NCBI GenBank assembly: GCA_008704415.1
Contig: VXIS01000081.1
Span: 88,374-152,373 of the forward strand
Length of the DNA: 64,000 nt
Source of the DNA: Sphaerosporella brunnea
Lineage: Eukaryota; Ascomycota; Pezizomycetes; Pezizales; Pyronemataceae
Direction of reading: 5' to 3'
A program made the position numbers and the translations under genes. The notes under the pieces were generated by a model, which worked only from the letters and a program-made list of their open reading frames with translations, was not told the DNA's origin and made no database searches. Below are positions 1 to 64,000 of this stretch, piece by piece. How positions within the stretch are numbered: position 1 is the first letter of the stretch; every line of letters starts with the position of its first letter.

Positions 1-155
1 GCGAGCAGTTACACTTGCAGACATGGCAGTCTTCCCAACTGCCACGTCTGTAAGTCACGCCCCGGATCGTGGAAGGCGCAGCCTGTACTGGCTGCAGAAG
101 GTTTTGCTGCCACGGCAGCCTTTGGAGGGCCTTTGATTTAGGTCCTTTTGACCAT

Positions 156-844
156 GTACGTTATTTAGCTTCGATCGATTTTACAGTGTTGGACTAATCA
201 TTCCTCAGGGACCCCCCGCCCTCCTACGGTATCACGGATGGCGGTCTGCCCAACCGCCATCCGTGCAAGTCCCACCACGAATCGTGGAAGGCGCAGCCTG
301 CAGTGGCTGCAGAAGGTTTGCTGCTACGGCAGCGTTGGAGGCGTTTGACTTGGGTCCCTTCGACCATGTACGTTATTTAGCTCCAATCGATTTCACAGTG
401 TTGGACTAATCATTCCTCAGCGACCCCCCGCCCTCCCTACGATATCATGGATGGCAGTCTTCCAAACTGCCAAGTTTGTAAGTCCCGCCACGAATCGTGG
501 AAGGCGCAGCCTGTGCTGGCTGCACAAGGTTTTGCTGCTACGGCAGCCTTTGGAGGGCCTTCGATTTAGGTCCTTTTGACCATGTACGTTATTTAGCTTC
601 AATCTATTTCACAGTGTTGAACTAATCATTTCCTCAGGGACCCCTCGCCCCCCCCTCCGGTATCACGGATGGCGGTCTGCCCAACCGCCATCTGTGCAAG
701 TCCCGCCACGAATCGTGGCAGGGTGCAGCCTACAGTGGCTGCAGAAGGTTTTCCTGCTATGGAAGTCTCTGGAGGGCACCCCTTCGACCATGTAAGTGAT
801 TTGCTTTCAATCTATGTTATGGTGCTAGACTAATATTCCGACAG
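156..844 (+). repeat. Tandem units each holding an intron-like block
   Basis: About four units of 208-218 bp. Each has an exon-like block of 154-163 nt, beginning GGACCCC and ending CGACCAT or TGACCAT, followed by an intron-like block: 156-208, 368-420, 584-637 and 792-844 (53-54 nt). These blocks have GTACGT or GTAAGT donors, a GGACTAATC-type branch site and CTCAG or ACAG acceptors. The block 209-367 is open for 53 codons in one frame and 638-791 is open in another. The copy at 421-583 has an extra C and shifts frame, so the array as a whole does not give one consistent protein. It looks like a decayed gene that grew by exon+intron duplication. A fifth, partial copy follows at about 870-960. 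Direction is inferred from the splice signals only. Confidence 0.55.
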
Positions 845-949
845 GAGTCCCCTCCGTAGGGCTGGGCTTCGGCCCAAATATCCTGACGATGCCTGCAAGG
901 CCGCCCACGAATCGTGGAAGGGGCGCAGCCTGCACTACCTGCAATAAGT

Positions 950-1980
950 TTTATTGCTACGTGGAAGGGCGCAGTCTGTTCTACTGCGCCCTTCCACGTG
1001 CAATAAGTTCTATTGCTATGGTAGTTTTTGGAGGGCATTTGCCCTGGACCCATGTGGCGATCCCGGTGGCGTTCTTGATACCATCGGGCTCGTCCAGGGT
1101 GGCGTTCTTGATACCATTGGCGCCTCAAGGGGCGCGGAAGCTATTTTCTTCCTATCAGGACGCTCCGTCGTCTTAGACATAGCCCGGCCAAACCAAACAA
1201 CACCCCGGCTGCTCTCACGTGGAAGGGCGCAGTCTGTTCTACTGCGCCCTTCCACCGGTGGCGTTCTTGATACCTCATCAAGGGTCACGGAAGCTATTTT
1301 CTTCCGATCAGGACGCTCCGTCGTCTTAGACGGAGCCCGGCCAAACCAAACACCACCCCGGCTGTTCTCACGTGGAAGGGCGCAGTCTGTTCTACTGCGC
1401 CCTTCCACCGGTGGCGTTCTTGATACGGACGAGCCCATTGGGCTCGTCAAGGGTCACCAGGAATGGCGGCGCGGCGGCCTGGCTTCCACAAGTACTGGGA
1501 ACCCACCAGCATCAATCGCTGTGGGTTCCCAGGAGGGGTAAAGGCGGCGCGGCTGCCTGAGCTTCGCCAAGCACTGGGAACCCACCAGCATCAATCGCTG
1601 TGGGTTCCCAGGAAGAATGAAGGCGGTCAAACCAAACAACACCCCGGCTGCTCTCACGTGGAAGGGCGCAGTCTGTTCTACTGCGCCCTTCCACCGGTGG
1701 CGTTCTTGATACCATTGAGCTCTCAAGGGTCACCAGGAATGGCGGTGCGGCGGCCTGGCTTCCACAAGTACTGGGAACCCACCAGCATCAATCGCTGTGG
1801 GTTCCCAGGAGGGTGAAGGCGGCGCGGCGGCCTGGCTTCCACAAGTATTCTTGATACGGACGAGCCCATTGGGCTCGTCAAGGGTCACCAGGAATGGTGG
1901 CGCGGCGGCCTGGCTTCCACAAGTACTGGGAACCCACCAGCATCAATCGCTGTGGGTTCCCAGGAGGGGTGAAGGTGGCC
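950..1980. repeat. Mosaic repeat array built of perfect hairpins
   Basis: Several short modules recur in shuffled order. Module A (961-997, 1219-1255, 1372-1408, 1658-1694) is a perfect hairpin with a 15-bp stem (GTGGAAGGGCGCAGT) and a 7-nt loop. Module B (1496-1531, 1575-1610, 1772-1807, 1927-1962) has an 11-bp stem (TGGGAACCCAC) around a 14-nt loop. Module C (1428-1448, 1859-1879) is a 21-bp near-perfect palindrome on GACGAGCCCA. Linking stretches such as GGTGGCGTTCTTGATAC also repeat. A 195-codon open frame at 954-1541 (+) runs through the modules but its peptide only mirrors the DNA repeats, so I do not call it a gene. Confidence 0.8.
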
Positions 1981-2137
1981 TTAAGATGCCTTATACGTTC
2001 TTTTAGAGACGCCAAGGGCGGCGTGGTGGTGCCCGAGGTGCTGCGGCACCCCTGGTATTTCTGCGGAATACCAGGTCGGGCAAGTTGTGGCGGTCGGAGG
2101 AGGAAGACGAGCAGTGGGCGAGGAGGAGGAAGGCTAG

Positions 2138-2446
2138 CAGCACGGGGAGGACGAGGACGATGAGGACCAGGATGAGGACGAGGAGGAGGATGATGAGATC
2201 GAGGATGATGAGGACGAGGAGGAGGATGATGAGATCGAGGATGATGAGGACGAGGAGGAGGATGATGAGATCGAGGATGATGAGGACGAGGAGGAGGACG
2301 AGGAGGAGGATGGAGCCGGTGGAGAAGAAGTAACTGCAGCTGCTTTTCTCGAATTCCGTTATATTTGCTTTTCTCTTTATTATTCTTTGTATGGAGCTTC
2401 ACTACTCCTACGAGTTGGGAATTGGCTTCATGTACGGCCGCCGTGA
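2138..2446 (+). other. Acidic low-complexity open frame, 36-bp repeat
   Basis: An open frame without an ATG follows a possible acceptor (CTAG ending at 2137). It encodes a run of Asp/Glu made of about three copies of a 12-residue unit, DDEIEDDEDEEE (36-bp DNA repeat), then a short hydrophobic tail and a stop at 2444-2446. It could be the last exon of the repeat gene upstream, since acidic tails are common in nuclear proteins. The reverse frame gives only Pro/His/Arg low complexity. No start or complete splice structure is visible, so coding status is uncertain. Confidence 0.3.
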
Positions 2447-2449
2447 CCG

Positions 2450-4050
2450 AATGCAATATGAAGAAGTAAAGATTAACAAATAAAGAAATGACATCGTCCC
2501 GATATACCAAGGGCCCAAAAAGAGGATCTGAGCAAGGCTCCGTGGTGAGAAACACGACATATGTTGACTAAACTGAACGCGGTTTCTCCTTGGTAGGCCG
2601 AATAGCCTTGCTCGCCAGTACACACCGTTCAAACACTGGACCTAGGTGCTTTCCCCTAATGGCCAGTTCAAAAACGTCTACCACGATATCACCAAAAATG
2701 GAGCTTTCCCCAATACCGGTTATACCATGCGAGGAGGATTAGGTTACTGCTGCGTGTGTGAGGTTTTGCGGTTTGTTTGTTTGTAACCAGGTTTACTGTC
2801 TGTGTGCGACCTCTAACGGTGATGACAGACGTCATTTCGTGCAAAATTCGCGGGCATCTGAAGCATTCGCCGTTCGTTTATGTATTTCTCCATTCGATAT
2901 CATGGCTATATAAAGTAGAGCAGATACAAGACGACGTGAAAACATGAAAAAGACACAGGTAGGAAAGCAGCATGAAACTAACAAAGGAAATACGTCTCAT
3001 GGCTGGGCACAGGATGTGTCCCCACGCCCAAGAGCATCGTCGAATGTCGGGATAAAGATCGCTATCGGATATGACGTTTGGAAACGCCGTCACGAGACTG
3101 TTCTGGCGAATCAGAAATGAGGCAAAATTGTGCAAATTTGAACCCTGCGAGTATGAGGATCTGCCATAGTCTAGTTAGGCTGCATGCGGGCATTAAACTT
3201 GACTACACGCACACACACACAGGCTATGTACGGTATGGGCGGCAAGTGGTACCTCGATAAGCCCCTCATGTGGATCAGGAACCCCCTGTATAGGTCTTCA
3301 TCTGCCATCCGCTATCGGGGTTACGTACCTATTCCTTCCCCTTTGCCAAATTGAACATTTCGGAGATCGACAGACCAATTGTGGTGGAGAGCCAGAGCAA
3401 TGCACAGGCAATGATCAACGCCATATTCAATCCTTTGTCGACCGAAGGGTGCCTTAAGAAGATTATAGCCGGTGCCTCAACTTATGCATTCGGACCTATC
3501 TGATGCTTTAAGGTTAGCTACGATGTATAAACACGATCGGTGGACCTGAAATGTGCGGTTGATACCTTTGTCTCCCAGCCTGTTCAGATATGGGATGATA
3601 GAACCAATCACCCCCACGCTTAGAGCACAGGTAAGGATTAGAACCATCCTGTGTCTGCCCTTCGGTGGGGACCCTAAGTGCTCAGTCATAGCGTCCCTCG
3701 CGATATCGACAATGGTTTCCGCCGCGAGTAGTAGTCACCATATAAAGATTGTTTCCGTCGGTTGCGAGTGGCAGCGGTCTCGTTTGCGGTAGACGATTCT
3801 GCAACCAAGAGCATCCATCAAAACAATAGGATTTCCACATGCAATTACCTAGGTACGCACCTACCTAGTGAGCAAAAACCAGCTTAATGGAAGAGTGTGA
3901 TGATAGCATGGGGCATTTCGTATTGGTGTATGATTGGCAAATTCGTTCCATTTTGATTGTGAATGGCAACTGGCGGTGCCAGGCAGCCACGTAGCGATGA
4001 ATGAATGCCCGGTAACATCTTTCCGTCGCAAGAATATGTGGTTGTGGTCG
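2450..4050. other. No gene recognised
   Basis: Only short frames without recognisable domains. A short CA dinucleotide tract lies near 3210-3222. Nothing else is supported. Confidence 0.5.
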
Positions 4051-4062
4051 TGGTTGTTGTGT

Positions 4063-4070
4063 TATATAAG
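4063..4070 (+). promoter_or_regulatory. TATA box (TATATAAG) of the coiled-coil gene
   Basis: TATATAAG lies about 390 bp upstream of the preferred ATG at 4455. A candidate 5'UTR intron starts with the strong donor GTATGT at 4182 and may end at CCCCCAG near 4268, which would explain the distance. Confidence 0.45.
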
Positions 4071-4454
4071 CGTCGTTCGCCACTGCGGGTACAGTTCACA
4101 ATTTTAGCTCTGCTGCGATGCTTGGTGTTATACCGCAGCCATAGGGTTTGAAGAAAGGGCCGTTCGAGTGAACAACTGCGTTGTATGTTTTGGGGGTGGT
4201 GGGGTTCAACCAGTTGTCTCTTGACCTGCTGCCCGCATCTTTTGCCCTTACCCCTCCGCTTCCCCCAGCATGTCGCCTGTGTACAGAAACAACGCCACCA
4301 CCAAGCCTCTCCCCGCAGCATTCCGCCTTTGACTCTGCTGCACCCTGCGAACGCTGGTCCGAGCACATCGCTGCAGAACATTACCAGCTTCCGCCATAAC
4401 AAGTACGCCCCTGCTGCTCGTGCTTTCGAAGTCGAAGGATCTGAACCGGTCGGC

Positions 4455-5225
4455 ATGGACAACCGCGACTCCTCCGCCGCCTACAGCCCCGAAGCTAATG
4501 TTTCCGGCTCCAACTGTGGCCTTGGTCACTCCGCGCCGGCGAACTGCGGTTCCGCTGCTACCCAAACCTCCGGTTTCACCAGCAACGTCGAAGTTCGCCA
4601 GTGTCACCAAGACAGCAACGACACCCACCAGGCTGCCGGCGCCTCCGCCGCCAGTTACCGTTCAGCAAACGACGTTTGCATGGCCGAGGCCCGTGGGGTT
4701 GAGCTGGACGAGAAAGCCGCCAAGGCTCCGGAAATCCTCAAGGAACGCCTGAACTCTTTGTACAGAGAAAACCAGGCGCTCAAAGCTTCGATAGCTGATT
4801 TCAAGATCTGCGTGGCGATCAAGGACCAGGCGATTGCCACGGCCCAGGAACAGTTGGCTCGTCAGAAGCAGGAGACGGTGCTTTGGAAATCGTACGCAAA
4901 GGGCCTCCAGCAGAGGATGGGTATGGCTGAGGCGGAGTCGACAGATCCCAAGGAGCGGGAGAGACAGCATTCGACTGAGAGCGGTGGCAGTGAGCGGAAC
5001 CCCCAGGAGCAGCCTATGCACGATTCGGCTGGTACTGAGTATTGGAAGAGGCACGCGTGGAACCTGCATCAGCGGATTTCTGAGCTTGAGTTCGAGTTGG
5101 CTCAGTGCAATGCTGCTGGTGGTCAGGCTGGCGGTAATCCGGCTGGTGGTGGTCAGGACCAGGTTGTGCACCACATCAACAACTACTACTACAACAGTGC
5201 ACCCCCGGGAACCCAGTCCATGTGA
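4455..5225 (+). CDS. Coiled-coil protein of unknown function
   Basis: A 256-residue protein if translation starts at the ATG at 4455 (MDNRDSS). The frame is open back to 4185, but that 5' part overlaps a likely 5'UTR intron (GTATGT donor at 4182), so I prefer the inner start; a longer protein remains possible. The N-terminal third is Ser/Ala/Asn/Gly-rich and probably disordered. A charged heptad-like stretch around residues 80-160 (LKERLNSLYRENQALKAS, then further Gln/Glu/Lys-rich sequence) is predicted coiled coil. A second short helix (residues about 195-222, with RISELEFELAQ) precedes a Gly-rich linker and a Tyr/Asn-rich end (HHINNYYYN). I recognise no catalytic domain. The continuous frame of 347 codons, TATA box and amphipathic segments support a real gene. 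The product may be a structural or oligomerising protein; this is inference. Confidence 0.6.
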   Translation: MDNRDSSAAYSPEANVSGSNCGLGHSAPANCGSAATQTSGFTSNVEVRQCHQDSNDTHQAAGASAASYRSANDVCMAEARGVELDEKAAKAPEILKERLNSLYRENQALKASIADFKICVAIKDQAIATAQEQLARQKQETVLWKSYAKGLQQRMGMAEAESTDPKERERQHSTESGGSERNPQEQPMHDSAGTEYWKRHAWNLHQRISELEFELAQCNAAGGQAGGNPAGGGQDQVVHHINNYYYNSAPPGTQSM

Positions 5226-5229
5226 GGTA

Positions 5230-6469
5230 CTGTTCCTCCGATGGTTTCTACAGAGCGATATTCCATTTTCGGGCGAAGCTGTCGGTTTGTTGTGCTTGCG
5301 GCATAATGGGTTTTGCGTTGTTTGTTCTTTAGCATCTGCGGAATTGGCGGGTTCTGTTGGTGATTGAGAATGATTGCTTGAAATTCATCGGTGTATCTGT
5401 GGTATTTGATGGTCTTTCCGTGCGCGTTGTGTAGTGTGCTGTCGCGATTCACTTGCGGCAACCTATGCTCACCTTTCTTACTTGACTTTGCAACCTCCCG
5501 GTTGCAAAGGATTGAGCGAAGTTGTACCTGGCTGGTTTATTCCTTCATTACTGCCTAACAAATGACGAGAAATCCTCTCTGCTGTGTACAAAAGGGTTCG
5601 TTTTACACACAAAGTAAATAGCCGTGTTCAGCTAGGTATATCCCAACAGAACCTTCCAACACCTTAATTATAAATTATACGAATCCAGCTCCTCTGTCCA
5701 CCAACCCATATATCTTTCAATTCCATGAACTCATCTGTCCAACCAAACTTTTTCAATTGCGTTGTGGCGGAGTTCTTACAGCTCCAATATGGGGCATTTT
5801 TGGCAAAAGCAGAAAACTTTTTTTCTCTGACTGCGCGTGTAACTGAGTATACATAGGGCGGTATTTGACTAACAGCTTCTTCGCAGTTGTAGTTTCCTCC
5901 GCCGTAAGGCGTGCAGAGTACCAAGCACACCCGTGACAGACTTTCTGAAGCCTATACCTTGCTCTTCCTCTGCCAACCGTAATGCTGGTATATTTGTGCG
6001 AAGAATTGTCGCGGCAGAAGCGACTATTCCCCTATAAAACGATGCGAAAAGGAAAGAAAGATGCGAATTCCAGACTTTGTAAACCTATTTCCATGTAATC
6101 CTGCGCGGCACGTTCCTTATGATTACCTTGTCAAGATTTCCGCCTGGAGGAGTATTTCTCATGGGGATTAGCTTACGAAAAGGTGGTCAAGAGGCCGTCG
6201 GCCTGATATCACATCCCTCCAACTCCATGGCATGTCTCAGCCGGTGTAATTACTTCGCATGATCTACTCATATCCATCATTTTCACGACAATTTCAATCT
6301 TTGTTGACGGATGAATCAACGATTTGCTTGCCTTGAAGGGAATACGCAACCTGCCATTTGCAACTCTTCCGCTGTGAAACGCACGCAGGCTCACTCGCCG
6401 GGTGATCGCCGATGATGTCGATCCCGCGAGGCGCGGCAACATCCGGAACTCCGTGTCTGAAATCCGGGG
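5230..6469. other. No gene recognised
   Basis: Short frames only. A minus-strand frame at 5664-5930 has no recognisable domain. The stretch ends at the TA target site of the transposon. Confidence 0.5.
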
Positions 6470-6471
6470 TA

Positions 6472-6497
6472 CTGTAGCGAGCAATGAGGTACGTACG
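6472..6497 (+). repeat. Left terminal inverted repeat of the transposon
   Basis: Begins CTGTAGCGAGCAATGAGG directly after the TA at 6470-6471. It is an exact reverse complement of 10041-10066. Confidence 0.9.
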
Positions 6498-6690
6498 TCA
6501 CCTGTCACCCGGGGGTCTCCGTACGTTATTTTTCGCTGTCACCAAGGGGTCAGTACGATGTTTTCAGACCGTCACCTCTGTGGCACGTGGCGGTGCGCCG
6601 AGTGATACCTTGTGAAAATGCGACGCGAAGCATCCGACGCACGCTTTCTCTTTCTACCCAGCGGCGCCGCGTAACAGTGAACCAAGTTAT

Positions 6691-7242
6691 CTACATTCTA
6701 GAAGCACGCTCATCCGCCCATGCTGCGCCGCTTTCATCCTCCGCCTCTGGTTCCTCCTCATCTAAATAAATGTCGTCCTCTTCAATCTCCCGGTACCTGA
6801 CAGCTCCCCGGCCACCAAAGCGGGTGCTTCTACGAAAGCCCGGAGGCAATTCCACCTCCAAGACTTTTTTCTCTTCGTCCTCTCCTCCTTCCTTATCCTG
6901 AGTAGATACAGCAGCTGATGCATTCCTAGCTACTAAGAGTTGAGCTGCATGGAAGGGGTCTTGTGGAAGCTTGGTTTGAGGAGCAGCCGGGTGTCACGGC
7001 GCGAGTTTGGATGGAGTTTTCCGACTAAGCTACCGGCTTTTACTCTCAATGAAATCGGCTGGAACTCTCAGATCTAAGGCTTCAAAGGATGCTGATTCAT
7101 TTGCTGTTCTCAAATTTACCCCCCCGTTGATGGTTTTCACGTGGTGAGGTTCGGAAGTGGGGGTTGTTTGTGGTGTCGTGATGAGGCTCTGTAGGGGGAC
7201 TCGGTGGGGTGGCTCCGAGCCGAGATTATATTCGGCTACCAC
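6691..7242 (-). pseudogene. Second frame of the transposon, two in-frame stops
   Basis: Read on the minus strand, one frame runs from 7242 to the stop at 6691-6693 but is broken by a TAG after ESKSR and a TGA shortly after TPSKLAP. The first part holds Thr/Pro-rich sequence (PLQSLITTPQTTPTSEPHH), resembling the tail region that follows the catalytic domain in fungal pogo transposases. The last part is strongly acidic (YREIEEDDIYLDEEEPEAED) after a basic patch (FRRSTRFGGRG). It might be a former C-terminal extension of the transposase, a separate accessory frame, or an exon pair with an unseen intron; I found no donor/acceptor pair that restores the phase. Confidence 0.4.
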
Positions 7243-7499
7243 GTGGCGCGGCGCACCGCAGTCACGTGATTGCTATAAGGGGCCTTCGCTTCCGCTTTGT
7301 TGTTTGTTTTCCCTTTCCTCTTTACTGAACCTTCGTATGTCAATCTGAGTACCTTCGTTCCAATCTGAATCCTGACCGTGCGCATCGCGCCTCTTGTCCT
7401 GCCTCTTGTCCTGCCTTTGGATCTTGTCCCAGCTCTCGTTCTTGCCCCCTCTGTACGCGAGTACCTTGGGCCCCTCCAGTCTGTTCTCGACCCTCTCCG

Positions 7500-9828
7500 T
7501 TACACCGGGGGGGTTAAGGCGACCAGTTCGATAACTTCTAACGGGACGTCCTCTTCATCCTCAAGTTCATCATCCTCCTCCTCTTTTTCTAGATGTTCTT
7601 CAACTTCTGCTGCTGAGAGAAGATCGACATTGTTTCCTTGGATGCTCTTGAGAAAACTAACAAGCGTTAGCCTAAAACAACAGAGTAAAGTGAGGCGGAG
7701 CAGCTTGAGGTAGCGGGAAATAATGGGGAAAGCACCAGGTGGGCAGGGGATGATGGGGAGAGTGTCAGGCGGGCAGGGGATGGTGAGGAAAGCGCTAATT
7801 GGGCTGTTAATACATACTCTGATCCACGTTGAGACATGATGAAGACGGATTCAGCACTGGAGATGCATTCCCAGGAAAGGTTAAATGCGCCGACCCGACA
7901 GTTCTTCCAAGCTTTGAGGACAAGTTCTGGACGTGAGTTCAGATAGTCCACAGCCGCCATAACCCATTGCGGGGTCTGATTTCTTAAGGTGGCCAATTTT
8001 GTAGAGAGCTCAAGCTCTTCGACCGGAACATCTCTTGCCAGCTGTGACTGGATTTCCCCGATAAAAAATTTACTTGCTTCTTGCCGAATGATGTGTTTGA
8101 AAACGCGCTGCAACCCCACATCGCACGGTTGGAAAACAGCTGGGCACTCGTCAGTTGTTGGTAATAAAAAGGCGTTGGGACCCCTTACAGGTACAGTTGG
8201 CCGGAACAAATAGCGGAACAATAAACCTGAACTGTCGGAGCCATTCCTGGAGTGCAGTGCTTCGGTGGACCGACCAACAGTCAAAATAAACAATAACCTT
8301 TGCATTTTTGGGCAGGCCATGCTCCGCTATCATACGCTCTCGATAGGGTAATAAAATCTCCTCAAACCACTGTTTAGTAGTGGTAAGATTGCTCCAATGC
8401 TTTGTAGGGTTTAATACAAAGCGGTGTCCCTTTTTCGAAGCTAGGTCACGCTCGCTGTCTTGGTTTAAGGGATCCATGGAAGGTAGCGAAGCTTGGGTTT
8501 TACCTTTATGAACGGACTGGGTAGGAAGAACTGTACCATTCATAGCAGTCGCCAAAACACACGTAAAGGCACGTTTTTCTTCCTTTCCATGCAGAAGGAC
8601 TTGCTTGGAGCCTCGCTCCTCATAAGTCCTTTGTGAACCCCCGGGGACCAACACTACGCCAGTTTGGTCCACATTGACAATGAGACTAGGGTGAATCTTC
8701 TCTTGAAAGACGGTATGAACCAGGCGGAAAAACGCTTTGTCACAGTCAAGCTCCCAATTGGTCGCTAATTTCTGACTGGCTTTAGTTCCAGCACGAACAA
8801 CCCAATTGAGTTCTCGGCGAACGAATCGGCGTACGGTGTGGATTGATAGCTTGGGCGTTAGAGCAGACGTAGATGAGGCTGCCTGCAAAACATGCGGATA
8901 CTTCTGTTGAACGAAGCCGAGAATGATGTTCCTTGCAATGGAAGCGTTTACTGGTAATCCCAGCTTTCGTAAAGCTCGTAGCGCATGGGTTACGTCTGCA
9001 ACGAGCTGAGGTTCTTCGTCCAAAAGTAAAGCCTTGCCAGAATCTATCTCAGTTAGCTTATGTAGCTAGACAGAGGGTCGTTAGTTGTATACTCTTCTTC
9101 CAGCACAATCCGTCCTCAGTGGTAGATATAACTGCATCCGTCCAACGTCGTGAGACTTGAAATTTCAAGATCCATCCGGAGACGGTGCTACGACGAAGAG
9201 AATTATACGTGCCAGTGGTCCGATATCTCTGTTGAAGGTCGTCCACAATCCTTTGAGGATAAAACCCAACACGTCGGGCAGAAGCATCAATGGCGGGCCA
9301 TAATAATGGATGGAACCAGTTGATACGCTTTACTGGCGGTTGTGCATACGTAGGGTTAATAAGGTTTCCATCTTCATCACGCAGAGTTTTTGCTGTAACA
9401 CGCTGCCGTTTTTTGCGCTGAGCATTGGTTAACGCCGAGAGCGACTCTCCAGTCATCGTTGTTTGAACGTCGTTCGGAAGCTGGATAACCTTGATGAGTT
9501 TACCTACAGCAACGTCTGTTAGTGAGTACAAAAAAATCAAGTTGGCCACCCTTTCTATACCATCTGCATCTCGGATACCATCTTGTATTTGTTGTGCCTT
9601 TTTTTTTGCGTGGGTTTTCTTTTTGACTTCGGCATTTCGTTTTCTCTTCAGCTGCTTCTGGGCCTCTGCAGCTTCCTGTGCAATATGGGGTGGATGTTCT
9701 ATAGCCCAAGCAACTGCAGCATCCGCGGTAGCTTTCTCCATTTGCCGCTGCCAAATTTGCCTCTCAACTGGAGCAAAAAAGTCTTGGATCGATAACTGAT
9801 CACCTTCTGGCTTGGAAAGAACCGCCAT
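7500..9828 (-). CDS. DDE_1 superfamily transposase (4 exons)
   Basis: Join on the complement of 9093-9828, 9044 excluded, 8189-9043, 7818-8139 and 7500-7671, giving 694 residues. Introns: 9044-9092 and 8140-8188 (both 49 nt), and 7672-7817 (146 nt, GTATGT donor, TTTTAG acceptor). Start ATG at 9828 (MAVLSKPEGD). The N-terminal third is Lys/Arg-rich and helical. The catalytic core shows the first Asp in NVDQTGV, the second in YFDCWSVH, and the third in FQPCDVGLQRVFK. The third motif appears only after the 8140-8188 intron is removed, which also restores the family motif PANCTS. Spacing between the second and third Asp gives a DD36D triad, matching pogo/Fot-type enzymes. The last exon is acidic (EKEEEDDELEDEED). 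It would cut and paste its own element by binding the inverted repeats. If the last intron is not spliced, the protein would end at 7667 instead (687 residues). No frameshift or internal stop is seen. Confidence 0.85.
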
Positions 9829-10040
9829 AGTGGGTAAACAGGAAAATAAGGTTAACGGGTTTCGCTGTTGAAGTTCGGACGTTGGCAGATCAAGTGCTAT
9901 CGAGCGCGGGCCAAGTGGTTGAAAAATTTGCAAGTCACCGCACTATTCACCAGCCACAGTCACCAGCCCCCCGGTACGTTGTTCCCGGAGCATCACCACC
10001 CCCCCTGTACGTTGTTCCCGGAGCGTCACCTCCGGGTCTC

Positions 10041-10066
10041 CGTACGTACCTCATTGCTCGCTACAG
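10041..10066 (-). repeat. Right terminal inverted repeat of the transposon
   Basis: Exact reverse complement of the left repeat and followed by TA at 10067-10068. It lies 112 bp upstream of the DOPA dioxygenase-like start codon. Confidence 0.9.
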
Positions 10067-10177
10067 TATTTGCAAGCGATTTGAAATGCAGGACCCTGCA
10101 GCGATCGAGATTCCTGGATACAAATGGCCCGCGCCACCGTCGCGTGGTAAATCAGAACCCCGCCAAACATCACCGCC

Positions 10178-10824
10178 ATGGACCCCGCGCAATATACCTA
10201 CGCCTCTCCCCTCGCCGGCTGGGAGAACCACGAGCCTTTGCCTGAGCAAGTTGCCCGCGGGAAAAGTGTCGTCGCTCCGAAAGCGCTGACGGTCGGATTG
10301 ACAGGGGCATCAACGCCGACGGCAAGTCGCTCGTCGCGCGCAGCAACGGCCACGGCGAATCTTCCGCCTACACCGCGTTCCCGGCGCCGATCACGAACGG
10401 CACGCGCGGCGGCTTCGACATCCACGTCTACCACAACGCGGCGAACGCAAAGCAGGCACAGTTCGCGCGGGAGCTGCATGATCGCATCCGCCTCGAGTTC
10501 CCAGAGCTCCGCATATACAAGTTCTGGGATAAGCCGATTGGCCCGCATACGATGGCCATGTTTGAAGTCAACGTCTTCACCCCGCACCAGCTCGGCGCGT
10601 TTGTCGCTTGGCTGGTCATCAATCGTGGCCCGTTGAGCGTGCTGCTGCATCCTAATACCGATGATGAGTTGCGGGATCATACGCAGCGCGCCACGTGGCT
10701 GGGGGAAAGGGTTCCGGTTGATACTACACTGTTTTATGAGTGGAGGGGGAAGAATCCGGCGGAGGAACGCGCGAGGGTGTTGAAGGAGTTGATGGAGACG
10801 GCGGTAGGGAAGGCGACCGCTTGA
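10178..10824 (+). CDS. DOPA 4,5-dioxygenase-like protein, frame broken near N-terminus
   Basis: Family known from fungal extradiol cleavage of L-DOPA, small cytosolic iron enzymes. The start at 10178 gives MDPAQYTYASPLAGWENHEP, the normal family N-terminus. The rest of the family is in another frame, shifted by +2, from about 10306 to the stop at 10822-10824: the ADGKS region, RGGFDIHVYH, YKFWDKPIGPH, MAMFEVNVFTPHQ, LLHPNTDDELRDHTQRATW. The conserved His residues expected to bind metal lie in the DIHVYH, GPH, LHPNT and DHT motifs. The two frames meet between about 10250 and 10306. An intron ending ATTGACAG at 10304 has a good acceptor and a GCTGAC branch-like site, but the nearby donors do not give the right phase. 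So this is an unusual splice, a one-base sequencing error or an inactivating frameshift. The rest of the catalytic domain is intact. Confidence 0.8.
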
Positions 10825-12131
10825 TTTTTGCATGCTTTGGTTGTTCGAATGAATCCCCTTCGCTGGAGATGGCAATCTGTTCCTTCGACGTGACAATGGC
10901 CACAGGGAGAGCTTTCCTCGCTTTCCCGTCACTGTTAGCAAAGCTTTTCTTCAGTTTCCCTTTTGATGACTATTTGTTGAACCACACGAGTACCCCACAT
11001 ATTCCGCCAAAACTATTTCAAGCTTCCAAGCATCTCACAGCTCCGTGCACAAATTTCCTCCGCCATGATCATACCTGTTCCTAACTCAAAATGCCTTTTT
11101 ATCGGCTTACCATCTGGAGGGCGTTCAGCCGTTGAGCCGGGTCTGTGGTTAGGCTGATCGCCAAGGCAAGGGAAAGACAGGACATTCCACCCAGCTCAAC
11201 CACTAGCAGTTACAACACCCCTGCTTCCATCCGGAAATCCCCCATGCTGGCCAGCCGCTCTCAACTAGCAGCGTGCAAGCAAAGCACAGAACGGCGCAAG
11301 GGAACACCTTTGCAGCCGGCGACCGACCACCCTCATAAAGCAACCTCCCGCGGCAACCTCAACCGCTATCATCACCGCTGCAGCTGCCCCCAGCTTCTAC
11401 CACCTCCAGAACGTCCACAGGCCCCCTCGACGAGTAGCACACACTCTCTCACAAGGTCCGCCCTCGCAAAAAGGTGTGTTCCACACCGAATTCTGTTTTC
11501 TCCCACACTGCAGACACTCACCGGCCGTCGCCGAGACGACCGTTGTCGCCGAGAATGTGAGTGAGTTCCAGTGAATCTTCTTGGGCTCACCCCATGGGTT
11601 CCTGCCGGCCATTCATCGCCTTTTGTTCATCACAACCACCATCACTGAGGTATCACCAGTCATGGTTGGTCACTCGTTATGTTGGTCAACCGGATGTTTA
11701 CATTTTCGACATCCCATCCTCTGGTGTTGAAATTATCGCGTACCTCCCTCCCGAATTCCCGCCTCGTGGAGGCTTGGTTTGTGTACTCCCATCCCATGGG
11801 CCTTGACTGCCCGCAACGGTAAGACCTCCACCACCAATTGTTTTACGCGTTCAATCTCCTTCTCCTTCTGCTACACCCTCTTCCATTTTTGGACGACAGC
11901 AGAGCTGACTGCGCCATAGGCGATTGCCAGTTCAGGCGATTGCCGGCGTTCAGGCGATTTCGGATGTATGGGCGCGCCAAAAATGGGCAAGGCAAAGTCC
12001 CAAGCCGGCCCCGTGCGACGCAGAACTCCGGCCAGCAAGTGAAGGTTCTGTTTGGTAACCCGGATGCCATCGGGGCGTTCTTGCGCCTTACACCGACGAC
12101 TTCACTCCCCATCAAATGGGTTTCTCGGAAA

Positions 12132-12167
<36 letters not shown>

Positions 12168-13340
12168 CCCCCCCCGCCCCCGTGTATACCAAGGACGTCG
12201 ATTATCCTCGACTGGGGACGCGAGCCAAGAAGAAGGCGTTAAATCCCCCGTGTACGCCAAGGGCGCCGATTACCCTCTACGAGAGGGTCAAGAAGAAGGA
12301 ACCAGTGGTTTACACGCAGCAGGGTTACCGCCGGGGACGTTCTATTTGAACACGAGGGAAGGGGTGGGGGGATCCCTAGTGGTTCTGCGCATTCTGTAGG
12401 TGTTATATTTGCTCATTTTGTTTTACCGCTGCTAACTAGATTATTTCAGGTGGGCACAGGATTGCAGAGGCCTTGTGCGATGCAACCAGAGGACGGACGG
12501 CACCCAACACCAGGAGGTTACGCGCGACTCGAAGACCACATCGCCAGCGACAATGCCGCCCACACTCACGGCAATTGCCGATCCGTGGCATATTTGCCTC
12601 CAAGGAGGAAGCCTAACCAATCATTGGCTGCCTCCGGGTCCCTCCTTCAGCCCAGCGCCTCGCTGCTACCGAACTATCCGATGAGAGCAACTGCCAACAG
12701 TCATTTCTCTCCTCCCGGCCAAAGCTCCCAGCTACCGCTCGACGCGATTGCGGTGCAGGGACGCCATGCTAGTTCTCTGCATCAGAGAACTGTCTACGAG
12801 AAGCTCTTCGCTGAAGAGCTGGGCCTCGGCCCTGGTCTCCGATGAAGCGCCAGCCCGCGGTTTATCCACGCGCTAGAAACGTCCACGGCAAGAGCGAAGA
12901 CGCTGAGGAGCCCACTACCACCGCAAGGCGGTGCTTTCGCCCCTCCAGCCAGGTCAGGCGCGCCGGCCTACGGTTTATCCCAGGTCGGGAGGTTAGCTGC
13001 GAGGACCAGCAAGATTACGACCGATCCGACATCCGGGCCCTTACTCGCCATGGCCATTTCGTTGATCCGGGGAGGTATTTCCCCTGGCCTCCCAGGAGGT
13101 CATCGAGTACCTCCGGGACTCGCGGTCTCACAATACGAGACCCCCGTAGTCGTCGGCAGGACGTCCTACGCAAGGCTGTTGATGGAGGTACTGGATACCA
13201 GCGACCATGTGCTGTATGCTAAACCGGTCTCTAAGTCAGCGGGCTTTTGACAACCCGGTCGCTCGCAGGCTCGCTACCCAGGGGCACTCCGATGGAGTGC
13301 CAGCCAGTCCAACAATAGTCATTAAGTCCAACGATAGAAT
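10825..13340. other. No clear gene; simple repeats
   Basis: Holds a poly-A tract of about 29 nt near 12136-12164 followed by a C-run, and then two diverged copies of a unit of about 65 bp (about 12178-12310, core CCCCGTGTA-CCAAGG-CGATTA) read as PPVYTKDVDYPRL and a shifted second copy. Open frames at 11145-11564, 12450-12845 and 12842-13222 have no recognisable domain and I do not call them. Confidence 0.45.
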
Positions 13341-13348
13341 TTTTGGAC

Positions 13349-13685
13349 CACCACCCCATCGACCCTATTTTCACCACCACCACCACCATCACGACCAAAC
13401 CATGCAGCAAGCCGAGTCCTATAAGTCTGTCGAGACCCGAATCCAAGCTGCAATCGAGGTTCTTCGGAAGAGAGATGTAGTCAACATTGCCGCTGCAGCT
13501 CGCGAGTTCAACCTTCCAGAACAACGACTTCGAGCTCGATGGAAGGGTCGACCAGCCAAAAGCGATCTGCCCGGACCAAATAAGAAGCTGACAGAGGCCC
13601 AAGAACTTTATACGGTCTTAAGACTATGCCTGCTGCATGGTTTGGTCGTGGTGGTGGTGGTGAAAATGGGGTCGATGGGGTGGTG
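13349..13685 (+). mobile_element. Mini-element with long inverted repeats around an HTH frame
   Basis: The ends are inverted copies of each other: roughly 13349-13412 against 13622-13685, with outer sequence CACCACCCCATCGACCC, a CACCAC simple tract and then GACCAAACCATGCAGCA. The arms differ by a small indel in the CAC tract and a few bases. Between them lies a helix-turn-helix reading frame. Size (337 bp) and layout suggest an internally deleted derivative of a pogo-type transposon. I see no clear TA duplication at its edges. Confidence 0.6.
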
Positions 13686-13686
13686 A
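13402..13686 (+). CDS. Transposase-type helix-turn-helix fragment
   Basis: Starts at ATGCAGCAAGCC, which lies inside the left inverted repeat. Residues 1-70 look like the N-terminal Psq/CENP-B-like DNA-binding domain of fungal DDE_1 transposases: an alpha-helical RIQAAIEVLRKRD segment, then NIAAAAREFNLPEQRLRARW and GRPAKSD, with the typical LTEAQE after it. The catalytic domain is absent: after EAQE the frame runs into the right inverted repeat and ends with about 25 low-complexity residues (VVVVVVKMG). The frame is open for 95 residues. A solo DNA-binding domain could in principle compete with a full transposase for ends, but that is inference. It is different from the transposase at 7.5-9.8 kb. 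Confidence 0.6.
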   Translation: MQQAESYKSVETRIQAAIEVLRKRDVVNIAAAAREFNLPEQRLRARWKGRPAKSDLPGPNKKLTEAQELYTVLRLCLLHGLVVVVVVKMGSMGW

Positions 13687-13689
13687 GAA

Positions 13690-16600
13690 GAGAGGGGCGA
13701 TCAGGAGGCCGCTGATGCACGAGAGGGTGTGGTTCTGGTTTCCATTGCAGTTGTGTTGGGTACTGGGGAGAGATAATTCAGAGCGGTTACGACGGTGGAG
13801 GAGGCGGGGGATTTGCAGATGAAATTACATGTTGCCATTGCATCCAACGGATACATAATCATCATGTTTGGTTTATTTGAACTGGCAATTGGCTTGTGCG
13901 CTTGCTTGAGAGGATGGCTAGGATTATTGGCAGTTTGTTTCCTCTAATATAAGAACCCTTTTGGACTCTACAGAAAGCCAGGTCTAGGATGTGTCTCAAG
14001 TGAAGGATTGTTGCTCAAGCTCCCCTCTAAAGCGATTCGGATGGTCATGGCGGGAAGTCTGTTTCTGGCCTCGTCTTTTCCGTTGTTCCTTCTTATCTAT
14101 TCCCTACGATTTTAATTCTCACTTTGGGATGCAGTTGGCGGCTGAGATGATAAGAAGACCGTGGACAGGATATGGGTCAATAGAACCTGACATATTTTGA
14201 ATCGTTCTGCTGACGCTATTAACCCCGCCTAAACCCAGTGCCGACGGCTGTAGATTCCTTTCTCCGCTAAATCCCCAGACAAAAAGCCTTTCTCGAGCTC
14301 ACCCAACCTATTGCGGTGTGCGTGGATCTATGCAGAATCAATCACTCGTTCTTTCCAAAAGCGTATTAGTGGCGGTCGGGTCCGAAGTCCCCCCGGCTCC
14401 GGTCATCACCTTGATCTCGCCCATGTCAAAACTGCGACCGCTCTGCCCCTATCTACCCTCGAGAAAAACAAAACCTGCGAAAAGACTGCACGACGATTCC
14501 ACTGTTCACGGTGCACATATGGCGACCCCCCGGCATTGCCGTACGCTGCCAGGGCCGCAAGCGGATCGCCGGGAGTCGAGGTTAGAGAGGAAGTGTGGAG
14601 GGATTCTTGCTTCATAGACCCATATTTGGGTGTTTGATGGCAATGGACGCTGAGAGCACGCAATGACGGAAACCCAGAAGGCGCCGGCAACTGTTACATC
14701 GACATCCTCCTGCATTGCCGCAAGGGCAGCGAAGAAATGGACCAGGAGCGAAAATGTCTGATCGAGCAGAAAGCGGGGCTTCTGGTACGTCGGTTGGAGA
14801 ACAAGGTCCAGTGAGGACACTACGTTCCGCAGAAACTGCTTCACAAAAAAGTCTTTTGTTATCTGAAGGTACGAAAACCATCACACTCGCTTTGAGGTAT
14901 TCATTGTGAACTGACGTCCTGATATAGCTGGTGCATGTCACTCCCGCCCACAAGCTGCCAGCTCGTGGTGAAGGCGGGCCTGTTATATTTCTTTCCCGAA
15001 AGAAACACGCTCTTGAGTTCTCGACTCCCGTTTACGAGCTGTCGCATTCACGGGACGGTCTCTGCCTGAGTCGTCGAGACTACCCCAACGCTCTTATCAG
15101 CATACCTTCTCGCCGACGCTATACAGAGATTTCCAAAGAAATCGGGCTATTTTGGGCATTCCCGGTCGTACCAAAATGTGGGCCAGGAGCAATCTCCGGT
15201 CTTGAAGCAAATATTCAACTGGTTCATGGCCCATCACTCATGCTCATGCACAAGAGTTTTTCCAAGCGGCGGCGAGCTCGACGTCTTCGATCGATTCCGA
15301 TAAACGGTTGGCATTGGTTGTAGGCACAAGTCGTTGTTCCCAGGATTTCCAAGCTGCTGGAACAATCGGAGTAGAAGCCGAGCATCAATCAGTATGTCCT
15401 TTCCCGAACCGGAAGGCGGACACACATCTCGTTCGTCATTCACCCGAGCTCATCGGCAGTTGGAACTTGGAACGCAATCGGTCACCTCAATTGCACCAAC
15501 GTGTTTTTTTTTCGGTGATGCTAGGTCGAGGATTTTCTACCCCGAACTCGCAACGATGACAGGGTGCGCCGTTGACAGCACAAGAAATCTTGACACACTG
15601 GCACGAACGCCTTCCGAGGCATTGTGAAGCTGGATTCCCTTGCCACTTACGTTGCACAGCCACCTTTACTTCACTTGGCCAACGACGGCCGCATCTCCGA
15701 CAGCGCGCATGAGCGCCTGGGCGCGTTTGCGTGAGAAGCGCTATGCACCGGTACTGCAGTGAATACAGGCTGCGCGTGCTACATATGCACGCGCCAAAAT
15801 TCTGCAGCTCGGGCAGCTCCGGCCCGCGTCGTCTATTCCAAAGGTCCGCCGTATTTTCGACGGAAGGGTCAGAAGGATCCCTATCTTTCGGCCCGGCCCG
15901 CCTTAGGAAGGGATATCTATGAGTCTATCCATGACCCCAAAACTCGCCTGAGCCGCCTCAGCTGACCATGGAATATGTCTAATCCATGCAGGGACACGAA
16001 GTACCAGAAGTCGAATGAAACGTGGGGTGATCGTAGGGGTATCAGATCCTCGATGATACCCACCGCCGATCAATGCCGAGAAACCGATTCGACATCTCAT
16101 CTGCTGGCATCTCCCTGTCGCGGGCGTCTATTGGCCCGCCTGAAGCGACTGACGAAGCGGCTGTTGGTTTAACTGCCGAAATGCGGCGTAACGGAGTACA
16201 ATGTATACCGGCAAAATGCAGGTAGGCATTAGGGACCATCCGCCGAGCGAAATACCTAGGCATGATACTTACGAACTGCGTACCTTTCTGCATGGGGCCT
16301 TCTGCATAACGAAGCGTTTTCGACTACCTATTTCGGTCGGAGCGTGTCTATTGAGAATCGAAAGACTTGAAAGGTGGCATCTACTTTACAGAATATCCAG
16401 TGCGAATTTTGACTGTAAACCGCACTTGTGGTTGAAAACGTTCGAAACCGAGAATACTAGCGGTCGTCGCATGTCAAGCGCGAGTCCAAAAGCCTGCTTT
16501 TCCGTCTGCTGCAGCAAAGAGACTGCATCGATGTGAAGAACCGGACTGACAAATCCAAAGGCCCAGAAGCTGAGGATCGAGAGAAAAAAAAACAAGCCAA

Positions 16601-16728
16601 ATGCAAAGTGCAAATTTGCATGTTGAGCCGCGTTAGGCGGCAAAAAGAAATTATGCGCGCAATATAATGTCGCCGAGTGCCGCCACATGCGCAAATCCGA
16701 AGTAATTGTTTCATCACACCGAAACAAC
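13690..16728. other. No gene recognised
   Basis: Several frames of 60-130 codons overlap each other (for example 14311-14637, 14931-15323, 15334-15627). None shows a domain, a convincing start and splice pattern, or consistent codon use. The sequence may contain decayed genes. Confidence 0.4.
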
Positions 16729-18248
16729 ATGTCTGACGGTCTCATCGAAGTTGACCCCTCCGTGGTGTGTTGCACTTTGGCGGACACGGGAATTATGCTG
16801 ATCCGACTCCTCCCAGCTCAACACGGACGGTACCGATTACGAGACTGCGGGGTAGGTTTTCTCCGGAGCTTTTCTCATTATCGACGGGAGCCGGGCACAC
16901 AACGCAGAAGCTGATCCTCGCCCTCCGAACAGATACGAAACTAGTACCCAAAGCCTGACCTCCTCGGTAAACCAATACGTCTTCGAGAATGGCCGCCGCT
17001 ACCATGCCTACTATGGAATCGACAAGAACGTGATGCCTACGGACGAGATCGAGCAAGACCGCCTTGATCTCCACCATGAGTCTATGTTGCAGATGCTGAA
17101 GGGAGACCTGTATAAGGCTCCACTTGAGGAACCCACTCGAATTCTCGATGTCGGCACTGGTGAGAGGACCATTTTCAACTCTAGGGGCGGGCTAATATAT
17201 CGGAATTATAGGCACCGGAATCTGGGCCATCGACATGGCGGACAAATTCCCTGCCGCCGAAGTAATCGGCATAGATTTGAGGTAACCCCGACCGCCTGCT
17301 CCCGCACCCGAGGTACTGATCGTCTCTTCCTACCAGTCCGATCCAACCGAGATGGGTTCCTCCTAACTGGTTCGACTATCCCTCGTACCCCACGTGCAAC
17401 GATCAATAGCTAAGCCCCATCTTCAGCCGTTTCGAAACCGACGACGCAGAGCAAGAATGGACCTACGATCCCAACTCCTTCGATTTCATCCATCTCCGCA
17501 ATATCGCGCTCTCGATCTCCAACTGGCCGTTCCTTCTTTCCCAAGTCTTCAAGTATCACTCCGCCCCTGCCTCACCCTAAACCTCGGAACTGACACGAAC
17601 CAGATGCCTTAAGCCCGGGTCCTGGATCGAACACTGCGAGCTCGGGCTCGTGGTCTACAGCGACGACGGCAGCGTGCCGGACGACTACGCGGCCAAAGTG
17701 TGCATGCAGCTGATCTCGGAGGCCATGAACAAAATCGGACGTCCGCCATGCACGCAGGAGAGTATTACGCAGCAGCTCAAAGATGCTGGGTTCGTGGATG
17801 TGCAGGCTTACACTTACAAACAACCGATGGGGCCGTGGCCCAAGGATCCGCGGTTGAAGCGGGTAGGTTGCCTTTCCACCCTGCTGCTGCTTGCCGGGAG
17901 GCGCAGTGCCACCGCCATTGGTGTGCAGAACTCCGAATGGCTGACATGATACCCCCCCCCCCCCCGGGCCGCATAGATCGGAGCCATGAGTCTGCTCGGA
18001 GGAGAAACCGGGTATGCGGCGTATGGCCTCGCGCCTATGACACGGATTTTGGGCATGGACCCGGCGCAGGCGGAGAGGATCTGCGCGGAGGCTTTCGCTA
18101 GCGTCAAGAATAAGAATCAACACGCGTATAGCCATTAGTAAGTTTTCCCTGCGGGGGGGGGGGGCGGGGGTGAAGGGGGCAACAGCGCGTAATGAAGGCT
18201 GACTATTGGCGCAGTTATGTGGCTTTTGGTCGGAAGCCACTGGAGTGA
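16729..18248 (+). CDS. SAM-dependent methyltransferase, LaeA-like (9 exons)
   Basis: Exons: 16729-16764, 16817-16851, 16933-17159, 17212-17281, 17337-17369, 17427-17552, 17604-17862, 17977-18137, 18215-18248; 326 residues. All eight introns (51-114 nt) follow GT-AG and keep the frame. Sequence reads QYVFENGRRYHAYYG, then the motif I glycine loop ILDVGTGTGIWAIDMADKFP built across exons 3-4, a motif II acidic end at VIGIDLSPIQP, PPNCRFETDDAEQEW, FDFIHLRNI, and CLKPGSWIEHCE. The C-terminus HYYVAFGRKPLE is also typical. Fungal members transfer methyl groups in secondary metabolism or act as LaeA-type regulators; the actual substrate is unknown. The gene is tail-to-tail with a paralogue 518 bp downstream and has three more introns than it. 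The intron at 17863-17976 contains a run of C and 18138-18214 a run of G. Confidence 0.9.
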
Positions 18249-18765
18249 GCCGAGGGCACCCGAGCTGGAGGGATTTCAGCCATTTGGTCATGAAATGCGT
18301 TTTGCAGAATCTTTTCTTAATGGATTGGAATGGTTGGCTTGGGATTCGAAAACTCCCTTCCGTTGATACGCTTGTGAATTTTTTTTATTAAAAAAAAAAA
18401 AAAAAAACAATTGATGTGCTTGGTATCATCGCTGTCCCGTGAAGCAACGCCACCGACATGTTTTCTGGCCGAGGCAGAAACAACCGGCAAACATTTGGTA
18501 ACAACCCCAGGAAGAAATGATATGCGTGACGAAACCCGAGTCTCAGTAATTGGGCCGCCCATCCCTCAAAGCATGATGGTTAGGTTTGCAGAGCAGGTTG
18601 CGTCCGTCAGAGTACGCTTTGCTTTGAGGGTAGAAATCCATTTTACCAATTTTGGCCGCAGCCCATTCCCATGCAACAGCTCACTTATGCATTACATCCC
18701 GAAACGATTCAATAAGAATGCACTCGTCGACGCCCTCTATATCCACTCCTTCACGGCCACGAGAC
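18249..18765. other. Convergent intergenic gap with A/T runs
   Basis: Lies between the two methyltransferase stop codons. A TTTTTTTATTA-poly-A tract sits at about 18378-18408, in the place expected for overlapping 3' ends. No gene seen. Confidence 0.5.
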
Positions 18766-20092
18766 TCATTCAGGTTTCCGGCCATACGCGACATAGCTGC
18801 AGCGCTTCGATCAGTCTCCTACACTTAAAATTCAGCACAGGAGGGGAGGGGAGCGACTTACTAGCAGTTATACATATGATAATTTTTGTTCCTAACCGCC
18901 GCATAGGCGTCTTTGCAGATCTTATCCGCGGCCTCCGGGGAATATCCCAAAATCCGCGTGTACGCGGCAAGACCATATGCCTCGAAAGCTACCGCCAAAT
19001 CAGCAAAACTTCCTAGTTGAATGGAAAAAAAAGGGGGGGGGGGGGGAGCGGGTGGTATACCAGTGGCGCAATTAAGCAGCATCATAGCACCCACCTGCTT
19101 CATTCTCGGATCCTTGGGCCACGGTGCGAGGGGCTGCTTGTATGTGATACCCTCCACCTTCTCAAAGCCGGCGGTCTTCAGGTTCTGCTCCATCGTTGGT
19201 CTCCAAGCTGGCGGTCTCCCTTTATTTCCACAAAATCAGTAAACCGTACGTCCAAAAGCTGCCGAAAGCCCCCGGGGGGTGGGGGGCGAACCAATCTGTG
19301 TCATCGCCTTATCCATCAGATCCAGCGCCAGCTTCGCAGGGTTATCATCCTTCAGCGTTCCATCATCCGAGTAAAGATGCGTGGTAACCTCTCCCAGCTG
19401 GATCCATCCGCCCGGTTTCAAGCTCCTGTAAGCCTCGGCGAGCACCTTCGGCCAGTCCGAAATCGCCTGGCAAATATTCCGCAAGTGCACAAAGTCGAAG
19501 GTTTCCTCTGGCCATGTCCATTCCTTCTCGCAGTCGTCGATTTCGAAACGGCAGTTGGGGGGCACCCATCTCGGCTGGTTCGGCATCAGGTCGATTCCGA
19601 TGACTTCTGCGGAGGGGAATTTGTCCGCCATGTCGATTGCCCAGATCCCCGTACCTGTGCCGACGTCGAGGATTTTTTGCGGGTTTTCGAGTGGCACGTT
19701 GTAGAGCTTGCCTTCTTGGAGGGTGAGGAGCACTTCGTGGTGCATGTCGAGGCTGAATTTATTAGTGAGTATCGGGGGGGATAGGAAAGGAGTCGAGACG
19801 GTACCGGTCTTGCTCAACCTCATCGGCTGGTAGGAAGTTCTTGTCTTTACCCCAGTACGCATGGTATCGCCGGCCGTTTTCGAAAATGTATTCGTGGATG
19901 CTGGAACTCAAGCTCTGGGTGTCCGTGGCTATTCCAGAGGATGCATAATCGGTGTCATCGTTGTCGAGCTGTGGCGAGCTGCCAATTAGACCAAGCCACC
20001 AAGGAGAGCAGGAGTGAAGGGAGGCTGCTTACCAGCGTAGGGTCAACTTCGAGATTGTTTTGTTCCGCTTCTAAATTGTTTGCACTAGCCAT
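18766..20092 (-). CDS. SAM-dependent methyltransferase, LaeA-like paralogue (6 exons)
   Basis: Exons on the complement: 20033-20092, 19805-19968, 19292-19752, 19061-19219, 18862-19012, 18766-18796; 341 residues. Introns: 19969-20032, 19753-19804, 19220-19291, 19013-19060 and 18797-18861. Start ATG at 20092 (MASANNLEAEQ). Domain landmarks match the neighbour: EYIFENGRRYHAYWG, ILDVGTGTGIWAIDMAD, VIGIDLMPNQPRWVPPNC, FDFVHLRNI, LKPGGWIQLGE, YKQPLAPWPKDPRM, and the end CYYVAYGRKPE. The acceptor at 18797 restores this last motif, which confirms the final tiny exon. Likely role as for the neighbour: methyl transfer in secondary metabolism or regulation, substrate unknown. The pair arose by inverted duplication or by duplication and inversion; introns differ in number. 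Intron 19013-19060 contains a G-run (seen as C on the coding strand). Confidence 0.9.
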
Positions 20093-20159
20093 TTCAATGC
20101 CGTTGCGAGATGTGGGTTGTAGGTTGTGCAAAGTTCAGGGGGGCCGGTGACATTCGAAT

Positions 20160-23100
20160 GAATAGATTAAAGAACGATGGTTCTTATATGTGCTAAGTAC
20201 TCTCCAGTCTCCTCCTTCTCCTTTCAGTCTGCACCACGGTCTTCCTCGGCGTCATTCCCCATGTACCTTGTCGCGGGCGGCAACGTTTTCTGTCAATATC
20301 ACACCCTTGCCCTGCATGGATCCCGAACCAATCGGTAGGCCTTGACACAGTGCTGCTTTCAGATTGTCCTATGTACCGACCGTCACATGTGGCTTGCCAG
20401 GGCAAATTCTGGAGGAGCCAGGGGCAAGGGTACCTGCAGAGGCCGAATGCATATCTCTCGTTTGTTGTCCGTCCGCACTTAGAGAGGACTTATCGACTCC
20501 ACTTTATCAACCATTTCTGATTCCATGAACTTCGATTTTGATAGATAGTATGGGTATCTGCCGGCAAAGCGCGCTGCGACAACCCCGAACATCGCTCCTC
20601 CGGTGTCTGTACGAAGGCACGAGATATCTCGCCACCTGGCATCAAGCTTACCACAATTACCGATTTCTCATATATATATTTTTTCGGTAAAAGTTGCCCA
20701 CGCCATAGGTCTGCTCGTTTGTTTTCGAATGTGGAATGCATGCTGGAATTCCGACCCCGGCTCTCCCTTTGAAGTCGCATTATCCGCGCACCCTTGCTAG
20801 AGATGGATTGACAACTCTCTTTTACCGCCAAAAAAGGATGACAGCATAGAGGTGTACTGCCCGGTCCCGACAACGTTTGCCGGGTTGCAGTTTTAGGCAA
20901 TCTTTCAACCGGCAATGTTGGCCTGCGAATCTCCCAAGGAAAAAAAGCAGTTGTTGGGTGCCGTTAGCTTAGGTGGTAGGGCCGCCAGCTACTCCAACGC
21001 AGGCGGATAGCGCGGGGGTATATTGAAGCTGCATTGATGCATCATTGATGGGCTTTGACATGTGGCCTAGCCCGAACCGGACTCAAACCCAACCGCTGTG
21101 AGCGATAACCGGTTGCTGCAGGCCGAGTTGCTGGGAAACGCGCTTGAGGCAAACATCGAGATCGGCGTGATTCCAAACGTATGTGGTCTTTTGACACCGG
21201 CGAGGAATGGATCGTCGCCAGCCGATAATAACTTGACTGATAATCGGATGCCGATCGGGATGCAATTAATCGCACTGGACCCACTGAGAGAGGTTGGGGC
21301 TGAGACGCACATGAAGACCCGCGGAAACCGACCGAGGCTGTCATTGAATAACCGAGGTTTGTGCATCGTTATTCTTCGTCGAATAAAAAGAACCGTCATA
21401 CTGTGTCTTCAACCGACGCCTAACTGTGATCAGGCCAAACAGGACGGAGTGTCACGGCGAGTAACATCGAAGCAGAGCGCCGAAGAGAGGTCTCCGAAGC
21501 TGAGGGTCCCTGGGGCAATAATAGCTATAATAGCAGTCCGGTTCCAGCTGAGCGGTGTTCTGCGGCCCTTGAAACCGATGATAGATATCCGACGACCAGA
21601 ATCAGTGTGACGACTTTGAGGCTGAAACTGTAGCAACGTCAATGGCGGAAAAGGGGCATGGATAGGTGTCTATAGGTGTGGTAAAAAAATCGGTGGGGAG
21701 AAAAGGCGGCACAAAGCGGAGCCGAAGTGGCGTACCAGAAGAAAAAAGTCTAGAAAAAGCCAAAGGAGTCAGCGGAGACGAAGCTAGGAGATTTAACGGT
21801 GGAAATCAACAGGAGAGGAACCACCCACGAGAAAATCGCGGCTGACATGGTTCAGAAAGCCGTAGCAAACAAAGCCAACACAAAGAGAGAACAGCTCTCT
21901 TTCGACTCGCAGGATGGGAAACGATGGTAATAAGGTGCGGCGGAAGCAGCGGAAGAGAAGCGGCACAACCCCAAAAGTGGCTCCAGATGGGTATTGGCAA
22001 AGTGACCGTGCCATGGAAGAGAGCACAAAGTTGCTCTCTCTCTTTTTTTTTTTTTGTTTGAACTGTTCAAATGGGAGTAGAAACCTCTGGAATTTTCGAT
22101 GGTCGAATTTGACGTGGCCCGGCTTCTCTTGCCTCTGGCCAAAGTCCTTTTCCCTATCTGCTTCGCCGGCCTCCAAAGTCTGGCAAATATCCGTCCAATT
22201 ATTGTAACCGCAACACCGTTCGGCGTTGAGCACTTTCTAGTGCCAACGACCCCGAGTTTTGTGCGTCGTGCTTTACCACGCGTACCGGCCCCACAGCTTC
22301 GCCGCCACGATTACCCCTCCATTCTTCGATCCGACAGCCAGCTTATACCCCTAACTCTGTTGCCGAGGCTCTCCCGTAGCTTGGGCTGTGTGGGTCTAGC
22401 CATCGCCTTCTCTCCGTTGGCGAATTCAAATTGTGACTGTGAGGTGTCCGTGAGTAATTCCCTTTCCGTGCCAACATCGTGATAAGGCAATACCAATCTC
22501 ATCGTCCGGAAGCACAATCGGCCCAGGAGAGCTGCAGAGGCGAAGAGGAGCGGCGGCGGCGGCAGCAGCGGGGATAGCAACGGTACAGCATCGGCCCGAA
22601 TGCCGACGGCAGACGGGCGGGTCGGAAGACATGATCGGCGGCGCCGAAGGCTAATTTCTGTGGAAGATACTGCAGTGGCAGCGGCGGGACCTATGGTGCT
22701 TGCTGCCTTTGAGATGGGATATTCAGATTGAGCACTCAGGTTGTTGGGTCGATGCGGGCACTAGGGGTTAGGGGTTTCGCACGGAAACGTCAACTTTCGA
22801 GAGCTAATCTCCGTCTTTTACTGAGGCTGTTTGTCTTTGTGTGGTGCAATCGCCTTCTTGATTTCAAAATGAGCGCTTGAACGGTTGAGGGCGTACTTAT
22901 TCTGTTCCTCTACAGCACTAGAAGGTCGGCGTATTAGTCAGCACCATGCAAAAGCACTCGTTCCGCGAGTGCTCCTCCATGAAAAGGCTTCCTCACAGCT
23001 ACGGCACCGCGTACGCAATTCCCATGGCCGTTTCAAATCACCGCAGTTTTATCCCAGTGGAGTGGGGGCAAGCAAAATTTACTCTGCACAGGCAAGCCCT

Positions 23101-23680
23101 GCTAACTGCCAAGTCTCATGGCCGCTTGGAACACATTGCCGGACATGTTGATCAGGCCCCGCTCCTCTGGCAAACTCCACGTTTATCAGGGGGGCAACAA
23201 GAGGCAAAGATAGCACTTGCGAACAACCGAAGTTTAACATATCGAGCGCAAAGATATGTACACAACAGAATCAATCCCCCACTTCGTCCGCTTCGTCCCC
23301 AATTCCATAGCTCAAGTTGAGCAGCACGAGGAAGGAGAACGCAAAGCCGAAAAGGCAGAGCAACTTGAGCATGACCAGCGCAAGGACGAAGCAGCCCCCC
23401 CTGAGACCATTGACGATCGCTGATCGTGATTGATCTATGCTGCTCGTAGACCCTTCCGCAACTCGAGCGTAGGAGACCTCCTTTTCCAATGGACAAAAGA
23501 AAAGCAGCCGCGAGCAAATCGAAACTACTTGCAATTAAACCCGTCGAAGGCAGAAGCGGCTAACTAGCCCGTTTCAACAGCACGACATTGCCAGTACAAT
23601 GTTCTCTCCTACCTGACGCATGTAGCTCACAAACAAAAACTTGAGAAATTAAATTAGGTCTTTCTTGGTAGTTGCGAAAA
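20160..23680. other. No gene confidently recognised
   Basis: Only frames of 60-170 codons without domains. A minus-strand frame at 23271-23534 encodes 87 residues with one clear membrane segment (VLALVMLKLLCLFGFAFSFL) and an acidic end (GDEADEVGD). It lies just downstream of the small membrane-protein gene on the same strand and might be a related gene, but its start and splicing are unclear. Confidence 0.4.
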
Positions 23681-23685
23681 CACTC

Positions 23686-23938
23686 CTACTCCATTTGGCT
23701 GGCTCCTCCGATGAGGAAAGCCAGCCAGTCACCGACTGTCTCGAGTTCGTGTGCGTGGGCGACAGACTTCATGCTCAGCCAGAAGATGTTGAGTATGAGC
23801 AGCACGGCGTTCAAAACTAGCTTGGTCTCAGGCTGCGTTGAGCTCTCGTCGACAACAGTGAGCCTGCGCCACGTCAGGCCGGTGAAATCGAGAAGCCGAG
23901 GAGAGGGAGCTCACTTGGTGGTTGGCATGATGAGTGCT
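23686..23938 (-). CDS. Small two-exon membrane protein, 63 residues
   Basis: Exon 1 is 23925-23938 (ATG CCA ACC ACC AA), the intron 23864-23924 (61 nt, GTGAGC donor, CCTGACG branch site, GCGCAG acceptor), and exon 2 23686-23863 with stop TAG. The protein reads MPTTK then LTVVDESSTQPETK, one strongly hydrophobic helix (LVLNAVLLILNIFWLSM) and a second weaker one (VGDWLAFLIGGAS). No signal-peptide cleavage motif is evident, so it is probably a small integral membrane protein. I do not recognise the family. Support comes from the well-formed intron at codon 5, the clean frame and hydrophobicity; no transcript was available to confirm it. Confidence 0.5.
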
Positions 23939-23939
23939 G

Positions 23940-25920
23940 GTGTGCGCGGTGAAGTTGAGGTAGTGCGAGCAAACAATGATAGGTGAAAAGCGGGCTCGGG
24001 GCCAGCTCAGGGTGCCCGTACCGCGTGAGATACCGCTTCACATTCATCGCCTATGTCTCCTCGGTGAGGTTGCTGACTCCGGTGTTTGAAGCCTCACTGG
24101 GTATCACTCGCTCGGCGCCTCCTTAGGGAACACACTGCCTTGCGTTCATCCTGGTGGTACTGCGATCCTTGATCATGAAAGACGTTTCAGAAATGGCGGA
24201 AGCTTTCTAGTTGCTGTTCTTCGCGCACGGTCTGCCGGCTACATCTATGGGAAGAAAGTCCCTTTCGACTGGTGATATATCTTGAGCTCCCGGTCCGCTA
24301 TGAGGTACAGGCAGACACTTCCCCCAGCGCCCGGTGACGTACCATCTGCAACGCTCGGTACCGTGAATCTCTGGCCGCGAAAGATCGACCTTTTGTGTTC
24401 ACCCCACATCTACTCGATCCGGAGGTGCCCCGCTTTTTTTGCTTGTATTTTCTCCGACCACCAAGCGCAGAGCGCAGAGCTGCCAGCAAAATCGAAGCCA
24501 CTCGACGCTGGAGCCACCGGGAATCGCTGCACAACGATGACCGTTTTGTCATAAGAAGAGAATGTATTGCCATCAGCTCACCGAATCTATAACACACGCA
24601 ATCGCTGAGCAAATGGGGACGGTAAACGTACCTTGTAGAAGGCATACTGACTAGTACATACGTGTTTTCGGTGCATTGGTAGCTGCAATAGAAGACGCTG
24701 CTCGAGCAGGTGAAAAGGTGAATGGATAAAGTGAGTGCGGTCAGGTTGAACACTCAGTCCGGTAGCCTCAGAACAGACTCTGTGAATTCCGAGTACTATA
24801 GCACCACCTTCCATTTTCGACTGGGATTTAACTGTGAAGGCATCTTCGGAGTACCGCCCCACAAGCCATCACTCGCGTTCCAACGGCTTCGTGAACTTTG
24901 GCCGGTTCGCTGGCACTTTCCTTTCCCTTCGGAATGTGGGCATTTAGATGTCGCGAAACAGAAATTACACCTTATTGGCGACATTTCCCAAGCCTCCGAG
25001 GCTGAGATATTCCAAAAGCGTGGCACTTAGCCATCCACAGCAGCAAGCCAAAACATCGACGTTCACCCACCCACGTTCCTATCCAGCCCCTAGCTCGGCC
25101 ACATAAAGCCACGATTCCTCGGTAGAGTACCCGTCAGTCTCATGCGGCATACCACAGCGGATAGCCCACACGATCAAGCCACCACACAGACCGCCCCCGT
25201 TCCCACAATGAAGTAATGCAAGGCTGCCGGCAAGGCACCGAGGCTTGAATGAGAGATCCCCGGGTCCATGGCTCACTTTCTGTTTGCCGGAAAGTATAGC
25301 TCTTGGTTGAAGGTTTGATAAAAGCAAGTTGTGTGTTGGAATAGGGAAGAAGGACCGGTTGAGGTTGCGAAGTATATACAGCTTTGCGAAGCCTTGAAAG
25401 CTGTACACCAATCGCTTTCAAACAACACTGCAAGAACGCAGTGAACTTTATGCTTGAACCGGAGGAGCAGGACTACCTTCCTGTTGGAGCACAGAAAATT
25501 ACCCGAGTGCGAACCCATGACCAACATGCAAGTGACACAAAGCCCGTTTTTGATAGCTGTGGACTTCGCTGCAGAATGCGGCGCGTTTGTCTCACTTGGG
25601 TATCTAGACGTCCTTGCTAGCCAGAGGTTGTTGCGCTAATTAGCTCGTGTGAGAATCGAATGCCGTTGTATAATTAAACAAACGGTTAGTGATTATGATA
25701 CCCCGGCGCTCGGGAGAAATGGCTGTCGTGCCCCGCGATGCTCCAGATGCCCCTGTACGTACAGGGAGAGGAGTTGATGCACCACTCACCTCTGGTTCTC
25801 GAACCTGCCCCAAGCTCGCGCGGCCTGCGGCTGCATGTTTTTACAGTAGGGGGCGAGAATCGTTGAGTATTTTCGTAGCTTCAAGGTGCTTCTTTCTTTA
25901 AGCAGTTCATGATTCCATGT
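23940..25920. other. No gene recognised
   Basis: Frames at 24298-24753 (-), 24722-25030 (+) and 25079-25411 (-) lack domains and good gene structure. Confidence 0.4.
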
Positions 25921-25924
25921 GACT

Positions 25925-27451
25925 TCAACAATATCTCCCCTGCCAAGTCCGGAACACAAGCATACGCAAATTTTCTCTTCTTCGGGCGCTCTCCACCACA
26001 GTCTTGAAGCTATAATTCAACATCACACAAGCCGGCAAAATCTTGATTTCATTGGTGGCAAAGAAACGTCCAGGATTATGATTCCTATTAGCTAAATACC
26101 AGCACATAGGGAGTTACCAGGCATGCCTCCCGATTCTAAACGATACGAAATCATTCGTAGCAGAAACCATCTGATGCCTCGCCTCTTCTCCCAGGGTCTC
26201 CCGAATCCTACTAAACCGGAACCAATCAAACGCCTCCGAGTTCTCATAGATTTCCGGATCCCTCTGCAAAGCGCTTGCAGAAACACCCAGCCACGTCCCC
26301 TTCGGCACAAATGTACCGTCCGAGAACTTATGTGCCCTCATGGCCTTCCTAGTTCCGGTTACTCCACTCGATCGCTGGACTTCCTGCATGCATCTTCATT
26401 TTCGCAAGCCCTTGTTGCGTCGAGCCGCCAAATTCTTTGACGGAGATTTCAATTTCTTCGCGTAGAGGTTCGTGAAGCGGGGGCTGCGAGGCGAGGTCGG
26501 AAATCGCTTTTTAGACCGCAAGAGAGGTGGTGTGGATTGCAGCGAAGTTGAGGAAGCGATGCGGAGGCACATTTCTTCTGTGCTAGCTCCCGGAGCTGCT
26601 GCTTCGGCGATCCTTTGGGTTCCATCATTCTGCAGATGACTAGCCGTGCCCGAAAAAGGAAAAACAGCAGCAAGAAGAATCGTCTAGCCCGGTCGGTCCA
26701 GGCATCTCCGAGCTCTTCCAGCTTCCGCCGGCGTTCTGCAAAAATCGGACCAACGCTTGTGAGGGTTCTGTAGAGGGATTTGTCGCGGTGCATGGCATAC
26801 CAAGCAAAGAAAGGGCTTGAGTATCTTGGGCAATATGTTTATTGTGGTGCCCCAGTGCGAGGTCTTGGTGGCGAAGTCGATACAGGCGTCGAGGTACCCT
26901 TGATTCCGGCAGCCGTCTAATGTCCAATCAATGAGGTCCTTTTTTTTTTCGAGAAAGCCCGGAAAAAAACATACCTAAGAGACGACTCGCGATTCTAGAG
27001 GTAAGTTCAGAATCAACCTGAAGTTTTTCAATAGTGTCCAGTCGCTGCCGATAGTGGTGTTCTTTGTCCAGGCCCGAACTAGCTCATTCATGATCTCTGG
27101 TAAACTGCTGCTGAGGCGGTTGGCGAGATGCTTCTTAACGAGCTCGATGCAATAGGGGTTTTTGTGGAGGTCGGGTGAGGATGTGTAATATGGAGAGCTC
27201 TGCTCGGGGTCAACTTGCCCACAGCACCCGCATCTCCATTGCGGCCTCCGCTCCAACTTCATGGAAGGACGTAATGCTGTCATCCAGACTCGACAGCTCC
27301 TGGATCGCTCTGGTCTGAGAGTAAGACGATGTATCTTGCCGGAGTCGCAACCTTGAAAGCCTGACCATTCTTCCCCAAAATCGAAGGGAGTAAACCCCCC
27401 TTCAGGGAGTGGTAAGGTAAAACGAGTGTGCCGACATTCTCTGCAAGCCAT
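25925..27451 (-). pseudogene. Cytochrome P450 pseudogene (ent-kaurene-oxidase-like)
   Basis: P450 landmarks appear on the minus strand in several frames. From 5' to 3': a fragment reading KVATPARYIVLLSDQ; the segment SSPDLHKNPYCIELVKKHLA with NELVRAW; GYLDACIDFATKTSHWGTT; HKFSDGTFVPKGTWLGVSAS followed by LQRDPEIYENSEAFDWFRFS; and the heme-binding region split by an intron, RIGRHA then PGRFFATNEIKI. In this family the loop is FGxGRHxCPGRFFA. Here the Cys codon is divided by the intron beginning at the GTAACT donor (about 26119), and the expected AG acceptor reads AA, while the first Gly of the loop is Arg (GGA to AGA). Frameshifts and stops occur upstream. Relatives oxidise terpenoids or other metabolites at the endoplasmic reticulum. 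This copy cannot make a working enzyme. Confidence 0.75.
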
Positions 27452-27459
27452 CGGAACGC

Positions 27460-29829
27460 ATTTTCAATAGTTTCACCATATCTGTATACATAGTCCGTCG
27501 ATATCGAAGATCGAGGCTCTCGCCTCTTCGGTTCCGGTTAGTAAGTATTGGAAGAATTGGATCAATCGGAGGATGATAAACACCAGGAGAGCTATTTGAT
27601 ATAAAGCGAAGCACGTTCATCTGAGTCTCGATGTTAGCCGGAGACCACTGTCCGATCGTCTCTCTGGGCCTGCCGGAGTCAAATGTTTTATGGCCTGTTT
27701 TGCCGCAGACGCATCGGTAACGTTGGTTACCGTTGAAGGCATGCAAAGCCCGGGGCCTGCTTTCCTCGAGCTCACTTGCATCCTCCCCTTCCCTTCAGCG
27801 CGCGGGTGCAGAATAGACATGGCTTCCCGCGAATCTGAAATTCGGGCATTTAGTTATGCTAGCCGAGAAGGGCGCCGGCAGACCCAGGGTGTACCAGAAA
27901 GAGCCTGTCGAGATGATGGTGCAATTGGTGGAGTCGACATATGGCGGTTCAGCTTGCGGGGCGTCAATCGAGAAGAAATTGTCTGTCTACGTCAGCATAT
28001 CTTTTCGACCCAAGACGCACCTTCCGGTTGTAATGAAGGAAAAAATGACTGAAGGACTGTGGGCCATATGGCTTTTCGGTTATGGTTGTAGGTTGTCGGA
28101 TAGTGTGTTTAGGGCGGTGAATGTTGAAGACAAACAATAGGCAAAGGCGAAAGAAAATCATGGAAAAATGACATACTATCGACTTCTAATTGGTTTGCAA
28201 ACACTAAATGCTATAGATCGAGAAAATCTTTTCTGAACTTTCTATATAGACCGCTTCCAACCACTTGATCGCCTTCAGAGTAGGACATTTGCGAACCAGC
28301 TCCACGGGATGTCACTCGGGTTCTGGCGCAGAGACTGTGCCACACTCGCTCTTCCGGGAAGGTCTTCAATCCACCATTACTGTGAAGCGCCGAGGACGCC
28401 TTCTGTGTTGTTCTCCCAGTTTGAAGAAAATATTCTTTCCGTATTGCGAGCTTCCGGAATGTTCGCGTCGGTCGAGAACAAAGAAAAGCCTTCCCGGAAT
28501 CAACGAACTACACCCACCGGGACTCATTCTTCATCATAAACCTAACTGCCACCAAGGAGCTAGATGTAGCCCCAGAATTCTGTTTGCGGCCCGGTCACGA
28601 CTAATGGACAGCTCTTGCCGGTAGAGGCACGCGAGATCACCCGCGTCTCCCAAGAAATCCCATGCGAGAAACAAGCAAGATATTGAACAGTCACACGGCT
28701 TCCCAATCATAGCATGTCTGATCCTGTCACTCCCTGGATGGAACATAACACTAATAGAAGCTTACATCGCAGCCGAAGTCGCACGGGCACGAAACGAACT
28801 GGAAACCTGGCTGTCGGAACCGCAGTTTGTGTGTAGGCTGCTGCAGGTGGGAGGCGAAGGAACCCATAAGAAGGCTGACGGTTCGTGGTTTCAATAAAAA
28901 ATCACTCATGTGTGTGGCCCTTTCAGTGCTGGTCAGGCGGTGCAGAATTTCGAGTACGCTATTTGGGCCCACCAGCCTGGCTTTTCGAATTCGGCGCAGC
29001 ACCATTCTCTGAGTTTCAGCTTCCTGGAGTATCTCCGTCTATATCGTCTTTATTGAGACGCCTCAGAAACCTCAGCAGGGCAGTGTCTTGTTTCTGCTCA
29101 CGTAACGACGCCTCCGACCGGATTAGGAAACATCGGCTCCCTTCTCGCGGCTGCGTCTGCCAAACGGCAAATACAAATCGGACGTCGACCACATCCCCGC
29201 TCGATGGCAGTTTGCCAATGATCAGAGAGACGCTCCCGGTATCCTCTGGCTTATAGATATCGATGCCTTACCCGTATCATGCCAAGTCCGAGCGACGCCA
29301 GTCATGAAGATTTGAACAGAAGTCCCGGCCCACTACCTACCGTATACTCTACTCAGCCTCTATTGGTTATCGAAAACCACTATATCGTGCACCGGTTGCT
29401 TGCTTAGCAGCGGTGCAACGGGTTCTATGCATACTGCAGTCCTCATGCCGCCCAGCGTCATCCGGCGTTTTCGATCAAGGCGGTGCAATTCCCGGATACC
29501 GCAATCTAGGAGGCACAAAGCGGGGCTTTCAAGCGGTGTGCGGGACAAGTCCACCATTGCCGGAACGAACACGAACACCGAAGTTCCATCGGCATGATGA
29601 AGCCAGCAGAGTTCCTGATACCGAAGTCCCATAAGGCAGAGGAAGTCGACCAGATCGATAGGATGACCAATCGACGAGCTGCAGCTAGGCCGGAGGTTGC
29701 CGTCGCGCACTGGGCGGTATCAGCCCCGCGCGCGAGTTGCGGACCTCTCTGATTGGTGGCATCGCCTCAGTTACACCAACATTCGGTCGGTCTTGCCTAG
29801 CAAAAGCAAGCAATTTTGCCACCGAACAA
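27460..29829. other. No gene confidently recognised
   Basis: The 5' end of the P450 pseudogene may extend into 27460-27820 but is not readable. An open frame without ATG at about 28623-28897 (+) includes AEVARARNELETWLSEPQF, which looks like a real helix, but I cannot build a gene around it. Frames at 29360-29710 have no domain. Confidence 0.35.
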
Positions 29830-29836
29830 TATAAAT
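29830..29836 (+). promoter_or_regulatory. TATA box (TATAAAT) of the STAND-N/Ras-like gene
   Basis: TATAAAT lies 55 bp upstream of the ATG at 29891 in an A/T-rich stretch. Confidence 0.5.
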
Positions 29837-29890
29837 TATATAATCAAATATTCTCTTCATTCCAGATCTCAAACACCAACAGAGCTCGGG

Positions 29891-32014
29891 ATGGATCCAC
29901 TTTCAATCGGTGCTTCGGTAGCCGGACTGATCGGCCTCGCCGCACAACTCTCCACTTCGGTCAGCCGCTTTGTATCAGCCGTTTCCGATGCACCGACCTA
30001 CGCCAGCCAGGTCATGGACGAGTTGAAGGGCGTCGAACTGGTGTTTCTTCAGCTGGAATCCTCTCTTCTCTACCCTGGCCAAGCAAGGCTTGATCGGTTC
30101 GCCGCCTTTCCAGAGGACCCTTTGCGAACCATGTTCAAGCGCTGTGACGATTTATTTTCGCTGCTAAAGATCGAGCTCGAGGGAGTGGGAGACAGCAGTC
30201 AAATGCGGCTGTGGAAGCGGGTGAAGTGGGCGCAGAAAGAGGGCAGCATCCGTCAGCACATGCAGAGGCTGGGTGAATGCAAAAATAATCTGCTTTTGCT
30301 GTTGACAGTCCTCCTTCGGTAAGCTTGCAGTTCACAATGTAATCTTCGTTAGACTCTAATGAATGATAGTCAATCAAATTCACTAGTCGAAGAGAACATG
30401 AACCGAATTATGGAAACTGTGTTTCAGACCCAGAGCCCGCTTTTGCACTCCCGGATCGATGGCCACATTTCTCATCCTAGACTGAGCGAAACCGGTATCA
30501 CCCCCGAATTGTCGACATCGTCAGAATCCAATACTACTAATTGGGCACCGTTTCGGGAACGTGCTCATGAACATTGGGAGATAGTACTGTCCCGCAGCAA
30601 GGTCTACAGCAGGGCCCACTTGAACTCCTCGACACTCTCCATTGACAGCCCGCATACCTGTGGATCGTCGCAACTGTCAGAAATATCACTGGCCAAGATC
30701 TCGAATACCTCTATGATGTGTCTTCCAGTTTCCTGGGGATTCGATGTCGGCACGGAAGTCGTTGCGGACCACCCATCTTGCACCGCGGGAATCATACCCT
30801 TATCGATCGATAAGCCAAACGCCCCTTTGTCTGAACTACGGCGCACGTCACGCCTCGGGAGCTTGCGTGACATGTTTGCGGCACGTCGGCTATCTAAAGA
30901 CGATCACCTCCAAGACAACCACATCCAATCCACAAGCCGAAGCAGAGAGCCTGTTGGCCCCAAGGGACGATGTTCCACTACCGAGAAGGCGCCAAAGCCA
31001 ACCACTCGCGCTGGGTCCACGGAGGAGAATTCTTCAGCAAGGGTGTCACCAGAAGAATCAACAGGTCTGCCACGGGCTAGGCAGCATAAGCGGGCGCATA
31101 CCGTCCAGGGAGCCGCATTGACTCGGACCGAGGTTTACACTTGCATTGCTCCGTCAAGATCTTGGAGTGCTTACAGCCGCCTCCCAAAAACCCCTGTCTC
31201 TCACTCCCCGGAGGTCTCTGAGAAGAAAATCTTTTCTCCGTCCACGTCGACCTCCGGTACCTGCTCGCCCTTCGGTCAGATGAGCGATGTATCCTCAGCA
31301 AGCTCCTTCACCGAATACTCCTCCTCTCCAAGCCCTCGCAGGGAAAGCCAAATCAACGTTCACTTGAAGCTGTTAATTCTCGGGGATCTCCCACTAGGTG
31401 CGGCGACTGCATTCCCGCAACTTTTAGAACCCGGGCCTTCAGGATACCAGAAGCTCACCTACAACTGCGGCCAGCTGAGGCTGAGAATGGACGTCAAAGA
31501 CGGCTCCGGATTTACCACCCAGCCCGCGTTGTGTAAACAATGGATCCGAGAGGCCGAGTTGTTCTTGCTTTTGTATCAAACTGAGTGTCCGGAGTCGTGG
31601 GAAGTGGTTCAAGACTACGTCACGGAAATCAAGCGGCAATGGTGGAACCCCGAGGAGGCCAAAAACGACAAGTATCCGATCATGATTTTCGAAAACCATG
31701 GCAGTCAAATGGGAGTAGGCATTCCCTGCAGGAGTTCACCGCGTTCGTGGGCGAAAGATAATGGGTGCCAGATCATGGCTGAAGATAGCCATGGACTTTC
31801 AAGGAACAAATTTGCCGCGATCTTGTTGAGCTTGGCTATGCGGAAGGTAAAAGTTACCTCTAAAGACGTTTATGAGGTGTTTATGGGCGAAGTCGCTCGG
31901 ATTCTGGGCGGAGAAGAAAATACGGAGTCGGGATCGAGCGGAACTCGCGATAATGTAACGAGAGACACGGCGGCTCTCTTTCATTCTCTTCCGGAGTATC
32001 AGATTGCGATTTGA
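29891..32014 (+). CDS. Fungal STAND N-terminal domain fused to degenerate Ras-like domain
   Basis: Exons 29891-30318 and 30370-32014, intron 30319-30369 (51 nt, GTAAGC, CTAAT branch, GATAG); 690 residues. Residues 1 to about 115 are the fungal N-terminal domain found at the front of STAND/NLR-like proteins (MDPLSIGASVAGLIGLAAQL, then VSAVSDAPTYASQVMDELKG and a long helical segment). Residues about 145-465 are Ser/Thr/Pro-rich and probably disordered. Residues about 470-645 fold like a Ras GTPase: strand LKLLILGDLPLGAAT in the P-loop position, then RLRMDVKDGSG in the G3 position, IREAELFLLLYQTECPESWE, IMIFENHGSQ in the G4 position, and WAKDNGCQIMAEDSHGL in the G5 position. Key residues are lost: the P-loop Lys-Ser/Thr is Ala-Ala-Thr, NKxD is replaced by NHGS, and SAK by EDS. 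It probably does not bind GTP. Role is unknown; a signalling or heterokaryon/defence-related scaffold is an inference from the N-terminal domain. Confidence 0.8.
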
Positions 32015-34670
32015 ATCTCGTCTGGAAAGACACGACTTTCGTGGTCTGCGACGTTTTCGCCGACCTTGGTTAGGAGAACAAAAGGCGGTGAAGGGATACA
32101 CGGCGAGGAGTCATAAGAGGGATTTCTTTGCACTGTGCTGCTCCAGCGTTATGCAGCAGTTATTTGCGTAAAACATCAGTGGTTCATTATACGCAAAGTC
32201 CTCCAGAAACTGAATCTTCAATGTTCCAAAGTGCACCTCGGCTTTGCGCGTCAATTGTGGCTTGCGGCTATTCCATCTCCGGTTAGCGGCTTGCCCAGCA
32301 ATAAGCGCATGGTGATGCACGCACAACGTAAGCCGCGAGCTCCGCCTTCAACGTCCACTGAGCAGAATCTTACGAATGACGCAATTCTAGCCTCGTGATC
32401 TCAGCTGTGCGGCCTCTGGCGAGCAGAGCATGGTGGCCGCGCCTGTGGTAGGCTCTGACTCCGATTCATATTCTCACAACCAACCGGGCCCCGCTTGGAA
32501 GGTTGTGAGTTTCGATTTGGTCTTGCTGTTCCGGCATTGCATGCATGCATCGAGAGATGGCTCCGAGTACTCGAACACAAGAAAAAGAATGTTGAACATC
32601 TGCACAGTTCCAAAAACGAAGCGTAAAAAAAAGAAATTCTGGGGCTTACGACTCATCCCATCTCTTATCTTGCCTCCTAGGGCATTGAGCAAGAGAATCT
32701 TACGGCGTATGCATACTTCCTAAGTACGTTTATGCTTAATTATCCTTTTTTTCGCCTGTTACTATTTAGTGCTATGAATTTATCTGCGTACCGGCATCTA
32801 CAGTCGGACAAGATGCCCTAAGCGTATGCACAGTCATGGATCATACAACCTAAATTGATCGACGTTTGCGGGGATAGTTTGTATGTTTATATCATGGGCC
32901 TGACTTACGCTGGTTGCACTGGAGCTATGGTTTCAGTCTTGATAAGCATATTTACTGTGTATGGTCTACATGGAGGCCAGGGAGATAGGTAACTACATGA
33001 AGCCGGTGAGCGGGCTTCAGCATTGAAGCTGATTGAAGGCCGATCCGGTAAGACATTAACTGTGCCTTGCGTTATGTTTTAATGTAGAGGAGCACGCATG
33101 AAGGGCCGGCTAGTACAGCCCACCGATCATTTTAGACCAAAATAATTGCGTTTGTATCAACAAGCCACATTATGTTGTGCGAGTAAAACCAAACGAAGTG
33201 CCTTTCATCAAGCTCCGCGGGGCCTCAGACGGGTGCACCCCCACAATTCCACCAAGGTTGGCGGCAGCCTGTTGATACCGATGTGCAAAAACTCAGGGGC
33301 GACGCCGCAACGACCGGCGGCAGCTCAATTTTTTTTTTTTTTTTTTTTTTTGAAGTACAACCTGACTCTAAACTTGCCTCACCCAAACAGAAATGTAAAA
33401 CTGGAATTCAATGCAAATACATTACGAAGGTACCTGAGAGAATGACCAAGATGCGGTATCTGGTGGGCTATGATCTCAATTCCCGGCCCTCCATGACCTC
33501 TCAGGTCAGGCCGGCTTAATAGATGCAGTCGAGGTCACGATCCAAGGTCGACCTAAAAAGCCCGGTCGTGACCATAACCTGTATGGGAATGACAGCCGAA
33601 ACGCAGCACACGCCTCAGGACACTCAGCCAGCGTACAAGTAATGAAAAAAATGAGAGAATTGCATGGAGACCTCAGTCTTGTTGCATCACGTATGCTTCC
33701 GAGAGCTCTCATCATGGCATACATGTTGGTTAAACTAGACACTCTGGAAGCCCTGAATCACCATCCCTTTCGCGATAACGCGTTAGACTGCCTCTTGCTG
33801 ACTCAGAGCGAAAGGCGTGAAGCCAAAAAGCCCATGAACTAGCCCATGTTCGAGGCCGGCTATTGGGAATACTGCTGGTGGGTGAAGCGTACGAGAGACC
33901 GGAGAAATAGGAGACTGATGCTCTTTGGAGACACACTATTCTGGAGGTCCCTAACTTTGATAACCGGGTATGTGATTGGAGATGTTTCTAGGTTAGGTAC
34001 TGCAGTTCGGCATGACGACCCGCGTTGCAACGTCTTCTTTTACCGGGGAGGGCATCCTCGCAACCGACTTTGTCGTCGGATTCCTTGCTGCCAAGTATAG
34101 GGGAAGAAAAAAGACGAGTTGGAGATGAGAAGGTAGTCTGGGAGATATACATATCTCTCACAATGTTCGTAATTCTCGCAATCCACCTCCGGGCTTGTAA
34201 TTCAGAAAAAAAAAAAAGCTCTCTTGCAACCGCGTTCTCGCTTTGTTTTGACCTTTGGTCTTTTTTTTTTCGTCTTCGAAGTCAACCAATTTCAAAAAAT
34301 GACACCGATTGTTACTGCCCCCTCCGATTTTTTGAATGCATTGTAGAGCTCCCGAGCCCAAAGTAACCACCTATCTAGATATCCGTCGGCCCACGGTTTT
34401 TGCCTCGCTTTATTGACTCTGCAACCGGGGAGATACCTAAATGCTCTTGCCATCTCACGCAGTACAGAAATCACAATACATGGACTTAAAAAACTAGTAA
34501 TTAACTGATTTTGTGGTAGCTGCACAATGAACGAACGTTTTTTGTGCTCACTAGACTATCGGGACTGTTCTTATACTCTGTATAGATACATTTACGACGC
34601 GGCAACTGGGGTTACACGAGAGAAATTTGAAGATTGACCGTAAGGGACACAATTCATTCATTTATTTTTG
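32015..34670. other. No gene recognised; homopolymer runs
   Basis: Poly-T/poly-A tracts at about 33331-33351, 34206-34217 and 34261-34270. Frames under 120 codons without domains. Confidence 0.45.
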
Positions 34671-34673
34671 TTT

Positions 34674-34837
34674 CTTGCTGCAAGGAAAAGGCATACAACA
34701 AGATCTCCCTTAGACTTGCTGCAAGGAAAAGGCATACAACAAGATCTCCCTTAGACTTGCTGCAAGGAAAAGGCATACAACAAGATCTCCCTTAGACTTG
34801 CTGCAAGGAAAAGGCATACAACAAGATCTCCCTTAGA
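34674..34837. repeat. 41-bp tandem repeat, four copies
   Basis: Four exact head-to-tail copies of a 41-bp unit (starting CTTGCTGCAAGGAAAAGG), at 34674, 34715, 34756 and 34797. The array begins about 40 bp beyond the stop codon of the neighbouring minus-strand gene, so it probably lies in its 3' untranslated region or terminator. Confidence 0.9.
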
Positions 34838-34877
34838 CTGCTACTACCATTTAATAGGCTTCGGATCGAAGGCGTTC

Positions 34878-36340
34878 TCAATACTCTAGATGCCAGGTCA
34901 GCGATGCGTACATGCACATGTCTTTGATCGACTCACTGATAGTTCCATTCACACTATTGACGATGAAGATGAGTGCCGAGAAGACTTCGCCGATGGACAG
35001 CTCGCGATCGCCACGAGGCAGAATGATCTCCCAGTCATTGGACAACTGAGTAGCTAGGATATGAAGGTTCGAAAGGGACCACTCTCGATTGAGCTCGATA
35101 TTGAGACTGACACAGATCCCATGGATCTCCTCGATGGTCTCATCGCTGTGGGAGCCGTCAAACTAAAGATGGTCAGCAACAATTACGTAGCGGAATATTA
35201 ATATATCCTCGAGCGACTCACATTTCCAGGCTGAATCCCAATGGGATAATGCTGAGCAGCGATCTCCATTTGAGGTTTGTCAGAGTCTCCAGGCTCCTAC
35301 ATGCGATGTCAGCAACACTTACGTACGACGCTTATCTGTATGTTATCCAGCGACTCACAGAAGCGATTGAGAGCTTAATCCTCTTAGCGTTCTTGGTAGA
35401 AGAAGCGTCTTCAGGGTCTCGAGGTTTCTACATGCGATGTCAGTAATAATGCTAGAGAAATATGTTCATTGGAGACTTACCTTATTGTTCCTCCTATTCC
35501 TATTGGTCCTGACATAGTCAAGACACAAACGATGAAAAATCGCATCCATCAGGGTGTAGTTCATCACGCCGATCGCGGAGTTGCTGAAGGTTGAGCGATC
35601 CGCATTCCATTTGATCACCAAATTGGTGATCAAAGCAGTCAGTTCCTCCTTGGCATACTCGCTGTAGTTTTTTGTGATTGGACAGTTCAACACTTCGCAG
35701 CTCTTCTTGACGTAAGCACGAAGAATGCCTATCGTGACGCGATCCTTGGGATCGATGCACAGTGCCTTGCACAAAGATTTGTGGTCTTCGTGCACTGCCA
35801 GCTTTCTGGCCTTCTTTTTGGGCACGGCGGCGTCCTGGGGGCTGTCCTGCTGCTGGGCTTCAGCATTTGTCTGCTGGTCGACGTAAGTGGCAGCCTGATC
35901 GATTACTGCATGCGCTTCAAAGTTAGCAAATGCAGCGGATCGGCATAGTCAGCATCATAAAGAGACATACCGTTGTTGTATGGAACCTGAGGCGGAATGA
36001 ACATGTCTCCAACTTGTACACCCTGGGGTTGCAGGAATACATTGGCTGGTAGTTAAGGTTAGGAATTGCAGTGAAATCGGCATAGCCAGAAACATTCTAA
36101 AACGACATACCGTTCACGAAGGTTTCAGCGACATTAACGTTGCCGACACTGTTGTCGATGCCAGCGACTACTGGTTCAGATTAGCAATTGCAGCGAATCG
36201 CATAGTCAGAAAGAAACATCCTAAAAAGACATACCGGTACCTGGTTGAACGCCAACCTGCAGAGGCGGATACGGCTGCTGCTGCAGATCGAGTTGACTGA
36301 AGTCTTCCAGAGGAAGAGAATCGGTGATATTCTTGTCCAT
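34878..36340 (-). CDS. Eight-exon gene of unknown family with related introns
   Basis: Exons on the complement: 36235-36340, 36111-36170, 35971-36045, 35481-35905, 35359-35427, 35222-35296, 34937-35162, 34878-34885; 347 residues. Introns 1-3 (36171-36234, 36046-36110, 35906-35970) are all phase 1, 64-65 nt, with GTATGTC donors. They resemble one another along their length (shared cores such as GACTATGC and GCTGCA). Introns 4-6 (35428-35480, 35297-35358, 35163-35221) are phase 0 with GTAAGTC/GTGAGTCG donors and a shared TGCTGAC-type 3' part. The last intron, 34886-34936, is of the same type but phase 1, and its length of 51 nt keeps the frame if retained. The protein has a Gln/Asn-rich N-terminus, a KKKARK basic patch (residues about 115-120) that could be a nuclear signal, and a helical centre (LCIDPKDRVTIGILRAYVKK, ELTALITNLVIKWNAD). 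A second basic patch (NRNRRNNK) and a KNAKRIK patch follow. I recognise no known domain. Confidence 0.75.
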
Positions 36341-36429
36341 TAAATTTGACTGGGGGATGGTGGAGTATGAAGCTTTTGGAGTAGCAGTAGGATGAAGGAC
36401 TGAACGCGATGCGGACGAAGAAAGGCTGC

Positions 36430-36541
36430 TTTGGAGGTACTAGTAAGAGGAAGGGATGAAGGTCAGGGAGCGCAAGAAAGGCCGCTTTGGAGGTACTAGT
36501 AAGAGGAAGGGATGAAGGTCAGGGAGCGGAAGAAAGGCCGC
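36430..36541. repeat. 56-bp tandem duplication upstream of the eight-exon gene
   Basis: Two nearly identical 56-bp copies (36430-36485, 36486-36541; start TTTGGAGGTACTAGTAAGAG). They abut a TATA-like TATAAG (minus strand, 36541-36546), about 200 bp upstream of the ATG at 36340. They may duplicate a leader or promoter segment. Confidence 0.8.
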
Positions 36542-36546
36542 TTATA
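36541..36546 (-). promoter_or_regulatory. Possible TATA box of the eight-exon gene
   Basis: TATAAG on the minus strand, directly next to the 56-bp duplication. The 200-bp distance to the ATG implies the duplicated block would be in the 5' untranslated region. Confidence 0.35.
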
Positions 36547-36549
36547 AGG

Positions 36550-39500
36550 CTTTTTTATGCCGAGCAAAGTTAAAAACCACCGTCACGATCGTCCGGGATT
36601 GACGCATTCTGGGACGGTGTATGCCCAGAATTGTGGTGAGAATTCACGACAATTTGTGGGCAGAGTTTTGGAGCCCACTGTCCCAGCCAACAAGTGTACG
36701 CTCATTCGAGAAAGGAGCAATTGACCTGGCGTTGCCATCTAGAGCAAAACACTAAAGGTATATCAAAACCAGCAAGAGCTCAGTCTAATACTGTAAAACA
36801 AGCGAAAAGAGAAACGTTGCTCCCGGAGATTGAGTTGGCCACCATTTTCCTGCGTTCAAATATTCAATAAAGATATGGACACTGAAAAATGGCTTTCTAG
36901 GCGCCATTTAATCGCAATAAGTTTGGAATTATTGGAAGACTTCCCGCATGGTACAACGACGAAAAGGGGGGTTCCCAGTTCGAATGCTCATGCATGCCCA
37001 GCATTTGAGATCCGTAGATGTGACACGCTTGCAATTCTACGAGCACCATCCAACACTCCGATTGACTGTAATTGAGAATTTTAGCCGACGGCTTTCCGAG
37101 CTCCCGCTCTTCCTCCCCTTCACCATGATTCCCGAGTAATTCACACCAGTTATTCGGCGATCCTAAACACTTCCGATCCAATTTTCCTAAGAATTATCGG
37201 CTAAGTTGATTTAACGTTCGAAGAACTCGATCCTGAAATGAGTGAGGCAAATGCACTATCACATCCGACACGTCATTTGTCCCTCGCAATGGTGACTGCT
37301 TTCATTTCGCGAGGAAGTCGCAAGGCTCGATGCCGATTGTGCGAACAACGTTACCGAAGTATGTTGATTTATTGGCATTCAAACACGCTGAGTGTCTCCC
37401 AGTCGAGGCTGATCAGTTATCACCACCTTTCTGGGTAGCCCAACAGTCACAATGCGGCGATTCGTGAAGGGGCTCACTCAGCCTCACGATCACGAAATGC
37501 GTTCAGTCAAACAGGATGTTGAGGTATGTATTATCCTTGTAATTACAATCCAATCCGATCAATACTGACGATGGCTCCGTGGTCTCTAGCGCGCTAGATG
37601 TGTCTTTTCCTCCATCATGATCGGTCACTCAGCATGCGAATATTGAAACCGCGCAGCTGGCTTTGTCTTCGCTCTGGAGCCGTGTCAGCTCAGAAGTGGC
37701 AAGCGGTGTTACTATTTCAGAAGAGACCTTCCAGCAGATGGCGAGGTCGATCCGTGTATTATTTTTCTCAGTATCACCTATTTTGTCTGCCAGCGTACCC
37801 ACCACCACCCCGCAGACGTCGCAGACAGGAGCCCCAACCCACCAGCCCGAAAGCCGTCTCGCTGGCTCACCCCCACAGCGTCCCGCCGACCCGCATTCAC
37901 CGAGCCGTGCAGCCTCCCCGTCCACCGTGGCTGCGAGCGGTTCTCAGGAAGCAGGTGTCCGTGTACGTTGCCCCATCTATTCCTTCGATGCTCATGCTAA
38001 TTCGAAAAAAGGTTTGTATCACGGGCAAGAATCATCATGCGCCCGCCGTGGGCCAGCGTCGCTGTGACTTGTGCCGAAGCCGGGAGGCATGGTACAAATC
38101 GGCTAGGAGTGCTCCTTATCCGCTTCCCGGAGGACCTCGGCGGTCGAGGAAGGACCGTGGTCACGAACACCAGCAGAAGAAGTGGTATGCCCTGCTCCTG
38201 ACGCGTGATGGCATGTTTGAAATCCGACTGCCTCTACCTTTCTTTTCGTTCTTGAGTCGCCAGGATGAACATATGCAATTTTTTCAGCATGCCTAACATC
38301 TACCAGTGCATAACCAGATACCAATTACTCGCGATCCGTTCTGTACCTTCGAATGCGTCATTTGTGGCGCTTTGTGGGTTCTTATTCCTGGAGTTCGGTA
38401 CTGCTGGTTTCTGTTTCTTCCTGCTCAGACTGCAATGGCTTTATGTGTTTGTTTTCCAGGGTTACTTGGGTGGGTAGCTTTGTGAAATGGGTGGTATCTG
38501 GTAGGTAATCTAACGTGCAAAAAATTGTGCTGTGGGATCTCATTTTCTGATTGATTGTGAGAGGGGGGGTGCACTCGTTGTGGATAGTGATCAAAGCCAC
38601 CTTCCGGAATCGTTTACCGACACATGGGTGGCTGGCTCAACAAATCTTCCCCGACCCCAAGTGTAGAATGCGCCAAAAACGGAAAGACGCGTCAAGGCCT
38701 AAATATTACTACAAACCTTGCCTGCTCTCGGTTGAAAGCGCCCAGGCCCCAGGGGTTTTCCAGACTAGTCACAGGCCTTGCGCCACGTGCAGCGGATGCC
38801 ATTGACTTGGTAGTTGCGCCTGACCGTTTGACAGCTGTCAAATTGTGCGAATTCGCGTGGGTCACATCTCACCTGTGCGCAAAGACCTTCGCTTGCGAGG
38901 GTTGTGGGCAATCGCGTAGCCACAAAGGCACCCCCCGGAATATTCTTGCATCGTCAGCCTGCGCGATCGCTGAAAAAGCGCGTTCATGGTTCCGACCCTA
39001 CACAGCTGCTTATTGCGCTTGCATCCGTCACACTACCACGGCCGAACATCGATCCAGACAACCAATACCAACAACGACACATCCTCTGCATAGACGTTTC
39101 GAGAAGCTACCGCCTATCCACGACGACTGCTCGTTCAATACCCCAGCTCCGGTGCGATCGGTACTTCATTGCAGCGTGGAGTCCTCGCAAGCTCTTTCTT
39201 CTGGGCTGCCCTCGCCACCGTCAATTACTCCTTTTGGCAGGGGTTCCTGGTGGAGTTCTACTGCTGCTACCACTCTGAAGCTTTATGGCAGAAAGGGTCC
39301 CACGCTGCCGCCACTGTTACGTCCCGACGGGTATTGGGTGAAGGGGAATGGTATACCAACGGGACTGGAAAACGGTTGTCACAATGGAGCGGTACATCAG
39401 CACAAAGATCTCGAGGGCAGCTCAACTAGGACGATGTTGTCGAACCAGTCCAAAACGCTGAGCAATGCCGGTCTTGGATGATGGACCGCCTAGCTGGCAA

Positions 39501-41760
39501 GGTATGTTTCTCTTCTTTCTGGCGCAATGATATGACGCCAAAGCTGACGGCTGTAGTGTCTTTCATAACACGAGCAAGTGCGGGACGAAGCGATTCGCCG
39601 AGCGTGTCAGATACGACGTCATGGCCTTCAGAAGAAAGCCGTGCTTGAGAAATTAGAAGAGCTGTCGAGCCTACCCTATGTGACAGTCCATTCCTACCTG
39701 GAGTTCAATCGTCAGCGGCGAACAGCGTTCGAGAATGGAGACTACAACCATCGCACGTTTACGTCCCCATCACATTACACATCAACCAGGATAGGCATAC
39801 GATGGACGAACTTGCAGGGCTCAATGTTTATTTTACGGGAGGTGGTTGCGGTCCTAGTGTTCCTGCTATCAGTGGAGCAAACCCTCGACAACGGCATTGA
39901 CTTCTGCCTCGAAACGATGGCTCCTCTCCCTTCGGCAATCAACAGACAACGTTGAAGCGACCCTACTCTCACCGGAAAGATCTGGTGTATCACGCTCGGG
40001 ACTGGAAGCGGTTCGCGACCTCGGTAGCGATGAATTGCGGTGCGATCTTCGTTCGCGGGTGATTGTCTACACCACAAAGGCCTCGCAAAGGTTCTCCGGA
40101 TTCTCACACCTGGTTTCTTACCTCTCGGCATTCTTACAATCGACAGGATTCTTGAGCGCGATGTGGTGCAGCCTGCATCCCCGATACTGGTTGTCCGCAA
40201 CTGTCGGCCGTGCAATTGTGGAGCCGAGTGATTGCCAGTGAGGCACAGCTGCACGCGCCATCGACGAACGCACCAACAGCGAGGGGCACCGCTCATTGGT
40301 TTCACAACGCTCGGGAGTTTTTACGAGTTGGGACCCTCGGAATATCAGCACCAAGATATGACCTGCCGTTCCACAAAGCTCACGACACGCCCGAACTGGC
40401 CATCGCGTTGGCCGCTGGCCTCATTCGTACGAGAAGCGAAACTACTTTGCAAAAAACGCCTTGCGACGAAGCCCTCACGGCCAAGGCAGGTGGCGATGCA
40501 CGCTTGCTTCATGGGCGGCGTGCATCGCCACCACAACAACATGGCGCATACAAAGCGAACCGGCGGGATAGCGATCCTAGACGATTGATGGGTGATAAAA
40601 ACCCGTTTGATGTCTCAGAACCGGTTTATTATCAGTACACGTCACCACCACACCAAATAAATGGCGAGCAAACCCCGCACGGGCCTTAACATATGATAGC
40701 CGTGCCGGCAGGTACTGCACGACGGAAACAAACCCTGACACGGTCAACGACATTCGACGACCGGTTGGTAATCAGACAGTGCAGGTCAAGGCCTTGCAAG
40801 GAAGACGTGCTAGCATTCATCATTGCGTAAGCACCTCCTGCACGGCAATGTAGACGGATATTAAGAAAGCTGACAGCAATACAGAGCAATCGATATGAAT
40901 GACCGGAAGAGGGAATCGACGGATCGTTCGTTGTGAGGGATTCTTCCGGCGGCGCCGGATGAGGGACAGCAAACTCCCCAAGTGGAGCAAGGAATTGGGA
41001 GTTAGATTTGGGTGCTCTGATGCGCAAGGTTGTTGTTTGTTTATTCGTTAAGTAGGAAATGGGTTTTTGATGCAACACTACATGCGGATGAATTTGTGAT
41101 CCGTATAGTTGAACAAAATTCTCGTTCGTCAATGGCATAACTGACGAAGCGTGTTCAAACCAGTGATGACAGCCAATTGCATGCCTTCTCTCACACACCA
41201 TTAGCTCGAGATCGTAGACAGCCTGCGACGATTGAGCAGCGGGGTGGTTGGGAGCTGTCAATCATCGGCAGAGACGTTGCACTACGGCCTTGTTTTCGTA
41301 GTGGCATTCCCTTGCATCCTCCCTCCAGGTATTCAATAATACCATCCAGGTAACACGCGAGGATGACAATAGCACTTCCTTTTGAGGTCTTGTGTTCTGC
41401 ATACCTCACGAGACTATCTTGATAAGAGGCCGCATCGAACAGCCGTCTATTCCACAAAAGCAACCCCACCAACACACCAGACGCGTACTTGGAATGTGGG
41501 AGCTCCTCACGCGTTTTTACACTTGGTATGCCTGCAGCCAGTCTGTTTCAGAAGTCCAAAGTCGATCCATGTTACCGTTGAGACTGACACAAGCTTCAGA
41601 CACTCGACCAGGCATGAAAGCCTCGCCTACCCACCTTAGATAAACACACCAACACAAGAAATCTTCAATTTCTCTGACCACTGAGGGTTACCCACGCGAT
41701 AGACGGAGACACGTTGCCGAAGAGTCAAGTGGCAAGGGACAGTGTAGGCAAAGGATAGAG
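36550..41760. other. No gene confidently recognised
   Basis: A possible short gene starts at 37452 (MRRFVKGLTQPHDHE) with a good intron (37525-37588, GTATGTATT, CTGAC, CTCTAG), but downstream frames conflict. One, 37663-38067, is Ser/Thr/Pro-rich (SSEVASGVTISEETFQQMAR); another, 37598-38296, is longer but unlike a protein. A 125-codon frame at 39578-39955 (HGLQKKAVLEKLEELSSLP) follows a possible intron at 39502-39555 and may be an exon. None has a known domain. Confidence 0.3.
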
Positions 41761-41767
41761 TCCTCTA

Positions 41768-42870
41768 TGGATCAGAACCAGAACCAAAACACACCGACAA
41801 GTGGTATGCTTCTTTCAGAGATCCTACAGTACCAGCCACGATTTGTCTGACTATTTGCAGCCAACGACCTTCGGGCCAGAACACAGGATAACTACCAGGT
41901 CGGTAATGACGACCTCCTGGGAAAATGCCACACTCCCCCCACACCCATATCACCTTCCTGCAAACACCCAGCACCTCATAGCTAAAGATCGAAGAAGCCT
42001 ACGCAGCAATAGGCGTGGAAGTTGGTTGGGATAAGATGTTCCGTGGAGCTCACTCGGAGATCCGCGAGACCGAGAGCGGAGGCCCGTGGCAAAGGTGCAT
42101 CAACAACCCAGTCAAGCGTGTGTGTGGTAACGTTCGTTTCTGAACTCCGGCAGTACACCCCAAAATAACAACGATTTATCTAACTGTTGACAGAATGGAT
42201 CTCCGGGTCGATAACTGCCAGGCCGGCAATGACCACCACCTACTCCCGCCACACCCCTATCACCTTCCAGAAATCCAGCACGCCACAGCCAAAGCTACAA
42301 TCTCCCTAGGTGGCAAGAGGCGGGTTAGGTGAAGGTGCTCCGTGAAGCCGTCAATGTGGCCCACTCCGAGATCTGCGGCCTGAAGAGCGAGAGCGGAGGC
42401 CCCTTGGCAAATCTCCGTCAAGCACCACCAAAAATATGTATTTTAACGTTCATTTCCGAGGTCCTGCAATAACCTAAAAATAACAACGATTCATCTAACT
42501 GTTGACAGACTGAGACCTCCGGGTCAGAATATAGGATAACTTCCAGGACAACAATGGCTTTTTCCGGGGAGATACCATACCCTACCACCGTCCAGACATT
42601 TGGCGGAGAAAAACAGCAAGCATGCCATAGCCAAAGATTCAAGAAGACTACAATGTCCCTATGTGGCAAGAGGCAGGGAAGTAAGTTGGGAGAAGTTGCT
42701 CCGTGAAGCCGTCGATGTGGTCCAATCCGAGATCTGCGGCTTGAAGACCCCCACAGCATGCATCGATATAGCAGTCAAGCGCCACCAACAAGGTATGTGT
42801 TGACGTTCCTTTCCGAAGTCCTGCAGCACCTCGAACAGGATAATGATTTATCTGACGTTTGACAGCCTGA
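41768..42870 (+). pseudogene. Gene built of three tandem exon+intron units, partly decayed
   Basis: A start at 41768 (MDQNQNQNTPTS) is followed by an intron, 41805-41860 (GTATGC, CTGAC, TGCAG, phase 1). Then come three related units of 315-357 bp: 41861-42193, 42194-42508 and 42509-42865. Each ends in an intron-like block with a TTATCTAACTGTTGACAG-type 3' end. Each unit encodes a DLR-leading segment and then a segment like EKLLREAVDVVQSEICGLK (unit 3), VKVLREAVNVAHSEICGLK (unit 2) and WDKMFRGAHSEIRETESGG (unit 1). Unit 3 ends in phase 1 and joins CC TGA, a stop at 42868-42870. Units 1-3 contain stops or frame conflicts in places, so at least part of the array is decayed, or uses introns I could not resolve. 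The family is unknown. Confidence 0.45.
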
Positions 42871-45800
42871 GATACACCACATCATCGAAAGCAGACATAG
42901 TACTGACGTCAGTCCCAGAAAACCACCGAGAGGCTTTTGATGCTAGTCCTTCACCCAACAAAGTTTTTTCAAGACACCCGTTTTTCTTTTATGCGGACGA
43001 GAGCTAGGATGACGATGAAGATTGTGATTGCTTACGAAATGGTTGCTGGCGTCAGATTGGATGTCGGTTGAAATATGACAGATCGGAGAGACGGATTGGA
43101 CTGGAGCTTCCCTCATTGAGCGAGCAGCCCCTCGCAACCATGAAGGAGCAGGCGTGGACATATGCTGGTTGGATTGCCTCATAGGAGGAGTCCTTGGCGT
43201 TTATCAGGACGCTTCTCCTCCAGGACCAGAGCGCAATAAATACACTTCTCCCTCGTTCTTTCTTCTGCCAGAATCAAATCTAGTAATCAGCGTGGATGGT
43301 AAGGAAAGGATCCTTCCAACGGTGTGAAAAGGCCTAAAAAATTTGCCCAAAAAATTAGTAAGGCTTCTTTGGTTACTTCTCAATTGGTCAGAGCAACTGC
43401 TACCGTGTTTCTCACGCTCTATTTATCAGATGAAAGAGAGATTCCCACTGCGAACGAACGGACCCATCACCACCAGGAGGCTGTGGCGCAGATGTCCTGG
43501 ATTGCCATTTCGAGTAGCGTGCAGCCTGAAGGCTGGGGGGGGGGGGGGTAAAGTGTCAGATAATGAGAAACAAACGAAATGACAAAGGAATTAGCAATAG
43601 ATGTTTTTTTTAAAAAAGGAATACTGTAGTCCATAGCAATTCGGGATGAACAAAATCGAAGATATAATGGCAATTTGGCTATAAATCCGGTAATATCCAC
43701 GCCTACAATTGACAAGAATGGGTAAACTCGGCCCATGAGGTTCCTGGATCCAGCGGCTGGGGGCCAAAACACAAATGCGGATGGGCCTATAGCCCAAAAA
43801 AAAAAACAAGCTTCGGACGGAGTTCAAAACAAAAAATTGTTGGCACAATTACACTGCCTGAGTATATCCATTTTAGACTGTAAACGTGCGAGCTGAGCAC
43901 ACTAACGGCGTCACCAGCTTTGGCTGCATCGCTGATCAACACCCAATGAAACGCGCTCCATATCGTCCACTGTATTCTGTTATCCTTCGGGTTCTGATAG
44001 AACTCCGCCCTAGAGATAGACGGCAAACGCCGTTCAAAGAAATCTGTTTGCTGGAATCTGTGTTGCTCATGGCTTCAGATTTCTGTATTTTAGAGAGCTT
44101 CGCTTCGAAAGAGAATAGGGCACAAACAGCACTGGCTAGGAGTGCGTCCTCAGATCGGGCCTAGTTACCTAACTAGTTAAATGCAGCGGCATGATCGTAT
44201 TTGTGGTCTGTGAAACTATCAGTCAAGCATACTTTCATGATTACAGGTAGTAAGTGCTCGGTGCCCCTCCATAATTTGCTGTGATCCTAAGACTGTAGTG
44301 ACAAGACATCTGGTGATACAGGGGCATCCCCTCTGGCGGGCACAGTAAGCGCTTATCACCAGTGATTGACAAAACGAAATAGATTGGTTATCACCCTGCT
44401 CAGAAGTAATGCCTTTGGAAAAGCCGTCGTCGATAGCGTGGCCCTCCTGTAGGGCTTTCCCAATTCATCACCCTACTCTTCACGCTCTGATCCGTACTCC
44501 TCAGTATAGCACACGTACCAGTAGCCACTATCTTCTCGGAATGCCAGCGTGCAGGTCCTTCAAACCTGTGTTGTCAGAGATTAGCCCTTGGAATCATATG
44601 TCTGAAATGCTGAAACCTCCTCAAGTGGACTGGTACACCCGAGAAGATCGCACACCCCACAAAACCGAGTCTTGCAGCGCTTGAGCTGTTTCGTAGCTTT
44701 TGATATTCCGACACGAGGATCATCTGCCGATTTTTTTTGTCGTACGTCCCCCATTGCTTTGCTGAGTGCATGGCGATGGTGTAGCGATTGGGAAGGACGT
44801 GAGGATGATATTGAAGTGCTGTAACGAGACTGTGCTGGTACTTCCAGTGGAGGTTTTCGAACAACGTTGATTTTTCCCGACATCATTTTCTTTGTCTCGG
44901 TGTAGCCCGGCGCGGGGAGCCCTACTCTGCACCAAGCAAATGGGCAGTGCTTCTCTTTAAGGTGGATGGAAAGGTATGGAAAGCCCATCGATGATGTCCC
45001 GCACCAACTTTGGTTGCGAACAAGCGACAAGCTCATCGCTTACGAGACAATACCGATCGCTCGCGAGCGCACTCGGAACCGTGTTCGAGCGCCCTGACCA
45101 GATTTGAGTTTTTACCCGCTATCGCAGTTTCCAGTTCGAACTCAACACGCAGCCCCCATAAACGCAGATTCGAGGATATTGGCCCACAGTGCGTGTGGCG
45201 TGGAGTGCATCCGCCGTAACAATCGCCGATCTACGATGATCAAGGAATTCCTCGAATCACGGCCAAGCCGTCACCACTGAGAGTCATGACCGCAGCTTCG
45301 ATTTTAGCGGATCTGCAGCTTGGACTTGGAGATCCGGGGAACAGCTGGCAAGATCCGCAACGAAGCCGCAGGTCTTGACGGGAGAGGGTGGGTTCTCCTC
45401 CACTTTCTAATGCTTCAAACTGACGGCATGCTGATTCTCGACCGGAAAGCCCCCCCAGCACTGCATTCCCAACCACGACGGCGTCCATCCTCAGCGCGCA
45501 AATCAAGCGCGCCACAGGCCGCGGGGGGTGGGCACTGCAGCCGGAGAGCCCAAGGAACGAGGTCTTCTTCCACCTGGAGATGCAGATCGGGTGCTTGCGT
45601 GGGCGAACGCCAAAACCGAGTGCTTTCCTGTGAGACAACAAGGGGCACCCCCGGTCGCGATCATCGTCACCAGCATCGAAGACACAACAACTTCCACGGC
45701 CGTCAAGGTAGCAGTACCAGCCTCGACGGGAGAACAAACAGGTAAGTCAATATCCGACACGGTCTTAGATTTTTTTTTTTATCAAGGCTTGCGATGCTGA

Positions 45801-48205
45801 TGCTACATTTACAGATGGTTTTTTGTTTCGGCGGTGGCAAGGTTTATGCTCCGCTCAGATGCGGGCCGCTGCGGGTTTGCGGTTGTTCCAGCTCTGGCCT
45901 CGGCAGTCGTGAAGCCCAGCGTTCCAGTGGCAAGCACGACCGTGGACCAACTAGATCCGACGCTCAGGACTGGTGTGTCCCCCCGCTCCTCTCCAGCAAT
46001 CCCCTTTCCTCCACCGCGCAGAAAAAATGGTGCTACAACAACAGGCCACACCATGTTTGCTGTGGGAGAGGCCTTCGCATGGCCACTGCAGGACCTACGG
46101 TTCCTGCTGCTTACGCGGCTCCTGCTGATAGGGCCGTGATATCAGGGTTTGGATTTGCGTGTGTGTGGCGGTTGCTACTGGATGTACATCTGCAGGGTGT
46201 GGCGGTTGCTGCTGGATGTACTTCTGCAGGGTGTTGTTTATGAAGCATTGTGCATGCGGAGGTGATGTACTGGGACTGTTTTTGCTCCCAGACTCGTTTG
46301 TTTTGTTTCCTATAAACATTCTCTCGCCTCATTAACACGTTGTATTACACGATCTATATTACCTGTGCAGGTGCCCATTTACGCGTGACGCGTCAAAGAC
46401 CGTGACACCAAATAAAGCAAGACGCGTCCACTTCCAATGCCAGGCTGCGAACTTGCTGGAGGTTGAGTATGTTTCTCTTCCCCATCAGGACTGGTAGCTG
46501 TTAGGAGACAGTGAAAGCTAAACTAATCTCCCCTATTGATAACGGTCCGCTGAGGTGTAGGATGTTGAAATGCTGGATTTTATCCCCTCGATAGTAGCTA
46601 AGCGATTTCGGTCACTAAAGTAGCCCACGCTGGGAGATATAGGCACCGTGAAAACCAATTAACCCACCAAGCCACACTTACTCAATAGAGAATGTCCAGT
46701 GTGGAAGCTTTGATTCAAGGGTGATTGTTATTTCCTGTACCGATGCTCAGAAGCCACAGTTCCATCGTGGGGCGTGCATCACAAGGGAGGATGAGTGCTT
46801 CCCAAATTTGGGCCACTATAGTGGCCGGAACCCTACGATTGAGGGGATATTGGACGATAGCGTTTGCGCCGAGTTCTCCGGCACAGAGCGAGCTGTCCAG
46901 GTATTGCCTCGTTGAACTTTGATCACAGAGGTGTTCAGCTGTTTCGCCACCAATGCAGAGATTTGACCGCTCTATTCTACTCCCAATGTTAATGGAAACT
47001 ACTACGATGAGGATGTAATCACGCTTATTGACCTCGTCCAGCCTACCCAGACTATCCCCCGCAGTGCCCAAAGCGTCGAATACACCTATATCACGCTAAA
47101 GTCTCAAATAATGAAGGGTCAATTGTCCCGTCACTCTTATTATATATCACCTCTTTCCACAGACCTGGTGGGATGTAGGAAGTATGTTCGGCACTTTTAA
47201 CACTGCGGGGGCTAACACCCATCCCAATCCACATCATCCTCCGCCTTGTTGACAAAGTCTCGCAGCCACTGAACATGCCAACGCGGAAACGAAAGGAACG
47301 GCAATGAACAGCACCCAACGCCAACCCACACCAACCATACGCCAACCCACACCAACCATGCTCCCAAACCACCACGATCTTGCCCACCTTGGTGCCCCGC
47401 AGAAACTGCAGCAACCTTCGCTGCCCGAACCACACCGCCACATACTGGCGCAGATCCACTCCAGATCTTCGCGTATGTTCCACCCCTTCCTCCCCGCTGA
47501 ACGCCCATGTACTAATACAGCCACAGCGCCGACGCAGCTATCGGTTGAGGAACCTCAGCGCACAGCGGCGATCATCGAAAGCGGCTTTCTTAAACCTTCG
47601 ACGCGTCACTTTCGCGCCGCTCCCACCGAATCGGTTCCAGCGCAACGCCCTCCCGTCCGAGGCCACCAAACGGACACCGGTGGCTCTATGACATGATCGC
47701 CGATTTTTTCGGCAAGGGCTTCAGCCCGTGAAGACTTTTATCTTCACGAACGACCCTTTGGTCAGCATCGACTCCGACCTTCAAGTTACCAGCTCACGGG
47801 GCAATGACGATGAGTCCATACTACTGCGGTGTGACTGGGGGGGGGGGGGGTGCCTTTATACTCGATGCTGAGGCGAAGGGTTGATGCGTTGATGGGTACA
47901 CGGTGGCATCGCGGTCATGTCGACCGCCGCAGAGGAGGAGCTGCGGCGGCGGCAGCGGCTGGCAATGGAAGCTGCTCTGCCGTATAAGCCACTATGGCTT
48001 CAAACCCCCGCGGAATGGAAGGAGGCATGCCCCGCGATCGGGTGTTGAAAGGCTGAGCACCGACAAGGACAAGCTCGCCTGCCAGCCACAACAACTACCG
48101 CACGCGCAACAACGACAGTGGTGCTGTGGCGGAACCCTCCGCCACACGGAGCCCCTGCGTTCCTACCTGCTGACTCGCGTTTCTTTGGCCCAACACGTCG
48201 GACGC
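42871..48205. other. No gene confidently recognised
   Basis: Homopolymer runs at about 43538-43550 (G), 43797-43806 (A), 45769-45780 (T) and 47838-47851 (G). A frame around 45528-45742 (+; LAWANAKTECFPVRQQGAPP, then VAIIVTSIEDTTTSTAVKVA) may be an exon. It is followed by a plausible intron from GTAAGT at 45742 to TTTACAG at 45815, but the rest is not readable. Minus-strand frames at 44581-45036 and 47091-47483 have no domain. Confidence 0.3.
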
Positions 48206-48210
48206 TGAGG

Positions 48211-48284
48211 CCATATCCTCGCTTTTGATGTCACAACTACGGCATATCCGTGCCTGCGTTGTGACATTAAAAGCGAGGATATGG
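48211..48284. repeat. Long imperfect hairpin (27-bp arms)
   Basis: Arms 48211-48237 (starting CCATATCCTCGCTTTTGATG) and 48258-48284 are inverted copies with 26 of 27 positions matching, around a 20-nt loop. It may be a foldback element or transcript hairpin. No flanking duplication is obvious. Confidence 0.8.
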
Positions 48285-48289
48285 TTTAT

Positions 48290-50530
48290 GGTTTAAGCGG
48301 ATACTGCCGCGGTGGCTGGTAGTATGTGGTGGAGACATGGTCCGGGCGGTTACGACGGCGGAGCTGCCTCTGGTGGATGTGGGATAGGCTTTGGAGCGAC
48401 GATATCTGGGAGTTCTTGGACTTGTGTATTTTCTGTATGGATAGATGCTAGGCTGCGAATGGATACTATGACTATACCACGGATGTTTTGTTTGTGCTAA
48501 TATTATGGGTGGGAGAGTGATGGGGGATGGTGTTTGCCTCAACATTTATAGCGGCATCAGTTTGTGCAGGGCATCGGGACGGGGTTAAGACAGCTGTGGG
48601 TGAGTATCGTGGCTACCAAGTGGACTATTGTGGAAAAGATGCCATTGAGAATCCCCCACAGACCTTATGCTACGAATTTAATTTTATTCCTCATTCGTCC
48701 ACAAAGCAACACAGGAGCGCCATCCTCGTACTAAAGAGCGGCAAACTCAATTAGCTTGACAAAGCTGCAGATGAAGCAAGCCAAGTGGTCCTGTGAAGGT
48801 TGGATATAAACCGACGTAGAAATCCTCCCAGCAGCACTGAGGAATATGAACCTTAGGTTTTTGCAGAAATCGTGTGCGAGCTTGAGGGGGATGGAGAAGC
48901 ATAGTTTGTTGTTCATAGCTGTCATTGAGCGTATTATCTGCTTCTTAACTTTTGACCAACACCCGATGTTGTAGGAATTGTAGCCGTGTGACTGGCTCCC
49001 CTCACCTCATACCAGGTGAAAGATCAAGCCCGTTAACTATTTCCTTCAGTCGCCCTCCAATTTTTTCCACTGTGAGATGGTACCGTCATTGCTCCGTCTT
49101 CGCCGTCTGACACTTTGTCCGTCAATTGAGCGATGGAAATTCCTGTAAAAGCCGTGATGTCGATGTATTGTTTTTAGCACTGGGTCGTCAGCAACGCCTG
49201 GCTGGATATTAAACACTGTTGATCAGCCGGCTGTTCTAAGACTTTAGAGTATTGCAGGTGGTTGTTTTTATACCGGTCCCAGGAAATGAGGGAATGCATT
49301 GGGGACTGCAAGGCGCGTAAAGGCTGTGAGAGCGTCGTCAGCCCTTCCGACTCCAGTTTCCTTGCAAGGAGAAAGGCAATGTGGAATCCGGCGAGCCACC
49401 AGTATAGAGACACTCTTTCTGCAGACCCTTCAACGCCGATGTGTCCGGCTGCAGCCCAGAGTATACTGTCGTCAAACCCCAGAACGTGCAAACCACCAAG
49501 GAGTCTCGGAAATTGCCGCTCCCGCTCTCAGTGTAGCAGGCGTGCCTCGGTGTTTCGGTCGTTTCCTTGCCATAAGGCTGTGAGTAACATCCGGCTGGTA
49601 AACAACTGACGAGTTGGCGGAGACTACGAACGGCTGAGGAGTAGCACCCCGTTGCGTGTGCTGTGGAGTGGATGACGCTGAATATCGGCTTGTGAGCAGC
49701 TGGCGTTCTACCATTGACACCTATTGAGCATAAAACCGATCGCATGCATACATAATCCTTAGGCACATGAGTCTTTGTTGCAACCGATAGCACGCGAAAG
49801 CTGCGATTTCCAATTTTTTCTCATCGTTTCCATTGCGTGGGTGGTTGTGAAACATTCCACGCAGAGGAAGCGACACTTCTCTTTCTCAACACCACCCACT
49901 GCTTGATCTCGTTTCTCTTCTTTCGGGATACCCATTCTCTCGCAGCCGAGGATTCTGGGTGGTCTTTTCACTGGAAAATGTCCCCGTGTCGTGTCGCTCC
50001 AATACGCTTAAAGATAGACAGCAACATTGGGTCTCTCACGGCACGATGCTATCCCTTCCCGCCTAGAGCGTTCCGACTCCGTCCTGGGGATTTCAAGCAG
50101 CCAGCAGCTCAGGCAGAGCAACACACACAACGCGCACACCCAAGCCGACAATTCCGACGACGACCCCCAATGGCGCTGTACCGGGGAGCTATCATGCTCC
50201 ACATTGCGACACACGATTACAAGGCACTGGATAATCCGCTGACCAGCATTTACCTGCCGCGATAGCCAACACGACGAGTCCGGTAGCGATCGCACGTGGC
50301 GATCTCGGCGATTCCAGCGGTTCGCCGATCACATCCAGGAGCCTCAGGTCGGTCACGCTGTACGCAATTCGGGGAACGCCAGCGGCTGAAGCCCCAGTTG
50401 CAGGATCCTCAGGGATCGAAGTCGAACGTATCTATGGACGAAGGAACTCGCGACTGACGCGACAAATGCAACCACCATCACCACCGTTGGTTTGCTCTCG
50501 CACCTAAACTGCATCAAAGCAATGGACAGC
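48290..50530. other. No gene recognised
   Basis: Frames of 60-150 codons (for example 49338-49793 minus and 49837-50265 plus) lack domains and gene structure. Confidence 0.4.
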
Positions 50531-50537
50531 TCTCGCT

Positions 50538-50860
50538 GTGAGACCTACGAGTACCGAGGTTGTTGTCGAATCCATCGACTGCGAACAATACGCATGCAGG
50601 GCCGCTTCAGACACGATCACCAACCACTCAATGCCCGGAGGACCCGGCTTGCCGTTCGGACATTACAAGGAACCTTTCTGGTTGATCGAGGGTTTCCACG
50701 TTCTCCGTGTTGACCCCCGTGAAAAGAGCTCGATGTTCCAAACCGCAGTGGTCACGATAAAGGTTCTACGCCATCAGGCTGAGAACGGGCATATGTGGAT
50801 CGACCCCCGCGACGAGGGGGAGTTCCTCATGGGGAGGAGCATATTTGGATTGACCCCCCG
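50538..50860 (+). CDS. Open frame of unknown function leading into a repeat
   Basis: The frame reads STEVVVESIDCEQYACRAAS, DTITNHSMPGGPGLPFGHYK, then EPFWLIEGFHVLRVDPREKS and VVTIKVLRHQAENGHMWIDP before entering the 50-bp tandem array. It has protein-like composition, but I recognise no domain. The array units are 50 bp, not a multiple of three, so the original C-terminus is lost. It may be the remnant of a gene whose last codons were amplified into the repeat. Confidence 0.3.
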
Positions 50861-51123
50861 CGAGGAGGGGGAGTTCCTCATGGGGAGGAGCATATTTGGA
50901 TTGACCCCCGCGACGAGGGGGAGTTCCTCATGGGGAGGAGCATATTTGGATTGACCCCCGCGAGGAGGGGGAGTTCATCATGGGGAGGAGCATATTTGGA
51001 TTGACCCACGCGAGGAGGGGGAGTTCCTCATGGGGAGGAGCATATTTGGATTGACCCACGCGAGGAGGGGGAGTTCCTCATGGGGAGGAGCATATTTGGA
51101 TTGACCCCCGAGAGGAGGGGGAG
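50795..51123. repeat. 50-bp tandem repeat array, about six copies
   Basis: Head-to-tail copies of a 50-bp unit (core GAGTTCCTCATGGGGAGGAG then CATATTTGGATTGACCC); one copy is 51 bp. Copies differ at a few positions (GACGAGG or GAGGAGG; CCCCG or CCACG). The array stops at the LTR, and a similar piece (ACTTCCTCATGGGGAGGA) resumes at about 51609, so the LTR interrupted it. Confidence 0.9.
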
Positions 51124-51605
51124 TGTAATATTATTACACTTACTATGATTTCTTCTTTCTTACGTATTTCCTTACTAAAGACATAAAACTACGTCACAGT
51201 AACGATGGTATGATGTCAGTATTCTACGATTTTCTTTACCTTTCTTTATTACGTCCTTTTGGAGCCTTCTAGCCTTCGCAAGGCAGACTTTGTAGGTCTT
51301 ATGACCATTCTTTCCTTGTTTTACGAATTTGCCACCCAGCTATGACTTCATGTTATGACATCATGTGCTCAGCATCGTTGGCTATAAAAGCTGCGAGCTT
51401 TTCCTGCATTCATTGTCTTCTCTTCTTTCGATACGGCCTTTCGAGCAATCCAGATTGTCTCGACTATTCTTCAATAAATATTGAGTTGATCAGTGACCTG
51501 TTTTCGAGTATCTTCTTGGTATTTATCAAGTCTGATACACAGAAGATTCTGAGGTTATTTGCATCTGTGAAATAGCGGATCTTATAAGCTCACGAAAAGG
51601 CTACA
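51124..51605 (+). mobile_element. Solo LTR of a retrotransposon
   Basis: A 482-bp segment starting TGTAATATTATTACAC and ending GGCTACA (TG...CA), flanked by GGGAG at 51119-51123 and GGGAC at 51606-51610, a nearly perfect 5-bp target duplication. It contains a TATA box (TATAAAA, 51383-51389) and a polyadenylation signal AATAAA (51473-51478), in the order expected of a plus-strand LTR. No internal retrotransposon coding sequence lies nearby, so it is a solo LTR left by recombination. It is unlike the visible 3' end of the Ty3/Gypsy fragment at 61-63 kb, so it is probably another family. Confidence 0.7.
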
Positions 51606-51609
51606 GGGA

Positions 51610-52530
51610 CTTCCTCATGGGGAGGATAAGCGGGGCGGTTGTAAGCGGAAAGAATGTCAAGAGAGTGTAGTTGAATCTCAGCAGGAACACCTCGCTCGCC
51701 CTGCATGGCATTGTCAACAGTGGCCCCGGGAATTGAGGTCCGAGCTTTGTGTTCAGACCCGCATTTGCGGATGGACGACATGGTTTGGCTCACTCTGGGA
51801 AATGGACCAACGTCACATCAGCTACCCCTAAACAACACACAGTCTAGCAACACCCACCCTCCCCGCCACCGTCACCAGCGGGAACACCCTCTCCACCACC
51901 ACCACCACCACCACCACCATCACTACCACAACGCGCCGCGGCGACAAACCCACTCGCGTCTTGTTCGAGCGGGCCTCGATCTTGATCGGGCCCGCTCAGA
52001 TGGCTGAGGGAATCTGGGGACGGAATGACGGCTGTAAGCAACCCCCGCTGCATTTCACGCGAACAATAACTGATAACTGAGGCTAGAAACATATCCTCTC
52101 CCTCCCTCCAATGCCCCCAACACGAACTACGAGACCCCAGCGAGTACACCACGGATCCCAAAACCGCACCGCGCAGAGCGAAGACATGTTCTCTGGTTTC
52201 TTGTGCCGCCTGGCCCAGGCTTGCACCGGCAAGGGACACCCACCCTGCTGGTGCAAGACCGAGGGCCAGGTCAACTGCTGAGAGCCCTCCGCCGCAAGAG
52301 GTCCCCATTTGCACCAGCCACACGCTGCGCAACAGCTGCGGGGTCCGCAAACACAAAGCCAACAACCTCTGCAACAGACCCTCCTCCCCGGCTGCCAACA
52401 ACCACAGCAACCCACCAAACAACAACATGCACTCGCGCCCGCAGCCAGACCCGCTCTTTGGGATCCTGCGCCACCCGGTTCGTTGAAAGACCGGGCGAGG
52501 ACTTCCCTCCCTGCTGGTACAAGGCGGGCA
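51610..52530. other. Low-complexity stretch, possible small Cys-rich frame
   Basis: A CACCAC tract lies at 51891-51931. At 52187-52282 (+) a short frame reads MFSGFLCRLAQACTGKGHPP then CWCKTEGQVNC (five Cys) and ends in TGA. A related end, DFPPCWYKAGSQVN plus stop, occurs near 52500-52543 (+). These look like two copies of one exon end; function unknown. Confidence 0.35.
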
Positions 52531-52837
52531 GCCAGGTCAACTGACCACTGACCCTGCCCGCCTTGGACTCGGACGGAACCTTGTGTGTTCACAGTCGAGG
52601 GGCCCTGCCCGCCTTGGGCTCTGACGGAAGCTCGCGGTGTTCACAGTCGAGGGAAGCCTGAAACCGGCCAATCCGATGCTCGCAACAAGGCTCCCACTGA
52701 CCACTGACCCTGCCCGCCTTGGACTCGGACGGAACCTTGCGGGGTTCACAGTCGAGACAAGCCTGGAACCGGCCAATCCGATGCACACAGCAGAGAATTA
52801 GATCAGCAGCCAGGATCCCGGTGGCGCTGAGGACCAT
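52530..52837 (-). CDS. Candidate secreted Cys-rich repeat protein, possibly broken
   Basis: Read on the minus strand from an ATG at 52837 (MVLSATGILAADLILCC), or from an upstream non-ATG codon at 52861 that gives a better signal peptide (LALASFLLM before it). Two repeats follow, each with a Cys pair and HRIGRFQA: CCVHRIGRFQACLDCEPRKV and CCEHRIGRFQASLDCEHREL, then PSExKAGR. The frame stops at 52589. A third repeat (to about 52530) is one base shorter and out of frame. Small secreted Cys-rich proteins are common fungal effectors, but family membership is not recognised. The DNA repeat spans 52554-52790 and could be noncoding. Confidence 0.35.
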
Positions 52838-52869
52838 CAGGAGGAAGGAAGCCAGCGCCAATCAGCCCC

Positions 52870-55800
52870 GGTCATACGTTTAGCAAGCGTTCGACTAACC
52901 AGAAGGGTTTGTGCGAGGCATAAGGTTTATATGTCAGGACGGTGGTCGTTATTGCGGGCGTGATCGCTGCGGTGGAAATGGTGGCTGATAGGGTGGAGGT
53001 AGAGAGAACAAGCATTCTTCGTTTCTATTTTACTGGGGGGGGGGGGGGGGGGTTGCGACGTGGCATCCATCTCTGCAGTATGACTGCTGAAGAGTAGCAC
53101 TCTTTGAAGTGCTGATTTTTTTCAGATGCATGATGGTTTTTCTTCTGTGCTGTGATAGATGCGGTGCTATACTTTTCCTTGACAAACAGCTATGCCACAG
53201 AGGATATTATCATGCACAGCAGCGGAAAACGTTCAGTGCTGATAGCTGCACATATAAACTAACTGCTACAAGCCCATCCGTTTAACTTTAGTAACAGGTA
53301 TTCAAAAGCTTCCCGATTTTTTTGGAGTTCAGTCATAAATCCCTGATGCACGTCAGCTTCAATAACTTTGACGGCTCCCGGCTTTTGTGCCAAAAGATTC
53401 GGCCTCTAGTGTTCTGAAATCTAAATTTTGGATTTTTTTCGCGGGTTGGTGTTGATTGGCGAGGCTGTTCAGACCACATTCGAAGGGCGTGGCTCGTATT
53501 TCCGTGGTTGCTGTGGGAGTGTTTCTCAGGGAGTATCAGGACTGTATGGATGCAAGTTCGTACACGCTGCTTTAATCTAGTGTCTTCCATGATTCAACAT
53601 TAACACATTTCGGACTCACCTTTCACTACCAACCTCACCATACGCAGTCATCGTTATCGCTGGTACTTATTCAATTGTTGAAATTCGAAAACAGTACAAC
53701 TATTGGAACACAAGATATCCACCCCAGCGCACGCGCTTTCGCCCGAATGGTTTCCGAACGAAGCACACCGCACGGTGAAGGCGGCCGACAACCCCGCACC
53801 GGTTTAGATGCCAGGCTAATCATGATTATTTCCAGACTCCATCTTGTCACCGCACCGCACAATCTCTCTTTGGGTCACTGGAACTCCCTCTGCTCCCCGC
53901 AGCACTTCGATGCCAGTGTTATCACTATCCAGGCCTGAAAGACACAGGTCGAGCGACTGGCTCTTATGCACCCAGAGCAATAAAGCCCAGCCAGCTGCCG
54001 GCGGTGAGCGAAGCGCGTTATTTCTAACGCTGCAACTACAGCTGTCATCCTGCCCTCTCTTCTCGGAGCGAAATGGGACGCGCGGTAATGATATTGATCA
54101 CCAGTGCCACGGCATGGCGTTCCAGGTTCCTCGTTACCGGAGCGAGGTGGCCTTACGTCGTCTCTGGAAGCAGATAAGGAATCTGAAGTACGTCTTCTTA
54201 AACAACAACATTGGCTGGACGGAGGGATGTCAAGGCGAAGCAGCTTCGGTCCGCGGGCCGTCACTGTTATTGCATAGAAAGCGAAGAGGATTGTATGATG
54301 CAGTCGCCCGAGCTAGCGACTCTTCGAATGGGTATCCTCCATAACCCAAGTTTGGCATCTGGAAGCTAGAGTTCCTCAACGGAAAGGCAGGGAATTATGG
54401 TACCCCTGTCGGCGGAGGCGTCTGTTCATACATAGCTAACTGTTTAAGTTGATACTTCGTGATAGACCTGAGCATCAGCATTGGGGTCCGGAGCTGATAC
54501 TGCTCAAAAACCATTCAGATTTTGACGGGTTTTATGCAGGCCGGACAATACCGGTTATTTTAAAGTATAGGCAGTTTGTCCCATCTAGAAGAGCGGGATT
54601 TTTGTTTAACTTTGCACGGTGCAGCCTGTTTCAAAGGATTTACTGTTGAAAACGTGTTGAAAGTTAAACTCCCGCGTGTTCGATCGAGATACCAACTGTT
54701 TTTGCACGCTGGAAACCAAGAGCTCCAACATCAGCTGACAAAGAAACTGGTTGTACACTAGATGCACAATATCTATCGAAGAACAAAAAAACCCGCCCGA
54801 CCTCCCACACACATCGAGCAGGACTGGGAACTAACCACCGACTCCACCTCTCGACACCTGGAGAATCTCGAATGTAGCTAGGCAGGGCCCCACCAGCTGG
54901 ACTGGGGATTCCTCCCGCAAGACCTCCTTTAGTGCCGGATCAGAGAATCTAGGAGGACGACCACCAGGAGGGGAAGCAGAAAAGAATACAAAGGGGGATT
55001 GGTCGCTCGGATATCCGCTCCGGACGGAGACGCTGAACGAATTTCCAATCGCAAGACCGGAACCTGCTTATAGAGAACGCAGGACCTGAAGACTGCGAAG
55101 GAGCACGGGTGCGGCGGCTCGTATGCTCGGTTACTGATGGGTAAGGCCCATGCCACCAACTGGGATTACGCTCTCTCGTCTCACTTCATCCTGATATCCC
55201 CCGGTCAAAATTGAGCTTGGGTTAGTTAACCCATGCACTCCGCAACAAAGAGCTTGGGTTTACCGACGCCGATAGCCAAAGTTGTCAAACCGAAAGAAAC
55301 CTATCGGGTATACAAGAGCTTCACCGTGGGAACCCCGTCCTATTGCTTCCATCGGATCAATCAAAACTAAAGAGCAACAACAATAAAGCCGGTCATGACG
55401 AGAGAATATCCGGTGGTATCAAAGGTGCACAGTGGGAGATGGAAGTTGAATGTTGAAACATGCGGATGGAACACACATAGCAAAGGAGTACTGGTCCGCA
55501 AACAGGCACGGGAAGACCTCCCTTTGCGCATCCAGCAAACCTCCGTAATCTCATGCTGGTCGGAATGGACCCACGGGATGTCCTCCAGTGAAGGTGCATG
55601 GCTGAACTCCGCGGTGCTATCTCTAGCGCTGTTAACTCGCATTGGAGGATCTTGATGAAAGGCAACATGGATACCTGAACGGTGGGTGGTCTTGGAGGTG
55701 TCACAAGCCAGCAGTTCCTGTTGAGGGTGTCTAGGCCTTAGGAACGGAAGAGACCCCGCTGATGCTTACATAGTGATGCTGCTGAGTACGAATATCCCAA

Positions 55801-56530
55801 AGTGGGCTTTGCTGCATCCTTCTTTCTTTTTTTCAATAAAAGTCATCAAAATGTTCTACTTCAACCTCCGGCAATGTGGCAGGTTTGAGGGCTCACCATT
55901 GAGGCTATTTGCCAGCTTTAGCTGCAACACGGTATACCAAAGACGAATATCGCAGTCAATCTAAACATTGATAATTGCATCTCAACAATGGTGCCCTGGA
56001 TGGGCGTGTTCTGTCCGGCGTTGCTTCCGTCAATACTCTGGCAGATTGGCAGGCTCTCGCTGGCGGCAGTTCATATTCTTTGCTCCCTGGCAACTGGCAT
56101 TGCGTTTTCACGCGGTGTTGTCGGTTTTTAGGCTGTTTCCAAACCTAAATTCCATACAAAGACGTCCATTGACACTCCCAAAGCTGAAACAAGACGTAAC
56201 TGCTAGCTCAAAGAAGGGTCACTACTGCAACCACTGCCTCTACAAACGACAGCACCCGTGGTATTCGTTTGCGATGACCTACCGTGATCGCCACAGGCCC
56301 CTCTGTACGGGATTTATTCCCCGGTTCGACGATTGTGGCTTTGTATTCCGTGTTACATGGTCCGACCCCATATTTGGGAGGCTTTTTCCCTCCCCGTTGC
56401 TTCCAGACCTCGTAGAATTTACCTATCGACAACCACCTCCCCCGCGCTTGTCTCCTTCGACAACCACATCTCTTCACGACTGTTCAACAGTTTGGTCACC
56501 ATCTTTTCGACCGCTTCAATCCCCCGCGCA
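52870..56530. other. No gene recognised
   Basis: A G-run lies at about 53035-53052. Frames under 170 codons have no domains. The long frame upstream of 56535 (from 55968) is in phase with the next gene, but is not protein-like and lies before its preferred start. Confidence 0.4.
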
Positions 56531-56534
56531 GACA

Positions 56535-58222
56535 ATGTCAGAAACGATCCAGGGCGGCAACAGTAACGGGGAGCCCCCGGGCAATCCGATGCCCCCCCAT
56601 GCTTACCTTGCCACCTACGACAACCCGAACCCCACCCCAAGCGAAAACATTTGTAGTCATTGCCACTGTCTCATGGAAGAGAGCTACACTCAAGAGTAAG
56701 AATCAAGGCGTACGAACAGCGTTTGGTGCAACTAATTCTATGGTGTAGCGTTCTTGGGGCCGTGGTGAATGCTAGAGTTCGCAGTTTTCTGGCTCGGCTG
56801 TCCGAGTGCTTCGTTTGTTTTTGCCTAAAGAATCTCATTCGGGAGGAGGCTGTCAAGAACGTCGTTGATGGTTCATACGAATCCCATGCCTGTGCTTGGT
56901 AATCTTTCTTCCCGTCCGGTTTATTGTGCTGTTGATCTAATGCGCTGCGTAGGGTCAGAGCTGTCAAAATTCAACTCATGGTCTTGTGGGTGTCAACGGC
57001 CGACAAGCCAGAGGTAGCGCGCCTGTTTGTGTTGCCTGCGTACGGGTCCGCTGTAATTCAGTAACATTCCCTCGAGTCCAGTTTATTGTGTAGTTAATCT
57101 GATGCGCTCTGTAGACTCAATGAGATCAGAAGAGGCCTACTCGCTCGCTGGGCGTCGAAGGTCATTGAGAATGAGGCCAAGCGTCAGCAGCTCCAGCACG
57201 CGGTCCCTCGGTAATAGCCCCTGCAGTCCGGGTTATTGTTGGGCCGATCTAATACGTTCTGTAGGCCCAAACGTGACATCAACGCCCTCTGGGCGTCGAT
57301 GGCCGATGAGGAAGAGCTGAGGCTCCAGCGCGCGGTCCCAGCAATTCAGTACTAGCCCCTGCCGTCCGGTTTACTGTGTGGCTGATCTAATGCGTTTTGT
57401 AGGCCCAAACGTGACATCAACGCCCTTTGGGCGTCGATGGCTGATGAGGAAGAGTTAAGGCTCCAGCGCGCGGTCCCTGCAATTCAGTAGTAACCCCTGC
57501 CGTCCGGTTTACTGTGTGGCTGATCTAATGCGTTTTGTAGACCCAAACGTGACATCAACGCCCTCTGGGCGTCCATGGCCGATGAGGAAGAGCTGAGGCT
57601 CCAGCGCGCGGTCCCAGCAATTCAGTACTAGCCCCTGCCGTCCGGTTTACTGTGTGGCTGATCTAATGCGTTTTGTAGGCCCAAACGTGACATCAACGCC
57701 CTTTGGGCGTCGATGGCCGATGAGGAAGAGTTGAGGCTTCAACACGCGGTCCCCGCAATTCAGTAGTAACTCCTGCTGTCCGGTTTATTGTGGGGCTGAT
57801 CTAATGTGTTTTGTAGACCCAAACGTGACATCAACGCCCTTTGGGCGTCGATGGCTGATGAGGAAGAGTTGAGGCTTCAACACGCGGTCCCTGCAATTCA
57901 GTAGTAACCCCTGCTGTCCGGTTTATTGTGTGGCTGATATCATACGTTCTGTAGGCCCAAACGTGACATCAACGCCCTTTGGGCGTCGATGGCTGACGAG
58001 GAAGAGTCAAGGCTCCAGCGCGCGGTCCCTGCAATTCAGTAATAGCCCCTGCCGTCCGACTTATTGTGGGGCTGATCTAATGCGTTTTGCAGGCCCAAAC
58101 GTGACATCAACGCCCTTTGGGCGTCGATGGCCGATGAGGAAGAGTTAAGGCTTCAGCAGCTGGAGACAGAGAAGCAAGGGTACAAGCTTCAGGATCGCGA
58201 GATGGCAGCCCCTGGGATTTAG
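56535..58222 (+). CDS. Eleven-exon gene grown by tandem exon+intron duplication
   Basis: Exons: 56535-56695, 56749-56898, 56953-57060, 57115-57210, 57265-57348, 57403-57486, 57541-57624, 57679-57762, 57817-57900, 57955-58038, 58093-58222; 382 residues. All ten introns are phase 2; the first is 53 nt and the other nine are exactly 54 nt (donors GTAATA, GTACTA, GTAGTA, GTAACA or GTAATC; branch TGATCTAAT; acceptor GTAG or GCAG). Exons 5-10 are each 84 nt and encode near-identical 28-residue units beginning PKRDINALWASMADEEE and ending AVPAIQ. Exon 11 starts with the same unit and then diverges to a stop. Exons 3 and 4 are older, diverged copies (LLARWASKVIENEAKR in exon 4). The N-terminus has a CSHCHC motif in exon 1 and a hydrophobic, Cys-containing exon 2. 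The repeats are predicted charged helices. No known family is recognised. The upstream frame is open to 55968, so a longer N-terminus cannot be ruled out. Confidence 0.8.
57265..58176 (+). repeat. 138-bp tandem repeat: 84-nt exon + 54-nt intron
   Basis: Seven copies with a period of exactly 138 bp (exon starts 57265, 57403, 57541, 57679, 57817, 57955, 58093; the last has no downstream intron). Exon parts differ at few positions. Because the exon length is a multiple of three and the introns are all phase 2, each duplication adds 28 residues without disturbing the frame. Confidence 0.95.
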
Positions 58223-58224
58223 TA

Positions 58225-61200
58225 ATATTCTCTGGTCCATTCGACTAGCTGGGCAGTCTGTTCGCTAAAACACACTCTAGGATACTGACCAGACGATTCA
58301 TCTCAATCAGGTAAACAGGACCCCAAGGCAAATCAATACAAGCGAACAAATGGCGGAAAAATCAAACAACGGACTACCAAGCAAGTGAAATGTGATTTGA
58401 TTTTTTATTTTTTTTGGATATGCACTTGTACTGTTAAATTGTCATATATACTCTAGAGACATCAAAAAATTGCGTCGCACTCGCAGCCACATGGCAAACA
58501 GGATGGAAGCAGCATCGGAAGCCGATGGACTAGATGGTTCTTTTTTCGAGTGTCGCCTTTATTTTTTTCTTTTTTTGGTGGTCTCTACTAACATCCGGTT
58601 GTGAGCAAAGCAAGTAAGCAAGACTAGTACGTACAGGCTTATGATTTGGTGTCTTGTTTTGGGTTGCAATTGTTGAAACTCCATGACTCTCGTTCTCTGC
58701 AGTAACACTCTTCTCGACGTGTCTCATATTTTCATTACATGTTGGTGATGTTTACCGAACGGTCTGGCTTCCGCGCTGAGATTTGCCAAAAAGCCTGGCA
58801 AGTGGGCAATCCGCGAACTGACCGGTTAGCGGCCACGCTTACACCGCCGGCCAGGCGAACGGACTAGAACATATATTCCCTCCTGCCCGGTTTTTTATGC
58901 GCTTGAACTAATGCGTTCTGTAGGCCTGAGAAGGTCAAATGTAGCTTAGACACCCTGTGTGCATCGATTGCTGTTTGAAAATAGGTAGGATTACGAGAGG
59001 AAAGAAAGCAATATAGTACAGAAGATTCCTCCCTTATGGAGCGGTTCGACCGAATCATTTGCGTTCCGTTTACCGGCCCGCAGATACTTAGCGGGTGCAT
59101 TGCGTGACGCACCATGACCGGACAACCGTAAGGCCGAAACCCGAGATCCAACAATTGCCGATAGCCTCTATAAAGCGATCTCCGCTGAGTGAGAGTTCAG
59201 GAGTCAAGGTGTGTCGCTCTCTGGGGCGAAGGATCAGGACGCCATGCACAGTTGAATAGCAGAGACGGAGAAGGTGGGAGCCGGTATTGAGAAAGCTACC
59301 GATAGATATGGTACTTTAAACAAACCTGCTTCATGACGTCGTGTGCCGCCGGAGAATGCAACCTTTCTGATGACAGATTATCACAGTGATGATGAGTGAC
59401 CAAAAGGTAAGCAACCTCCATGAAGCCACGCATGTGGTTTGAGGGAAATCGTTGATACATCCCCCCTCCCCGCCCAAATCGCTTCTAAACCCATATCTAC
59501 ACCAATCTGCCAACCTTTTTTGGGCTCGTCCTGGATAAGTCGCTTGATAGAGTAACTGGATGAGAAGATTGAAAGCGGGAAAAGAGAGAGGAAAGAGGAG
59601 AGTATTCTGCGAGATGTGTGTGAATTGCGCCAGGAGGATGGGCGGATAAGCCACCTTATAGTAAACGTCTCCCTCAGGGAGTGGACAAATACCGTAGGCC
59701 CCATCCGCCTCCACCGGGGTGCCCGCACGTCCATCTCTTCCACCCAAGACTCCGACTCATCCACCTTCCATTCACCTACCATATACGACAAGTTTAGCCG
59801 TTCCTTGATGATCATTCCTACTTCCATCACCACTAAGTATCCTCCCCAACAGCCTGATGCACGCCGCCGCGCTTGGGCTTTATCCAGCAGATTAGTGGCA
59901 TGATCATGCCGGTCCGGCCACAGCAACCAGCTGCCTTCGGCCAGGCAAATTAAACACGGCGTAGTTAGCTAGGTCTTCCAGACAGTCACAAGTGGGGGTC
60001 TGTGTAAGATAGAAATGGGAGTGTTTAGGAGCTCAACCTCTCGAGCAAACCCTTCCAAAGGGACTGACTGCTCTAGTAATAACAGTCTAGTAGGGAAAAA
60101 TATCTATCCCTATATAGAGCAGTGGTGTGGCGTTTTCCGGTGGCGTTTACCGGAGGCTCAACTCAACCCGGTGGCGCAACCCTAATATTGTGGAGCGGAG
60201 CCGTGGAGGAGCTTTAGCGACGACACTGTGGAGCGACTGCACAGCCCTAATATTCTGGAGCGAAGCCGTGGAGGAGCTTCAGCGACGACACTGCGGAGCG
60301 ACTACGCTGCTGTACATACTGCTAGATTTGTAGATAGTTGTGGAATGGATTAGAATTGTCTTTATCCGTGCGAGTGCTGGCTATGAAGTGAGACGGTCTT
60401 GCCTCCTCGAACCCAACCCACTACCTCCTCTCTTTACTTTACTACTTCAACCTACTACCTCCTCCCTTTACTACTTTGCAGATACCTTCTGCCTCGCAAC
60501 GACCTTTTCCCTCGCAACCAATTGAAGAGTTCTCCTTCTGGAAACCGGGAAAGCGCTATAACATGTGTCATGGTTGCAGAGCACGTGTTGCTCGAAGAAC
60601 AGCAAATGCAGCTCAACATGAGCCGGTCTGTGGCTGGCTCTAAATTCTTATACGGGGTAGAATATAAAGGCCAATGGTGTTCTTTAGATAGAGGTTGAAC
60701 GACAGCCCAGTCAACAACGGAGAGTTGGAACACTACAAGGTGTGGGAGCAGATAATCAGCCACTGTTTAAAGAACATGATGTGAGAGATGTCACGGATGA
60801 TGCATTGGCTATGGATCAACAGTGGGAGCATACTGCACCCCCTCCGAGTCAGTCTGTGGATGAAACTGCGCACCGCAGAAACTTCGGTCGCTCTGGGCTT
60901 GCCGTTACAGAGTTTTCTTTCGGGAAACCTGGAGTATCAACATTCGAGAGGTGTTTACTCATTGGCAGTTATACTTTGCTCTGTCCTGTGCAACCAGTGG
61001 AGAACGAATAACTGTTCGAACGCCAGAGACAGTATCAGGGTGTGATAGGCTGTGCAGGAATGTGGTATTCAGGGAGGTATTTGAGAATTGATGGGGCATT
61101 TTTTGCTGAATGGGATGAGTTGGGATGTTCGCAATTTTTTTTTTTTTTTCAACTGCACTGTGGCTGACAGCTTTTTTTTCGCGCGATGATGGAGTCTTCA

Positions 61201-61700
61201 TTTGATCTGGCTTTTTTTTTCGCAGGATGAAAGCAACTGCGCTGTGTCTGACACACGTACGCCCTAACTGCAACGTACATATGACTTCACATTAAGTGGC
61301 GCTGTACTAATGACTGCACACCGTGTGGTTACCACACAGGTGTCCACTTGTAAGGAAGAAACAAGAAGATGTGGTGAAGCGTTCGGGTAGGCGAAGTGAA
61401 GTTTAGTTAATTAAGAGGAAGCGAGGGGTCTGCCTACTTTCTAGCACCCCTCCTCACTCGCACCTATGTACAACCCTATATACAACGCTACAGTAAAGTG
61501 GTGGTGCTGGTGTGCGTGTCGCGAGGGATAGGGGTTGGTTTGTAGGGGAAAGGTTGATTGATCCTAAGCGACGCCAGTGGGGAACAGGTCTATCTAAGTT
61601 CCCTCACTAGTCGTCACTCGTACCTATGTACCTATGTATATCCCTACATCACCTCCCCGATGACAAAAAAGAAATCCCCTATCTCCATCCTCTCAGTCCT
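58225..61700. other. Decayed exon copy, 62-bp repeat, no clear gene
   Basis: At 58877-58980 a relic of the 138-bp unit remains: CTAATGCGTTCTGTAG, then an exon-like block matching PKRDINALWAS only weakly at DNA level. Two copies of a unit of about 63 bp (CCCTAATATT, GGAGC-GAGCCGTGGAGGAGC core) lie at about 60180-60308. A minus-strand frame at 59381-59926 has no domain. The stretch 61440-61660 resembles LTR sequence of the downstream Ty3/Gypsy fragment. Confidence 0.45.
61440..61660 (-). repeat. Probable 3' LTR segment of the Ty3/Gypsy fragment
   Basis: Minus-strand sequence after the polyprotein stop includes a purine-rich stretch (GGAGGATGGAGATAGGGGA), as expected for a polypurine tract, then TGTAGGGATATACATAGGTA. 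A second, related motif (TTGTATATAGGGTTGTACAT) lies about 150 bp further and contains a possible TATA box. The far boundary is not determined. Confidence 0.35.
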
Positions 61701-61701
61701 C

Positions 61702-63303
61702 CTAGTCTTTTTCCTCCTTCCAATCATCTGCCTCGAAAACCGTGATATCCACTGCTCCGTCTTCTACCTCCATTACCCATGCTTGCCTTTTCCGTCGTTT
61801 GCGCCGGGGCCGTGTTTTTGCCTTCTCGGCTGCCAGTACACGCTGCAACTCCTCATCCGCAGCCTGAAATTCCTGCAGTATCTCCGTTCCACCGCCAGTA
61901 AACATCTCTGCTGGCTCCCACGTCAACTCCTCATCGTTTTCCCATTTTACCTTGTACTCGATCCGTCCACCCTCATCCGGGTTTCGGCGCCATGAGCGAA
62001 TTTCCTCAACTCCATACTCTGCCTCAGGCTGTGCTTTTGCATGGGCTCGTGTGACGCGCAGTGCAGGAGCTGGTGCCTGCGGTCGTGAGTGATCAATGGT
62101 CGAGGGCTTGAGTGAAGCCACATTCTGAGTGCGTGCTATCTTCCAGTTCTTAGGCAATAGAACTTCAAACGCATTTTCACCGTGCTGCTTTCCAAGCTCA
62201 AATTCTCCGATATACTTCTGGTGTAGTACTTTACGGTGGTTATCGGTGTCGGTGGCATACGTGATTGGTAGGTTCTTTGCGGACAACAGAACTTTATCTC
62301 CTTGCTGAAAGGTATGTGGTTGTCGATGCTTGTTGGCTTCTGCTACTTGCTGTTCCTGCGCGTGCTGAAGATTTTGTCGTAGTCGACTAAGCGTGTTCAC
62401 CATTTCTGCTGCGAATGTACGGCCATCTGCCGGCAAATTCACCTGTCCGGGCCGACTCCTCAGACCTTCTCTACGGCTCCGTTCTTTTCCAACACTTGCA
62501 AGAGCATCAAGTGGCATGCGAGGGATGTAACCAAGATCAGCTTCAAATGGAGACATTTCGATCGACTTCTGCCGTGTTGCGTTGTATGCGAATTCTGCGA
62601 GAGCGAGCAGTTGATCCCATTCATCCTGGCGTTCGCCTGCATATGACCTGAGATATCGCTCAACAATCGAGTTTGCCTTTTCAGCCTACCCATCAGTCTG
62701 AGGGTGAAATGCTGTTGACATACGGAGCTTGGTATCGAATTCACTCATCAGGGTCTCCCAGAATGTTGATGTGAATCGTATGTCGCGATCGGAGACAATC
62801 GCATCCGGGAGTCCATGGTATCGCACGTAGTGGTCCCGGAAAATCTCAGCAAACTTTACAGCTGTCAGGTCCTTCTCCGTGGTCGCAATCCAGTGTGTAC
62901 GCTTTGTCAAAGCATCGATAATAGTGATGATGGTGTCATTTCCATCCTTCGTCACCGGTAACTTTGTAATAAAATCGATATTAATTCTCCGCCATCTCTC
63001 GTCCGGGGTATCCAAGGGCTGTAGGAGTCCGTACGGCTTCTGATTTGATGACTTGGTGCGTGCACATGTTGCACAGCCTTGCACATAGCGCTTCACTTCC
63101 TGATACATTCGCGGCCAAAAGAACCTTCGTGCAATTGTTTCGTACGTTCTGCTAAGCTCAAAGTGGCCTCCAACTGCCGCATCATGTGCCTCTCGAAGAA
63201 TGCGATACTTGATATCTTTTATCTGCGGGATGACCAGACAGCCAGTATGGTTGTGAATGATCATACCATCGTCCAAATGGTTGAGAATTGGGTTATCCTT
63301 TAG
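61702..63303 (-). pseudogene. Ty3/Gypsy (chromovirus) integrase region, truncated, one stop
   Basis: Minus-strand frame from 63303 to the stop at 61702. It contains the H2C2 zinc-binding region (HDAAVGGHFELSRT to GCATCARTKS), the integrase core (first Asp in NIDFITKLP, second in IVSDRDIRFTSTFWETL, Glu in the AEKAN motif after HPQTDG), and a C-terminal chromodomain (EYGVEEIRSWRRN, IEYKVKWENDEELTWEPAE). Gag, protease, reverse transcriptase and RNase H are missing upstream: sequence beyond 63306 is unrelated and an in-frame TAG lies at 63304-63306. One nonsense codon, TAG at 62686-62688, replaces the Gln of the HPQTDGQ motif (CAG to TAG). The rest of the frame is intact for about 530 codons, so the damage is recent. 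In a complete element this enzyme would insert the cDNA, with the chromodomain guiding to chromatin. Inactive here. Confidence 0.85.
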
Positions 63304-63309
63304 CTAATA

Positions 63310-64000
63310 AGAAGAGCCAGGAAGTCTCGCATTATCACACATGTATAATCATTTAGTGGGGGGTTCTTTTCGATTTCTGAAAAGACCAACAGAAAAGAAG
63401 ATCTGTGTCTCTCTGAGGAGGCTTGTGGTTCGTTTCGTGTTTTATGAGGTTCGTCTTGTCCTTCAAGCTGATAGGTTCTGAGATATGATGAGTCGGGTGG
63501 GCAGGAAACGGGCCCTCTTTATATTAGAACCACGTCGTCCTCAATCGTTGGGCGGAGGATCAGTGGGAATCCTTTGCCCTGAATAATAGTGGGTCAACTC
63601 CTATCGGTCCTGCTGAGAGGATGTGCTTCTACGTGGACAGAGAATCTTTCATATTGCATGTAGCACGCATCTTTCCCCGCTCGTGAGTCATTTCTGTATT
63701 CTGTTGCGTCGTCATATCTATAATTGGCAGGACTCTGGCACAATCGTCAGCATGCCCTACGGCCCTGCCTTGATTGTGACCCTTGTCGAGACTAGACTCT
63801 TGCACTCGAGAGTCCACTTATTGTGCAGGATGCGTGCGTGTTATCGTGGCTTGCCAGCATGTGGCCAGGCTTTTGATACGTGCCCCTTTCTCAGCTGAAA
63901 CGGTTGCAGTACAACCATTATGCAGATGGAGGGGTATTATCAGACTCTGCGGCATACGTCGGGCACCGATGGCTCGTCATATGCATATCGATGTGGGGGT
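63310..64000. other. No gene recognised
   Basis: Short frames only (63623-63898 plus). No LTR or 5' part of the Gypsy element could be identified. Confidence 0.45.

Follow-up and report, generated by a model that had tools for sequence, protein, structure and literature searches.

A predicted orphan gene of Sphaerosporella brunnea carrying a head-to-tail array of in-frame exon-intron units

Arrays in which an exon and its intron are repeated as one unit have been published on a huge scale for the LRR genes of Tetrahymena, where 90-bp exons alternate with phase 2 introns. Unequal crossing-over was proposed for these arrays, and many of the genes are young and species-specific. An increase of intron number through tandem genomic duplication within a gene is also known (reviewed in PMC3443670, citing Hellsten 2011 and Gao & Lynch 2009). 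In fungi, the metallothionein AcMT1 of Agaricus crocodilinus, a cysteine-rich metal-binding peptide with ~50-bp introns, carries an internal duplication of a part of an exon along with the downstream intron (PMC12508003). SP7-like effectors of arbuscular mycorrhizal fungi are proteins of root symbionts with a variable number of imperfect repeats (PMC11333574).

Here we describe a locus of Sphaerosporella brunnea, an ectomycorrhizal member of the Pezizales (PMC6908789), which shares with the Tetrahymena arrays short exons of equal length, phase 2 introns and a repeat made of exon plus intron. In contrast to the ciliate genes, which encode LRR proteins, form very large families and often lie beside REP retroelements, it is a single orphan gene of an ascomycete with 84-nt exons and without an LRR match. 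It also differs from AcMT1, for which a single duplication was proposed, in being a seven-fold array. The SP7-like effectors begin with a signal peptide, and their first repeat is preceded by a conserved intron; the S. brunnea product lacks a hydrophobic N-terminus, and its gene has one intron per repeat. In the reviewed intron gain by tandem duplication a new intron is made from exonic sequence that carries AGGT, whereas in S. brunnea a complete intron is copied. De novo gain of the AGGT type was rejected for the added introns, since the intron is homologous as a block, splice signals included, between the old and the young copies. A pre-existing intron thus appears to have been multiplied together with its exon, with no new intron being created. 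The earlier note on this DNA had spoken of intron gain by segmental duplication caught at an early stage: duplication of whole units stands, and creation of introns does not. It had also said that it did not know of the gene family, which holds for the protein, for which no relative was found, and does not hold for the architecture with its precedent in Tetrahymena. The mechanism is already known, and the gene described here adds a new and unrelated case from a fungus. A fungal array of the same kind was not found among the matches listed for open-licence PMC papers, and the available portions of PMC8786786 and PMC3886924 do not mention intron-bearing repeats. Unusual are the exactness of the array (six 84-nt exons and nine 54-nt introns), the fact that the gene is an orphan and the way in which its young copies neighbour old and dead ones.

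The window is a stretch of 64 kb (C621:88374-152373), to which all positions below refer unless another record is named. The gene model, obtained by script translation, occupies 56535-58222 of the forward strand and consists of 11 exons (161, 150, 108, 96, six times 84 and 130 nt, the last including the stop codon) and 10 introns, all of which are in phase 2. Intron 1 is 53 nt long, and introns 2-10 are 54 nt long in nine of nine cases. Exon 1 (56535-56695) contains the start codon and 53 complete codons and ends in phase 2. It is followed by intron 1 (56696-56748) and by the 150-nt exon 2 (56749-56898), which is unique in sequence. Shuffling gave no sign of kinship of these two elements with the repeated unit (p 0.90 for the protein of exon 2, p 0.48 for intron 1 against the array intron consensus). 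The predicted spliced product of 382 amino acids is identical over its full length to the deposited hypothetical protein FN846DRAFT_906717 of S. brunnea, and this identity is the one outside point of support for the predicted transcription and splicing.

The repeated part starts with two old units, namely intron 2 (56899-56952, 54 nt) with exon 3 (56953-57060, 108 nt) and intron 3 (57061-57114, 54 nt) with exon 4 (57115-57210, 96 nt). Six young 138-bp units follow at 57211-58038, with 54-nt introns 4-9 starting at 57211 + 138n and 84-nt exons 5-10, a length divisible by three, starting at 57265 + 138n; their E-values in a unit profile range from 1.2e-46 to 6.5e-49. The seventh young unit (E 4e-44) is formed by intron 10 (58039-58092) and the terminal exon 11 (58093-58222 with the stop codon), where ~65 nt of young-copy sequence come first and 45 nt are additional. 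Tandem Repeats Finder reports 57211-58157 as a repeat of period 138 with 6.9 copies, 91% matches and 0% indels. The earlier description of seven head-to-tail 138-bp units, each of an 84-nt exon and a 54-nt phase 2 intron, is thereby reproduced.

The explanation which we favour, with good though not full confidence, is growth of the gene by head-to-tail copying of an in-frame exon+intron unit, of which about seven young copies are present. Since the unit is in frame, has equal phase at both ends and is equipped with a donor, a branch site and an acceptor, the array can gain or lose whole units with reading frame and splicing pattern intact. Whole units would be gained and lost by unequal crossing-over or replication slippage, and as such changes are harmless to the frame, the gene is free to vary in length, 28 residues at a time. 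In this reading the young units have exchanged sequence with each other, and the oldest copies, at the edges of the array (exons 3-4, the eroded 3' end and a dead copy downstream), have drifted or died, which is expected if recombination homogenises the middle.

The relations among the young copies are those of a mosaic. Units 5-10 are separable by 2-18 differences per 138-nt unit of exon and intron, and a copy often has its nearest match in a unit that is not adjacent to it. Introns 5 and 7 are identical, and the exons of the same numbers are 2 sites apart. For the pair 6 and 10 there are 2 differences in the exons and 7 in the introns; exons 8 and 9 are 3 sites apart. The four-gamete test is failed by 49 of 78 informative site pairs when the array is read as seven intron+exon units and by 25 of 66 when it is read as six exon+intron units. 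The large number of failures argues for a mosaic rather than a simple stepwise ladder, and its straightforward reading would be unequal crossing-over or gene conversion among the units; recurrent mutation could raise the count. As the same array results from any 138-bp frame, it does not disclose the register in which the original duplication broke.

The array is not uniformly young. A profile built of the seven young units and run across the 64-kb window with nhmmer recovers these units and three further strong matches. Two of them, 56907-57025 (E 7.3e-12) and 57062-57207 (E 1.3e-15), correspond to intron 2 with exon 3 and to intron 3 with exon 4, which the earlier note had rightly taken for older diverged copies on the 5' side. 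The third, 58875-58975 (E 1.4e-10), is a diverged copy that it had not listed; the next match in the window reaches just E 0.075. Identity to the young exon consensus over aligned bases falls from 77% in exon 4 and 71% in exon 3 to 58% in the dead copy, so "early stage" describes the seven units and not these older members. Of the aligned bases, 58 of 75 are retained in exon 4 and 60 of 84 in exon 3, beside 30 and 24 gap bases, respectively (protein shuffle p 0.0005 for each). Both exons exceed 84 nt by multiples of three (12 and 24 nt, respectively). Introns 2 and 3 match their consensus without gaps at 41 and 40 of 54 positions. The idea that old introns are more conserved than old exons was therefore rejected for substitutions, and it is only with respect to indels (0 versus 24-30 gap bases) that the introns are better kept.

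On the 3' side, the dead copy (58870-58975, with the intron pattern match described below at its 3' end) is separated from the stop codon by 0.65 kb. The intron-like block of this copy is identical to the consensus at 38 of 54 positions and has kept CTAAT and the acceptor without a GT donor; its exon-like stretch (48 of 83 aligned bases identical) contains an in-frame stop and yields a peptide weakly similar to the unit (shuffle p 0.0145). Closer to the gene, at 58205-58246, an alignable stretch runs from the last bases of exon 11 through its stop codon (TAG) into the sequence behind it; its counterpart is the junction of exon 10 and intron 10. The alignment score is 33, while 2000 shuffles gave a mean of 14.8 and a maximum of 28 (p 0.0005); alignment to the consensus tail and intron is weaker (score 25, shuffle maximum 32, p 0.006). 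Judging from this alignment, the 3' end of the gene itself is probably a relic of one more unit. The eroded end together with the dead copy indicates that the array was probably once longer on its 3' side.

In introns 2-10, 26 of the 54 columns are invariant, 15 of these 26 falling among the 34 core columns that lie outside donor, branch site and acceptor. The earlier statement that these three signals are kept in each copy does not hold in full. In intron 9, ATCAT takes the place of the CTAAT or CTGAT of the other array introns (with a CTGAT preserved further upstream), the +4 base of the donor is among the most variable intron columns (A, C or G), and G at +5 is found in none of the nine donors, which read GTAATC, GTAACA, GTAATA, GTACTA and GTAGTA. 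GTACTA, the donor of introns 5 and 7, occurs at 38 other places in the surveyed ~213 kb, in no case with a branch site and an acceptor at intron distance. The remaining array donors are enriched 2.4- to 3.6-fold with 3 or 4 cases each, as compared with 10.7-fold for GTAAGT. Given such weak donors, the predicted splicing may be inefficient. The altered branch motif of intron 9 precedes exon 10, the sole 84-nt copy with a leucine-to-serine change, which makes this the first candidate place for exon skipping. The length of exactly 54 nt, kept as claimed even beside diverged exons, is within the usual range of the genome: of 43 candidate introns with strong donors sought at 46-66 nt in the same ~213 kb, 28 measure 49-55 nt. 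The fixed length is read as constraint close to this usual size.

Coding of the repeats is suggested by the pattern of their differences. Exons 5-10 have 12 variable sites, 10 of which are synonymous; 22% would be expected if all single changes are considered (p 1.2e-5) and 32% for transitions (p 3.9e-4), these p values applying to sites which are not fully independent, as the copies are linked by descent and recombination. Mean pN is 0.015 and mean pS is 0.25. With 10 of 12 differences synonymous, the repeats look like a protein under selection. The mean intron-core difference of the young copies, 0.106, is below the synonymous value; counted as variable sites, the difference is 10 of 18 synonymous versus 8 of 34 intron-core sites (Fisher p 0.03, post hoc). 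An excess of synonymous over intron-core divergence is not predicted by a simple picture of neutral introns. Retention of any one of the 10 introns leads to a stop codon about 2 codons or less past the exon end, and when skips are modelled by joining a donor to a later acceptor, frame and stop are preserved in 42 of 45 cases. The synonymous bias, the in-frame exon lengths and the stops upon intron retention agree, as indirect evidence, with a translated and spliced gene; we infer that it is transcribed and that its ten introns are removed. RNA-seq data of S. brunnea are in public archives (SRP214822 and SRP215074, genome and transcriptome; PMC6908789).

No relatives of the product were recognised. 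When 5.8 billion proteins were queried with the complete sequence and with two parts of it (residues 1-175 and 100-260), each query returned the self match only, from 7992, 271 and 4757 candidates, respectively; these searches rely on shared 5-residue words, so distant relatives would escape, and in the whole-protein run only the candidates sharing most words were scored. The N-terminal part bears two equally spaced C-x2-C-x-C motifs, possibly metal-binding, in exons 1 and 2 (56652-56824; cysteines 40, 43, 45 and 74, 77, 79, i.e. residues 40-45 and 74-79). No hydrophobic 12-residue stretch is present in the first 40 residues as judged by hydropathy only (best mean -0.38). Each unit adds 28 in-frame codons and one intron as the earlier note had it, and the helix it ascribed to them fared less well: AlphaFold2 run on the single sequence gives a mean pLDDT of 47.3 (below 50 across most of the repeat region) and a pTM of 0.24, the short helices within the units being modelled at that low confidence, and the amphipathicity of a 22-residue unit stretch (0.66) does not exceed that of its shuffles (0.65, p 0.45). 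The protein might be an intracellular one in which an N-terminal cysteine-pair module is joined to a C-terminal multivalent arm, with binding strength or length scaling with repeat number; we put this forward tentatively, as our best guess, though short of a likely one.

The deposited protein has a precomputed label with Pfam PF02295 (z-alpha). The full protein indeed matches this profile at E 2.2e-9, with the best stretch covering profile positions 22-55 of 67, and two units match it at E 0.0037, under the curated cut-off. No match up to E 10 was obtained with the first 171 residues, with a lone unit or with one unit preceded by exon 4, and LRR families are absent from the five Pfam matches listed up to this value. 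A Z-alpha function was rejected, because the score sums weak repeat matches and the winged-helix domain is incomplete. The label is an example of misannotation caused by tandem repeats.

The most serious alternative is that the 138-bp repeat is a noncoding or dying minisatellite which gene finders have threaded into a chain of exons and introns, with no working gene behind it. The weak donors and the low-confidence predicted structure speak for it, as do the failure to find homologues among 5.8 billion proteins, the retroelement-like domains at 61.7-63.3 kb and a similar-looking, apparently broken sister array at 1-850 of the window. Yet such a repeat would hardly have 10 of 12 exon differences synonymous, nor one open frame through exons 1-11 with exons 3 and 4 (108 and 96 nt) departing from 84 by multiples of three, nor an intron length fixed at 54 nt in nine of nine cases. 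We consider a minisatellite unlikely, while keeping it in serious consideration.

Inflation of a smaller array during assembly is far less probable. Tandem repeats are prone to mis-assembly, but here the copies can be told apart individually by their 2-18 differences, unique exons and the dead copy flank the array, and the published assembly is based on long reads (PacBio with 10-kb libraries, Falcon, 907.91x stated; PMC6908789). Single reads from such libraries should span an array of ~1 kb made of distinguishable copies. The published assembly has 872 contigs and 51.6 Mb (PMC6908789) and the sequence analysed here 640 contigs and 50.6 Mb; we infer that the long-read method applies to the latter as well. 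A mobile, introner-like 54-nt intron inserted repeatedly at equivalent sites is the least probable reading of all: introner-like elements have been reported in fungi (PMC4457414) and nine similar introns do stand in one gene, but a 20-base pattern of the intron 3' end with up to 2 mismatches is found in 50.6 Mb at 8 forward and 0 reverse positions, all 8 at this locus, which is not the behaviour of an introner, and the exons flanking each intron are copies of one another, so that it was the unit that moved and not the intron alone.

Copying of whole exon+intron units within the locus therefore remains the reading to which we return. Other copies of the gene or unit were not found in the 640 contigs, where only the array locus was matched (DNA at at least 8 places, protein at at least 5 places). 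It would be a compact, single-locus case of gene growth by whole spliced modules, in which young copies stand next to old and dead ones, in a culturable fungus with public RNA-seq and long reads (PMC6908789). Copy-number change, the co-evolution of exons and introns and splicing among near-identical sites could be measured in it free of the very many paralogues which complicate the Tetrahymena case. It is not informative on the first origin of introns.

A second array is found in the same window ~56 kb from the 138-bp array. It occupies 23-777 (212-bp unit, 3.5 copies by Tandem Repeats Finder) and contains GT...CTAAT...CAG blocks of 53, 53, 54 and 53 nt (156-208, 368-420, 584-637 and 792-844), which separate exon-like stretches of 159, 163 and 154 nt; one reading frame is not maintained through them. 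A single diverged unit of this kind including most of the intron is present on another contig, C59 (record L042; 72% over positions 29-208 of 212). In that stretch a JmjC domain is encoded upstream (E 2.2e-9) and zf-4CXXC_R1 in the next exon (E 6.3e-5); the copied exon itself has no Pfam match. The second array resembles the product of a tandem duplication of exon and intron in a relative of the JmjC gene on C59, and it is apparently broken now.

The survey of arrays covered 212,822 bases in 17 records, the window included. An intron-like block was seen in 4 of its 35 Tandem Repeats Finder rows of period 60 or more. In two of the four, the 138-bp array and window 23-777, the block is of 54 or 53 nt; the other two have blocks of 87 and 102 nt on the minus strand (record L030, 1-1089, and window 1125-1426). 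Two arrays within 57 kb hint at a local or genome-wide tendency, while no rate can be derived from them, because the window was chosen for one of the two. A broader proposal would be that S. brunnea, at least here, readily expands exon+intron units, that its genes can change length by whole spliced modules, that such modules, in which a failed splice leads to an immediate stop and nearly any skip stays in frame, would allow one gene to yield a ladder of proteins differing in repeat number via RNA besides the one given by DNA copy number, and that Tetrahymena-style arrays have thus had a second independent origin; taken as a whole we regard it as rather doubtful.

Other repeats were observed in the surveyed records. 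Adjoining the second array, at 950-1980, are hairpin-rich repeats (e.g. CGTGGAAGGGCGCAG...CTGCGCCCTTCCACG) and tandem repeats of 78-153 bp. Positions 2756-9424 of record L027 (within C621:28374-38373) have arrays of 82, 69-70, 168 and 62 bp in mirror order at both ends of 6.7 kb, an arrangement like that of a large element whose inverted ends contain internal repeats. Arrays of 63, 97 and 374 bp in mirror order are also present at 1-4764 of L030 (contig C600, 10 kb), reflecting either an extensive palindrome or folding-back of the assembly. At 61702-63303 of the minus strand, some 3.5 kb downstream from the array gene, remains of a retroelement lie in two adjoining open frames; the integrase zinc-binding H2C2 and chromo domains score above the cut-off, the rve and Tf2-1-like SH3 domains below. 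Further tandem repeats, perfect or near-perfect, are located at 50789-51124 (50 bp, 6.7 copies) and 34674-34839 (41 bp, 4.0 copies).
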